Below, one piece after another: positions 1 through 40,928 of a DNA stretch of 40,928 nt. A program made the translations under genes and the position numbers. The notes under the pieces were generated by a model. That model worked only from the letters and a program-made list of their open reading frames with translations. It searched no databases and was not told the DNA's origin. This DNA is from Anaerostipes sp. MSJ-23 (GTDB taxonomy: Bacteria; Bacillota; Clostridia; Lachnospirales; Lachnospiraceae), in contig NZ_JAHLPY010000022.1 in the NCBI RefSeq assembly GCF_018918155.1, forward strand, positions 1 to 40,928. Direction: 5' to 3'. Each line of letters starts with the position of its first letter. Within the stretch, counting starts at the first letter, position 1.

Positions 1-74
1 CGTCCCTCTTCAAGATGAAGACGTACAATCTTCTTTTTGAATTCTGGTTCATAGTGTTTACTCATTTGTAACAT
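1..74 (-). CDS. IS3-type transposase OrfA, N-terminal part, cut by window edge
   Basis: Reading leftward from ATG at 74, about 24 codons give a start MLQMSKHYEPEFKKK followed by IVRLHLEEG. This matches the beginning of the helix-turn-helix OrfA protein of IS3/IS150-family insertion sequences. The ribosome binding site AGGAGG lies 9 bases upstream of this ATG; a second in-frame ATG is at 65. The rest of the gene is outside the window, so completeness of the element cannot be judged. OrfA normally binds the terminal inverted repeats and is joined to OrfB by programmed frameshifting. Confidence 0.75.
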   Translation of the reverse strand, partial: MLQMSKHYEPEFKKKIVRLHLEEG

Positions 75-92
75 ACCTCGTTTCCTCCTAAG

Positions 93-122
93 ATTATATC
101 TTATTAGGTCGAGGTGTTACAA
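93..122 (-). promoter_or_regulatory. Sigma-A-like promoter of the IS3 orfA
   Basis: On the minus strand, TTGTAA (117-122) and a perfect TATAAT (93-98) are separated by 18 bases, just upstream of the AGGAGG that precedes the ATG at 74. Confidence 0.5.
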
Positions 123-197
123 CTATGTTATATCACAACAATAGATCGGTATTTTCTAGTCATTGTCTGCCACTTCATCAAGTAGTCTTGTAAAATT

Positions 198-359
198 TCA
201 CTTGTCTTTTTTTATCGAGTTGATCGCGGCATTCATAATGATACTTACATCTAATTGTCCTAACAGTTCCTGCACATCTTTGGGTTCTGCTCCATTTGGT
301 AAAAGGTTGTTCGTGTCAGTGTTCCTCAATTGGTAAAAATGAAAGCCTTGAATAGAGTC
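198..359 (-). pseudogene. Tyrosine recombinase (integrase) C-terminal relic
   Basis: No start codon or full ORF exists. Reading leftward from 359, the frame gives GFHFYQLRNTDTNNLL and then PNGAEPKDVQELLGQLDVSI before a stop at 198-200. This is recognisably the catalytic tail of a phage-type tyrosine integrase. The HxLRHT box is decayed to YQLRNT, and the conserved VQELLGHxDVS block has Q for H. The terminal tyrosine helix is lost, and a TAA lies just upstream of the preserved stretch. The relic sits beside the IS3 orfA fragment, so this edge of the window is old mobile DNA. It cannot encode an active recombinase. Frame and similarity were read by hand. Confidence 0.6.
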
Positions 360-586
360 TTAAATGTCCACCATGTCATGAAAAATTAACAGTATCCGTG
401 AACTCTCTAAAAAACATAATCTCATCATTTGATTCAAATTCTATAAAAAATTGGCGAAAAGTACAATAATATTGCTAACAATTCTTAAATTCCTTGAAAT
501 AGAAATCGGATGTAAAATATCAGAAATTTGTCTACAGTCTAAAACTCTGTTTATTTTTTCATTTTCTTTTATTTTTCGTTCTCATA
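360..586. other. Gene-free AT-rich spacer
   Basis: No convincing ORF or hairpin was seen between the integrase relic and the promoter of the secreted-protein gene. It is probably eroded mobile-element DNA. Confidence 0.4.
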
Positions 587-595
587 TGCTATAGT
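587..595 (+). promoter_or_regulatory. Extended -10 promoter for the secreted repeat protein
   Basis: TGC followed directly by TATAGT (590-595) fits an extended -10 element about 40 bases before the start at 636. No good -35 box is visible 17 bases upstream. Confidence 0.4.
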
Positions 596-635
596 TAGTC
601 TTAGACATTTTAAATTTATGAGGAGGATTTTATTT

Positions 636-1484
636 ATGAAAAAAAGTATCCTTTGTTTTCTACTTGCATTTGCAATGATTTTTTCTTCATTGCCAGTATC
701 TGCAACAGAAAACTGCACACATGAATGGAGTGAATGGAGCGTTGATGAAGAACCCACCTGTATTGATGGCTCTGAAAGCCGCTTTTGTTATTTATGTGAT
801 GAAACGCAAACAAGGGTTCTGAAAGCCACCGGAGAACATGACTGGAGCGAATGGGATGTTGATGAAGAACCTACCTGTATTGATGGTTCTGAAAGTCGCT
901 TTTGCTATTCATGTGATAAAACAGAAACAAGGGTTCTGAAAGCTACCGGAGAACACGATTGGGATGACTGGGAAGTAGAAAGAGCTGCTACAATTTCCAA
1001 AGAAGGGATCAAAGAACGTTTCTGTTTTCAATGTGATGCTATTCAAACAAAAAAAATCGCAAAATTAAAACCATATGCAAAAATTTCAAAAAAATCTTTA
1101 ACACTTTACGCAGGATCTAGCTATAAATTAAAGGTTTCTTATACCAAAGGAGATTCTGTAAAAAAATGGACTTCCAGTAAATCCAATGTTGCTTCTGTAT
1201 CTTCTAATGGAACAGTAAAAGCCAAAAGAGCAGGATCTACAACGATCACTGTCTCCTTAAAGTCCGGAAAAAAAGCTTCCTGCAAAGTTTCCGTGATTAC
1301 CAGAAAAAAGAAGAAAAAACATCACAAACAACATAAGGCCCATGCAAGTACCGTCTATTGGACTCCTGGTGGATCCGTTTACCATAGCACACCAAACTGT
1401 CCAACGCTAAGCCGTTCTCGTACGATTTATCACGGAAGTATTTCAAGTTGTCCAAAAGGAAGAGCTTGCAAAGTTTGCTTTTAA
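636..1484 (+). CDS. Secreted cysteine-repeat protein with bacterial Ig-like domain
   Basis: The start is ATG at 636, because the AGGAGG site lies 9-10 bases before it and inside the longer frame that begins at 618. The 282-residue product starts with a signal peptide (MKKS, hydrophobic core, SLPVSA). Three 39-residue repeats follow, each with HxW, an EEPTC-like turn and a CxxC pair (CYLC, CYSC, CFQC). Next comes a Big_2-like Ig fold beginning near SKKSLTLYAGSSYKL and containing SNVASVSSNGTVKA. A lysine/histidine-rich linker leads to a C-terminal motif, GGSVYHSTPNCPTL then CPKGRACKVC. The cysteine/histidine spacing suggests metal binding. There is no LPXTG or membrane anchor, so it is probably released or wall-associated. 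The function is unknown; adhesion or metal capture are inferences only. Confidence 0.75.
   Translation: MKKSILCFLLAFAMIFSSLPVSATENCTHEWSEWSVDEEPTCIDGSESRFCYLCDETQTRVLKATGEHDWSEWDVDEEPTCIDGSESRFCYSCDKTETRVLKATGEHDWDDWEVERAATISKEGIKERFCFQCDAIQTKKIAKLKPYAKISKKSLTLYAGSSYKLKVSYTKGDSVKKWTSSKSNVASVSSNGTVKAKRAGSTTITVSLKSGKKASCKVSVITRKKKKKHHKQHKAHASTVYWTPGGSVYHSTPNCPTLSRSRTIYHGSISSCPKGRACKVCF
720..1070 (+). repeat. Three tandem 117-bp coding repeats
   Basis: Units begin at the histidine codons at 720, 837 and 954, a period of exactly 117 bp (39 codons). Units 1 and 2 are nearly identical at DNA level, which suggests recent duplication. Unit 3 is diverged but keeps the CxxC and W positions. Confidence 0.85.
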
Positions 1485-1531
1485 ATAAGAAAAAGGGATT
1501 GGAACATAAAATTTCCAATCCTTTTTCTTAT
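1485..1531. terminator. Bidirectional terminator between convergent genes
   Basis: A long inverted repeat, AATAAGAAAAAGG-ATTGGAA against TTCCAATCC-TTTTTCTTATT, has A- and T-rich flanks on both sides. It can terminate both the secreted-protein gene and the leftward etf operon. Confidence 0.8.
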
Positions 1532-2715
1532 TAGATTTCTTTTCCTCTCGTTACGATTGCATGAACAATAAATGGTACAAACAGTGTAATAAATGCTGCA
1601 TATCCCAAATATGCATATCCCTGTTTTACAACTGCAAGCAATCCAAACTGTGCAATAGCAAATGCGATAAAAGTAAAAATTAGTGTTGCAATAGCGTTTC
1701 TTACAAGATGTCCATTCTGTTTTTCTTTTTCAGAACTTTTCCTTCGTTCCACTGCATTCACACATCTTGCAACAATTCCAGAGATCATATTAACTGCTGT
1801 AGAAATTGATCCAAGAATAATCAATATAGAAATAATCGGTGTTAAAAATCCAGATTGAACTCCATTTTGTACTAAGACAAGCATTGGCACCGTCGCATCT
1901 ACAAGACTTCCTGCATAAGCTACTGCAAGAAGACCAACGATGGATAATTCCATCGCAAAGAAATTAAAAACAAAAATTTCAATTGCTGCTTTATTGATCT
2001 GCTTTTTACTTGTAACCGGCTCCATATGCTGATACATAACAGATACAGAAGCAAGCTGAAAGAAAAAGTAAAGAACTGCAGAATATAAAGCAGGTCCAAA
2101 AGCCCCACTTTCTGTAGAAATCACTGGCATTTTTCCAGCAGCCAATTTTCCAACTGCTGTGCAGATCGCATCCCACTGTACAATAATATTCGGTACAAGA
2201 ACAAGAACAAGGCCAATTAAGATTAAAACACTTAATGTAGATGCACACTTACGAACAACACTTGTTCCAAATAAAGCAATTGCAAAAATAAACACTCCAA
2301 TAATTAAAGTACATAACCAATATGGAATTCCAAATAACATCTGAATCGTAGAACCACCAGTTGCAAAAGCTGCTGCTGAGGCTGTTCCAATCATGATTAG
2401 ATAACATATTTCATATAAATTTGACATGACCGGTCGTGTTTTTCCATAAATTCTATCAGAAAAACTTCGATAATCATACGTTTTATGTTTGTATGCATAA
2501 CGCATGCCGTACCAGAAAAACAAGGCATATAATCCCTGAGTAATTAATGGCATGACCAAACACCAAATACCATAATTAATAAAATACTGATAAATCTGTG
2601 CACCAGATGCAAATCCACCACCAAATTGTGTGGTAAATGCAACAAAGGCAATTCCCATGGCAAGTGGCATTTTACTTTTATCAATGAAAAGACTTCTTTC
2701 TTTGCTCATTTTCAT
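1531..2715 (-). CDS. YkvI-family multi-pass membrane protein
   Basis: This 394-residue polytopic protein has about ten to eleven hydrophobic segments and a conserved start GIAFVAFTTQFGGGFASGAQ, typical of the YkvI family. YkvI is an uncharacterised family related to the APC/BCCT transporter superfamily. The residue-3 ATG (2709) has better spacing from the AGAGG site than the ATG at 2715. It is the last gene of the etfB-etfA-dehydrogenase unit, 12 bp behind the dehydrogenase. In the known lactate operon of Acetobacterium (lctBCDEF) a lactate permease takes this place. The inference is that this protein imports the hydroxyacid, or another substrate of the neighbouring enzyme. No biochemical role is established for the family. 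Confidence 0.8.
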   Translation of the reverse strand: MKMSKERSLFIDKSKMPLAMGIAFVAFTTQFGGGFASGAQIYQYFINYGIWCLVMPLITQGLYALFFWYGMRYAYKHKTYDYRSFSDRIYGKTRPVMSNLYEICYLIMIGTASAAAFATGGSTIQMLFGIPYWLCTLIIGVFIFAIALFGTSVVRKCASTLSVLILIGLVLVLVPNIIVQWDAICTAVGKLAAGKMPVISTESGAFGPALYSAVLYFFFQLASVSVMYQHMEPVTSKKQINKAAIEIFVFNFFAMELSIVGLLAVAYAGSLVDATVPMLVLVQNGVQSGFLTPIISILIILGSISTAVNMISGIVARCVNAVERRKSSEKEKQNGHLVRNAIATLIFTFIAFAIAQFGLLAVVKQGYAYLGYAAFITLFVPFIVHAIVTRGKEI

Positions 2716-2727
2716 ATCCTCTCTCTT

Positions 2728-4149
2728 TTAATTTTCATCAATTTTAATCATTTTCCCAGGATTTAGAATTAATTTATCATCAAAAGCTCGTTTGATGGAT
2801 TTATATAACTGAATCATTCGCTCTCCTGCAAATTCTTCAAGGAAATCCAATCGCCCATTTCCAATTCCATGTTCTCCAGATAATTGCCCTCCGAGTTTTT
2901 TAGATAGTGCATATAACTGCGTCAAAGATTCATGCGTTGCCTTTTTCCATTCTTCGTCACTCATTTCCGGTCCACGTAATAATTCTGTATGAATATTTCC
3001 ATCTCCACAATGACCGCAAGGTTCTACACGAATTCCATGAGAAGAAGCAATCTTCTTTGCCTGTTTTACATATTCAGCAATTTCAGACCTTGGAACAACA
3101 ACGTCACATTCTTCCTGGGCAACAGAGTCTGCTTTCATTCCCTCAAGAATGGCACCTCGTACTTCCCATACAGAAGCAGCTCTTTCTGGAGTTCCTGCAA
3201 TATTACAATCAAGAGCTCCATTTTCCAAAGCTGCTTCTGCCGCAGCTTCAACAGCACGCTTTAATTCTTCTTTACTTGAAGCATCATACATAACAATCAA
3301 AACAGCTTCTCCATGTTTTACTGGAAACTGCTTATTTAAGCTCCGTTCCACAATTTCGATTAGCTCCCTCTCTAAAAATTCAATCGCTGTTGGAATAAAT
3401 GGGAGTTCCAAAACTTTCGGTACCATATCCGCACATTCCTCAAGGCTTCGAAATGGCATAACAAGTGTACTTGTACAAGTTGGCGCCGGAAGAAGTTTTA
3501 ATGTAACCTCTGTTAAAATACATAAAATTCCTTCGGAACCGATCACAAGATCTTTTACATCAAATCCTGTTGTATTTTTTACTACATTAGAAGAAAAATT
3601 CATAATCGATCCATCCGGCATTACAACTTCCATACAACGGACAAAATCTCTTGTAAGTCCATAACGAACCGCTTTCATTCCACCTGCATTCGTAATAACA
3701 TTTCCACCAATCGATGCTGTTTTTTCTCCTGGATCCGGTGGATAAAATAATCCTTCTTCCTTTGCTGCCGCCTGAATATCAATGAGCAAAGCTCCCGGTT
3801 GCGCTGTAATGGTCTGATTTTTATGATCAACTGGAAAAATTTTATTCATACGCATAATAGATAACATAATTCCACCATATTTACAGGTTGCTCCACCAGC
3901 AAGCCCTGTTCCAGCCCCACGACAAACAACTGGAATATTGTTTTCATATGCATATTTCATAATTGTTGAAATTTCTTCTTTATTTAAAACTTCTACATAT
4001 AATTCTGGAGGAAAAACTCCATATTCCGGCATCTCATCTTTATAATATTCTTTCGCAATTTCATCTCCTACGAAGACACGATCTGGCGCTGTAAACGAAC
4101 GAATTTGATCAAAATCTTCCTGGGTCATTTTTTTATAAGGATACGGCAT
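2728..4149 (-). CDS. FAD-linked 2-hydroxyacid (lactate-type) dehydrogenase, LctD/GlcD family
   Basis: The 473-residue product is a full-length VAO/PCMH-fold flavoprotein. The N-terminal FAD_binding_4 domain shows CRGAGTGLAGGA (about residues 59-70) and PPDPGEKTASIGGNV. The C-terminal FAD-oxidase domain shows GHCGDGNIH and SGEHGIGNGR, the metal and substrate region of D-lactate, glycolate and D-2-hydroxyglutarate dehydrogenases. The start has an AAAGGAG site and overlaps the end of etfA by 17 bp, indicating translational coupling. With the two Etf subunits it should form a complex that oxidises a 2-hydroxyacid. In the lactate case, reduced ferredoxin oxidation is coupled to drive NAD+ reduction. 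Lactate is the likeliest substrate by family precedent. D-2-hydroxyglutarate or another hydroxyacid is possible because no lactate permease or racemase is nearby. Confidence 0.85.
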   Translation of the reverse strand: MPYPYKKMTQEDFDQIRSFTAPDRVFVGDEIAKEYYKDEMPEYGVFPPELYVEVLNKEEISTIMKYAYENNIPVVCRGAGTGLAGGATCKYGGIMLSIMRMNKIFPVDHKNQTITAQPGALLIDIQAAAKEEGLFYPPDPGEKTASIGGNVITNAGGMKAVRYGLTRDFVRCMEVVMPDGSIMNFSSNVVKNTTGFDVKDLVIGSEGILCILTEVTLKLLPAPTCTSTLVMPFRSLEECADMVPKVLELPFIPTAIEFLERELIEIVERSLNKQFPVKHGEAVLIVMYDASSKEELKRAVEAAAEAALENGALDCNIAGTPERAASVWEVRGAILEGMKADSVAQEECDVVVPRSEIAEYVKQAKKIASSHGIRVEPCGHCGDGNIHTELLRGPEMSDEEWKKATHESLTQLYALSKKLGGQLSGEHGIGNGRLDFLEEFAGERMIQLYKSIKRAFDDKLILNPGKMIKIDEN

Positions 4150-5341
4150 GATTTTTCTCCTTTCGTGCCTTTACAAGTTCTGTCAGTTTTGGTACTACCT
4201 GATAAAGATCATCCACAATACAATAATTTGCTACATTAAAAATCTGTGCCTGTGGATCATTGTTAATTGCAACAATATATTCTGAACCAGTCATACAGGA
4301 AGTGAACTGAATTGCCCCTGATACCCCACAGGTAATGATCAACTTAGGTCGTACAGTCCTTCCAGAGAGCCCAATCTGATGAGCCACATCACCAAAGCCA
4401 TTTTCAATCATTGGACGAGTAAATGCAAGTTGTCCTCCAAGAGCTGCCGCAAGATCTCTACACATTTCTACATCCTTTTCATTGCGGACACCACGTCCTG
4501 CAACAACCAAAATTTCTTCATCTTCCAGATTTCGTTTTTGCTCAATAACCTGTGATTTTAAAATTTCAATCGGCGAATCTGTCATTTCCTTTGTCACTGG
4601 ACAGACAATTACCTCTCCTTTTGGCTTTTCAATTGTTTCAGCTCGGTCCATAACTCGATAACGAACAGTTGCAAACTGTGGCCTTGATTTTGTGATCGAA
4701 ATCTGTGCCATAATATTTCCACCAAAAGCAGGACGAATCTGCACCATATCAGTATTCGATTTAATATCAAGCGTTGTACAATCTGCTGTCAATCCGGTAT
4801 GAAAACGTGTAGACAGACGCGGCGCCAAAGAACGTCCAAGTGCCGTTGCCCCAATTAATACAGAGCTTGGCTTTTGTGCTGCAATACACTCTGCCACAAC
4901 ATCGGTATAACAGTCTGCACGGAACCCTTCAAGCCCCTTATCTTCATAAGCAAACACCTGATCAACTCCATATGGAAGCAACTTTTTTGCGTTTTCAATC
5001 GTTCCTTCTCCACCGACAATTACACACTTGATCTTAAAATTTACTTTTGGGGCCATTTTTCTAGCTTCCCCAATGAGTTCATAGACCACTGGATGAATAT
5101 CTCCACGCTCCTGTTCCACAAAAATCAGGAAATCTTTCCACTCATTTTTATCAAAAGAACCGGCTCTTTGTTCAAAACTAATTGCTTTTTCTGGACATTG
5201 CCTTACACACATCCCACACATTCTGCATGTATCTCCAACTACAATTCCATGGTCTTCAAAGCTTAACGCCCCAAACGGACATTTTTCTATACATTTTCCG
5301 CATAAACTGCAACGCTTTGCATCAAATTTTATTAATCCCAT
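4133..5341 (-). CDS. etfA: Electron-transfer flavoprotein alpha subunit with N-terminal ferredoxin domain
   Basis: The 402-residue protein begins with two CxxCxxCxxxC-type iron-sulfur motifs (CSLCGKCIEKCP at 12-23 and CRMCGMCVRQCP at about 39-50). These are followed by an EtfA N-domain and the conserved FAD-binding C-domain (VVAGRGVRNEKD, then FTRPMIENG, then SGRTV, then ITCGVSGAIQ). Plain EtfA proteins are about 320 residues. The added 2[4Fe-4S]-type module is known from bifurcating or confurcating Etfs such as LctC of Acetobacterium. It begins 9 bp after etfB and overlaps the dehydrogenase gene. The predicted role is to shuttle electrons between ferredoxin, NAD(H) and the adjacent flavin dehydrogenase in the cytoplasm. 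Confidence 0.92.
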   Translation of the reverse strand: MGLIKFDAKRCSLCGKCIEKCPFGALSFEDHGIVVGDTCRMCGMCVRQCPEKAISFEQRAGSFDKNEWKDFLIFVEQERGDIHPVVYELIGEARKMAPKVNFKIKCVIVGGEGTIENAKKLLPYGVDQVFAYEDKGLEGFRADCYTDVVAECIAAQKPSSVLIGATALGRSLAPRLSTRFHTGLTADCTTLDIKSNTDMVQIRPAFGGNIMAQISITKSRPQFATVRYRVMDRAETIEKPKGEVIVCPVTKEMTDSPIEILKSQVIEQKRNLEDEEILVVAGRGVRNEKDVEMCRDLAAALGGQLAFTRPMIENGFGDVAHQIGLSGRTVRPKLIITCGVSGAIQFTSCMTGSEYIVAINNDPQAQIFNVANYCIVDDLYQVVPKLTELVKARKEKNHAVSL

Positions 5342-5350
5342 CTACTTCAC

Positions 5351-6139
5351 CTAAATCACTTTCTTTTTCACTAGTACGTTAAATAAATCTTCTGTTTTTT
5401 TCTGTGCATCTCCTTCAAAATAAACTTGTTTTTCAATTTCTGGAGGTGCAAACATTCTCTCAACAGCCGTCGGAGACCCAACCAATCCGTACCTGCTTAA
5501 GTTGTGATCTAACATATCATCAAATGTCATAATTTTGACTGGACGATCTTGTGATTCCTTCTGTAAAATATAGGAAGGAAGTCTTGGAACACACATATCT
5601 TTATCAACGGTAATCAAACATGGATATGGGATTTTCGATGTCTGAGATACGCTGACAAGATCTTGCCTTACCTGAATAGAATCCTGATCTGCATCTACAA
5701 TTTCCGCTACCCAAGCTGCATGCGGAATTCCAAGATGTTCTGCAATTGCCGGTCCAACCTGCGCCGTATCTCCGTCCGTTGTCTGTTTTCCACAAATAAT
5801 GAGATCTGCTCCTCCAGCCGCTTGAATTCCTTGTGATAAAGCATAGGAAGTTGCAAGGACATCTGCTCCTGCAAATTTACGATCTGATAAAATAATTGCA
5901 TCATCTGCCCCCATCGTATAAGCATCTTTCATCATTTCTTCTGCTTGTGGCGGCCCCATTGTAAGAACTGTAACACTTCCCCCAAGCTTTTCTCTTAACT
6001 GAAGTGCCGCTTCTAAGGCAAACAAATCATATGGATTTGTTCTTGTTTCTCCAGATAAACGTTTCATCGATCCTGTTTCCGGATCAATGTCAACCTTTGT
6101 ACCTGCTGGCACCTGTTTCATACATACAATAATCTTCAT
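5351..6139 (-). CDS. etfB: Electron-transfer flavoprotein beta subunit, bifurcating type
   Basis: The 262-residue EtfB shows NPYDLFALEAALQLRE, VTVLTMGPPQAEE and ICGKQTTDGDTAQVGP. The DGDTAQVGP segment is the signature seen in Etfs that bind a second, bifurcating FAD rather than AMP. It is the first gene of a four-gene unit (etfB-etfA-dehydrogenase-YkvI) transcribed from the promoter at 6184-6212. Its own ribosome binding site is weak (AAAGAAG). The gene order equals lctB-lctC-lctD. By family knowledge the complex couples hydroxyacid oxidation to NAD+ with ferredoxin as co-reductant. No regulator gene of the LctA type is next to it. Confidence 0.9.
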   Translation of the reverse strand: MKIIVCMKQVPAGTKVDIDPETGSMKRLSGETRTNPYDLFALEAALQLREKLGGSVTVLTMGPPQAEEMMKDAYTMGADDAIILSDRKFAGADVLATSYALSQGIQAAGGADLIICGKQTTDGDTAQVGPAIAEHLGIPHAAWVAEIVDADQDSIQVRQDLVSVSQTSKIPYPCLITVDKDMCVPRLPSYILQKESQDRPVKIMTFDDMLDHNLSRYGLVGSPTAVERMFAPPEIEKQVYFEGDAQKKTEDLFNVLVKKKVI

Positions 6140-6183
6140 TTTTTAGCTTCTTTCGTGCTTTTTTACTTTAAAGTGACAAACTA

Positions 6184-6212
6184 ATTATATAGTATACAAA
6201 GATCTTTGTCTA
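6184..6212 (-). promoter_or_regulatory. Strong sigma-A promoter of the etfBA-dehydrogenase operon
   Basis: On the minus strand TAGACA (6207-6212), a 17-base spacer and a perfect TATAAT (6184-6189) sit 45 bases before the etfB start. They lie downstream of the terminator of the fusion gene, so this unit is independently started. Confidence 0.75.
6196..6209. promoter_or_regulatory. 14-bp perfect palindrome, putative operator
   Basis: ACAAAGATCTTTGT is self-complementary over all 14 bases and occupies most of the -35/-10 spacer, overlapping the -35 box. A dimeric repressor bound here would block RNA polymerase. The regulator is not encoded nearby, and the family is not identifiable from the site alone. 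Confidence 0.5.
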
Positions 6213-6262
6213 GAAAGTGTGCATTTTATGCGAAAGCAAAGAGTTATGACTTCCTAGAAAAT

Positions 6263-6318
6263 AAAAAAAGAATCTCTGTTCCTTTGTTTTCTATTCAAAG
6301 GAGCAAAGACTCTTTTTT
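6263..6318 (-). terminator. Rho-independent terminator after the permease-dehydrogenase fusion gene
   Basis: Two arms of about 23 bases (6264-6286 and 6296-6318) pair with three mismatches around a 9-base loop. The minus-strand product ends in a run of seven T. It starts 10 bases past the stop at 6328. Confidence 0.85.
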
Positions 6319-6327
6319 GTTGATCTA

Positions 6328-8976
6328 TTACATTGCTTTTCTATAAATTTCTGCAATTTCATCTTGTGTAAAGGTCACTGGATGATTTGCTACACTGGCT
6401 GCAGATACTTTCATACAATTTTCTGCCATCCACGGAATATCTGCCTCTGATAATCCAAGACTTGATAAAGTACAAGAAAGATCCAGATCATTTAAAAGCG
6501 TTCTTAACTTTGGTGCCAAGTCCTCTGCTGTAACACCACCAAAAATACGAGCAATTTTTGCAAATTTAAAATGATCTCCTTTATGAGAAGCTTCCACAAT
6601 AACTGGTGTTAAGGCTGCTAATCCCTGTCCATGAACAATATCTTTCAGCCCACTTGCAGGATGTTCCATTCCATGTGCTAAAGTAACACCAGCTGTATTA
6701 ATTACCATTCCACCAATCGTTGAAGCAAGTGTAATTTTTTCCCATGCACTTGCATCTCCTTCTCCTTTGTATACTTTTACAAGATTCCCTGCAATCAGTT
6801 TCATCGCATAAAGACTTAATGCATCTGTAAATGGCTGTGCAATTTTTGATGTGTAAGCTTCCATACAATGACAAAGAGCATCAAATCCAACCGAAGCAAG
6901 CACATGTTTTGGCATCGTCATCATACATTCTGGATCAACAATGGATACTTTCGCAACGATCGCATTACAACGTAAGGATTTCTTATCTCCATTTTCTGGA
7001 TTTGTAAGAACCGCAAATCCATTTCCTTCGGATCCTGTTCCGCAAGTTGTAGGAATCAAAACTAATGGTAACGCTTTATCGCTTTGTAACTTGTTATAAA
7101 TGTAATCGTTGATATTCCCATCATTGACACATAAGAAGGCGATTGCTTTTGCACAGTCCATGATACTTCCACCACCGATGGCTACGACAACATCACATCC
7201 ATTTGCTTTGGCAAATCCGGCACCTTCCATGGCGGTTGTTGTTAATGGATTTTGTGCGACTTTATCAAATAATACATGATCAATTCCTACATCTTTTAAA
7301 CTTTTTGCTACTTTATCATATAAACCAGATTTTTTGGCACTGCTTCTTCCTGTTACAATTAACGCTTTCTTACCATATGGTTTTGTAAGTACACCAGTTT
7401 CTAAAACTTTTCCGCTTCCAAATGCAATATTTACTGGAAGAAAGTAATTGAAACTGAGGGCTGGTATTGTTTTCTCCTCTTTTTCTTCTGTTTGCACTGC
7501 TCCAAGAGCTCTCTCAAACATAGGATCTTCTTCTTCGCTAATTGCTTCGTTATCAATGGCAACATCCACGTGAGAAGCAAATTTTTCTTTATATTTTACT
7601 TTACAGATAATAAAGAAAAGCAATCCTAGGACAGCCCATCCACCAGCCATTGCCCATTCCTGCGGAACAAGATTTGATCCAGAACCAGGAATAATGTACA
7701 TTGCAACCATAAATCCTGACATTAAAACAGCCAATACCCCAACAATTTTATAATGTTTTACTTTATATGGACGAGCCATATCAGGTGCTGTCTTTCTTAA
7801 AATAATAAAAGATAACGAAACCATACAATATGCCATACAACATCCAAAGTTTCCTGCATCAACGATCCATACTAACATTTTACGACCAAACAATGGAGCC
7901 AAAATAGATAAAGCTCCTATTAGATATAATGCATTTACCGGAGTTTTATGTTTTGGATGTAATTTACTAAAAGCTCTTGGAATCATATAAGATTCTGCCA
8001 TTGAATACATCGCACGACTTCCGCCAATTAAAAAAGAATTCCAGCTGGTAACAATTCCACACATACCACCAACAATTAGTACTTTCGACATAATACTACT
8101 ATGAAATGCTTTTGCCATGGCATCTGCCGTTACAAGTCCAGAACCTGCCTGAGAAGATTTGATATCTGCTGCGCTCATAACATAACCAACACCAAGAATA
8201 ATCAATGCATAAAAGGCAACCGCAAGAACAATCGATAAAATCATAATTTTCCCGATTTTCTTTAACGGCACATTGATTTCTTCTGCTGCCTGAGGAATGA
8301 CATCAAATCCAATAAAGAAAAATGGCGTTACCACCGCAACACTTAAAATCGTTTTAAAAATACTTCCCGTACTATCTCCTGCAAATACCTGCGGTGCCAA
8401 ATTGTGCACATTTCCGCTAAATACAGATGCTACAATTAAAAGAATCCCAACACCACCAATAATAACCGTTAATACTGTTTGTAAAATGGCTGCTGTCTTT
8501 GCACCTTTGATATTAATAAAAGTAATGAAAAATGCAACAAGCATTGCCACTGCAAGCCAAGATGCATAAATGTCAAATCCTGCGACTGTATATAAATATC
8601 CTTTTAAAAATCCAGGATAAATATAAGTAATAATTGTTGGAAGTGCACATGCCTCAAAGCATACAACACTGACATATCCAAGAACGATTGCCCATGTACA
8701 GATAAACGATCCAATGGGTCCTAACGCTTTATAACTAAAAACATGTTCTCCACCACACTGTGGCATTGCCGCTGTTAATTCTGCATAAGTAAGTCCAACA
8801 AAAAATACCATAATTCCGCCGAGAGCAAAACCAATAGCAGCACCAACAACTCCGCCTCGCTCAATCCAATCTCCAGAGGATACTACCCATCCCCATCCAA
8901 TCATAGCACCAAAGGCAATGACAAGAATGTCCCATGCACTAAATACTTTGTCAAATTCTGATTTTTTCTTTTCCAT
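6328..8976 (-). CDS. APC-family amino acid/amine permease fused to iron-dependent alcohol dehydrogenase
   Basis: One uninterrupted ORF of 882 codons joins two normally separate proteins. Residues 1 to about 462 form an APC-superfamily permease with about twelve membrane spans. It opens with AFGAMIGWGWVVSSGDW (21-37) and contains CGGEHVFSYKALG. Residues 463-505 are an acidic, charged linker (AISEEEDPMFER). Residues 506-882 are a complete group III Fe-alcohol dehydrogenase. This has the NAD(P)-binding GGGSIMDCAK (601-610), TTCGTGSE (643-650) and metal ligands D699, H703, H768 and H782. The start has a good AGGAAAGGG site. The enzyme would face the cytoplasm, so an imported substrate's aldehyde product could be reduced at the membrane. 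The neighbouring aminotransferase suggests the aldehyde comes from a terminal amine. Substrates are unknown; a butanol- or hydroxybutyrate-dehydrogenase activity is possible. Both modules keep their key residues, so the fusion looks functional rather than an assembly error. Confidence 0.88.
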   Translation of the reverse strand: MEKKKSEFDKVFSAWDILVIAFGAMIGWGWVVSSGDWIERGGVVGAAIGFALGGIMVFFVGLTYAELTAAMPQCGGEHVFSYKALGPIGSFICTWAIVLGYVSVVCFEACALPTIITYIYPGFLKGYLYTVAGFDIYASWLAVAMLVAFFITFINIKGAKTAAILQTVLTVIIGGVGILLIVASVFSGNVHNLAPQVFAGDSTGSIFKTILSVAVVTPFFFIGFDVIPQAAEEINVPLKKIGKIMILSIVLAVAFYALIILGVGYVMSAADIKSSQAGSGLVTADAMAKAFHSSIMSKVLIVGGMCGIVTSWNSFLIGGSRAMYSMAESYMIPRAFSKLHPKHKTPVNALYLIGALSILAPLFGRKMLVWIVDAGNFGCCMAYCMVSLSFIILRKTAPDMARPYKVKHYKIVGVLAVLMSGFMVAMYIIPGSGSNLVPQEWAMAGGWAVLGLLFFIICKVKYKEKFASHVDVAIDNEAISEEEDPMFERALGAVQTEEKEEKTIPALSFNYFLPVNIAFGSGKVLETGVLTKPYGKKALIVTGRSSAKKSGLYDKVAKSLKDVGIDHVLFDKVAQNPLTTTAMEGAGFAKANGCDVVVAIGGGSIMDCAKAIAFLCVNDGNINDYIYNKLQSDKALPLVLIPTTCGTGSEGNGFAVLTNPENGDKKSLRCNAIVAKVSIVDPECMMTMPKHVLASVGFDALCHCMEAYTSKIAQPFTDALSLYAMKLIAGNLVKVYKGEGDASAWEKITLASTIGGMVINTAGVTLAHGMEHPASGLKDIVHGQGLAALTPVIVEASHKGDHFKFAKIARIFGGVTAEDLAPKLRTLLNDLDLSCTLSSLGLSEADIPWMAENCMKVSAASVANHPVTFTQDEIAEIYRKAM

Positions 8977-8995
8977 TTTCTATCATCCCTTTCCT

Positions 8996-9035
8996 GTCCA
9001 ACATTCATTCTTTCCCGAAACTTTTTCTGTTGGAC
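8996..9035. promoter_or_regulatory. Inverted repeat GTCCAACA / TGTTGGAC upstream of the fusion gene
   Basis: Exact 8-base arms at 8996-9003 and 9028-9035 flank 24 bases. The upstream arm lies directly behind a TTGACA hexamer, but no good -10 box follows. The TTGGAC core also occurs twice upstream of the aminotransferase, so it may be a shared operator. Confidence 0.4.
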
Positions 9036-9049
9036 CATATGTCAAACAG

Positions 9050-9089
9050 AAAAAAGGCATTAAAAGATTTTCCAATCTCTTAACGCCTT
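9050..9089 (-). terminator. Terminator after the cytidylate-kinase-like gene
   Basis: The arms 9054-9069 and 9074-9089 pair over 16 bases with two wobble positions and a four-base loop. The minus-strand product ends in six T. It separates the kinase-like gene from the fusion gene. Confidence 0.85.
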
Positions 9090-9122
9090 TGTCAGAATGT
9101 AAATGTTTTTATAAATAAAATT

Positions 9123-9719
9123 TTAATTTTCAAATCGAAGATCGATCAGCTGCAAAATATATTTTGCGGTTTTTTCAAGTCCAAGAATACTGGAATCAAT
9201 CATCATATGTCTTGTATGACAATCTCTCATGCTAGAATTTGTCATATATTCATATCTTGATTTCAACATTCTATCGTTATATTTTACAAGTTTCTCTGCT
9301 TCTTTTTTCGAAATTCCTTTTTGTTCCATAATATGCTGCACTTTATATTCTTCCGGTGCATATACAAAAATATTTAAGCAATCATCTCTATCTTTTAAAA
9401 TGTAATTGCTACATCTCCCAATGATTACACAAGAAGACTTTGCCGCCAATTTGTGAATTACTTCAAACTGTGTATAAATAACACGGTTGGTAAGATTGGC
9501 ATATCGTGGTCCAAAACTTGTATCAAATTCATATTTTACATTATCATCTCCGGAATCTGCTTTTTCTACCAATTTTCGGTCTACACCAAGCCGATCTACC
9601 ACCTGATCTACCAAGTCACGATCATAATATTGAATTCCAAGAGAATCTGCAACTAATTTTCCTATATCAGGTCCACCACTCCCATATTCACAGCCGATAT
9701 TTACAATAAAATGTTTCAT
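9123..9719 (-). CDS. Cytidylate kinase-like family protein
   Basis: The 198-residue product belongs to the cytidylate-kinase-like family (Pfam PF13189 type). It has an N-terminal nucleotide-binding EYGSGGPDIGKLVAD (about residues 11-25), then YYDRDLVDQVVDRLG, CVIIGRCSNYIL and a C-terminal helix rich in basic residues. True CMP kinases are about 225 residues and have a standard P-loop GPxGxGKS, which is altered here. Family members are widespread in Clostridia and their substrates are unproven. The AAGGGAGG site is well placed before ATG 9719. It lies 22 bp behind the aminotransferase gene with no terminator between them, so the two are likely co-transcribed. A role linked to the aminotransferase pathway is not evident. 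Confidence 0.8.
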   Translation of the reverse strand: MKHFIVNIGCEYGSGGPDIGKLVADSLGIQYYDRDLVDQVVDRLGVDRKLVEKADSGDDNVKYEFDTSFGPRYANLTNRVIYTQFEVIHKLAAKSSCVIIGRCSNYILKDRDDCLNIFVYAPEEYKVQHIMEQKGISKKEAEKLVKYNDRMLKSRYEYMTNSSMRDCHTRHMMIDSSILGLEKTAKYILQLIDLRFEN

Positions 9720-9741
9720 TTACATTCCTCCCTTTTTTCTA

Positions 9742-10953
9742 TCATAAAGCCTCCACAGCCTCTTTTAAGATTTCATAAGCTTTATCACATTCCTCTTCGG
9801 TTACAATTAATGGTGGAATTGTACGGATCACATGATTTCCAATCGCAGTTACTAGAAGTTTACGGTCAAAGCATCCATGCTTAACATCTAAAGCATTAAT
9901 ACTGTCATCAAATTCAATTCCCGTTAATAATCCCTGGTATCTAACTTCTTTTACATGAGGAAGTGTTTTTAGCTTCTCTGCAAAATAATCTCCCACTTTC
10001 TTTGCATTTCCAGCAAGATCACGATCAATTAGTTCATTTACTTCCGCAAGTGCAGCTGCGCAGCTTACCGGATGTCCTCCAAAGGTTGTTCCGTGAGATC
10101 CAGGAGTAAATGCTTTGGAAACTTCTTCCGTTGCACAAATCGCACCTATCGGCATTCCTCCTCCTAAACCTTTTGCCATAGAAACAATATCTGGTTTGAC
10201 TCCATAATTCATATAAGACATCACTGCACCAGTCCTGCACCATCCTGTCTGTACTTCATCAATTAAGAGCAACATATCATTTTCATCACAGAATTCTCGA
10301 AGACCTTTCATAAATTCCATTGTTGCAGGATGTACACCACCTTCCCCTTGGACTGGTTCAATCATAATTGCAATGGTATTTTCTGTACAGGCATCTTTAA
10401 AAGCCTGAAGATTATTATATGGAGCATAAGAAAACCCATAAGTCATTGGTCCAAATCCAACCTGGCATCCATTTGCTGGCTGTCCTGTCGCAGACATTGC
10501 CCCAAAAGTTCTTCCATGAAATCCCATCTTAGCAGTTACAATATGGTAATGATTTGGTCCATATTTTTCAATTCCATATTTACGTGCCATTTTAATCATA
10601 GCTTCATTTGCTTCTGTACCAGAATTCTGATAGAAAATTTTATCCATTCCAATCGTCTCACAAACTTTTTCTGCAAGCAAAGCTTGTGGAATTGTATATG
10701 GATAATTAAACGTATGCATAATATCACCGACTTGGTCTTTCACAGCCGCAACTACTTTTTCATTACAGCTGCCTGCATTGTTTACTGCAATTCCTGCATA
10801 AAAGTCAAGATAAGCTTCTCCATTTTCATCATACATATACATATCTTTTGCTTTCTCTGCGAGAAAATCAAAACGTTCATAAGTTTCAATCATATATTTA
10901 TTTACTTTATCTTTAATATCCTGTGCACTTAATCCTGTATCTTTTAATCTCAT
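9742..10953 (-). CDS. Class-III PLP aminotransferase (acetylornithine/GABA type)
   Basis: The 403-residue fold-type I enzyme carries SGTEAN (111-116), GFHGRTFGAMSATG, EPVQGEGG, the PLP-contacting IDEVQTGWCRTG (D232) and the Schiff-base lysine in SMAKGLGGG (K261). Length and motifs fit the ArgD/GabT/ornithine aminotransferase group. These transfer an omega-amino group to 2-oxoglutarate, giving an aldehyde and glutamate. No arginine-biosynthesis gene is adjacent. Instead a permease-alcohol dehydrogenase fusion follows, so a catabolic omega-amino acid or diamine substrate is inferred. Translation starts at ATG 10953 behind TTAGGAGG. Expression is probably controlled by the leader hairpin and TTGGAC sites upstream. 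Biosynthetic acetylornithine aminotransferase remains the main alternative. Confidence 0.85.
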   Translation of the reverse strand: MRLKDTGLSAQDIKDKVNKYMIETYERFDFLAEKAKDMYMYDENGEAYLDFYAGIAVNNAGSCNEKVVAAVKDQVGDIMHTFNYPYTIPQALLAEKVCETIGMDKIFYQNSGTEANEAMIKMARKYGIEKYGPNHYHIVTAKMGFHGRTFGAMSATGQPANGCQVGFGPMTYGFSYAPYNNLQAFKDACTENTIAIMIEPVQGEGGVHPATMEFMKGLREFCDENDMLLLIDEVQTGWCRTGAVMSYMNYGVKPDIVSMAKGLGGGMPIGAICATEEVSKAFTPGSHGTTFGGHPVSCAAALAEVNELIDRDLAGNAKKVGDYFAEKLKTLPHVKEVRYQGLLTGIEFDDSINALDVKHGCFDRKLLVTAIGNHVIRTIPPLIVTEEECDKAYEILKEAVEAL

Positions 10954-11002
10954 AACTTTTTCCTCCTAATTGTAATAGCAATGACTGGTTTATTATTATG
11001 GT

Positions 11003-11055
11003 AAAAAGAAAAAGAGCAAAGATACATTATCATCTCTGACAAGCACCTTCGCTCT
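11003..11055 (-). terminator. Leader terminator / possible attenuator before the aminotransferase
   Basis: On the minus strand an imperfect 19-bp stem, AGAGCGAAG-GTGC-TT-GTCA against TGAT-AA-GTAT-CTTTGCTCT with one bulge, closes a GAGA tetraloop. The stem is followed by TTTTTCTTTTT. It lies between the predicted transcription start (about 11079) and the ATG at 10953, so it would stop the gene's own mRNA unless disrupted. No known riboswitch or T-box motif was recognised. Confidence 0.6.
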
Positions 11056-11070
11056 CACTTTTTATCTTTT

Positions 11071-11083
11071 ATATTGGACAAAT
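11071..11083 (+). repeat. 13-bp element ATATTGGACAAAT, copy at the transcription start
   Basis: This copy lies at the predicted +1 of the aminotransferase promoter. An exact copy in opposite orientation is at 11253-11265. The pair fits a repressor-loop operator arrangement or recognition by one regulator. Confidence 0.5.
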
Positions 11084-11085
11084 AT

Positions 11086-11114
11086 ACAATACCATCTCAT
11101 CTTCTTAATGTCAA
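11086..11114 (-). promoter_or_regulatory. Sigma-A promoter of the aminotransferase transcript
   Basis: A perfect TTGACA (11109-11114), a 17-base spacer and TATTGT (11086-11091) place the start near 11079. This gives a leader of about 125 bases. Confidence 0.6.
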
Positions 11115-11341
11115 TATATTTTTTAAAAAAGTTTAATTCTGGTCTTTTTTTACAAAATATTCAATTTTTATTTTTTTATTTATTATTTTTATATCCTTTT
11201 TAATATACTCTTTGTTTTCTGTAAATTGCACAATATGTATTATATCATTATAATTTGTCCAATATATTAGACACTCATTTCTTAAAAATCAGCATTTCAA
11301 ATCATTGTAATAGAACTTCTTTTAATACTTCATAGTATTAT
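11115..11341. other. Very AT-rich spacer with distal TTGGACAAAT copy
   Basis: There is no ORF. The region is dominated by A/T runs and contains the inverted second copy of the 13-bp element at 11253-11265, about 175 bp upstream of the promoter start. Confidence 0.45.
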
Positions 11342-11611
11342 TTATAATTTCCTGAGAGAAAATAAAAAAGCAAATATCAAAACAGATTTGATGTACTGTC
11401 CTGATATCCTTTGCCTCATACAATATTCTATTAATCTTCTACCAAATTGTGCATTGGTACATTGAAATTCGCGATCAGAGTAAAATAACAGATACTCATC
11501 AGGCTCCAACAGTTTTATCAAAATATGCACTTCAATTTCACTATAGTATTTAAATTTCAAAACATCTATGATCCACTTTGCATTAGATTTCTCCGTTAAG
11601 ATACCATTCAA
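11342..11611 (-). pseudogene. IS3-family transposase OrfB relic
   Basis: An 89-codon frame contains YSDREFQCTNAQFGRRLIEY, a decayed version of the HSDRGxQYT segment of the IS3/IS150 integrase-core domain with the second catalytic aspartate. The normal continuation (SMSRxGxCxDN) is lost after MRQRISG, and the N-terminal DDE half is missing. It is a non-functional fragment, too distant from the orfA piece at 1-74 to be the same copy. Confidence 0.6.
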
Positions 11612-11633
11612 CTATTTTCACTTTTTCTGAACA

Positions 11634-11685
11634 TAAAAATATCCCCATATAGGACTTTTATATTTCCTTGTCCTATATGGGAATA
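11634..11685 (-). terminator. Terminator after the GH13 pseudogene
   Basis: A stem of about 15 bp, ATTCCCATATAGGAC against GTCCTATATGGGGAT (minus strand, 11641-11685), is followed by ATTTTTA. It probably once served the glucosidase operon. Confidence 0.8.
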
Positions 11686-11719
11686 GCATATCATTTTTAT
11701 AAATACCTGTTTATTATAA

Positions 11720-12776
11720 TTATTTTTCTAAAACTAATGTTTCAAATGGTCTTAATATAATTTTGTTTTCCACAATCTTCTCTGCATCATAATTTTCTAA
11801 CAGTTTATGATAAGCAACCCATTCTTCTATTTCTACTTCTTTTTCTTTCTCCATCATATTATTCAATACGATCAAACATTCCTCTTTATAAACTCTTTTA
11901 TATGCCAAAATATCAAGATCTTCTTTTTCAAAACAATGGTTCCTTCTGAAATCACTTTCTTTTCTCAGATCAATTAATTTTTTATAGAAATAATAAATGG
12001 AATCTTTATCTTCTAATTCTTTTTTTACATTGGTTTGTTTGTAATGATCCGGAACGGAAATCCATGGTGTTACACTAGAAAATCCTGCATTTTCTTCGTC
12101 TGACCACTGCATTGGAGTTCTACTATTATCTCTGGAACATTCTGACAAAGTTTTTAATGCTTCTTCTTTTGTTTTTCCATCCTTTAGAAGAATCTGATAA
12201 TAATTGAGACTTTCTACATCTCTGTATTTAGAAATATCATTAAAATGTGCATTCAGCATTCCTATTTCTTCTCCCTGATAGATATAAGGAGTCCCCCTCA
12301 TCATATGTACAGTGGCTGCAAGCATCTTTGCAGACTGTTTCCAATATTTCCCTTCATCACCAATTCTTGAAACGATTCGCGGCTGATCATGATTACACCA
12401 GAATAAAGAATTCCATCCATTTGCATTCTACATTCCAATCTGCCACTCTTCAAACAATTTTTTTAATTGTTTATAGTCTAGTCTGGTTTCATCAGCTCCT
12501 ATTTCTTTCCGTCTTTATAATCTACCTTCAGATTCGGAATCCTTTAACACCCTTTTCCTTCCAGAAGCGAATGACTTTTTTAAGTTCTTCTCTTACTTTT
12601 GAATTTTCCCAGTTTAAATCTGCCTGTGTAACATCATATAAACAAAGGTACCATTTTTTTAAAGATGGAACATATTTCCATGCCGGTCCTCCAAATTTAG
12701 ACTCCCAGTTTGTTGGAAGTTTGTCTTCTGCTCCATCTTTAAAAACGTAATAGTCCTGATATTCTTTATCACCACT
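11720..12776 (-). pseudogene. Broken GH13 alpha-glucosidase / trehalose-6-phosphate hydrolase
   Basis: Fragments of one GH13 enzyme occur in order on the minus strand. The first, from about 12776, reads YQDYYVFKDG, then NWESKFGGPAW, then QADLNWEN and FWKEKGVKGFRI. This ends in a stop where the catalytic GFRxD aspartate should follow. An internal deletion then joins to LKVDYKDGKK, followed by a frameshift. LKKLFEEWQIGM comes next, ending at an in-frame TAG at about 12431 where glutamine is expected. The intact tail runs NGWNSLFWCNHDQPRIVSR, then GTPYIYQGEEIGM, to a stop at 11720. The N-terminus is missing. The C-terminal 201 codons form an open frame from ATG 12325 but cannot make an active enzyme. 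Trehalose-6-phosphate hydrolase or oligo-1,6-glucosidase cannot be separated. Confidence 0.8.
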
Positions 12777-12925
12777 TAATTAAATAAGTATGTCTCAGTT
12801 TAAAAACTTAAGCAGAATTTTTAATGCATCAAAAATCCGTCAAAAGCGGTATACAGATTTTTAGTAAATAAACATTAAATCAAAGTGTTACAAAAATGCC
12901 TGAACACAACAAATATTATAAATCA

Positions 12926-12971
12926 TAAAAAAGAAAACACCGGCCAATCAATAATGACCGATGTTTTCTTT
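12926..12971 (-). terminator. Terminator after the AIM24-family gene
   Basis: The arms AAAGAAAACACCGG (12930-12943) and CCGATGTTTTCTTT (12958-12971) pair with one wobble. The minus-strand product ends in a T run just past the stop at 12975. Confidence 0.85.
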
Positions 12972-12974
12972 CTT

Positions 12975-13769
12975 TTAAATTTCATGCATATTAGCACACT
13001 TCATAGCATCTGATCCAACTGGTGCTAAAAGTACTTTCCCAGTTCCACGATAAACGTTAACAAGTCCTTCTCCACTTGCCGCTGAACCAAGTAAAGACTT
13101 TCCAGAACGTTCTACTGAAAAATCAAGACTTCCGCTCCATAAAATTGCAAAATTTCCATCTACTTTCAGAACATCATTTCTAAGCTCAACTTCAACAAGT
13201 TCTTCCCTCGGACATTCTGATTCCAAACAAACAACACCTTCTCCTTGGATTCCAAGATTAAACAGCCCTTCTCCACCAGCTACAGCAGATGAGAAATTTG
13301 TTCTAGCTACTGTTTTATGTTTTAATCTGGCATCACAGGCAAGGAACAATCCATCATCTAATACAACGGAATTTCCCCATTCTGAAAGATCTAATAAAAG
13401 AATATGCTTATATGTTGGTTCCAGTACTAATGTTCCATCTCCTTTATACTCTGGCTTAATTGCAGATTCTCCTGTTACTTTTCCTCTCATTGCTTTCGAT
13501 AAAAGATCTCCGGCTCCTTTAATTCCGGTTGTCGCATTCACATCACCAGCCATCCACTGCATAGCACCTGCTTGCAATGTAATATTACCTTTGGAAAGAT
13601 CACATACAACCTGTCTTTTTCTTATATTCATCTCTTGACAAAAATAAGCAAGCTGAGCATTAAATGGAGCCACACTTAAATCTCTTTGATACTCAATAAC
13701 CTGAAAAGGCCCCATTTCATCAATCACTTTAATATCATCATTATCATAAAAATTTCTAATTTGATACAT
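12975..13769 (-). CDS. AIM24 / TIGR00266-family protein
   Basis: The 264-residue beta-rich protein matches the AIM24 family by its repeating pattern. Signs are LQAGAMQWMAGDV in the first half and a glycine-rich second half with GGEGLFNLGIQGEGVV, then LLGSAASGEGLVNVYRGTGKV. The GEGL/GTG turns are typical of the family's double beta-helix. Bacterial members are small cytoplasmic proteins of unknown function; the mitochondrial relative is a membrane-associated factor. There is a near-consensus promoter at 13846-13874, a GGAGG site before ATG 13769, and a terminator directly after the stop. It is therefore a single-gene unit with no functional link to its neighbours. Confidence 0.8.
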   Translation of the reverse strand: MYQIRNFYDNDDIKVIDEMGPFQVIEYQRDLSVAPFNAQLAYFCQEMNIRKRQVVCDLSKGNITLQAGAMQWMAGDVNATTGIKGAGDLLSKAMRGKVTGESAIKPEYKGDGTLVLEPTYKHILLLDLSEWGNSVVLDDGLFLACDARLKHKTVARTNFSSAVAGGEGLFNLGIQGEGVVCLESECPREELVEVELRNDVLKVDGNFAILWSGSLDFSVERSGKSLLGSAASGEGLVNVYRGTGKVLLAPVGSDAMKCANMHEI

Positions 13770-13845
13770 AAAATCCTACCTCCAATATTCATTTTTATGT
13801 TTATGCGCTGATCCGAAAAATTTAAAATAACACCGGATACTTTTA

Positions 13846-13874
13846 TTATAAAAAAATACTATAAACTTGTAAAC
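13846..13874 (-). promoter_or_regulatory. Sigma-A promoter of the AIM24-family gene
   Basis: TTTACA (13869-13874), 17 bases and a perfect TATAAT (13846-13851) on the minus strand. The leader is about 70 bases. Confidence 0.75.
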
Positions 13875-14081
13875 ACCTCTCATACTGTTTAGTAACTTCT
13901 ATCGGTAAATTACCCATCCCATGCAGTACAGTAGTTCTTATGAAACAGTACTCTGCTTAACATTGATAAAAATAAAAGAAGAAAAACAAGTTTCTCAACG
14001 AGTTTTCCTTCTGTTTCTGACTGAACCCAGGGGCAAGCCTCTAGGTTTTCGCCCTTGTGTTTTATAACTAAGAGTCTACTA
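13875..14081. other. Non-coding tail with a GC-rich structured patch
   Basis: No gene is evident. A patch at about 14026-14065 is richer in G/C than its surroundings and can form nested short stems (GGGC/GCCC and CC/GG). It does not look like a simple terminator. The frame crossing it from within the XRE gene is judged a shadow. Confidence 0.35.
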
Positions 14082-14636
14082 TTAACGATAATCCACAAAA
14101 AAGCACATAAAGCTTGCTCTTTTATCTGTCTGATTTCTATAGATATGTGTTTGATCTGTTTCAAATCTATAAACCTGTTTTTTATTAACTTGTTGTATAT
14201 TCCCATGACATTCCACAGTGATCTCTCCCTCCGAGACAGCAAGATATTCTCTTGTTTTTTCTCCATGGCTTCCACTTATATATTCTCCACCCGGTTCTAT
14301 ATCAATGCGATAGATTTCCACCTGATGATTATCTTCATACGGAAAACAGGTCCATACTTTATACTTGCCTGAAATCTCTTTTGTAGGAATCATCTCTTCT
14401 GGCGTGACCAAACAAGATTCCATGGGTGGAGCTTCGATCAATTCTTGGAATTCAATTCGAAGACCACTGATAATCTTTCCAAGAACACCAAGTGATGGGT
14501 TTGCTTTTCCTTTTTCAATCTGTGCCAGCATACTCTTACTGACTCCTGTCTGTTCTGCTACAACATCAAGACTCATTCCTTTAGAAGTTCTAATCCTTTT
14601 CAGATTGACTGCAACATTATGAGATAAATAATCCAT
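14082..14636 (-). CDS. XRE-family regulator with C-terminal cupin domain
   Basis: The start is ATG 14636 (MDYLSHNVAVNLK), preceded by AGGGAG. The longer frame from 14690 runs into the upstream gene without a ribosome site. The 184-residue product has an N-terminal helix-turn-helix (KRIRTSKGMSLDVVAEQTGV then SKSMLAQIEKGKANPSLGVL). Its C-terminal cupin_2 barrel includes PGGEYISGSHGEKTREYLAV and HIYRN. This HTH-cupin layout is common in regulators that sense a small metabolite and control a linked transporter or catabolic gene. Its gene overlaps the LpdD-like gene by 20 bp, so the two are translated together. The ligand and targets are unknown. Confidence 0.85.
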   Translation of the reverse strand: MDYLSHNVAVNLKRIRTSKGMSLDVVAEQTGVSKSMLAQIEKGKANPSLGVLGKIISGLRIEFQELIEAPPMESCLVTPEEMIPTKEISGKYKVWTCFPYEDNHQVEIYRIDIEPGGEYISGSHGEKTREYLAVSEGEITVECHGNIQQVNKKQVYRFETDQTHIYRNQTDKRASFMCFFVDYR

Positions 14637-15015
14637 TCTTTTCTCCCTGCGCTTCGATATATAGAAAAATCTTTTGCAATAATGCGTCACATTTTTCTAT
14701 AACTATGTTTATCTGTTCCGGTGTAATTCCATCAATGTGGATCCCACAAGAACATACGACAATACCATTTGTTTTCTTTGCAGTTTCCTCTGCAATCCAC
14801 TTAGCAATCTGATCATCTTTATGCCCTGTCACAGTAAGAATCGATGATGATACACCAATACCATTTCCTATAAGACTCGGCCGGGCAATCGACATAACAA
14901 CTGCGCCAACATGTGGAGTATCTCCTCCATATATAGCAATCGTATAATCTTTTCCCATTTGTATCATATCACAATTTAAATCATACTGATCAAATAATAC
15001 TTCCTGAATTATCAT
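14617..15015 (-). CDS. LpdD-like small protein (putative prenylated-flavin chaperone)
   Basis: The 132-residue protein has the pattern YGGDTPHVGAVVMSIARPS, then VTGHKDDQIAKWIAEE and VVCSCGIHIDGIT. This resembles the small LpdD/gallate-decarboxylase D-subunit type. There the protein helps load or maintain prenylated FMN in UbiD decarboxylases. No UbiD or UbiX gene is in the window, so that function is doubtful here and the call rests on motif memory. The start codon overlaps the stop of the upstream 94-residue gene (ATGA arrangement), and the end overlaps the XRE-cupin gene. The middle position in a tightly coupled three-gene unit implies a joint function. Confidence 0.45.
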   Translation of the reverse strand: MIIQEVLFDQYDLNCDMIQMGKDYTIAIYGGDTPHVGAVVMSIARPSLIGNGIGVSSSILTVTGHKDDQIAKWIAEETAKKTNGIVVCSCGIHIDGITPEQINIVIEKCDALLQKIFLYIEAQGEKNGLFIS

Positions 15016-15296
15016 TGTACTTCATCTAAAAAAGCAGGATGCGAATCTCTAATTTCCTTTAATTCCTGCTCAATTGGCTGAATTCTATCCTTATAATACT
15101 CACAAGATGCCTGACAGTAATCTCTTTCCAAAAGAATAATTCCCTGACAGTCTACATGCGGAAGATTAAAACCATTTGGAATATTTGCTATTTCAGGGCA
15201 CATTGTTTTTAGCAATTCTTCTCTGCGATTTTTTAAATCCATCCACCGCTTTTTCAACGGTCTGTCATAATTAGTTTGATTTTCTGCTGTGTCCAT
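15012..15296 (-). CDS. Conserved-looking small protein of unknown function
   Basis: The start is ATG 15296 (MDTAENQ) because AAGGAGG lies 7-8 bases before it; a frame starting at 15317 would contain that site. The 94-residue product is soluble and largely helical (KKRWMDLKNRREELLK, then RIQPIEQELKEIRD). A central segment has three cysteines (CPE, VDCQG, YCQASC). I do not recognise a family. It is first of three overlapping genes with the LpdD-like protein and the XRE-cupin regulator. It is divergent from the NifU-like/GGGtGRT pair, and cysteine spacing could allow metal binding. Confidence 0.7.
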   Translation of the reverse strand: MDTAENQTNYDRPLKKRWMDLKNRREELLKTMCPEIANIPNGFNLPHVDCQGIILLERDYCQASCEYYKDRIQPIEQELKEIRDSHPAFLDEVQ

Positions 15297-15537
15297 ACTA
15301 AAATCCTCCTTACACATTATTTTATTATAACGTATAAGAAAAAAAAAGACTTTTCTTAAACAAAAAGAAATTATTATTTTTTTATTAATTTTTCAGATTA
15401 TTATTTTAAATTTTTGTTTAAAACCGATTTTTTTCTAAATTTTTGCAAAAAAATAATTTATTCGATCAAAATCTGCTTTTTATCAAACATACTTACAAAT
15501 TCTTTGCAAAAGTTAACGAAGATATTAAGAATATTTG
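15297..15537. other. AT-rich divergent promoter region
   Basis: It contains a TATAAT for the leftward three-gene unit at 15328-15333 and long A/T runs. No ORF or known RNA was seen. AT-rich upstream tracts of this sort often act as UP elements for strong promoters. Confidence 0.4.
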
Positions 15538-15566
15538 TTGTTTTATTTTTAACAATGTGCTAAAAT
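15538..15566 (+). promoter_or_regulatory. Promoter of the NifU-like/GGGtGRT unit
   Basis: TTGTTT (15538-15543), 17 bases, then TAAAAT (15561-15566) preceded by TGC (extended -10). The start codon is at 15603 with AAAGGAG in front. Confidence 0.6.
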
Positions 15567-15602
15567 GAAGGTGTTATTTTTAATACTGAAAGGAGTTTCA
15601 AC

Positions 15603-16295
15603 ATGATTTATTCACATGAAGTAGAACAAATGTGTACAGTAGCTCAGGGTGTAAACCATGGAGCTGCGCCAATTCCTGAAGAAGCAAAATGGGTAAAAGC
15701 AAAAGATGTCACAGACATTTCAGGATTAACACATGGTATTGGTTGGTGTGCACCTCAGCAGGGAGGATGTAAATTAACTCTTAACGTTAAAGAAGGGATT
15801 ATTCAGGAAGCATTAGTAGAAACCATCGGATGTTCAGGAATGACACATTCCGCTGCTATGGCATCTGAAATCTTACCAGGAAGAACAATCTTAGAAGCAT
15901 TAAATACAGACTTAGTTTGTGATGCTATTAATACAGCAATGAGAGAATTATTCTTACAAATCGTATATGGAAGAACTCAGAGTGCTTTCTCTGAAGAAGG
16001 GCTTCCAATCGGTGCTGGTCTTGAAGATTTAGGTAAAGGATTAAGATCTCAGGTTGGTACAATGTACGGAACACTCAAAAAAGGTCCTCGTTATCTTGAA
16101 ATGGCTGAAGGATATGTTACAGGTATCGCTCTCGACGCTGATGATGAAATTATCGGATACCAGTTTGTTAACTTTGGTAGAATGATGGACTTCATCAAAG
16201 CCGGAGACGACGCTCAGACTGCACTGGACAAGGCCAAAGGTCAATACGGACGCGTTGATGACGCTGTTAAAATTGTTGACCCAAGAAAGGAATAG
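15603..16295 (+). CDS. NifU-like iron-sulfur scaffold protein paired with GGGtGRT protein
   Basis: The 230-residue protein has an IscU/NifU-N-like core. Cysteines are at C49 (GIGWCAPQQGG), C56 (CKLTL), C77 (ETIGCSGMTHSAAMASE) and C106. The GCxGxxxSxA block is the part best matching IscU/NifU. It is longer than IscU (about 130) because of a C-terminal extension from roughly residue 120. That extension includes a domain around EGYVTGIALDADDEIIGYQF. IscU-type scaffolds assemble Fe-S clusters on three cysteines. This branch occurs in Firmicutes next to the GGGtGRT gene, 13 bp downstream here. Codon choice is cleaner than in neighbouring genes, suggesting high expression. Whether it builds clusters for its partner is inference. 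Confidence 0.8.
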   Translation: MIYSHEVEQMCTVAQGVNHGAAPIPEEAKWVKAKDVTDISGLTHGIGWCAPQQGGCKLTLNVKEGIIQEALVETIGCSGMTHSAAMASEILPGRTILEALNTDLVCDAINTAMRELFLQIVYGRTQSAFSEEGLPIGAGLEDLGKGLRSQVGTMYGTLKKGPRYLEMAEGYVTGIALDADDEIIGYQFVNFGRMMDFIKAGDDAQTALDKAKGQYGRVDDAVKIVDPRKE

Positions 16296-16308
16296 GAGGT
16301 AACGAATA

Positions 16309-17319
16309 ATGGCTTTATTTGAATCATATGAAAGAAGAGAAAAACAGATTCTTGCTGTTTTAAAAGAGTATGGAATCAATTCTATCGAAGAAGCTGCTGA
16401 AGTTACAAAAGCTGCAGGATTAGACGTTTATGCTCAGGTTGAAGCAATTCAGCCAATTTGCTTCGAAAATGCAAAATGGGCTTACACAGTAGGTGCTGCC
16501 ATCGCAATCAAAAAGGGTTGCAAGAGAGCTGCAGATGCTGCTGCTGCTATTGGTGAAGGACTTCAGGCATTCTGTATTCCTGGATCTGTTGCAGACCAGC
16601 GTAAAGTAGGTCTTGGACATGGTAACTTAGGAAAAATGCTTCTGGAAGAAGAAACAGAATGTTTCGCATTCTTAGCAGGACATGAATCTTTCGCTGCTGC
16701 TGAAGGTGCGATCGGAATCGCTGAAAAAGCAAACAAAGTTCGTCAGAAACCTTTAAGAGTTATCTTAAATGGTTTAGGAAAAGATGCTGCACAGATCATT
16801 TCCAGAATCAATGGATTTACATATGTTGAAACTGAAATGGATTACTACACAGGTGAAGTAAAAGAAGTCTTCAGAAAATCTTATTCTGAAGGATTAAGAG
16901 CTAAGGTTAACTGCTATGGTGCAAACGATGTACGCGAAGGTGTTGCAATCATGCACAAAGAAGGTGTAGATGTTTCTATCACAGGTAACTCTACAAACCC
17001 AACTCGTTTCCAGCACCCAGTTGCAGGTACATACAAAAAAGAATGTATTGAACAGGGTAAAAAATACTTCTCTGTAGCTTCCGGTGGTGGTACAGGACGT
17101 ACACTTCATCCAGATAACATGGCTGCAGGACCAGCTTCTTATGGTATGACAGATACTATGGGACGTATGCATAGTGATGCACAGTTTGCTGGATCTTCTT
17201 CTGTACCAGCCCATGTAGAAATGATGGGATTAATCGGAATGGGTAACAACCCAATGGTAGGAGCTACTGTTGCAGTTGCAGTATCCATTGAAGAAGCTGC
17301 AAAAGCAGGTAAATTCTAA
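16309..17319 (+). CDS. GGGtGRT protein (uncharacterised, conserved)
   Basis: The 336-residue protein carries the family's naming motif GGGTGRT at 259-265, within FSVASGGGTGRTLHPDN. Other conserved-looking blocks are CFENAKWAYTVGAA, PGSVADQRKVGLGHGNLG, GHESFAAAEG and ITGNSTNPTRFQHPVAGTYK. The glycine-rich loops and FLAGHESF resemble a nucleotide- or phosphate-binding enzyme, but no catalytic role is known. It is co-transcribed with the NifU-like protein and closed by a strong terminator, forming a self-contained two-gene unit. Codon use suggests an abundant protein. The partnership implies an Fe-S-dependent or Fe-S-delivering function. This is inferred only. Confidence 0.85.
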   Translation: MALFESYERREKQILAVLKEYGINSIEEAAEVTKAAGLDVYAQVEAIQPICFENAKWAYTVGAAIAIKKGCKRAADAAAAIGEGLQAFCIPGSVADQRKVGLGHGNLGKMLLEEETECFAFLAGHESFAAAEGAIGIAEKANKVRQKPLRVILNGLGKDAAQIISRINGFTYVETEMDYYTGEVKEVFRKSYSEGLRAKVNCYGANDVREGVAIMHKEGVDVSITGNSTNPTRFQHPVAGTYKKECIEQGKKYFSVASGGGTGRTLHPDNMAAGPASYGMTDTMGRMHSDAQFAGSSSVPAHVEMMGLIGMGNNPMVGATVAVAVSIEEAAKAGKF

Positions 17320-17352
17320 AGAACCGCAAAAATACGTGTTTTTTGTTCATGT

Positions 17353-17382
17353 AGAGAGTCAATAAAATTGACTCTCTTTTTT
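17353..17382 (+). terminator. Terminator of the NifU-like/GGGtGRT unit
   Basis: An 11-bp perfect stem, AGAGAGTCAAT/ATTGACTCTCT (17353-17377) with an AAA loop, is followed by a T run. Confidence 0.9.
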
Positions 17383-17394
17383 AATTCTACAAAC

Positions 17395-17515
17395 AAAAAA
17401 GGTCATGATCTCATCCACGGACTTCTCCGTTTCTTGATCATAACCTCCGGTTTTCCAGTCAGTTATTTTTATATTTCATACTTTTCATACTTGCTTTATA
17501 TGTTTTATGTCTATG
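17395..17515 (-). ncRNA. Candidate small RNA with intrinsic terminator
   Basis: A strong promoter at 17522-17550 would start transcription near 17515. About 115 bases later there is a hairpin. Outer arms GGTTATGATC and GATCATGACC (17401-17445) enclose an inner stem ACGGA/TCCGT, and six T follow. Only tiny frames lie inside: MKSMKYKNN, and a 12-codon MIKKRRSPWMRS frame whose GGAGG is just two bases from the ATG. It belongs to neither neighbour, since both have their own terminators. No Rfam family was recognised. Confidence 0.5.
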
Positions 17516-17521
17516 TGTCGT

Positions 17522-17550
17522 ATTATGCCATGTGAAGACATAAGTGTCAA
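17522..17550 (-). promoter_or_regulatory. Orphan near-consensus sigma-A promoter
   Basis: TTGACA (17545-17550), exactly 17 bases, CATAAT (17522-17527) on the minus strand. There is no protein gene downstream before the hairpin at 17401-17445. Confidence 0.7.
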
Positions 17551-17596
17551 CTGATTTTTACAGAAAAGAATATTGCTTTTCCCAATAACCAGTTAT

Positions 17597-17651
17597 AAAA
17601 AAATAAAAAAGGAAACAAACATTCTAAATTTTTAACGTCTGTTTCCTTTTT
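17597..17651 (-). terminator. Terminator after the alpha/beta hydrolase gene
   Basis: AAAAAGGAAACA (17606-17617) pairs with TGTTTCCTTTTT (17640-17651). The minus-strand product ends in a T-rich tract right past the stop at 17655. Confidence 0.85.
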
Positions 17652-17654
17652 CTA

Positions 17655-18437
17655 TCAATCAGCAACATTAAGAAATTTCCAAATACAAGGCAAATATTCT
17701 TGTTTTCTACGATAAAAAGAAAGATGTGTCGCTCCTTGCATCCGAATTACATGGCTGTTTTTCAAATTTTTTGCAATCCAATGAATATGTTCTTTTTTTA
17801 TGATATCCCATGTCCCTGTAAAAATTAATACCGGACATTTAACACATCTTAACTGATTTTGTGTCAAATTCGGTGAATCAAGCAAAAGATTCATATATAA
17901 TTGTTGTTTTTGTATTTCTTTTTCTGCTTTTGCATGATGTTTAACGAATCGATGAATTCCGCCAAGCAAATCATGATTAAACTTTGCCCAGATACGTATC
18001 GGAAGAACCAATCCTTTGGGATTTGCATTTGGACTAACTGCGATAACTCCTTTTGTCCTTTGTGGATAAGATGCAGCAAATTGCAAAGCTGTATTGGCAC
18101 CATCACTGAATCCAAGAAAAACTGCCTGATGAATTCCTATAACGTCCATCAAAACTTTCACATCTTCTGCCATATCCTGCGCTGTTGTTTTTTTCTTTAA
18201 TGCAGACATTTTGATAGTAGAACGTCCATGTGCCCGGCTGTCCATTAAAATTACTCTGCAGTGTTTTTCCAGTTCTTTTCCATATTCCTTCAATACCGAA
18301 AGATTTTCTCCATTTCCGTGAAGTAGAATTATCGGAATTCCTTTCCCATAACTCTCATAATAAATTATTCCATCTGGTATTTTAATAAAACCATTTTGTT
18401 CTAATTTATCCTTTGTTTGCTCCATATTTTTTGCCAT
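17655..18437 (-). CDS. Alpha/beta hydrolase
   Basis: The 260-residue hydrolase fold has an oxyanion-side ILLHGNGENLS (about 36-46), VILMDSRAHGRS, the nucleophile elbow GFSDGAN (serine near residue 110), CPVLIFTGTWD for the acid, and the catalytic histidine in GATHLSF. There is no signal peptide or membrane segment, so it is cytoplasmic. Its first 32 bases overlap the end of the MprF-like gene, so the two are translationally coupled. An attractive inference is that it acts on aminoacylated lipid or on the tRNA/lipid substrates of that synthase. Known aminoacyl-phosphatidylglycerol hydrolases are extracytoplasmic, which argues for caution. ATG 18425 (MEQTKD) is a possible alternative start. Confidence 0.88.
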   Translation of the reverse strand: MAKNMEQTKDKLEQNGFIKIPDGIIYYESYGKGIPIILLHGNGENLSVLKEYGKELEKHCRVILMDSRAHGRSTIKMSALKKKTTAQDMAEDVKVLMDVIGIHQAVFLGFSDGANTALQFAASYPQRTKGVIAVSPNANPKGLVLPIRIWAKFNHDLLGGIHRFVKHHAKAEKEIQKQQLYMNLLLDSPNLTQNQLRCVKCPVLIFTGTWDIIKKEHIHWIAKNLKNSHVIRMQGATHLSFYRRKQEYLPCIWKFLNVAD

Positions 18438-20112
18438 CTCTTTTCCAGTTTTTCATAAACGATTTTACATAATCCATCATTCCTTGTGGATTTTGAATTC
18501 GAACAATCGCATAAAACATATCTGGTGTTGGAATCGATGGAAGGTATACATAATAAGATGGCACCCATTCATTCGGACTATATTTTTTCTTTGCTCGATG
18601 AAGATCACGGAATCCATAGCATTCATTCAAATGATTATATACAAAGCAAAGCAATCGTTCTACTGGATTGGAACTTTTTTCATCCAGTCCAGCTAATGGT
18701 GCTACACCTAAACTTCCATACTTTACACCTTCACTCTTAAAGACCTGAAAAGCCTCATAATTAATATATTCCATCACACCACCCGGTGCATCATTTCCAT
18801 GCCTTGTGACATCTGCCATATATCCATTTAACCCCATAAACGGTACATATACAATAAAAGCAACAATCTTTCCCTGGACATTTTTTGCATAGAAATATCG
18901 TTTATCCATCGGATTTTCAAGTCCTACAGAACCTAACACAAATTGAAGCAAAGAACCCTTTTTCCCTTCCAACCATTCTTTGGAGATCCGATCAAATTCT
19001 TGTTCTATCTGAGGGTCTCGTTTTGTTTTAATATGATATTCTTCTACTGTAACACCTGCTTTTTTCGCATGGTTAATATTCATGCGCATTTTTTGTCCTT
19101 TTTTACCACTAATTTCATATTCATCTAAACAAAAACGTGCCTCTTCCCCACATTTCACATAACCAAAACCTTGCTTTTTGTATTCTTCAAGAAAATGATC
19201 CGTTGCATTCAAAATAAATAATTTATGTGCACTCCTCTTACAAAAATTCTTTAATTCTGATAAAAGCTGAGGAAAATCTTCATCCGCACAAACTGGATCT
19301 CCATTAACAACAATAGTATCATTGACTACCCCATATGGGATAACACCATCTACTTTTTCTCCAAAAAATAACATTTTATCTTCTTCTAATGTAAGATACG
19401 CTGCTGGATTTTGACTATAAAGATTTAATAAGGTTCGCGCATGTTGTACATCGGATGCTTTTCTTTGTTTTTGTGCAAGCCACGGTCGTACTGCATAAAG
19501 TACTGCTGCAAAAATGCAAGCCCAACTAAAGAAAAATACAAGACTTTCAAAATAATGAATCCCACGTCCTCCTGGAAGCAACACTCGCATTCCAAAAATC
19601 ATTCCCATACCATTTTTCAAACTTTCAAAAAAAGATACTGGTTGATTGATCAAACCAATTCTCATATAATGATAACTAAGTCCTGCATTGATAAGCACCC
19701 CAATAAAAGAAAGTAAGAAAAATAAAATTGCTTTCTTTTTGGAGGTTTTGGAAGAAGGACAACAAAAATCTTTTCTAAAAAAGAGAAAAGAAAGGAAAAA
19801 GAACGCACTTCCTACTGCAATTCCAATCCGAATTCCATATCGATATCCTATCATTCCACGTATCATATTGATCATAAGAATTATAATAACAATGCTCCAT
19901 GCCGTATGCTTTCGCTTCATCAATTGTCCGCAAAGGATTAGCATAATAAAGGAAAATGCACGCTCCACCGTTCTTCCCATCTCTACATAGGTTTGAATTT
20001 TATTCAGCCATACGCTATATGGAAAAAAGCTAATGATAAAGATCGCTGCAGATAATAATGCTAACAAAAGAATTATTATATTTTCGAGTTGCGTTTGTCG
20101 TTCTTGATTCAT
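18406..20112 (-). CDS. MprF-like phosphatidylglycerol lysyltransferase-domain membrane protein
   Basis: The start is placed at ATG 20112 (ATG 20115 also possible) behind GAGGTG. The frame opens at 20157, but that position overlaps the promoter's -10 box. The roughly 568-residue protein begins with about six membrane spans. The C-terminal LPG_synthase_C domain runs from YLTLEEDKMLFFG through IVVNGDPVCADE and KMRMNINHAKKAG to FRDLHRAKKKYSPNEW. The last segment is the conserved acyl-acceptor region of MprF. Full MprF is about 850 residues with a flippase domain of 8 or more spans, so this is a short form. Family role: transfer of an amino acid from aminoacyl-tRNA to phosphatidylglycerol, changing surface charge and peptide resistance. 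Which amino acid is used cannot be read. It overlaps the hydrolase gene downstream. Confidence 0.85.
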   Translation of the reverse strand: MNQERQTQLENIIILLLALLSAAIFIISFFPYSVWLNKIQTYVEMGRTVERAFSFIMLILCGQLMKRKHTAWSIVIIILMINMIRGMIGYRYGIRIGIAVGSAFFFLSFLFFRKDFCCPSSKTSKKKAILFFLLSFIGVLINAGLSYHYMRIGLINQPVSFFESLKNGMGMIFGMRVLLPGGRGIHYFESLVFFFSWACIFAAVLYAVRPWLAQKQRKASDVQHARTLLNLYSQNPAAYLTLEEDKMLFFGEKVDGVIPYGVVNDTIVVNGDPVCADEDFPQLLSELKNFCKRSAHKLFILNATDHFLEEYKKQGFGYVKCGEEARFCLDEYEISGKKGQKMRMNINHAKKAGVTVEEYHIKTKRDPQIEQEFDRISKEWLEGKKGSLLQFVLGSVGLENPMDKRYFYAKNVQGKIVAFIVYVPFMGLNGYMADVTRHGNDAPGGVMEYINYEAFQVFKSEGVKYGSLGVAPLAGLDEKSSNPVERLLCFVYNHLNECYGFRDLHRAKKKYSPNEWVPSYYVYLPSIPTPDMFYAIVRIQNPQGMMDYVKSFMKNWKRDGKKYGANKG

Positions 20113-20152
20113 CATTAACACCTCTTCTGCTTTAGAACTTTTTGTCATGTAC

Positions 20153-20180
20153 ATCATAGCACAAACAATTGGTCCGTCAA
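20153..20180 (-). promoter_or_regulatory. Sigma-A promoter of the MprF-like/hydrolase operon
   Basis: TTGACG (20175-20180), 16 bases, then TATGAT (20153-20158) with TGC directly before it (extended -10). Its position rules out a start codon at 20157. Confidence 0.65.
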
Positions 20181-20201
20181 GTCAGAATTTGGTGCTTTTC
20201 C

Positions 20202-20873
20202 CTATTCTTTTATAATTTTTAAAACTTCTTTTTGATCTGTATAATCACAGATAATATCTGTTGCGCCTGAATTTTTTAAGCTTTCTTGTCTACTCATGGA
20301 TGCAACTCCTACAATTCTTTTTGCTTGTGCTCTTTTGGCAGCTTCAATTCCTGAAACGGAATCTTCAAAAATAATACAATCATGAATATCTTTCTCCAAT
20401 ACTTTTGCTGCATTTAAAAATAAATCTGGTGCAGGTTTGCCTGCAACTTTTCCATCATTATAAATCACTTGATGAATATCAAACCAACGATCTAAATGAA
20501 GATATTGAAAGAAAAATTGAACATTCTTCCAGCCAGATGCCGTAGCAATTGTCATCGGCATCTTAAATTCTTTCAATTTATCCAGCAATTCTTCAAGTCC
20601 TGGTGCAAGATGAAAGTCTTTACTTGCCAGACAAAGTTTTCTGTAAACGACTTCTTTTTCCTCGGCCATCTGTTCTATATCTTCTTTTGAAAGCGGATAT
20701 CCCAAAAAATATTCAAACGTTTCCGATGCGTTTCTTCCATGAATATATGTCTGAAATTCTTCATCCGTAATTGCTCGATTTATTTTCTTTTCCATAAACT
20801 CTTTCCATGAGATTTCCTGGAATTTTTCATCAAAAAACATAGTTCCATTAAAATCAAATATTATTGCCGTCAT
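20202..20873 (-). CDS. HAD-family phosphatase (beta-phosphoglucomutase-like)
   Basis: The 223-residue class I HAD hydrolase has motif I FDFNGTMF (nucleophile D7), motif II TIATASGWKN, motif III lysine in AGKPAPDLFLNAAKVL and motif IV IIFEDSVSGIEAAKRA. A helical cap lies between motifs I and II (EEFQTYIHGRNASETFEYFL). The second motif I aspartate, normally the general acid/base, is replaced by asparagine (DFNGT). The same variant occurs in other Clostridial HADs. The likely activity is on a small phosphorylated sugar or similar compound; the substrate is unknown. AAAGGAG lies before ATG 20873. It is a single gene divergent from the AraC regulator, so it may be under that regulator's control. 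Confidence 0.88.
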   Translation of the reverse strand: MTAIIFDFNGTMFFDEKFQEISWKEFMEKKINRAITDEEFQTYIHGRNASETFEYFLGYPLSKEDIEQMAEEKEVVYRKLCLASKDFHLAPGLEELLDKLKEFKMPMTIATASGWKNVQFFFQYLHLDRWFDIHQVIYNDGKVAGKPAPDLFLNAAKVLEKDIHDCIIFEDSVSGIEAAKRAQAKRIVGVASMSRQESLKNSGATDIICDYTDQKEVLKIIKE

Positions 20874-20932
20874 CTTATCTCTCCTTTTCTCCCGTTAATC
20901 TTCTTTGATTTTATTTTAATTTTATAAATCAT

Positions 20933-20961
20933 TTGATGCTTTATTAAAAGCGATGTATACT
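20933..20961 (+). promoter_or_regulatory. Promoter of the AraC-family gene
   Basis: TTGATG (20933-20938), 17 bases, TATACT (20956-20961). This excludes the in-frame ATG at 20953 as the start and supports ATG 20998. Confidence 0.6.
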
Positions 20962-20997
20962 ATAATAAAAACGACAAATCAAAAAAAGGAACGGTTT

Positions 20998-21900
20998 ATG
21001 ATTCAAAGCAAAAATAATATAAAAACAGATTCTAAAGGAAAAGAATTAAAAGAATATAACCAACTTTTTAACTTTATTGCTAATGAGGCAGATGTCCATC
21101 AATATCTTACAGACTGTATTTCTCCACATTGGCATAAAGAACTTGAAATCTTTATTTTACTAGAAGGACATGTAAAAATTGGCATCGAAGATCAACGTTA
21201 TACACTTTCTTCTGGAGAAGGATGTTTTATTAATTCCAATATTCTCCATTCCTTTTCCTGTGAAAATTCCAAACCCTGTTTATTCCGCTCATTTATTTTT
21301 GACTCCAATATCGTTGGCGGAACTCCAGGCAGTATTTTTGATATTTCCTATGTCCGCCCAATTTTAAAAAATGCACCAGCTTTCTATCCTTTTTATAAAA
21401 CAACACAGGACGATTCACCATTTTTTTCATTATTTCATCAGGCATTTTATGCTTGTAAGAAGGAATATTGCGGATATGAATTAGATATCCGATATGCATT
21501 ATCAAAAATGTTATTTCTTATTTGCAGAAAATTTTCCGCTCAAAAGACCTCTTTGCACTTTTCTGATACACAAGAAAAGCGCATCAAACAAATGCTAACA
21601 TGGATCGATACGCATCTACGAGAACCTATATCTGTTTTTGATATTGCAGAAAGTGCTAATATTTGCACAAGGGAATGCCAACGAATTTTTAAACGTTACC
21701 TGCACTACAGCCCAATGTCCTATGTAAAAAAGAAACGTATCTTATATGCAGCAGATCAACTTTCAAAAACAGATCTTCCTATTACAGACATTGCTATGGA
21801 ATGTGGATTTGCAAGCCCAAGCCATTTTTCTAAACAATTTCACGAAATCATTGGCAGTACACCAAGAGACTATCGAAACACCGTCCGAACAAAAGAATAA
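20998..21900 (+). CDS. AraC-family transcriptional regulator
   Basis: The start is ATG 20998 (MIQSKNN), with AAAGGAACGG in front. The 300-residue protein has an N-terminal cupin sensor (SPHWHKELEIFILLEGHVKI, then YTLSSGEGCFINSNILHSF). Its C-terminal two-helix-turn-helix AraC domain has ISVFDIAESANICTRECQRI, then DLPITDIAMECGFASPSHFSKQF and GSTPRDYR. This is the standard sugar/metabolite-sensing architecture. It converges on the AEC transporter gene (14 bp apart) and is divergent from the HAD gene, so either could be its target. The inducer is unknown. Confidence 0.9.
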   Translation: MIQSKNNIKTDSKGKELKEYNQLFNFIANEADVHQYLTDCISPHWHKELEIFILLEGHVKIGIEDQRYTLSSGEGCFINSNILHSFSCENSKPCLFRSFIFDSNIVGGTPGSIFDISYVRPILKNAPAFYPFYKTTQDDSPFFSLFHQAFYACKKEYCGYELDIRYALSKMLFLICRKFSAQKTSLHFSDTQEKRIKQMLTWIDTHLREPISVFDIAESANICTRECQRIFKRYLHYSPMSYVKKKRILYAADQLSKTDLPITDIAMECGFASPSHFSKQFHEIIGSTPRDYRNTVRTKE

Positions 21901-21913
21901 TATTTTCTTTTAT

Positions 21914-22849
21914 TTATGCAAAAATCCACTGAAAGATTCCAATAAAAACTGGCATTGTAATGATCGACAAAATCGTTGATAAGACATAGACCTCTCCTGC
22001 TTGTGCTACATGTTTATCATAAAGCTGAGCAAGTGATGTTAGTGTTGCACAAGTTGGTGTAATTGCTGCCAGATATACAATCATCAAGAGAGATTTTCCA
22101 TTACTAACCCATCCTGACGCTCCTATCACTCTTAAAACAATAAGTGTAATAACTGGTAATATGACCAAACGTAAAAGAACCGATAGATAATTGCGTGCTG
22201 TACAAAATAATTTTTTCAAAGAGCTATCTGCAATGACCATACCTGCCAACATCATACCAATTGGTCCAATCATAGATCCTGTTGTATTTAATGTACTATC
22301 AATGACATCCGGAAGAGAAACATGAAGTAAAAATAAAACAGCTCCGACAATGATTGCAATCAGGTTATTATTTTTTATAATTTGTTTTAATGCAAACTGT
22401 CTTTTTCCGCTAATTAAACTTGTGCCATGCGTCCAAATCAATACAAGTTGTATAACAAGGAACGCACAAGAATAAACAACATATTCCGAACCAAGCAAAG
22501 CTTTAACAAGCGGAATAACAAGAATTCCTGCATTGCTGTAAATAATACTTGTTTGTTCAATTGCATTCATACGAAATATTTTTGCAAAAATCTGATTACA
22601 TAAAAGAAAAATAATATGTACAATAACAGATAGGATGACAGCGTAAATCAATCCTTTCTGAACCCGGCTAGTTGCATGGATTTGAAAAGAATGAATAATG
22701 ACACACGGCATCACAAGGTAAACCATAACGACAGATAGGATCTTGCTGTCTGACGATTTTAATAAACCACATTTAACGATAGCCATTCCCATTAACATAA
22801 TAAAAAATAATTCTATAATCTGTTTTAATAAGATCAAACTTATTTCCAC
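21914..22849 (-). CDS. AEC (auxin efflux carrier)-family transporter
   Basis: The 311-residue membrane protein has about ten predicted spans in two halves. It opens LLKQIIELFFIMLMGMAIVK, then KILSVVMVYLVMPCVIIHSF, and ends with VVMPVFIGIFQWIF-like hydrophobics. The unwound-helix prolines and SIIYSNAGILVIPLVKALLG support the AEC fold. AEC members export or exchange organic acids such as malate, or other anions. The start is GTG 22849 with a modest GAGAGTGAG site. It converges on the AraC gene, which might regulate it. Direction and substrate are not readable. Confidence 0.85.
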   Translation of the reverse strand: MEISLILLKQIIELFFIMLMGMAIVKCGLLKSSDSKILSVVMVYLVMPCVIIHSFQIHATSRVQKGLIYAVILSVIVHIIFLLCNQIFAKIFRMNAIEQTSIIYSNAGILVIPLVKALLGSEYVVYSCAFLVIQLVLIWTHGTSLISGKRQFALKQIIKNNNLIAIIVGAVLFLLHVSLPDVIDSTLNTTGSMIGPIGMMLAGMVIADSSLKKLFCTARNYLSVLLRLVILPVITLIVLRVIGASGWVSNGKSLLMIVYLAAITPTCATLTSLAQLYDKHVAQAGEVYVLSTILSIITMPVFIGIFQWIFA

Positions 22850-22914
22850 TTATCTCACTCTCTTTCTTTATTCTCAATTTTGTATTCATTGTACACCCTT
22901 CTTTCAAAAAGTGC

Positions 22915-22969
22915 AAAAAATTCCAAAAAGACAGAAGACATTTTCTTTCCTGTTTCTATCTTTTTGGAA
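22915..22969 (-). terminator. Terminator after spoIVB
   Basis: An 11-bp perfect stem, TTCCAAAAAGA/TCTTTTTGGAA (22921-22931 with 22959-22969), is followed on the minus strand by six T. Confidence 0.85.
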
Positions 22970-22986
22970 GAATACACAAAAATATT

Positions 22987-24207
22987 TTATTCTTTTTCCA
23001 TTTGCTGAAGCATCGTTTCTGCGAGAATCGCATATCCTCTAGAAGGTTGGTTTACAAAAACATGAGTAATTGCCCCAATAAATTTGCCATTTTGTATGAT
23101 TGGTGTTCCTGACATTCCTTGAACAATCCCATTGGTGAGTTTTAATAATCTTTTATCTGTAATTTCAATTTCCATTCCTTTTGTGCTTTCGGTATGATCA
23201 GAATTAACTTTCCGTATTTGAATTTCATATGATTTCATTTCACCGCTAATATCCGACAAGATCATTGCTTTTGTGTTTTTTATATCTTGTCGATATCCAA
23301 TCTCACATTCTTTTTCGTTAGAAGCATTTGTTATACCAAAAATCCCGACATTACTATTTTTTTCAATCGTCCCAAGTAAATTTTCTTCCTTATAGTAAAT
23401 ACTTCCTACAATTTCTCCAGGAGTACCTGATTTTCCTTTTGCAACCGAATCAATTCTGGCATTCATTAGGTATCCTCCACGAATTTCCATTAGCTGTCCA
23501 GTATCCATATCGCAGATTCCATGTCCAAGTCCTCCAAAAGCATTTCCTCTTGTATAAGTAATCGTTCCAATTCCCTGTGTATTATCTCGCACCCAAACGC
23601 CAATTTTATACTGATGATCTGTAGCTGATAATTCCGGTTTAACTTTTACTGATATTTTCTTTGATTTTCGCTTTACTGCCAGTAATACCTCTTCTCCTTT
23701 ACTTTCATTGATCATTTTCATAAAATCCGCCTTCGATGGAATAGCATTTCCATTGACAGATAAAATATAATCTCCTTTTTGAAGTTTCTGCCCGGCAGGT
23801 GCATGATTTGCCCCGTCAATTCCAGTAAAGGTATCCGTTTCTAATACTAAAAGTCCATTCGTTTCTACATAAATACCAACCACTTTTCCACTTGGAACTA
23901 CTTTTTGTTTTTTTACTACCGTTACCTTCATGTTCTTTAGTGGAATTTTCCCGAACAATTTTAATTTCATCTCATATTGTCCGGTTTGTTTCTCTTCAAT
24001 AATAAACGGCTGGTTTAAACGGATGGTTTGTTTATGAATTGTCGCCGTCACTGGTACATCATATTGCAGGCATGTTTTTTCGCCTTGATTGATGTGAATG
24101 GAAGATGGAACCTGATCTTTACAATATCGTACATATAAAAAACCAAATGCCAAAATTTGAAAAAACAATATAACCAATAGAACTCTTCGATAATAGACTT
24201 TTCGCAT
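22987..24207 (-). CDS. spoIVB: SpoIVB peptidase (S55), sporulation signalling protease
   Basis: The 406-residue protein has an N-terminal membrane anchor (LLVILFFQILAFGFLYV, 10-26). A PDZ domain covers about 115-185 (PAGQKLQKGDYILSVNG). The S55 serine-peptidase domain has the catalytic histidine in GGLGHGICD (H229) and the nucleophile in GMSGTPIIQNG (S366). SpoIVB is made in the forespore and secreted into the space between membranes. There it cleaves SpoIVFA to release SigK activation in Bacillus. Clostridia often keep SpoIVB without SpoIVFA, so its target here may differ. The AGGAGG site is strong. A terminator lies between recN and spoIVB. Confidence 0.95.
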   Translation of the reverse strand: MRKVYYRRVLLVILFFQILAFGFLYVRYCKDQVPSSIHINQGEKTCLQYDVPVTATIHKQTIRLNQPFIIEEKQTGQYEMKLKLFGKIPLKNMKVTVVKKQKVVPSGKVVGIYVETNGLLVLETDTFTGIDGANHAPAGQKLQKGDYILSVNGNAIPSKADFMKMINESKGEEVLLAVKRKSKKISVKVKPELSATDHQYKIGVWVRDNTQGIGTITYTRGNAFGGLGHGICDMDTGQLMEIRGGYLMNARIDSVAKGKSGTPGEIVGSIYYKEENLLGTIEKNSNVGIFGITNASNEKECEIGYRQDIKNTKAMILSDISGEMKSYEIQIRKVNSDHTESTKGMEIEITDKRLLKLTNGIVQGMSGTPIIQNGKFIGAITHVFVNQPSRGYAILAETMLQQMEKE

Positions 24208-24219
24208 AGTTTACCTCCT

Positions 24220-24255
24220 AAAAAAAGGACGTATCTTCTTTTGTGATACATCCTT
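24220..24255 (-). terminator. Terminator after recN
   Basis: A stem of about 11 bp (24225-24235 with 24245-24255) has one mismatch and is followed by seven T on the minus strand. The T run abuts the spoIVB ribosome site, so spoIVB is expressed from a promoter inside or before this hairpin or by readthrough. Confidence 0.8.
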
Positions 24256-24285
24256 CTTATTATGTGCCTATTCATCGAAATAAAC

Positions 24286-25968
24286 TCAGTATAATTTTGC
24301 GTCATTTGCTAAAGATTTCATTTCTTTTGCATTCTCTATCGAAGTTTCTGTTCTTTCATTTCCACTAATCATTCTGGAAATTTCTTCCAATGACTCTTGT
24401 TCCTTAAGCTCTCTTATTTGTGTAGTCGTTTTTTGATCTTTTGTCTGTTTTTCAATCGAATAATGAGCATCTGCCATAGCTGCAATCTGTGGAAGATGAG
24501 TGATGGCTATGACTTGATGCTTTCTGGAAATCCATGCCATTTTTTTTGCCACACGATTTGCCGTTTCACCACTAATCCCAGTATCAATCTCATCAAAAAT
24601 CAAGGATCCCACATGATCAACATCAGCAAGAACCGATTTTAAAGCCAACATAATACGAGAAAGCTCCCCTCCCGATGCTACATCTTGAATTGGCCGAATC
24701 GGAAGCCCTGGATTCGTAGAAATCATAAAACAAACACGATCTTCTCCATCTGGTGTCATTTGTTTCTCTTTTGCTATGTCGATTTTAAATACAACAGAAA
24801 GAAAATTTAAATCCTCTAAAGCCTTTGTAATTTGTTTCTCCAGTTTCACTGCAATTTTCTTTCTCGATACTGAAAGACTACAAGCTACTTTCCTATATTC
24901 TCCTTCTATAAATTTTTGTTCTTCTTCTAAATGTTTTGCCTCATTTTCAGCATTTTTTAAGACATCCAGCCGCTGCTTCGATTCTTCCTGATAGGAAATG
25001 ATTTTTTCTATTGTATTCCCATATTTTCCTTTTAATCCATTGATAAGGTTAAGCCGTTCTTCTATTTCCGTAAACATCTGTGGATTAAATTCTATTTCTT
25101 CCATATAATTTGAAATTTCCTGATGCAAACTTCCAAGAAGATCTTCTATCTCAAGCAATTGATCATAAAATTCTTGAACCGTCGAATCGAGATGACTGAC
25201 TTCCTGAAGCCTATGCATACTTTCTGTCAGCTGATTTCCTATCGCCGTATCCTCCTCATATCCAGTAAGTCTATCTACAATACTACAAGATGCTGCAATC
25301 TCCTTGCTGTGAAGCATTTTACGATAATCTTTTTCCAGCTGTTCATCTTCTCCCAATCGAAGAGCAGCTTCTTTAATTTCATGAATCTCATGTTCTAAAA
25401 ATCCAATTTCTCTTAAACGTTGCCTATCATCCATCATAAGAGAATCTATTTTGACTCCAATGTCTCTATAACGACGTTCATATAAACGGCATTGTTTTAA
25501 AAGTTCCTGGTCTTGTTCTGACAGAAAATGATCTAACATTTTCAGATGATTTTTCTCCTTTAATAGCGTTTGATGCTCCTGCTGCCCATGAAGATCAAAC
25601 AGTCGGCTGGACACTTCTCTTAACGTGTGAAGAGTTACCATACAATCATTAATCTTATTAACACTTCTTTTTTCGGTAATAACACGACGAATAAAAACCT
25701 GTCCTTCCTCCACCGTAAGATCAAACTGCTCAATTTCTTTGATCACATTCGGATCATCGATCCAAAACAATAATTCAATAACCGCTTCTTTAGCTCCCGG
25801 ACGAATCATATCTTTCGATACTTTTTTTCCAAGAGCACTTTCAATAGATCCAATCAAAATAGATTTTCCAGCCCCTGTTTCTCCTGTCAGAATATTTAAA
25901 TGTTCATGAAATGTAATTTCTACTTCATCAATCAACGCAAGATTTTTCACATGTAAGTTTTGTAGCAT
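24286..25968 (-). CDS. recN: DNA repair protein RecN
   Basis: The 560-residue SMC-like ATPase has Walker A GETGAGKS (29-36), a long coiled-coil middle, the signature SGGELSRIMLALK, and Walker B LIFDEIDTGISG. It ends with the D-loop and ITHLPQIAAMAD. RecN helps hold and process broken DNA ends for recombination. It is the last gene of the xseB-ispA-dxs-tlyA-nadK-argR-recN run, as in many Clostridia. GGAGG precedes ATG 25968. Confidence 0.97.
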   Translation of the reverse strand: MLQNLHVKNLALIDEVEITFHEHLNILTGETGAGKSILIGSIESALGKKVSKDMIRPGAKEAVIELLFWIDDPNVIKEIEQFDLTVEEGQVFIRRVITEKRSVNKINDCMVTLHTLREVSSRLFDLHGQQEHQTLLKEKNHLKMLDHFLSEQDQELLKQCRLYERRYRDIGVKIDSLMMDDRQRLREIGFLEHEIHEIKEAALRLGEDEQLEKDYRKMLHSKEIAASCSIVDRLTGYEEDTAIGNQLTESMHRLQEVSHLDSTVQEFYDQLLEIEDLLGSLHQEISNYMEEIEFNPQMFTEIEERLNLINGLKGKYGNTIEKIISYQEESKQRLDVLKNAENEAKHLEEEQKFIEGEYRKVACSLSVSRKKIAVKLEKQITKALEDLNFLSVVFKIDIAKEKQMTPDGEDRVCFMISTNPGLPIRPIQDVASGGELSRIMLALKSVLADVDHVGSLIFDEIDTGISGETANRVAKKMAWISRKHQVIAITHLPQIAAMADAHYSIEKQTKDQKTTTQIRELKEQESLEEISRMISGNERTETSIENAKEMKSLANDAKLY

Positions 25969-25983
25969 AAATTCCTCCGCTGT

Positions 25984-26442
25984 CTATTTTTCTATATTTT
26001 TTATCAACTGTTTGATTTCTGCAATGGCTGTTTTTCCAACACTACGGTCCTTCATAACACACATAATTGTGTCATCTCCTGCGATAGTACCAACCATTCC
26101 AGTAATTTCAATTGCATCCAGTGCTGCTGCAGAAGCCATAGCCATTCCAGAAATCGTCTTAATGACCAACATATTTTCTGCTAACTCCATCGAAAGAATT
26201 GCTTCCGACAAAATTCTCTGGTATTTTTTCCCAGCCTTATTTTCTCGATCCAAAAGACTATACGTCTGCTTTCCATCCGATGTTGGAACTTTCGTAAGCT
26301 CTAGTTCTCTAATATCTCTGGAAATTGTTGCCTGAGTTGTTTGAAATCCCAATTTATGAAGTCTTGAAAGCAACTCTTCTTGTGTTTCAATGGGATATTT
26401 TTGAATCAGCTCAATGATCGCTTCCTGTCTATTTTTCTTCAT
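25984..26442 (-). CDS. argR: Arginine repressor ArgR/AhrC
   Basis: The start is set at ATG 26442 (MKKNRQEAI), with GGTGG in front and overlapping the end of nadK. A longer frame starts with TTG at 26454. The 152-residue protein has the N-terminal winged helix (IELIQKYPIETQEELLSRL, then TQATISRDIREL) and the C-terminal trimerisation/arginine-binding domain (GMAMASAAALDAIEI, then GTIAGDDTIM). It represses arginine biosynthesis and activates catabolism when arginine is bound. Its place between nadK and recN is the conserved Firmicute arrangement. The aminotransferase at 9742-10953 might be a distant target, but no ARG box was recognised there. Confidence 0.95.
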   Translation of the reverse strand: MKKNRQEAIIELIQKYPIETQEELLSRLHKLGFQTTQATISRDIRELELTKVPTSDGKQTYSLLDRENKAGKKYQRILSEAILSMELAENMLVIKTISGMAMASAAALDAIEITGMVGTIAGDDTIMCVMKDRSVGKTAIAEIKQLIKNIEK

Positions 26443-27289
26443 ATTTTCCACCAACCTTGATTCTCAGTGTCTTATAAAAGCTATCACCATTCACTTTAAT
26501 AACTTTCGCAAATTTTGATGAATTTTTAATTTTTAAAATATCTCCAGGCTGAAGTTTTTGCGCAACTTGACCATCAAAAGTAATATAGGCTTCCTCCAGC
26601 TGATTATCACGAACTGGTTCAATTCGAATTTCAATTTCATCTTCTGCAGAAAGCACCATACTTTTTGCCTGCATAGAATGTGGACAAATCGGTGTTACCA
26701 AAATAACATTAGCCTTTGGATTTACAATTGGTCCTCCAGCGGAAAGATTATAACCAGTTGAACCCGTTGGCGTTGAAACGATAACGCCATCTGCGGCATA
26801 ATCATCTAAAAACTTCCCATTAACTAAAATTTTAAAAGAAATGATTCTTGAAAATCCACTCCTTGTAATAACAATATCATTTAAAGCATTCAAATGATAT
26901 GTGCCTTTTTTATTATGGAATACCCTTCCATCTAGCATCATTCGTTCTTCTATATGGAATTGATCATTTAAAAGACAATCAAGGCCCTCAAAGAGTTTTG
27001 GAATTTCAATTTCTGTTAAAAATCCAAGAGTTCCAAGATTCACTCCTACCATTGGAATATCATATGGAACAACCAATCTGGCAGCATGAAGCATACTCCC
27101 ATCTCCACCAAGAACAATGACACATTCCGTATCTTTTGTAATACATCCAATATTTTCTTGAATATCTCTTGTAAAATCACACATTCGGTAACTGGTTCCT
27201 CCTGATTTCTCTATATACTCTTGTATATGTTTTGAAATCTTTAGTCCTGGATCCTTTTTTTTATTCGTTAAAATTAGAAAATTTTTCAT
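26429..27289 (-). CDS. nadK: NAD kinase
   Basis: The 286-residue kinase shows the GGDG motif in LGGDGSML (60-67), NLGTLGFLTEIE (84-95), the substrate loop GSTGYNLSAGGPIV and the C-terminal ITFDGQ. It phosphorylates NAD to NADP in the cytoplasm. The gene starts 1 bp after tlyA and overlaps argR, showing tight coupling in the operon. Confidence 0.96.
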   Translation of the reverse strand: MKNFLILTNKKKDPGLKISKHIQEYIEKSGGTSYRMCDFTRDIQENIGCITKDTECVIVLGGDGSMLHAARLVVPYDIPMVGVNLGTLGFLTEIEIPKLFEGLDCLLNDQFHIEERMMLDGRVFHNKKGTYHLNALNDIVITRSGFSRIISFKILVNGKFLDDYAADGVIVSTPTGSTGYNLSAGGPIVNPKANVILVTPICPHSMQAKSMVLSAEDEIEIRIEPVRDNQLEEAYITFDGQVAQKLQPGDILKIKNSSKFAKVIKVNGDSFYKTLRIKVGGKYEEK

Positions 27290-27290
27290 A

Positions 27291-28112
27291 TTATTCCTTT
27301 GTATTCTTTGCTAAGTCCTGATGTGAGTCATTGACAACTTTTGGAATTTCCTGTTCCAGATCATGGTCATTTTCCATCTGCTGTGTTTTCTGCATGTGTA
27401 AAAGATATTCAATATTTCCTTCCGGTCCCTTAATTGGAGAATAATCCAGATGTAACAATTTAAAACCATTGGAAGCAGCAAAATCACAAATTTTTAGAAT
27501 TACTTCTTCATGAACCTTATGATCTCTTACAACGCCTTTTTTCCCCACCTTTTCTCTTCCTGCCTCAAACTGTGGTTTAATTAGAGCAACAACTTCTCCT
27601 CCATCCACAAGAATTCGATAAACCGCTGGAAGAATTTTTGTCAATGAAATAAAAGAAACATCAATTGACACAAACTGTGCCGGTTCTTCAATATCTTCTT
27701 CTGTTACATAACGCATATTGGTCCGTTCCATACAAACCACTCTTTCATCATTACGCAACTTCCAGTCTAACTGACCATGCCCAACATCTACGGAATATAC
27801 TTTTACTGCTCCATTTTGCAGCATACAGTCTGTAAAACCTCCAGTAGAAGCCCCAACATCCATACAAACTTTTCCTTTTAAAGAAAGCCCAAAATTTTTC
27901 ATTGCCTTTTCTAGCTTCAAACCACCACGGCTAACATATGGAAGTGTCTTTCCTTTTACAATAATTTCTTGTTTTTCGTCAAAAGTAGATCCAGCTTTGT
28001 CTTCTCTTTGTCCATCCACAAAGACAATGCCAGACATAATGATTGCTTTTGCTTTTTCTCTGGAAGCTGCCAATCCTTTTTCTACTAGTAATATATCTAA
28101 TCGTTTTTTCAA
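27291..28112 (-). CDS. tlyA: TlyA-family rRNA 2'-O-methyltransferase
   Basis: The 273-residue protein has an N-terminal S4 RNA-binding domain (KKRLDILLVEKGLAASREKA) and an FtsJ-type methyltransferase domain with DVGASTGGFTDC, KVYSVDVGHGQLDWKLRND and VSIDVSFISL. TlyA methylates 16S and/or 23S rRNA. The start codon is TTG at 28112, directly behind the dxs stop, with GGAGG inside the end of dxs. This indicates translational coupling. The C-terminal tail is longer and charged. Confidence 0.94.
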   Translation of the reverse strand: MKKRLDILLVEKGLAASREKAKAIIMSGIVFVDGQREDKAGSTFDEKQEIIVKGKTLPYVSRGGLKLEKAMKNFGLSLKGKVCMDVGASTGGFTDCMLQNGAVKVYSVDVGHGQLDWKLRNDERVVCMERTNMRYVTEEDIEEPAQFVSIDVSFISLTKILPAVYRILVDGGEVVALIKPQFEAGREKVGKKGVVRDHKVHEEVILKICDFAASNGFKLLHLDYSPIKGPEGNIEYLLHMQKTQQMENDHDLEQEIPKVVNDSHQDLAKNTKE

Positions 28113-29987
28113 TTATTTTTCCTCCATCCACTTTTGTACAGACCGTGCAATATTCTCTCCATCGATCTTGAGCATCTTTCGAAGTTCAGGGATCGATCCA
28201 TGTTCTACAAACTGATCTTCGATTCCGATATTTCTTATTTTCCCACGATATCCTTTTGAATACAGATACTGCATAACCATAGAACCAAAACCGCCATTTA
28301 AGATTCCTTCTTCTACTGTTACAATGCATGAATATTTTTTTGCCAGTCGATCTAATAATTTGTCATCTAACGGTTTTACGAAGCGTGGATTCACTAATCC
28401 TGCATCATAACCTTTTTCTTTTAACATCTGAATGGCTTTTACTGACTCTGAAAGCATATTTCCAACACTTAAAAGTACAACATCTTTTCCTTCTTTTAAT
28501 ACTTGTCCTTTTCCAAAAGAAATTTCTTCAAAAGACTCCTCATAGAGACTTTCTGCAGTTCCTCTAGAATATTTAATTGCTGTTGGTCCTTTCGCATGAT
28601 GTAAAGCAAATAGAAGCATCTCTCTTAATTCTTTTCCATTCACCGGTGCCATCACCGTCACATTTGGAATCATAGATAAATACGGAATATCAAAAATTCC
28701 CTGATGCGTCTCTCCATCCGCTCCAACTAAACCAGAACGATCTAAACCAAAAATCACTGGATAATTTCCAATTGCTACATCATGTAAAACCTGATCAAAA
28801 CCTCTTTGTAAAAAAGTAGAATACACAGCAAAAACGGGTTTTAATCCGTTAGCTGCCATCCCAGCACAAAAAGTTACTGCATGCTCTTCTGCAATTCCAA
28901 CATCATAAAAGCGCTCTGGATATACCTCACCAAATTTCTGAAGCCCCGTTCCATCTGGCATTGCAGCTGTAACTGCCATGATCTTTGGATCATCCGTCGC
29001 TGCCTGCAGCAAAGTCTCAGAAAAGATTTTTGTATTCGATGGGCGATTACTTTTACCAATCACTTCACCATTTTTCAAAGAAAAAGGACCAATTCCATGA
29101 AATTTTGCCGGATTCTTTTCTGCCGGAATATAACCTTTTCCTTTTTTTGTAACAACATGAATAATGATTGGCTCCTGTAATTGTTTGGCACGTTTTAAAA
29201 TACTTACCATATTAGGAATATCATGCCCATCAATCGGGCCAACATAGGTAAGTCCCATATCCTCAAACATCATCCCTGGTACAAACAACTGTTTAATTGA
29301 ATCCTTAGATTTTTTTAAAACACGGATCAATCCATCTCCAATACCCGGAATTTTTGACAAAGACTGTTCCACATTTCCCTTAAATTCCACATATTCTTTT
29401 TGCGTTCTTACTCTATTTAAATATGCAGACATTCCACCAACGTTTTCCGCAATTGACATTTTATTATCGTTGAGAATGATGATCAAATTTTTTCTTTCCT
29501 GTCTTAAACGACTCATGTTATTTAAGGCTTCAAATGCCATACCGCCAGACAAAGCTCCATCCCCAATGACTGCAACAATTGTCTCATCCGTTTTATTAAT
29601 ATCTCTGGCTGCTGCCATTCCAAGAGCTGTGGAAAGTGACATGGAACTATGTCCGCTATGGAAAGCATCACAGTCACTTTCTTTCCGTTTTGGGAATCCA
29701 CTCATTCCATGAAATTGTCTTAAATTTTTAAACCCCTCTTTTCTTCCAGTTAAAATCTTGTGAACATAAGACTGATGTCCCACATCAAAAATCAAACGAT
29801 CTTTTGGAAAATCCATCACAAGATGCAATGCCATCGTAAGTTCCACAATTCCAAGATTCGAGGCTAAATGTCCACCCGTCTTGCTAACATTTTGCAATAA
29901 AAATCGTCGGATATCTTTAGCCAAAATTCTATAGTCTTCTGGCCTGATGTTTTTAATATCATTTGGCTGATTGATCTTCTCTAACAT
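28113..29987 (-). CDS. dxs: 1-deoxy-D-xylulose-5-phosphate synthase
   Basis: The 624-residue transketolase-type enzyme has the active-site histidine in SKTGGHLASNLG (H40) and the thiamine-diphosphate motif GDGALSGGMAFEALNN (142-157). Its pyrimidine domain has EEHAVTFCAGMA and DRSGLVGADGETHQG. It joins pyruvate and glyceraldehyde-3-phosphate, the first step of the MEP isoprenoid pathway. It sits next to ispA, which uses the pathway's C5 products. GAGAGGAG precedes ATG 29987. Confidence 0.97.
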   Translation of the reverse strand: MLEKINQPNDIKNIRPEDYRILAKDIRRFLLQNVSKTGGHLASNLGIVELTMALHLVMDFPKDRLIFDVGHQSYVHKILTGRKEGFKNLRQFHGMSGFPKRKESDCDAFHSGHSSMSLSTALGMAAARDINKTDETIVAVIGDGALSGGMAFEALNNMSRLRQERKNLIIILNDNKMSIAENVGGMSAYLNRVRTQKEYVEFKGNVEQSLSKIPGIGDGLIRVLKKSKDSIKQLFVPGMMFEDMGLTYVGPIDGHDIPNMVSILKRAKQLQEPIIIHVVTKKGKGYIPAEKNPAKFHGIGPFSLKNGEVIGKSNRPSNTKIFSETLLQAATDDPKIMAVTAAMPDGTGLQKFGEVYPERFYDVGIAEEHAVTFCAGMAANGLKPVFAVYSTFLQRGFDQVLHDVAIGNYPVIFGLDRSGLVGADGETHQGIFDIPYLSMIPNVTVMAPVNGKELREMLLFALHHAKGPTAIKYSRGTAESLYEESFEEISFGKGQVLKEGKDVVLLSVGNMLSESVKAIQMLKEKGYDAGLVNPRFVKPLDDKLLDRLAKKYSCIVTVEEGILNGGFGSMVMQYLYSKGYRGKIRNIGIEDQFVEHGSIPELRKMLKIDGENIARSVQKWMEEK

Positions 29988-30018
29988 ACTTATAAACTCC
30001 TCTCAAACCTGATTATTT

Positions 30019-30915
30019 CTAACATGTTCGATGTATCAGAAATTTTGTCAGGTTTGTCAGATATCCATTTTCTTTATCGTACTGTTTTAGTATCTCAATT
30101 GCTTTCATAGAAATAGCTGCAACATCTTCTTTCGATTGTTCAAGTCCCTTTAATGTTACATAAGTCACTTTATGATTCTTCTCATCACTTCCTACTGGCT
30201 TGCCAATCGTCTTTTCATCACCAATCAAGTCAAGAATATCATCCTGGATTTGGAAGGCAAGTCCAATATATTCTCCACATTGTTCCATCTGATGAATATC
30301 TTCTTTTGTGGCTCCTGCTAAAATTGCACCGATCATCATACATGCCTCAATCATTGCAGATGTTTTATGTTTATGGATGAAAAGAATTTGTTCCATTGTA
30401 AGTGGTTGTCCCTCTAGTTCCACATCTGCGACCTGTCCACCGATCATTCCATAAATTCCAGGTTTCTGTGCCAGTACTTTCATCGCTTCAACGGTACGAT
30501 GAAAATTTTCTTCTCCCTGTGCCATATCAAATGCTTTTGCCGCAACTTCATATGCATAGTTAAGAAGTGCATCTCCCGCTAGGATCGCCATGTCTTCTCC
30601 ATAAACAATATGACAAGTTTTTTGTCCTCTTCGATAATCATCATTGTCCAGCGCTGGAAGATCATCATGAATCAACGAATACGTATGAATCATCTCTATT
30701 GCAGCCATAAAAGGCTCAACGATTTTATTTGTTCCGCCAAACATATGATATACTTCTTGCATCAGCATTGGACGCAGTCTCTTTCCACCGGCTTTTACCG
30801 TGGTATTCATCGCTGTCAGAACTGTCTTCTGAAGCCCTTCCGGTTCTGGAAGATATTGATCTAGAATCTGTTCGATCTGACTGGTTTTTTCTTTCATTTC
30901 ATCTTTAAAATTCAT
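30019..30915 (-). CDS. ispA: Farnesyl/geranyl diphosphate synthase
   Basis: The start is ATG 30915 (MNFKDEMK), preceded by GGGGAAG, rather than the frame start at 30933 inside xseB. The 298-residue trans-prenyltransferase has the first aspartate-rich motif in LIHDDLPALDNDDYRRG and the second in FQIQDDILDLIGD, plus the GGKRLRP pyrophosphate loop. It makes geranyl or farnesyl diphosphate for undecaprenyl and quinone precursors. It overlaps xseB by 11 bp and precedes dxs. Confidence 0.95.
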   Translation of the reverse strand: MNFKDEMKEKTSQIEQILDQYLPEPEGLQKTVLTAMNTTVKAGGKRLRPMLMQEVYHMFGGTNKIVEPFMAAIEMIHTYSLIHDDLPALDNDDYRRGQKTCHIVYGEDMAILAGDALLNYAYEVAAKAFDMAQGEENFHRTVEAMKVLAQKPGIYGMIGGQVADVELEGQPLTMEQILFIHKHKTSAMIEACMMIGAILAGATKEDIHQMEQCGEYIGLAFQIQDDILDLIGDEKTIGKPVGSDEKNHKVTYVTLKGLEQSKEDVAAISMKAIEILKQYDKENGYLTNLTKFLIHRTC

Positions 30916-31114
30916 ATTCTTCCCCATTTTCATCCAAAATTATCAATTCTTTTTCTACTTTATCTAAAGAATCTTTGCATTTTTTCACTACTTCAACACC
31001 CTCTGTGTATAACTTTACTGCGTCAGAAAGTCTAATATCATCACTTTCCAGTTTTTCAAGAATCTGATCTAATTTATCAAATCCTTGATCAATCTGAAAT
31101 TCTTTTTTTGTCAT
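30905..31114 (-). CDS. xseB: Exodeoxyribonuclease VII small subunit
   Basis: The 69-residue protein matches XseB: FDKLDQILEKLESDDIRLSDAVKLYTEGVEVV is read as a two-helix subunit ending in an acidic tail. It partners the large subunit XseA. Unusually it is not immediately behind xseA; a terminator and a new promoter lie between them. It starts at ATG 31114 after AGGAGA. Confidence 0.93.
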   Translation of the reverse strand: MTKKEFQIDQGFDKLDQILEKLESDDIRLSDAVKLYTEGVEVVKKCKDSLDKVEKELIILDENGEEYEF

Positions 31115-31152
31115 CTATAAGTCTCCTTCGCTTCTATATTAAACCTAGTATA

Positions 31153-31181
31153 ATAATACTTTAAATGCTGTTTTTTTTCAA
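31153..31181 (-). promoter_or_regulatory. Promoter of the xseB-ispA-dxs-tlyA-nadK-argR-recN operon
   Basis: TTGAAA (31176-31181), 17 bases, TATTAT (31153-31158) on the minus strand, about 40 bases before xseB. Confidence 0.65.
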
Positions 31182-31240
31182 GGAGACAAAACACTCATGC
31201 ATTTTAAGAGTTTCATTTTCTCTTTTTCTTTTTAATAATG

Positions 31241-31270
31241 AAAGAAAAAGAGAGAACACCAGGTTCTCTC
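31241..31270 (-). terminator. Terminator after xseA
   Basis: An 8-bp perfect stem GAGAGAAC/GTTCTCTC (31250-31257 with 31263-31270) is followed on the minus strand by TTTTTCTTT. A second, competing inverted repeat (CTCTTTTTCTTT/AAAGAAAAAGAG) overlaps it. Confidence 0.75.
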
Positions 31271-31276
31271 CCCTCT

Positions 31277-32503
31277 TTAAGGTTCAAAATTTCTTTTCGT
31301 TCTCAAATTTTGAATCACTGCATCCATAACCCCATCGGAAATTGTAATGGAAATCTTGTCTCCTTTTTTTACCTTTTCAACACTTGTCAGTGGTCTCCCA
31401 TGGGACTCTTCCAAATATCCAAATCCATTGATTAATTTTGCCGTTGGCGATAATCCATCCAGTTTCTCAACATATAATTCTAGCTGATGATGATATGTCA
31501 TCATCAACCGCTTCATTCGCTCAGATAACTGTTTTTGTGTATCGGAAAGACGCATTTTCTTTTCCTGTAGATCCATCTTTGGATCTTTTTGATGAATTCT
31601 TAACTGATATCGCTGAAGTCTCAACTGATAACGTTTTAAAATTTGTCTTAATAATACATGCAATGTATAAGAACGATTTTCAATTCCTTCGATAATTTCC
31701 TTGATATCCGGAACTGCCAGTTCGCTAGCCGCTGTCGGTGTCGCAGCCCTTACATCCGCTGCATAATCAGCGATGGTCGTATCAATCTCGTGTCCGGTTC
31801 CTGAAATCACAGGTGTCTGTGCCGCATCAATGGCTCTTGCAACAATTTCTTCATTAAAAGCCCATAAATCTTCTATCGATCCACCACCACGTCCGATAAT
31901 GATAATATCCACTCCATAAGCATCCAACATCTGAATTCCACGAACAATGGTCTGTGCAGCACCATCTCCCTGCACTTTTGCAGGATATAAAATTAACTGG
32001 ACAAACGGATTTCTCCTTTTTGCAGTACTGACAATATCATGGATTGCTGCTCCAGTTCTTGCCGTAACAATTCCTATTTTTTTTGGATTTTTCGGAATTC
32101 CTTTTTTCTTTTCGTGGTCAAACAACCCTTCTTCGTACAATTTCTGTTTTAACTGTTCATAGGCAATATAAAGTTCTCCGATCCCATCTAAACGGATCTC
32201 ATCAGCATAAAGCTGATAGCTTCCATTTCTTTCGTAAACACTAATATTGCCACTGACAATCACTTCCTGTCCATCTTCCATCTCAAACATCAGACCTTTT
32301 TGTCTGGCATTTGCAAACATCACACAAGACATCTGTCCTTCCTCATCTTTCAAAGAAAAATAAATATGCCCAGAAGAGTGATATTTACAGTTTGACACCT
32401 GCCCTTTGATAGAAATTTTACGAAGTGCATAATCACTTTGAAACATCCGTTTAATATAAGAATTTATCTGTGTTACAGAAAAAACTTTATTTCTCATCCT
32501 CAT
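31277..32503 (-). CDS. xseA: Exodeoxyribonuclease VII large subunit
   Basis: The roughly 408-residue product has an N-terminal OB fold (VFSVTQINSYIKRMF, then ISIKGQVSNCKYHSSGHIYF) and the catalytic XseA domain (GIVTARTGAAIHDI, then IIIGRGGGSIEDLWAFNEE, then GHEIDTTIADYAADVRAATPTAASE). A coiled-coil C-terminus follows. The start is uncertain among ATG 32503, ATG 32497 and TTG 32512, all inside the end of nusB. With XseB it digests single-stranded DNA to oligonucleotides. Confidence 0.94.
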   Translation of the reverse strand: MRMRNKVFSVTQINSYIKRMFQSDYALRKISIKGQVSNCKYHSSGHIYFSLKDEEGQMSCVMFANARQKGLMFEMEDGQEVIVSGNISVYERNGSYQLYADEIRLDGIGELYIAYEQLKQKLYEEGLFDHEKKKGIPKNPKKIGIVTARTGAAIHDIVSTAKRRNPFVQLILYPAKVQGDGAAQTIVRGIQMLDAYGVDIIIIGRGGGSIEDLWAFNEEIVARAIDAAQTPVISGTGHEIDTTIADYAADVRAATPTAASELAVPDIKEIIEGIENRSYTLHVLLRQILKRYQLRLQRYQLRIHQKDPKMDLQEKKMRLSDTQKQLSERMKRLMMTYHHQLELYVEKLDGLSPTAKLINGFGYLEESHGRPLTSVEKVKKGDKISITISDGVMDAVIQNLRTKRNFEP

Positions 32504-32900
32504 CGGTTCCAATCTTACTTAAAATACCATTAATAAACGGCGCTGCCTTTTCATTACAGTATTTCTTTGCAAGTTCTACTGCTTCATTGATGGCAACTTT
32601 TCTTGGTACTTTTTCATCAAATAAAATTTCATATACTGCGACTCTTAAAATAGAAAGTTCCGCTTTTCCAAGTCTAGTTAGATTCCATGCTTTTGTGTGA
32701 GCTTCGATCTGCTCATCAATTTGATCAAGATGTTCGATTAAATCCGTCACTTTCTCAAAAATTTCTTTTTTTTGTTTTGTTCTGATTTTTTCATGTCCTT
32801 GGAAATATAATTCCACCTGATCTTTAAATTCGTCTTTTTCACAAAACTCCACACAAAATAAAATTCTGAAAATATGTTCTCTTACTTCACTTCTTGTCAT
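32487..32900 (-). CDS. nusB: Transcription antitermination factor NusB
   Basis: The 137-residue all-helical protein has the signature R(S/E)-start MTRSEVREHIFRILF and AWNLTRLGKAELSILRVAVYEILFDEKVPRKVAINEAVELAK. NusB binds boxA RNA with NusE in rRNA antitermination. It lies between asp23 and xseA and overlaps xseA at its end. Confidence 0.95.
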   Translation of the reverse strand: MTRSEVREHIFRILFCVEFCEKDEFKDQVELYFQGHEKIRTKQKKEIFEKVTDLIEHLDQIDEQIEAHTKAWNLTRLGKAELSILRVAVYEILFDEKVPRKVAINEAVELAKKYCNEKAAPFINGILSKIGTDEDEK

Positions 32901-32924
32901 TTGATTTCCTTTCTACGATACAAA

Positions 32925-32946
32925 GACGGAACTTTTAAGTTCCGTC
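32925..32946 (-). other. Perfect 10-bp hairpin between asp23 and nusB
   Basis: GACGGAACTT and AAGTTCCGTC (32925-32934 with 32937-32946) form a perfect stem, but only three T follow on the minus strand. It is at most a weak terminator, or an RNA processing or stabilising site that tunes nusB relative to asp23. Confidence 0.5.
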
Positions 32947-33013
32947 CGCTTTTATTCTTCAGGCACAGAGATAAAATTTATGCCTTGCTTTTCTATTGAA
33001 CGATTACCCTCCG

Positions 33014-33388
33014 TTATTCTTCCTCGAGTGCAACACCTGCAACGCGTACATTGACTTCATGAACTTTCAATCCAGTCATATTTTCAATCGCTGATTTTAC
33101 ACGATCCTGAACTTTAGAAGACACTTCCGGAATACTGATCCCATATTCAAGCTCCAATGCAAGGTCTACTGTAACATAATCCTTTTCTACATTTACTCTG
33201 ACCCCTTTGGATAATTTATTCATTCCAAGCTTGCTGACCAGTTCATTTGTAATATTTCCACACATTCTGGCAACACCGCTTACTTCGGTTGCAGCCAGGC
33301 CCGCAATAATTGCAATCACATCATCTGCAATCTTGACTTCTCCAAGCAATCCCTTTTCCTTTATCTTATAACTACTTTTATTTTCCAT
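33014..33388 (-). CDS. Asp23/Gls24-family envelope stress protein
   Basis: The start is ATG 33388 (MENKSSYK), with AGGAGG 5-6 bases before it. The 124-residue product shows the family blocks VKIADDVIAIIAGLAATEVSGV, GVRVNVEKDYVTVDLALELEYG and VQDRVKSAIENMTGLKVHEVNV. Such proteins are abundant and linked to cell-envelope homeostasis. Placement next to nusB and the spoIIIA operon is the usual Clostridial order. A TATAAT with TGG before it (33426-33434) starts the transcript. Confidence 0.93.
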   Translation of the reverse strand: MENKSSYKIKEKGLLGEVKIADDVIAIIAGLAATEVSGVARMCGNITNELVSKLGMNKLSKGVRVNVEKDYVTVDLALELEYGISIPEVSSKVQDRVKSAIENMTGLKVHEVNVRVAGVALEEE

Positions 33389-33425
33389 AAAAAGCCTCCT
33401 GTACTTCTGCAATCTTCTATTGATA

Positions 33426-33434
33426 ATTATACCA
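33426..33434 (-). promoter_or_regulatory. Extended -10 promoter of asp23-nusB-xseA
   Basis: TGG directly before a perfect TATAAT on the minus strand, 38 bases before the start at 33388; no clear -35 box. Confidence 0.5.
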
Positions 33435-33478
33435 AATCAACAGATGCTTTACCACTATTATTTACGACTACACAAAGA

Positions 33479-34048
33479 TTAATCCTGTGTTTTAATCGAC
33501 GTGATCACAATATCATCTAATTTACACCCTGTTTTTCTTATCACAATATCCTCAATCTGACTTCTTTCTACTTTTGATAAATCTTTTTTATTAACAAGTA
33601 CATCGACTTTTTGATTCGTGATTGTTACAATAGAATTCAAAAATCCTTTCGCTCCAAGAAGGTTCTCTGCAGCAGTTTCCATTTCCATTTGCTCGGAAAG
33701 AGAAGAAAGTTTATCAATTGCATCTTGTTTGACACTATCTTTCACTGTTTTATCCTTAATCACTTCTTCTAATGTATCTTTTGCCTTACTATGCGTTTGT
33801 TCCCGCTCAAGTTTTGCCTTTGCCACATAATTACTCACCTGTGCATTGGTAAGAACTGCCTCACCTACATCTGTAATGTCATCTTTTACCTGACCAGCTG
33901 TTTCTTTCGCTGTATTTGCTACCGTTTTTGTCTTTGTTTTCGAAGATGATTTATTATATTTTCCACTATAATTTACATATCCGGCAACTGCAATGATCAC
34001 GGCCAGGGTCGTAATAATCATCTGATTCTTCTTAAAGATTTTTTTCAT
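33479..34048 (-). CDS. spoIIIAH: Stage III sporulation protein AH
   Basis: The 189-residue protein has one N-terminal membrane span (MIITTLAVIIAVAGYVNYSG) and an extracellular YscJ/FliF-like ring domain at the C-terminus (LGAKGFLNSIVTITNQKVDV, then DIVIRKTGCKLDDIVI). A helical charged region lies between. SpoIIIAH in the mother cell binds SpoIIQ in the forespore to form the channel between the two cells during engulfment. It is last in spoIIIAA-AH and overlaps spoIIIAG by 4 bp. Confidence 0.95.
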   Translation of the reverse strand: MKKIFKKNQMIITTLAVIIAVAGYVNYSGKYNKSSSKTKTKTVANTAKETAGQVKDDITDVGEAVLTNAQVSNYVAKAKLEREQTHSKAKDTLEEVIKDKTVKDSVKQDAIDKLSSLSEQMEMETAAENLLGAKGFLNSIVTITNQKVDVLVNKKDLSKVERSQIEDIVIRKTGCKLDDIVITSIKTQD

Positions 34049-34602
34049 TTCAAATCCTCCATTTTTAAGACTTTTACTTTGTAGGATGAAATATGAAATA
34101 AAACAGAAACCGCCTCTACGATATTTCTGCTAACAACATCATTTCCACCTCCCTGTGCAACTACAACAACACCTTCCACCTCCGGTTCTATTTTTTTTAT
34201 CACATAAGGAACCTTTTTCCCATCTTCCTCCACTAAAATAGTCTCTTCCCCCTCTTTTACTGTTTTTTCTTTTTCATTCGTACTTTCTTCATAAGGACTG
34301 TCTTTATTTATGACAGATTCCGTAGAGGATTTCACAGTAATCATCACCTTTACTTTACCGACACCTTCCACCTGTTTTAATGCTCGAACTAGTCGTTGTT
34401 CTTGTTTTTTCACATAAACGTCCGTTGAATCTTCCTGACTTATCGTTGTTTCTTTCTGCTTTTTCTGCGTTTTGGATGCAGATGGAAAACTAAAAAGAAT
34501 CAAAAAAATTCCAAGAGCCAACATTAGTATGATTTTCTTGATTCCGATTGTTTCAATGATATTTTTCAGTTTGTCTCTTTCTATCATAACTCCTCTACTC
34601 AC
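34045..34602 (-). CDS. spoIIIAG: Stage III sporulation protein AG
   Basis: The 185-residue protein has a single span (IILMLALGIFLILFSF) followed by an extracytoplasmic ring-building motif domain. That domain includes LVRALKQVEGVGKVKVMITV and GVVVVAQGGGNDVVSRNIVEAV. SpoIIIAG forms a large oligomeric ring in the mother-cell membrane. The frame opens with GTG 34602; ATG 34587 (MIERDK) is close behind a GAGGAG site and is an alternative start. It overlaps its neighbours on both sides. Confidence 0.94.
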   Translation of the reverse strand: MSRGVMIERDKLKNIIETIGIKKIILMLALGIFLILFSFPSASKTQKKQKETTISQEDSTDVYVKKQEQRLVRALKQVEGVGKVKVMITVKSSTESVINKDSPYEESTNEKEKTVKEGEETILVEEDGKKVPYVIKKIEPEVEGVVVVAQGGGNDVVSRNIVEAVSVLFHISSYKVKVLKMEDLK

Positions 34603-35041
34603 TTACATTTATATTAGAATCTTTCAGATTATAGAATCCTAAAAGTATCGTTTTTATTTTCTTTTCCCTTCTACTCTTTTTATCTGTTTGTATGTTAATA
34701 GACTTCATTTCTCCATTGTCATTCATTTCTACTTCTACACGAAAAACTTTGATCTTATATTCTTTTAATATTTTTTGAATTTGTGTTTCCATTTGCTGCT
34801 TTTTAGCTTCCTTTGCACTTTCTCGAAAAGAAAATGTAGGAATTTCCTTCGTCATAGATGAAAGCGTTTCTTGTATGATTTCCTCTTTTCCTGTCAATGA
34901 TAAAACTGGTTGTAACATTAAAGAAATCAGCATAAACCCAATGACAAGACTGATATACGGTTTATATTTTGTTCCATCCACCAGCTGTCCAACAAGTGTG
35001 GAAAGAATTAAAAAAAAGATAATCGATCTGATCCATGTCAT
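34595..35041 (-). CDS. spoIIIAF: Stage III sporulation protein AF
   Basis: The start is ATG 35041 (MTWIRSII) behind GGGGTGAGAAG; the frame start at 35056 lies inside spoIIIAE. The 148-residue protein has two N-terminal spans (IIFFLILSTLVGQLV and YISLVIGFMLISLMLQPVL). The C-terminal soluble domain (YKIKVFRVEVEMNDNGEM) faces outward and is structurally ring-like in the family. It is part of the SpoIIIA-SpoIIQ complex. Confidence 0.93.
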   Translation of the reverse strand: MTWIRSIIFFLILSTLVGQLVDGTKYKPYISLVIGFMLISLMLQPVLSLTGKEEIIQETLSSMTKEIPTFSFRESAKEAKKQQMETQIQKILKEYKIKVFRVEVEMNDNGEMKSINIQTDKKSRREKKIKTILLGFYNLKDSNINVSE

Positions 35042-35045
35042 CTTC

Positions 35046-36164
35046 TCACCCCGCATAATAATTTACATTGGTTGAAAAAGCAATCATTGCAATAGAAAGG
35101 ATAAATAGAGCCGTAATCGTAAGAATCGTACTTAACATCATCTTTCCACTTTGAATCACAGCATCCATCGCTCCTGTTACCCTGCGATCAGAAACTGGCT
35201 GTAAAAGAATTCCCGTACCAACATAAGAAAGAACAACCACTCCTATTTGTAAAAGCGGTGGTACAATCAAAAAAATTAAAATCAAAATTCCAGCTGCTCC
35301 AATACTATTTTTTATGACAACTGCCCCTCCAAGCATTGTTGTCATAACAGAATTCATTCCACCTCCCAGCCCTGGAATGGATGAAATTCCTTTCTGAAAT
35401 GCTGTATTCTTTAAAGAATCCATTGCCGGCAAAAGCATAGATTGAATCATTTGTATTCCAAGAATGATGGATAAAAAACCTTTTAACGACAGTTTTACGA
35501 TTTTTTGAATACTCTTACATAGTCTGGAAAAATGTTCTTCTTCTGAAATATGATTGACCATTTTTAAAACAAAAAAAACCTTAATCATTGGAAAGATCAG
35601 ATGTTTTGTTAACATAGACATTGCATAGATAAGCATTAAATAAAATTCATAAACGGCTGTCGATGTTGATACTCCAGCTGTTGACACAATTGCAATCGAA
35701 TAAGCTGTAATCATTCCTTTCATATAATCTGAGATCGTCTGCATCAAATTTTGTGTCGTTTCATTAAAAAAATAAAAAGAGTCCGCCATAAATCCAATCA
35801 AAAGTACATAAGTAACATAAAACGCTGTATTTCCAGCATTCCCTGGAAAAAAAGAATCTGAAAGAGTTTTAAACACCGCCGCAACCAAAGATGCAATGAT
35901 CATTTGTCTTAAAAATTTCTGATTAATGATCAAAGAATGAAACAATTCCTCTGATATTTTCTGCCATAAATATTTCATTGCGCCCAAAAGATTTCCAGAT
36001 GCTAGCTTTTCTACCACTTTTATCAAAGAAACATCACTTTTTTGATTGGAAAGAACGGTCTGTGCCTGCTGCAAAGAAGTTTGATCTATCTTATCAACGG
36101 ATGCCAACACCACCTGACAAGATATAAAAAAGGGAATTATAAGACAAACCATCCATTTTTTCAT
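35046..36164 (-). CDS. spoIIIAE: Stage III sporulation protein AE
   Basis: The 372-residue protein has a signal-like N-terminus (WMVCLIIPFFISCQVVLA) and about six to seven later spans. These include MIIASLVAAVFKTLSDSFF and VVIKNSIGAAGILILIFLIV. SpoIIIAE is the large polytopic component of the mother-cell channel. It overlaps the spoIIIAD stop by 4 bp, with GGGAGT before ATG 36164. Length matches the family. Confidence 0.95.
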   Translation of the reverse strand: MKKWMVCLIIPFFISCQVVLASVDKIDQTSLQQAQTVLSNQKSDVSLIKVVEKLASGNLLGAMKYLWQKISEELFHSLIINQKFLRQMIIASLVAAVFKTLSDSFFPGNAGNTAFYVTYVLLIGFMADSFYFFNETTQNLMQTISDYMKGMITAYSIAIVSTAGVSTSTAVYEFYLMLIYAMSMLTKHLIFPMIKVFFVLKMVNHISEEEHFSRLCKSIQKIVKLSLKGFLSIILGIQMIQSMLLPAMDSLKNTAFQKGISSIPGLGGGMNSVMTTMLGGAVVIKNSIGAAGILILIFLIVPPLLQIGVVVLSYVGTGILLQPVSDRRVTGAMDAVIQSGKMMLSTILTITALFILSIAMIAFSTNVNYYAG

Positions 36165-36550
36165 AAACTACTCCCGATCAATTTTTGTATTGTTTCTAAC
36201 AGCCCTTGAAAAATAGGAATACTTACAACAAGAATTGAGAGTTTCCCAATAAACTCCATCTGTTTTCCAATCGTAGCCTGTCCTGCATCTTTACATAGAT
36301 TGGATGTAAATTCACAAAGAAAAGAAATCCCTATCAATTTTAATAAAATTTTAAAATAACTTTTGGGAATTCCAGAATATGTTTCAATTGTTTCAAAGAT
36401 TTCAAGAATCTTTTTCATCTCCTTTAAGCCATACAAAGCAAGTACGATACTAGAAATTATTCCAAGAGCCAGTCCGATTTCCGGTCGAATGGTTTTGATC
36501 TTCATTGCCGCAAGGCTTGCAATCATTCCAAACAGTGCTGCCTGTATCAT
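36161..36550 (-). CDS. spoIIIAD: Stage III sporulation protein AD
   Basis: The start is ATG 36550 (MIQAALFGM), where GGGGGTGA sits 7 bases before; the longer frame from 36613 overlaps spoIIIAC and has no site. The 129-residue membrane protein has about four spans (AALFGMIASLAAM, then IGLALGIISSIVLALYG, then FKILLKLIGISFLCEF). It also has the family block CKDAGQATIGKQMEFIGKL. Length 129 matches the family. Confidence 0.94.
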   Translation of the reverse strand: MIQAALFGMIASLAAMKIKTIRPEIGLALGIISSIVLALYGLKEMKKILEIFETIETYSGIPKSYFKILLKLIGISFLCEFTSNLCKDAGQATIGKQMEFIGKLSILVVSIPIFQGLLETIQKLIGSSL

Positions 36551-36569
36551 AATACTATCACCCCCATTG

Positions 36570-36767
36570 TCATGAAATCGTAAAAAGCGTTTGAACACTC
36601 TCAAACAAATCATAAATATATGGGATTACCCATGTCAAAACAAGAATTAGCCCTGCTAATGTTAAAAGGAATGCCTGCTCATCTCTTCCAGAATGCTTTA
36701 ATACCTGAACAAGAATTGTTACAAGGATTCCAACAGCTGCAATACGAAAAATAATATTTACACTCAA
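36570..36767 (-). CDS. spoIIIAC: Stage III sporulation protein AC
   Basis: The 65-residue protein has two spans: IIFRIAAVGILVTILVQVL and LLTLAGLILVLTWVIPYIY. KHSGRDEQAF lies between them, the usual SpoIIIAC loop. The start codon is TTG 36767, with AAGAGGTGG upstream. It resembles SpoIIIAD, and the two are thought to form a membrane complex at the base of the channel. Confidence 0.95.
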   Translation of the reverse strand: MSVNIIFRIAAVGILVTILVQVLKHSGRDEQAFLLTLAGLILVLTWVIPYIYDLFESVQTLFTIS

Positions 36768-36779
36768 AAAACCACCTCT

Positions 36780-37298
36780 TTAAATCAAAAGAATAATCAG
36801 CAGTAAACTAAACGAAAGTCCAAGGGAACGATACATTTTACAATTTTTAATGACACCATCTTTCATTTGAAAAATTTGTTCTTCTAGTTGTTCAATGGCG
36901 AATCCAATCGTTTTCTCCTGCATTTCTTTATCAAGATAACCCATCGTTTCCCCCATAGAATATAGATCCTTTAAAAATTTAGGCTCCAAAATTACACCCT
37001 TTAAATGTGTCTGTAAAGCATGACTCCATACAGATGAAAAAGATTCCTCTGTTCTGGAAGAAAGTTGTGTAGATACCTGAACAAGAAATGGCTTCCACTC
37101 ATCTGACGTTTTATCTGCTATCGAGGCGATGGCTTCCGGAAGCGGTGTAAATCCATAACGTATCTCGCTTTGTAATAAATAAAGCATTCGTTTTAAATCA
37201 ATGCCCTGCTCAAGTTTTTTTTGTTCTCTAGCAGCCTTGGAAAATCCAAGACATATTCCAGAAAAAATAACAATGAGAACTCCTATAATTTTAATCAT
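36780..37298 (-). CDS. spoIIIAB: Stage III sporulation protein AB
   Basis: The start is ATG 37298 (MIKIIGV) because GGGGTGG lies 6 bases before it; the frame start at 37319 lies inside spoIIIAA. The 172-residue protein has a first span (IIGVLIVIFSGICLGFSKA), a cytoplasmic helical bundle with QSEIRYGFTPLPEAI and MGYLDKEMQEKTI, and a last span at the C-terminus. The domain resembles GspF-type secretion proteins, which pair with the SpoIIIAA ATPase. Confidence 0.94.
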   Translation of the reverse strand: MIKIIGVLIVIFSGICLGFSKAAREQKKLEQGIDLKRMLYLLQSEIRYGFTPLPEAIASIADKTSDEWKPFLVQVSTQLSSRTEESFSSVWSHALQTHLKGVILEPKFLKDLYSMGETMGYLDKEMQEKTIGFAIEQLEEQIFQMKDGVIKNCKMYRSLGLSFSLLLIILLI

Positions 37299-38223
37299 GT
37301 ATTTCCACCCCGTTTTCATCTAAGATTTTTTTTACGATTCCCGGACGTTTCCCACACTCTAATAATACATATCTTTGAAACATTTTTTGATTTACTACCT
37401 CTTTCATATAAGGATTTTTTAAAAGTGCATCTCTACTTTTTCCGTGTGCCGTCGCAAGTAGTGTACATCCACGAAAAGCACAAAACATCAAGGCATCTAC
37501 ATCTTCCTTACTACCAATTTCATCAACAGCAATCACATCCGGTGCCATAGAACGTATCATCATATTCATTGCAATATCTTTTTTACATCCATCAATGATA
37601 TCTGTTCGAATCCCGAGATCATTTTGAGCAACCCCCTGATAAGACGCTGCAATCTCACTTCGTTCATCCACAACAGAAACCGTTTCTCCTGCATTGGAAA
37701 CAAAACGAATCAGATCTCTCAAAATAGTTGTTTTTCCACACCCAGGTGGTGATAACAACAACGTCGGTAAGAGTTTTCCATTTCTTTGACATTTTTCATA
37801 AACTTTCTGTGCACATCCAAAAATTTGATGTGCTACTCGAATATTTAAACAAGAAATATGCTTTAATGTCCGGACTGATTCACCATCCATAACAGCCGTC
37901 CCAGAGAGTCCAATTCTATGTCCTCCACGAATCGTTAAAAATCCTTGACGAATTTCTTTTTCGTATGCATACAAGGAATAACTACTGATATATTCCAACG
38001 TCTGACGGATTTCTTCCCTTGAAAGTTTCAAAAGGTCTTCCTTTTTCTTTGTCAAAAAGCCATCTTTTGTTAAAAAATATTCCCCTTCCATACAATCTAT
38101 CATGATTGGAAGCCCACTTCTTAGGCGTATTTCTTGAATATTTTGTATCTCTGTCCCATTTTTTTCAAGCAATGACCTTATTTTTAATGGCAGTATTCCA
38201 AAAATCTCATTTTCCTTTCCCAT
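37291..38223 (-). CDS. spoIIIAA: Stage III sporulation protein AA, secretion-type ATPase
   Basis: The 310-residue cytoplasmic ATPase of the type II/IV secretion superfamily has Walker A PPGCGKTT (159-166) and Walker B VIAVDEIGS (230-238). It also has DERSEIAASYQG and the ATAHG sensor. It is proposed to power the mother-cell/forespore channel. It is first in the operon, with GGGAGG before ATG 38223, just past the topB terminator. The promoter should be SigE-dependent; only a partial -10-like TATACA box is visible at 38239-38246. Confidence 0.95.
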   Translation of the reverse strand: MGKENEIFGILPLKIRSLLEKNGTEIQNIQEIRLRSGLPIMIDCMEGEYFLTKDGFLTKKKEDLLKLSREEIRQTLEYISSYSLYAYEKEIRQGFLTIRGGHRIGLSGTAVMDGESVRTLKHISCLNIRVAHQIFGCAQKVYEKCQRNGKLLPTLLLSPPGCGKTTILRDLIRFVSNAGETVSVVDERSEIAASYQGVAQNDLGIRTDIIDGCKKDIAMNMMIRSMAPDVIAVDEIGSKEDVDALMFCAFRGCTLLATAHGKSRDALLKNPYMKEVVNQKMFQRYVLLECGKRPGIVKKILDENGVEIHD

Positions 38224-38267
38224 ATATCCTCCCTTTTTTCTGTATAATCAAATATATGGAAAAAGGC

Positions 38268-38299
38268 AAAAAAAAAGACTCCTGTTAAGGAATCTTTTT
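38268..38299 (-). terminator. Terminator overlapping the end of topB
   Basis: AAAAAGATTCCT/AGGAGTCTTTTT (minus strand, 38272-38299) with TAAC loop is followed by a long T run. The topB stop codon sits inside the hairpin loop. Confidence 0.85.
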
Positions 38300-40273
38300 A
38301 TTTTTTTCATAATAAGGAGCAATCAGATCAAACGATTTTTTCAATTGATATTGCATATTGGTTTCTTTTACTCCATTTGTCTTTTGTGCTACAAAAGTAC
38401 TTAATTTTTGCATATATTCTTCTTCACTAACGCTTCCTTCTGCCACATAAGTAAGTCCTTTCTCCCAACTAGCTGTCAATGTTGGATTTAACAAGGATGC
38501 TATCGATGCATTCACAACATTCACAATCATCTCTCCTATCATGGTTGGCGTAACTACCTGTGTTTTTTTATTTAAGGCAACATATTTGTTTGCAATCAAT
38601 TTTTTCACAATTTCTGCACGAGTTGCACTCGTCCCAATCCCACTTCCTTTGATCTGTTCTCTTAAATCCTCATTTTCAATTAGCTGCCCTGCATTTTCCA
38701 TTGCAAGAATAAGAGATCCTGAATTATAACGTTTTGGAGCTGTTGTTGTTCCATCTTTTATCACATGTTCTTTTATTGGTAAAAGACTTCCTTTCTTTAA
38801 AGAAGTAAGCGCATCGATCTGCTCTTTGCTTAATGCATCCTCCTTTTGATTTTTCCCAGCTGGAAGAATCTTTAAATATCCCGGATCTGATAACATGCGA
38901 AAATTTGCCGTAAAAGTTTCTTCCACTGTTTTTGTTTCCAAACGAATTTTTGTATAAATTGCCGGTGGAAGAAAAATACTTAAGAATCTTCTTATAATCA
39001 TATCATAGACTTGCTTCGAAGTTTGTGTAAGTGAAGCACAAACTTGCACTGCCTGTCCCGTTGGTATAATTGCATAATGATCCGTAATTTTCTTATCATC
39101 TACATATTTTGTCTTAGCAATTCCCATTTGCTTTTTTTCTTTCAAAATTTCTGACGCCATATCAGACAATGGGGTATATGCCATTAGTCCTTGAATATTT
39201 TTATGAATCTCTTTTGCAACAGCTGTCGACATTACTCTTGCATCCGTTCTTGGATAAGTAACCATCTTCTTTTCATATAATTCTTGTACAATCTTTAAAG
39301 TTTCATCCGGGCTTAATTTTAATACCTTAGAACATTGATTTTGAAGTTCTGCCAGGTTATAAAGTAATGGTGGATTTTTCCTTTCCTTACGTTTTGTACA
39401 AGACTCTACCTTTGTTTCTCCGTGACAATGTTCATCCAAATATTTCACGAATTCTTGTGCTTCTTTTTTATCTAAAAAACCATTATCTTTGTAAATTTTT
39501 GGTGACTGAAAGTATTTAGAACCTTTCACTGCCTTCCATTCTGCCTCTACTAAAAATCCCTGACAGTCAAAATGTCCCATGATGCGATAAAATGGTGTCG
39601 GAACAAAACTTCGTATTTCTCGTTCTCTTTTTACAATCATTCCAAGAACGCAGGTCATAACTCTTCCAACTGCTACAACAAGACTCCGTTTTTGATTCAA
39701 ATAATTTCCAAGAGTCCATCCATATTTTAAAGTTAATGCTCTGGAAAAGTTAATCCCCATTAAATAATCTTCTTTTGCCCTTAAGTAAGCAGCAGATGCT
39801 AAATGATCATATTCACTTAAATCTTTTGCTTCTCGTACTCCACGAATCACTTCTTCCTTTGTCTGTGAATCAATCCATACTCTTTTCTTTTTCTTATTTT
39901 TTCCAACATTTGCCTGCTGATCAACCAAACGGTAAATATATTCTCCCTCACGTCCAGAGTCTGTACATACATAAATCGTATCAATATCCTGACGATTTAA
40001 GAGAGAACTTACAATATCAAATTGCTTTTTCACACCCGGAATTATCTCATAGATAAATTGCTGCGGAATAAATGGAAGCGTATCAAAATCCCACTTTTTT
40101 AATGATGGATCATAAGCATCTGGATAAGACATTGTTACAAGATGTCCCACACACCATGTAACAACTGCATTTTCTCCTTCCAGATACCCATCCATACTTT
40201 TTGCATTTAATTCAAGTGCCTTGGCAAATTCTCTTGCCACACTTGGTTTTTCTGTAATAAATAGTGCTTTCAA
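38285..40273 (-). CDS. topB: DNA topoisomerase III
   Basis: The start is a TTG at 40273 (reading MKALFITEKPS), with GGCAGG upstream. The frame start at 40303 is excluded because the -10 box at 40306-40311 places transcription after it. The roughly 662-residue type IA topoisomerase has the Toprim domain (ITEKPSVAREFAKAL, then CTDSGREGEYIYR at about 103-115) and the active-site tyrosine in VTYPRTDARVMS (near residue 340). Family knowledge: it decatenates and relaxes single-stranded gapped DNA. It is monocistronic, with its own promoter and terminator. Clostridial genomes often carry additional TopB copies on conjugative elements; this one is in a housekeeping setting. Confidence 0.93.
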   Translation of the reverse strand: MKALFITEKPSVAREFAKALELNAKSMDGYLEGENAVVTWCVGHLVTMSYPDAYDPSLKKWDFDTLPFIPQQFIYEIIPGVKKQFDIVSSLLNRQDIDTIYVCTDSGREGEYIYRLVDQQANVGKNKKKKRVWIDSQTKEEVIRGVREAKDLSEYDHLASAAYLRAKEDYLMGINFSRALTLKYGWTLGNYLNQKRSLVVAVGRVMTCVLGMIVKREREIRSFVPTPFYRIMGHFDCQGFLVEAEWKAVKGSKYFQSPKIYKDNGFLDKKEAQEFVKYLDEHCHGETKVESCTKRKERKNPPLLYNLAELQNQCSKVLKLSPDETLKIVQELYEKKMVTYPRTDARVMSTAVAKEIHKNIQGLMAYTPLSDMASEILKEKKQMGIAKTKYVDDKKITDHYAIIPTGQAVQVCASLTQTSKQVYDMIIRRFLSIFLPPAIYTKIRLETKTVEETFTANFRMLSDPGYLKILPAGKNQKEDALSKEQIDALTSLKKGSLLPIKEHVIKDGTTTAPKRYNSGSLILAMENAGQLIENEDLREQIKGSGIGTSATRAEIVKKLIANKYVALNKKTQVVTPTMIGEMIVNVVNASIASLLNPTLTASWEKGLTYVAEGSVSEEEYMQKLSTFVAQKTNGVKETNMQYQLKKSFDLIAPYYEKNKKIP

Positions 40274-40305
40274 ACCATTACCTGCCTTTAAATAGTTTAT
40301 CAAAT

Positions 40306-40314
40306 ATTATATCA
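40306..40314 (-). promoter_or_regulatory. Extended -10 promoter of topB
   Basis: TGA directly before a perfect TATAAT (40306-40311) on the minus strand; the -35 region is poor. It decides the TTG start at 40273. Confidence 0.55.
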
Positions 40315-40323
40315 CACTCACTT

Positions 40324-40550
40324 TCAATATGATATAATAAAATTTAAACGAGACTGACTTCTCGTACTGTATGAAGAAAATTTTATACTTAATATTTTGA
40401 TAGTGTCAAATGATCTATGAAAGATTGGGACAAAAAAATGGCTCAGATGAACCTTGAAAATCGCAGATATTTTTAGTCTGAGGAATAGGGACGCCACCCT
40501 TGACAGCACACAAAAGAACTGCTGTAAGTGGCCTACCGACGGCGAAGAAC
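40324..40550. other. Spacer and non-coding tail of a decayed insertion element
   Basis: Left part (to about 40430) is AT-rich spacer. The right part has higher GC and matches the composition of the transposase relic, so it is probably the element's 3' end. Inverted ends could not be assigned. Confidence 0.35.
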
Positions 40551-40928
40551 TCAAGAACAGTTAGAGCCTTCGGCTTGAAGCTTTTGAATCGTTTTTTGCC
40601 CAAGAAAGATGAGAAGCTGCCATTTACCCGGCATGTTATCAGCACCGTTTAGCATATCTACTTTGTTGAGTACCTGATAATGATTATGTTTATGGGGACG
40701 AAGAAAGTTGTAGTAGGCTACCCACAGTGCCAGATCATAACTGGCCCCGTCGTAGATGTTGAACTGAAAGTTATCCTTTTGCGGCATCCATGATGAACCA
40801 GATGTAAGCTTTGATACCACGGACTTTGATATAGGTTTCATCGGCGGTAAAGACACTGCCAGACTTATAGTCGTAATTATCAATAAAGGGCTTAATACAG
40901 ACAGCGGCAGTTTTACAATAGTTAGCGA
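40551..40928 (-). pseudogene. DDE-type transposase relic, cut by the window edge
   Basis: Two frames carry pieces of one protein. From 40926 leftward, one frame reads FTADETYIKVRGIKAYIWF and then IMDAAKG before a stop at 40771-40773, the core strand with the first catalytic aspartate. The second frame continues with YDLALWVAYYNFLRPH, the conserved C-terminal block of DDE (IS6/rve-like) transposases. It ends at 40551. A deletion plus frameshift joins them, so it is inactive. Base composition is GC-richer than the host genes, indicating horizontal origin. The family assignment (IS6-like) is tentative. Confidence 0.65.

Follow-up and report, generated by a model that had tools for sequence, protein, structure and literature searches.

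An APC permease joined to an iron-dependent alcohol dehydrogenase in Anaerostipes, a candidate transporter-enzyme fusion for GABA use with split, swapped and catalytically dead relatives

A single 882-residue protein of Anaerostipes sp. MSJ-23 combines a complete APC permease with a complete iron-dependent alcohol dehydrogenase (Fe-ADH), and we lean, if only slightly, towards the view that this transporter-enzyme fusion serves the use of GABA, or of a very close omega-amino acid, through uptake, transamination and tethered reduction to 4-hydroxybutyrate. The gene lies on the minus strand at 6328-8976 of the window, by which we mean the whole stretch of 40,928 nucleotides that was analysed (contig NZ_JAHLPY010000022.1 of assembly GCF_018918155.1, positions 1 to 40,928); it begins with ATG and has no internal stop. 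Neither the two domains nor the proposed pathway is of a new kind; the fusion, its joining or separation across relatives and a derivative with a dead domain appear to be new. Literature searches, judged by titles and opening lines of abstracts, gave no description of the APC permease/Fe-ADH architecture, in agreement with a preliminary description of this DNA, which knew of no described member. The probabilities that we attach to this reading and to its rivals overlap, are not exclusive and need not sum to one.

The permease part comprises residues 1-470 (7567-8976, minus strand). AA_permease_2 (PF13520) matches residues 12-447 (E 5e-36; 125 bits against a gathering score of 27) over positions 1-421 of the 427 in the profile, a near full-length match that places this part among the APC permeases. 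By hydropathy it has 13 overlapping hydrophobic stretches, compatible with the APC fold of 12 transmembrane segments, and its nearest solved relatives by sequence are the GkApcT-type amino acid transporters 5oqt (E 3.5e-29) and 6f34 (E 1e-28), whose solved chains (471 and 461 residues) differ from it in carrying no enzyme domain. The acidic linker, described earlier as about 40 residues long, was found at residues about 463-507 (7456-7590, minus strand) from hydropathy and an alignment of fusions; it is variable, with A490 nearly invariant across 30 aligned fusions. The Fe-ADH part follows at residues 508-882 (6331-7455, minus strand) and contains Fe-ADH (PF00465) at residues 514-682 (E 9.9e-53; 178.6 bits, gathering score 31.3) and ADH_Fe_C (PF25137) at residues 694-882 (E 3.8e-42; 144.6 bits, gathering score 27); by sequence, its nearest solved relatives are Fe-ADHs such as 5yvm. 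In the alignment, the GGGS nucleotide-binding motif (residues 601-604; 7165-7176, minus strand) and D699, H703, H768 and H782 (spanning 6631-6882, minus strand), which we take from FucO-type enzymes to be the metal ligands, are all kept. With both domains at full length, the Asp-His-His-His metal site and GGGS, the window's ADH part belongs to the iron-containing alcohol dehydrogenases. The intact frame, the full Pfam match of both parts and the retained motifs thus bear out the preliminary description of the protein. Across 98 aligned ADH rows, 95 have all four ligands; the other three are a Megasphaera locus (L073) and the two pieces of L055.

The preliminary description counted relatives with two separate genes at this locus among the refuting observations. 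Such relatives do exist (17 plus 7 rows of the classification below) and are what speaks for a sequencing or assembly artefact that joined two genes, but the fusion is in-frame across many independent assemblies, including one of the same genus (G006) in which an identical layout with 90% identity lies on a single contig. Because of this recurrence we read the two-gene relatives as the outcome of gene joining or separation, reject an assembly artefact or a missed stop, and regard an artefact as next to impossible. In a search of 98 genomes, the window's included, full-length in-frame matches beyond the window occurred in G006, G036, G046 and G053. Between the window and the congener copy (L002), where dS is near 1, dN/dS came to 0.052 in the permease and 0.048 in the ADH, and to 0.40 in the linker; the values of about 0.05 imply that both halves are maintained.

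A scan of genome contigs, which kept the best 80 of 97 relatives, yielded 75 loci. A first script, run on 95 loci, counted 33 fused and 18 split ones; it read plus-strand matches only, so that L001-L004 were passed over, and it lost L073 to an identity filter. Classification on both strands covered 67 permease rows, of which 37 are fused and 17 split, 7 have a different Fe-ADH as a separate gene (swapped) and 6 are ADH-less, two of these last being far outgroups. This count leaves out L001, L003 and L004, which repeat the window, L023 and L088, as well as L048 and L080, whose permease match does not exceed 300 residues, and among the 37 fused rows L100 repeats L040 and L055 is broken inside the ADH. 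In L055 (7485-10125), which comes from a MAG, the ADH part of the fused gene falls into two frames, through error or decay. With these rows corrected and four records from a Veillonellaceae genome search, fused records total about 40. Among the bearers are Pseudoscardovia suis and another Bifidobacteriaceae record (Actinomycetota), together with Epulopiscium, Hespellia, Oliverpabstia, Blautia-named bins and Megasphaera (Veillonellaceae). The ratio of fused to split loci is biased, as the loci were retrieved with the fused protein as query. In two surveys that scored at most two candidates per genome, the fused form was found in 7 of 392 genomes sampled evenly across the order (the window included; one, G185, ends inside the ADH), and a phylum sample of 398 genomes held 17 with a match at E 1e-90, both halves being covered only in the window's. 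Conservation in related species, on which the preliminary description made its new transport-coupled enzyme depend, is supported by in-frame fusions in many independent records, although the fusion is a minority form in the order.

Permease and Fe-ADH lie side by side in fused, split and swapped rows alike. Where the genes are split (17 rows), the permease gene ends and, within about 100 nucleotides, that of an ADH with 61-78% identity to the window's begins; six of these rows show an ATGA overlap of stop and start. In the 7 swapped rows a different Fe-ADH occupies this place, with 31-34% identity to the ADH of the window in the five that were compared. Two further loci (L064, L076) hold the same ADH elsewhere within the cluster. 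The split, reordered and swapped loci imply that the pairing of the permease with an Fe-ADH outlasts separation, reordering and replacement of the enzyme.

The history of the fusion was followed in quick trees without bootstrap. L012 and L014 (34% and 32% permeases) were too distant to serve as root, and the permease tree was rerooted on seven outgroup permeases. In the rooted tree, the earliest branches of the main clade are fused rows, 25 rows of the split, swapped or ADH-less kinds cluster inside it (SH-aLRT 94, unstarred), and L051, which has separate genes in the order permease-ADH, lies outside it. One early fusion followed by separations is only favoured; the deep forks are unstarred and long branches meet. 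Split permeases of the main clade (L035-L038, L041, L060, L061, L063, L065, L067-L070, L072, L074, L081) and swapped ones (L053, L058, L059, L062, L071, L098, L101) carry an acidic tail of 45-54 residues past residue 462 with a shared pattern; this tail measures 13-18 residues in the seven outgroups and 26 in L051. It is either a remnant of the linker or, possibly, a docking segment for the ADH.

These loci bear on a more modest explanation, in which two co-transcribed neighbours were joined almost neutrally and the fusion brings no gain over the separate pair. It is favoured by the adjacent split pairs with their six ATGA overlaps and by the fast divergence of the linker, as well as by the trees, in which starred branches force at least four changes of the fused label for the ADH (the fragment loci L048, L075 and L080 being doubtfully labelled) and only one for the rooted permease. 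However, the fusion is present in two phyla, and even a dead domain is retained, which suggests some function; we consider a joining of this kind doubtful, though worth keeping in mind. Tethering as such is not required, as two-gene relatives exist.

The dead domain is found in Veillonellaceae. Searching 17 genomes of the family of the Megasphaera locus gave 8 matches at E 1e-60, namely 5 full-length fusions and 3 permeases only. In all five fusions (L073:8001-10580, L109, L110, L111, L112) the four metal ligands and GGGS are replaced, and identity to the window is 75-76% in the permease and 31-38% in the ADH half. The dead half is nevertheless of full length, and Fe-ADH and ADH_Fe_C score above their gathering scores in all four proteins scanned; that of L073 reaches 194 bits with the window's ADH versus 84 with the substitute ADH of the swapped loci. 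Its dN/dS is 0.11 in the pair L073/L109 and 0.19 in L111/L112, with permease values of 0.07 and 0.04 in the same pairs, two other Veillonellaceae pairs being saturated and dN/dS in them not computable. The dead half therefore persists without chemistry, under selection that is relaxed but still purifying, and the fusion does not always serve to couple transport to reduction. As a consequence, the early proposal that the fusion sets aldehyde reduction beside the uptake route remains plausible where the catalytic residues are kept and would not apply to these five fusions. L073 also has a second permease copy upstream, which is without an ADH.

Such proteins would suit a different division of labour, in which the ADH half would mainly regulate the permease or act as its scaffold (through sensing of NAD(H) or aldehyde, or through oligomerisation), catalysis would come second and Veillonellaceae would have kept only the first role; the full length of a half that has lost ligands and GGGS in five of five cases, its matches to both Pfam domains and its dN/dS all point that way. 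Yet the ligands stand in 95 of 98 ADH rows and dN/dS is 0.048 in the window pair, which implies that catalysis is under selection outside Veillonellaceae; moreover, two-gene relatives manage without a covalent link, and the saturation of two further pairs weighs on the same side. We judge this division of labour quite improbable. Rather unlikely, too, is a speculation that leaves catalysis in place and makes the fused ADH a built-in sensor or gate of the permease as well: it would bind NAD(H) or the semialdehyde, or pair transporters, so that uptake tracks redox, the Veillonellaceae protein would be a pure pseudoenzyme regulator, and the acidic tail of the two-gene permeases would be a docking piece that replaces the covalent link.

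Release of a free ADH by an internal translation start was rejected for the window, in whose linker an in-frame start codon with an SD-like sequence was looked for and found absent. Such a start is present in the linker of 7 of 31 fusion rows with a resolved frame, a scan in which L110 was read in the wrong frame and from which six rows with no resolved frame (L005, L033, L052, L088, L111, L112) were dropped. In the near pair L025 and L056, an ATG with an SD-like sequence lies exactly at the start of the ADH part, and a free ADH from this internal start is possible there.

The fusion belongs to a recurrent neighbourhood. Immediately upstream of it is a cytidylate-kinase-like gene (9123-9719, minus strand; Pfam), a neighbour of 34 of the 35 catalytic fusions, of all five dead fusions and all seven swapped loci, and of 15 of the 17 split ones; it sits between transaminase and permease in nearly every mapped locus. 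Next comes a class III aminotransferase (9742-10953, minus strand), the presumed source of the aldehyde; it is ArgD-like, passing the acetylornithine/succinylornithine model TIGR00707 (425.1 bits, cut-off 410.05) and no GABA-T model. Counted within 3.5 kb and on the same strand, a class III transaminase accompanies 29 of the 35 catalytic fusions, all five dead ones, 15 of the 17 split loci and all seven swapped ones. Six catalytic fusions have none nearby: L024, L026 and L034 start near a contig end, and L028, L029 and L099 show no transaminase homologue despite at least 5 kb upstream of the kinase-like gene. No transaminase was found within 3.5 kb of six permease rows without an ADH (L113, L114, L115, L127, L128, L129; the flank is only 1.5 kb in L113-L115) or near the outgroups L122, L125 and L126. 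An XRE-type regulator is encoded 3 kb upstream of the window's transaminase (14082-14690, minus strand), and in 11 of the 35 catalytic fusions a homologue is encoded no more than 3.5 kb from the permease and on its strand.

Other genes of the window were observed in passing. Directly downstream of the fusion, 2728-6139 encodes EtfB, an EtfA that carries a ferredoxin domain, and an FAD oxidase of the GlcD type, a set that resembles that of a bifurcating lactate dehydrogenase; as part of the module it was rejected, since among 35 catalytic fusions (some with flanks of only 1.5 kb) it lies near one, the window itself. Between the kinase-like gene and the fusion, an AT-rich hairpin of 17 pairs followed by a T-rich stretch (9053-9090, minus strand) could cause transcription attenuation, in a terminator scan that overall stayed near chance (7 found, 6.6 expected); Rfam gave no match in the window at gathering scores, this hairpin included. 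A 201-residue ORF at 11720-12325, which matches only positions 341-543 of the alpha,alpha-phosphotrehalase model, is probably a truncated gene, and the 394-residue protein of 1531-2715, by eye a membrane protein, has no Pfam or NCBIfam match at 1e-3.

The substrate was approached through gene context. Besides ArgD-like transaminases, the loci hold GABA-T-like ones (502.9 bits in L030, TIGR00700 cut-off 506.65). A GABA-T-like gene stands directly upstream in place of the ArgD-like one in L043, L069 and L072 and follows the fusion in L044 and L045; in the window's genome such a gene lies on another contig (L096), next to a PucR-type regulator. The outgroup permeases on which the tree was rooted (45-52% identical) adjoin a GABA-T-like gene in six of seven cases, and all four of these genes scanned (L118, L120, L123, L124) exceed the TIGR00700 cut-off. 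In L123 and L124 the adjacent genes also include a succinate-semialdehyde dehydrogenase that exceeds the TIGR01780 cut-off and a regulator of the GntR/aminotransferase type, which together make up a gab-like operon; an aldehyde:ferredoxin oxidoreductase is encoded near the permease of L118. Among stand-alone relatives of the ADH, L089 (68%) has as neighbours an agmatine deiminase, an N-carbamoylputrescine amidase and a putrescine aminotransferase, each above its cut-off, a GABA-T-like gene that narrowly misses its own, an ALDH and a P-II protein. Homologues of putrescine aminotransferase likewise lie near L079 and L082, and ALDH genes adjoin the ADHs of L087 and L090, both with urease genes and the former with P-II; the neighbourhoods of L087, L089 and L090 suggest nitrogen scavenging. 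Taken together, the transaminases beside most fusions, the gab-like outgroup operons and the agmatine-putrescine clusters at stand-alone ADHs indicate GABA, which we infer as substrate from this context, and they narrow the unspecified aldehyde of the preliminary description to succinate semialdehyde formed from GABA.

Several observations speak against the GABA reading: the ArgD-like type of the window's adjacent transaminase, the place of its GABA-T-like gene on another contig, the fusions with room upstream and no transaminase homologue (L028, L029, L099), the ADH-less and outgroup permeases without one nearby, and the dead ADH halves of Veillonellaceae. So do the curated models for GABA permease and 4-hydroxybutyrate dehydrogenase, neither of which is satisfied. 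The window's permease scores 44 bits with the GabP model TIGR01773 (cut-off 678.1), and its ADH scores 178.3 bits with the 4-hydroxybutyrate dehydrogenase model NF058672 (cut-off 500) and falls below the cut-off of every NCBIfam equivalog listed. The context of the relatives fits a gab-type module; the adjacent transaminase in the window is ArgD-like. The latter, and the putrescine aminotransferase homologues near L079, L082 and L089, would also fit the same architecture and logic with another substrate (ornithine or acetylornithine, beta-alanine, 5-aminovalerate or putrescine), the matching semialdehyde being reduced to its hydroxy compound. We hold this to be a tentative alternative with a minor share of the probability: in L043, L069 and L072 the position of the ArgD-like gene is taken by a GABA-T-like one, and the nearest outgroup permeases sit with GABA-T, two of them also with SSADH.

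For GABA, we infer the following scheme, including its substrate, the direction of the reaction, the export of the product and the benefit of tethering. The N-terminal permease would import GABA or a close omega-amino acid, and a transaminase, either that encoded two genes upstream or the GABA-T-like enzyme from elsewhere in the genome, would form succinate semialdehyde by transfer of the amino group to a 2-oxo acid. Kept below the permease on the cytoplasmic side by its tether, the C-terminal Fe-ADH would reduce the semialdehyde with NAD(P)H to 4-hydroxybutyrate, which would then leave the cell; the gain would mainly be nitrogen and the safe disposal of a reactive aldehyde. HpaB_N, which we take to be a mark of 4-hydroxybutyryl-CoA dehydratase, matched in 0 of 15 genomes, nine of them fusion-bearing, versus 6 of 14 control genomes. 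Onward fermentation via an HpaB_N-type dehydratase was therefore rejected, and 4-hydroxybutyrate is probably a released end product.

Several known systems resemble parts of this arrangement. The gab operon of Bacilli encodes GabT, GabD and a GABA permease, and its look-alikes L123 and L124 likewise place a homologous permease (47% and 45% identical) by a GABA transaminase and a succinate-semialdehyde enzyme; here, in contrast, an Fe-ADH, of which reduction is expected, stands instead of an oxidising ALDH, and it is fused to the permease. Fe-type 4-hydroxybutyrate dehydrogenase, found in fermenters of GABA or succinate, shares the Fe-ADH superfamily and the proposed reaction but differs in the low model score of the window's ADH, in the permease tether and in the absence of HpaB_N from the 15 genomes. 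The ErcA-like Fe-ADH model NF041833 is the best NCBIfam match of the ADH half, at 248.5 bits, but this is below its cut-off of 550, and the model spans the ADH part alone. Fusions of SulP with carbonic anhydrase also join a transporter to the enzyme that handles its cargo, with unrelated domains and reaction.

From a natural fusion of this kind one can read which enzyme acts after a given uptake step, and the series of fused active, two-gene, fused dead and substitute-enzyme loci offers a test of what tethering buys. The dead-domain fusions may represent an enzyme turned transporter accessory. If the GABA reading holds, the catalytic fusions would mark a route by which gut-type anaerobes could make 4-hydroxybutyrate, a neuroactive compound.
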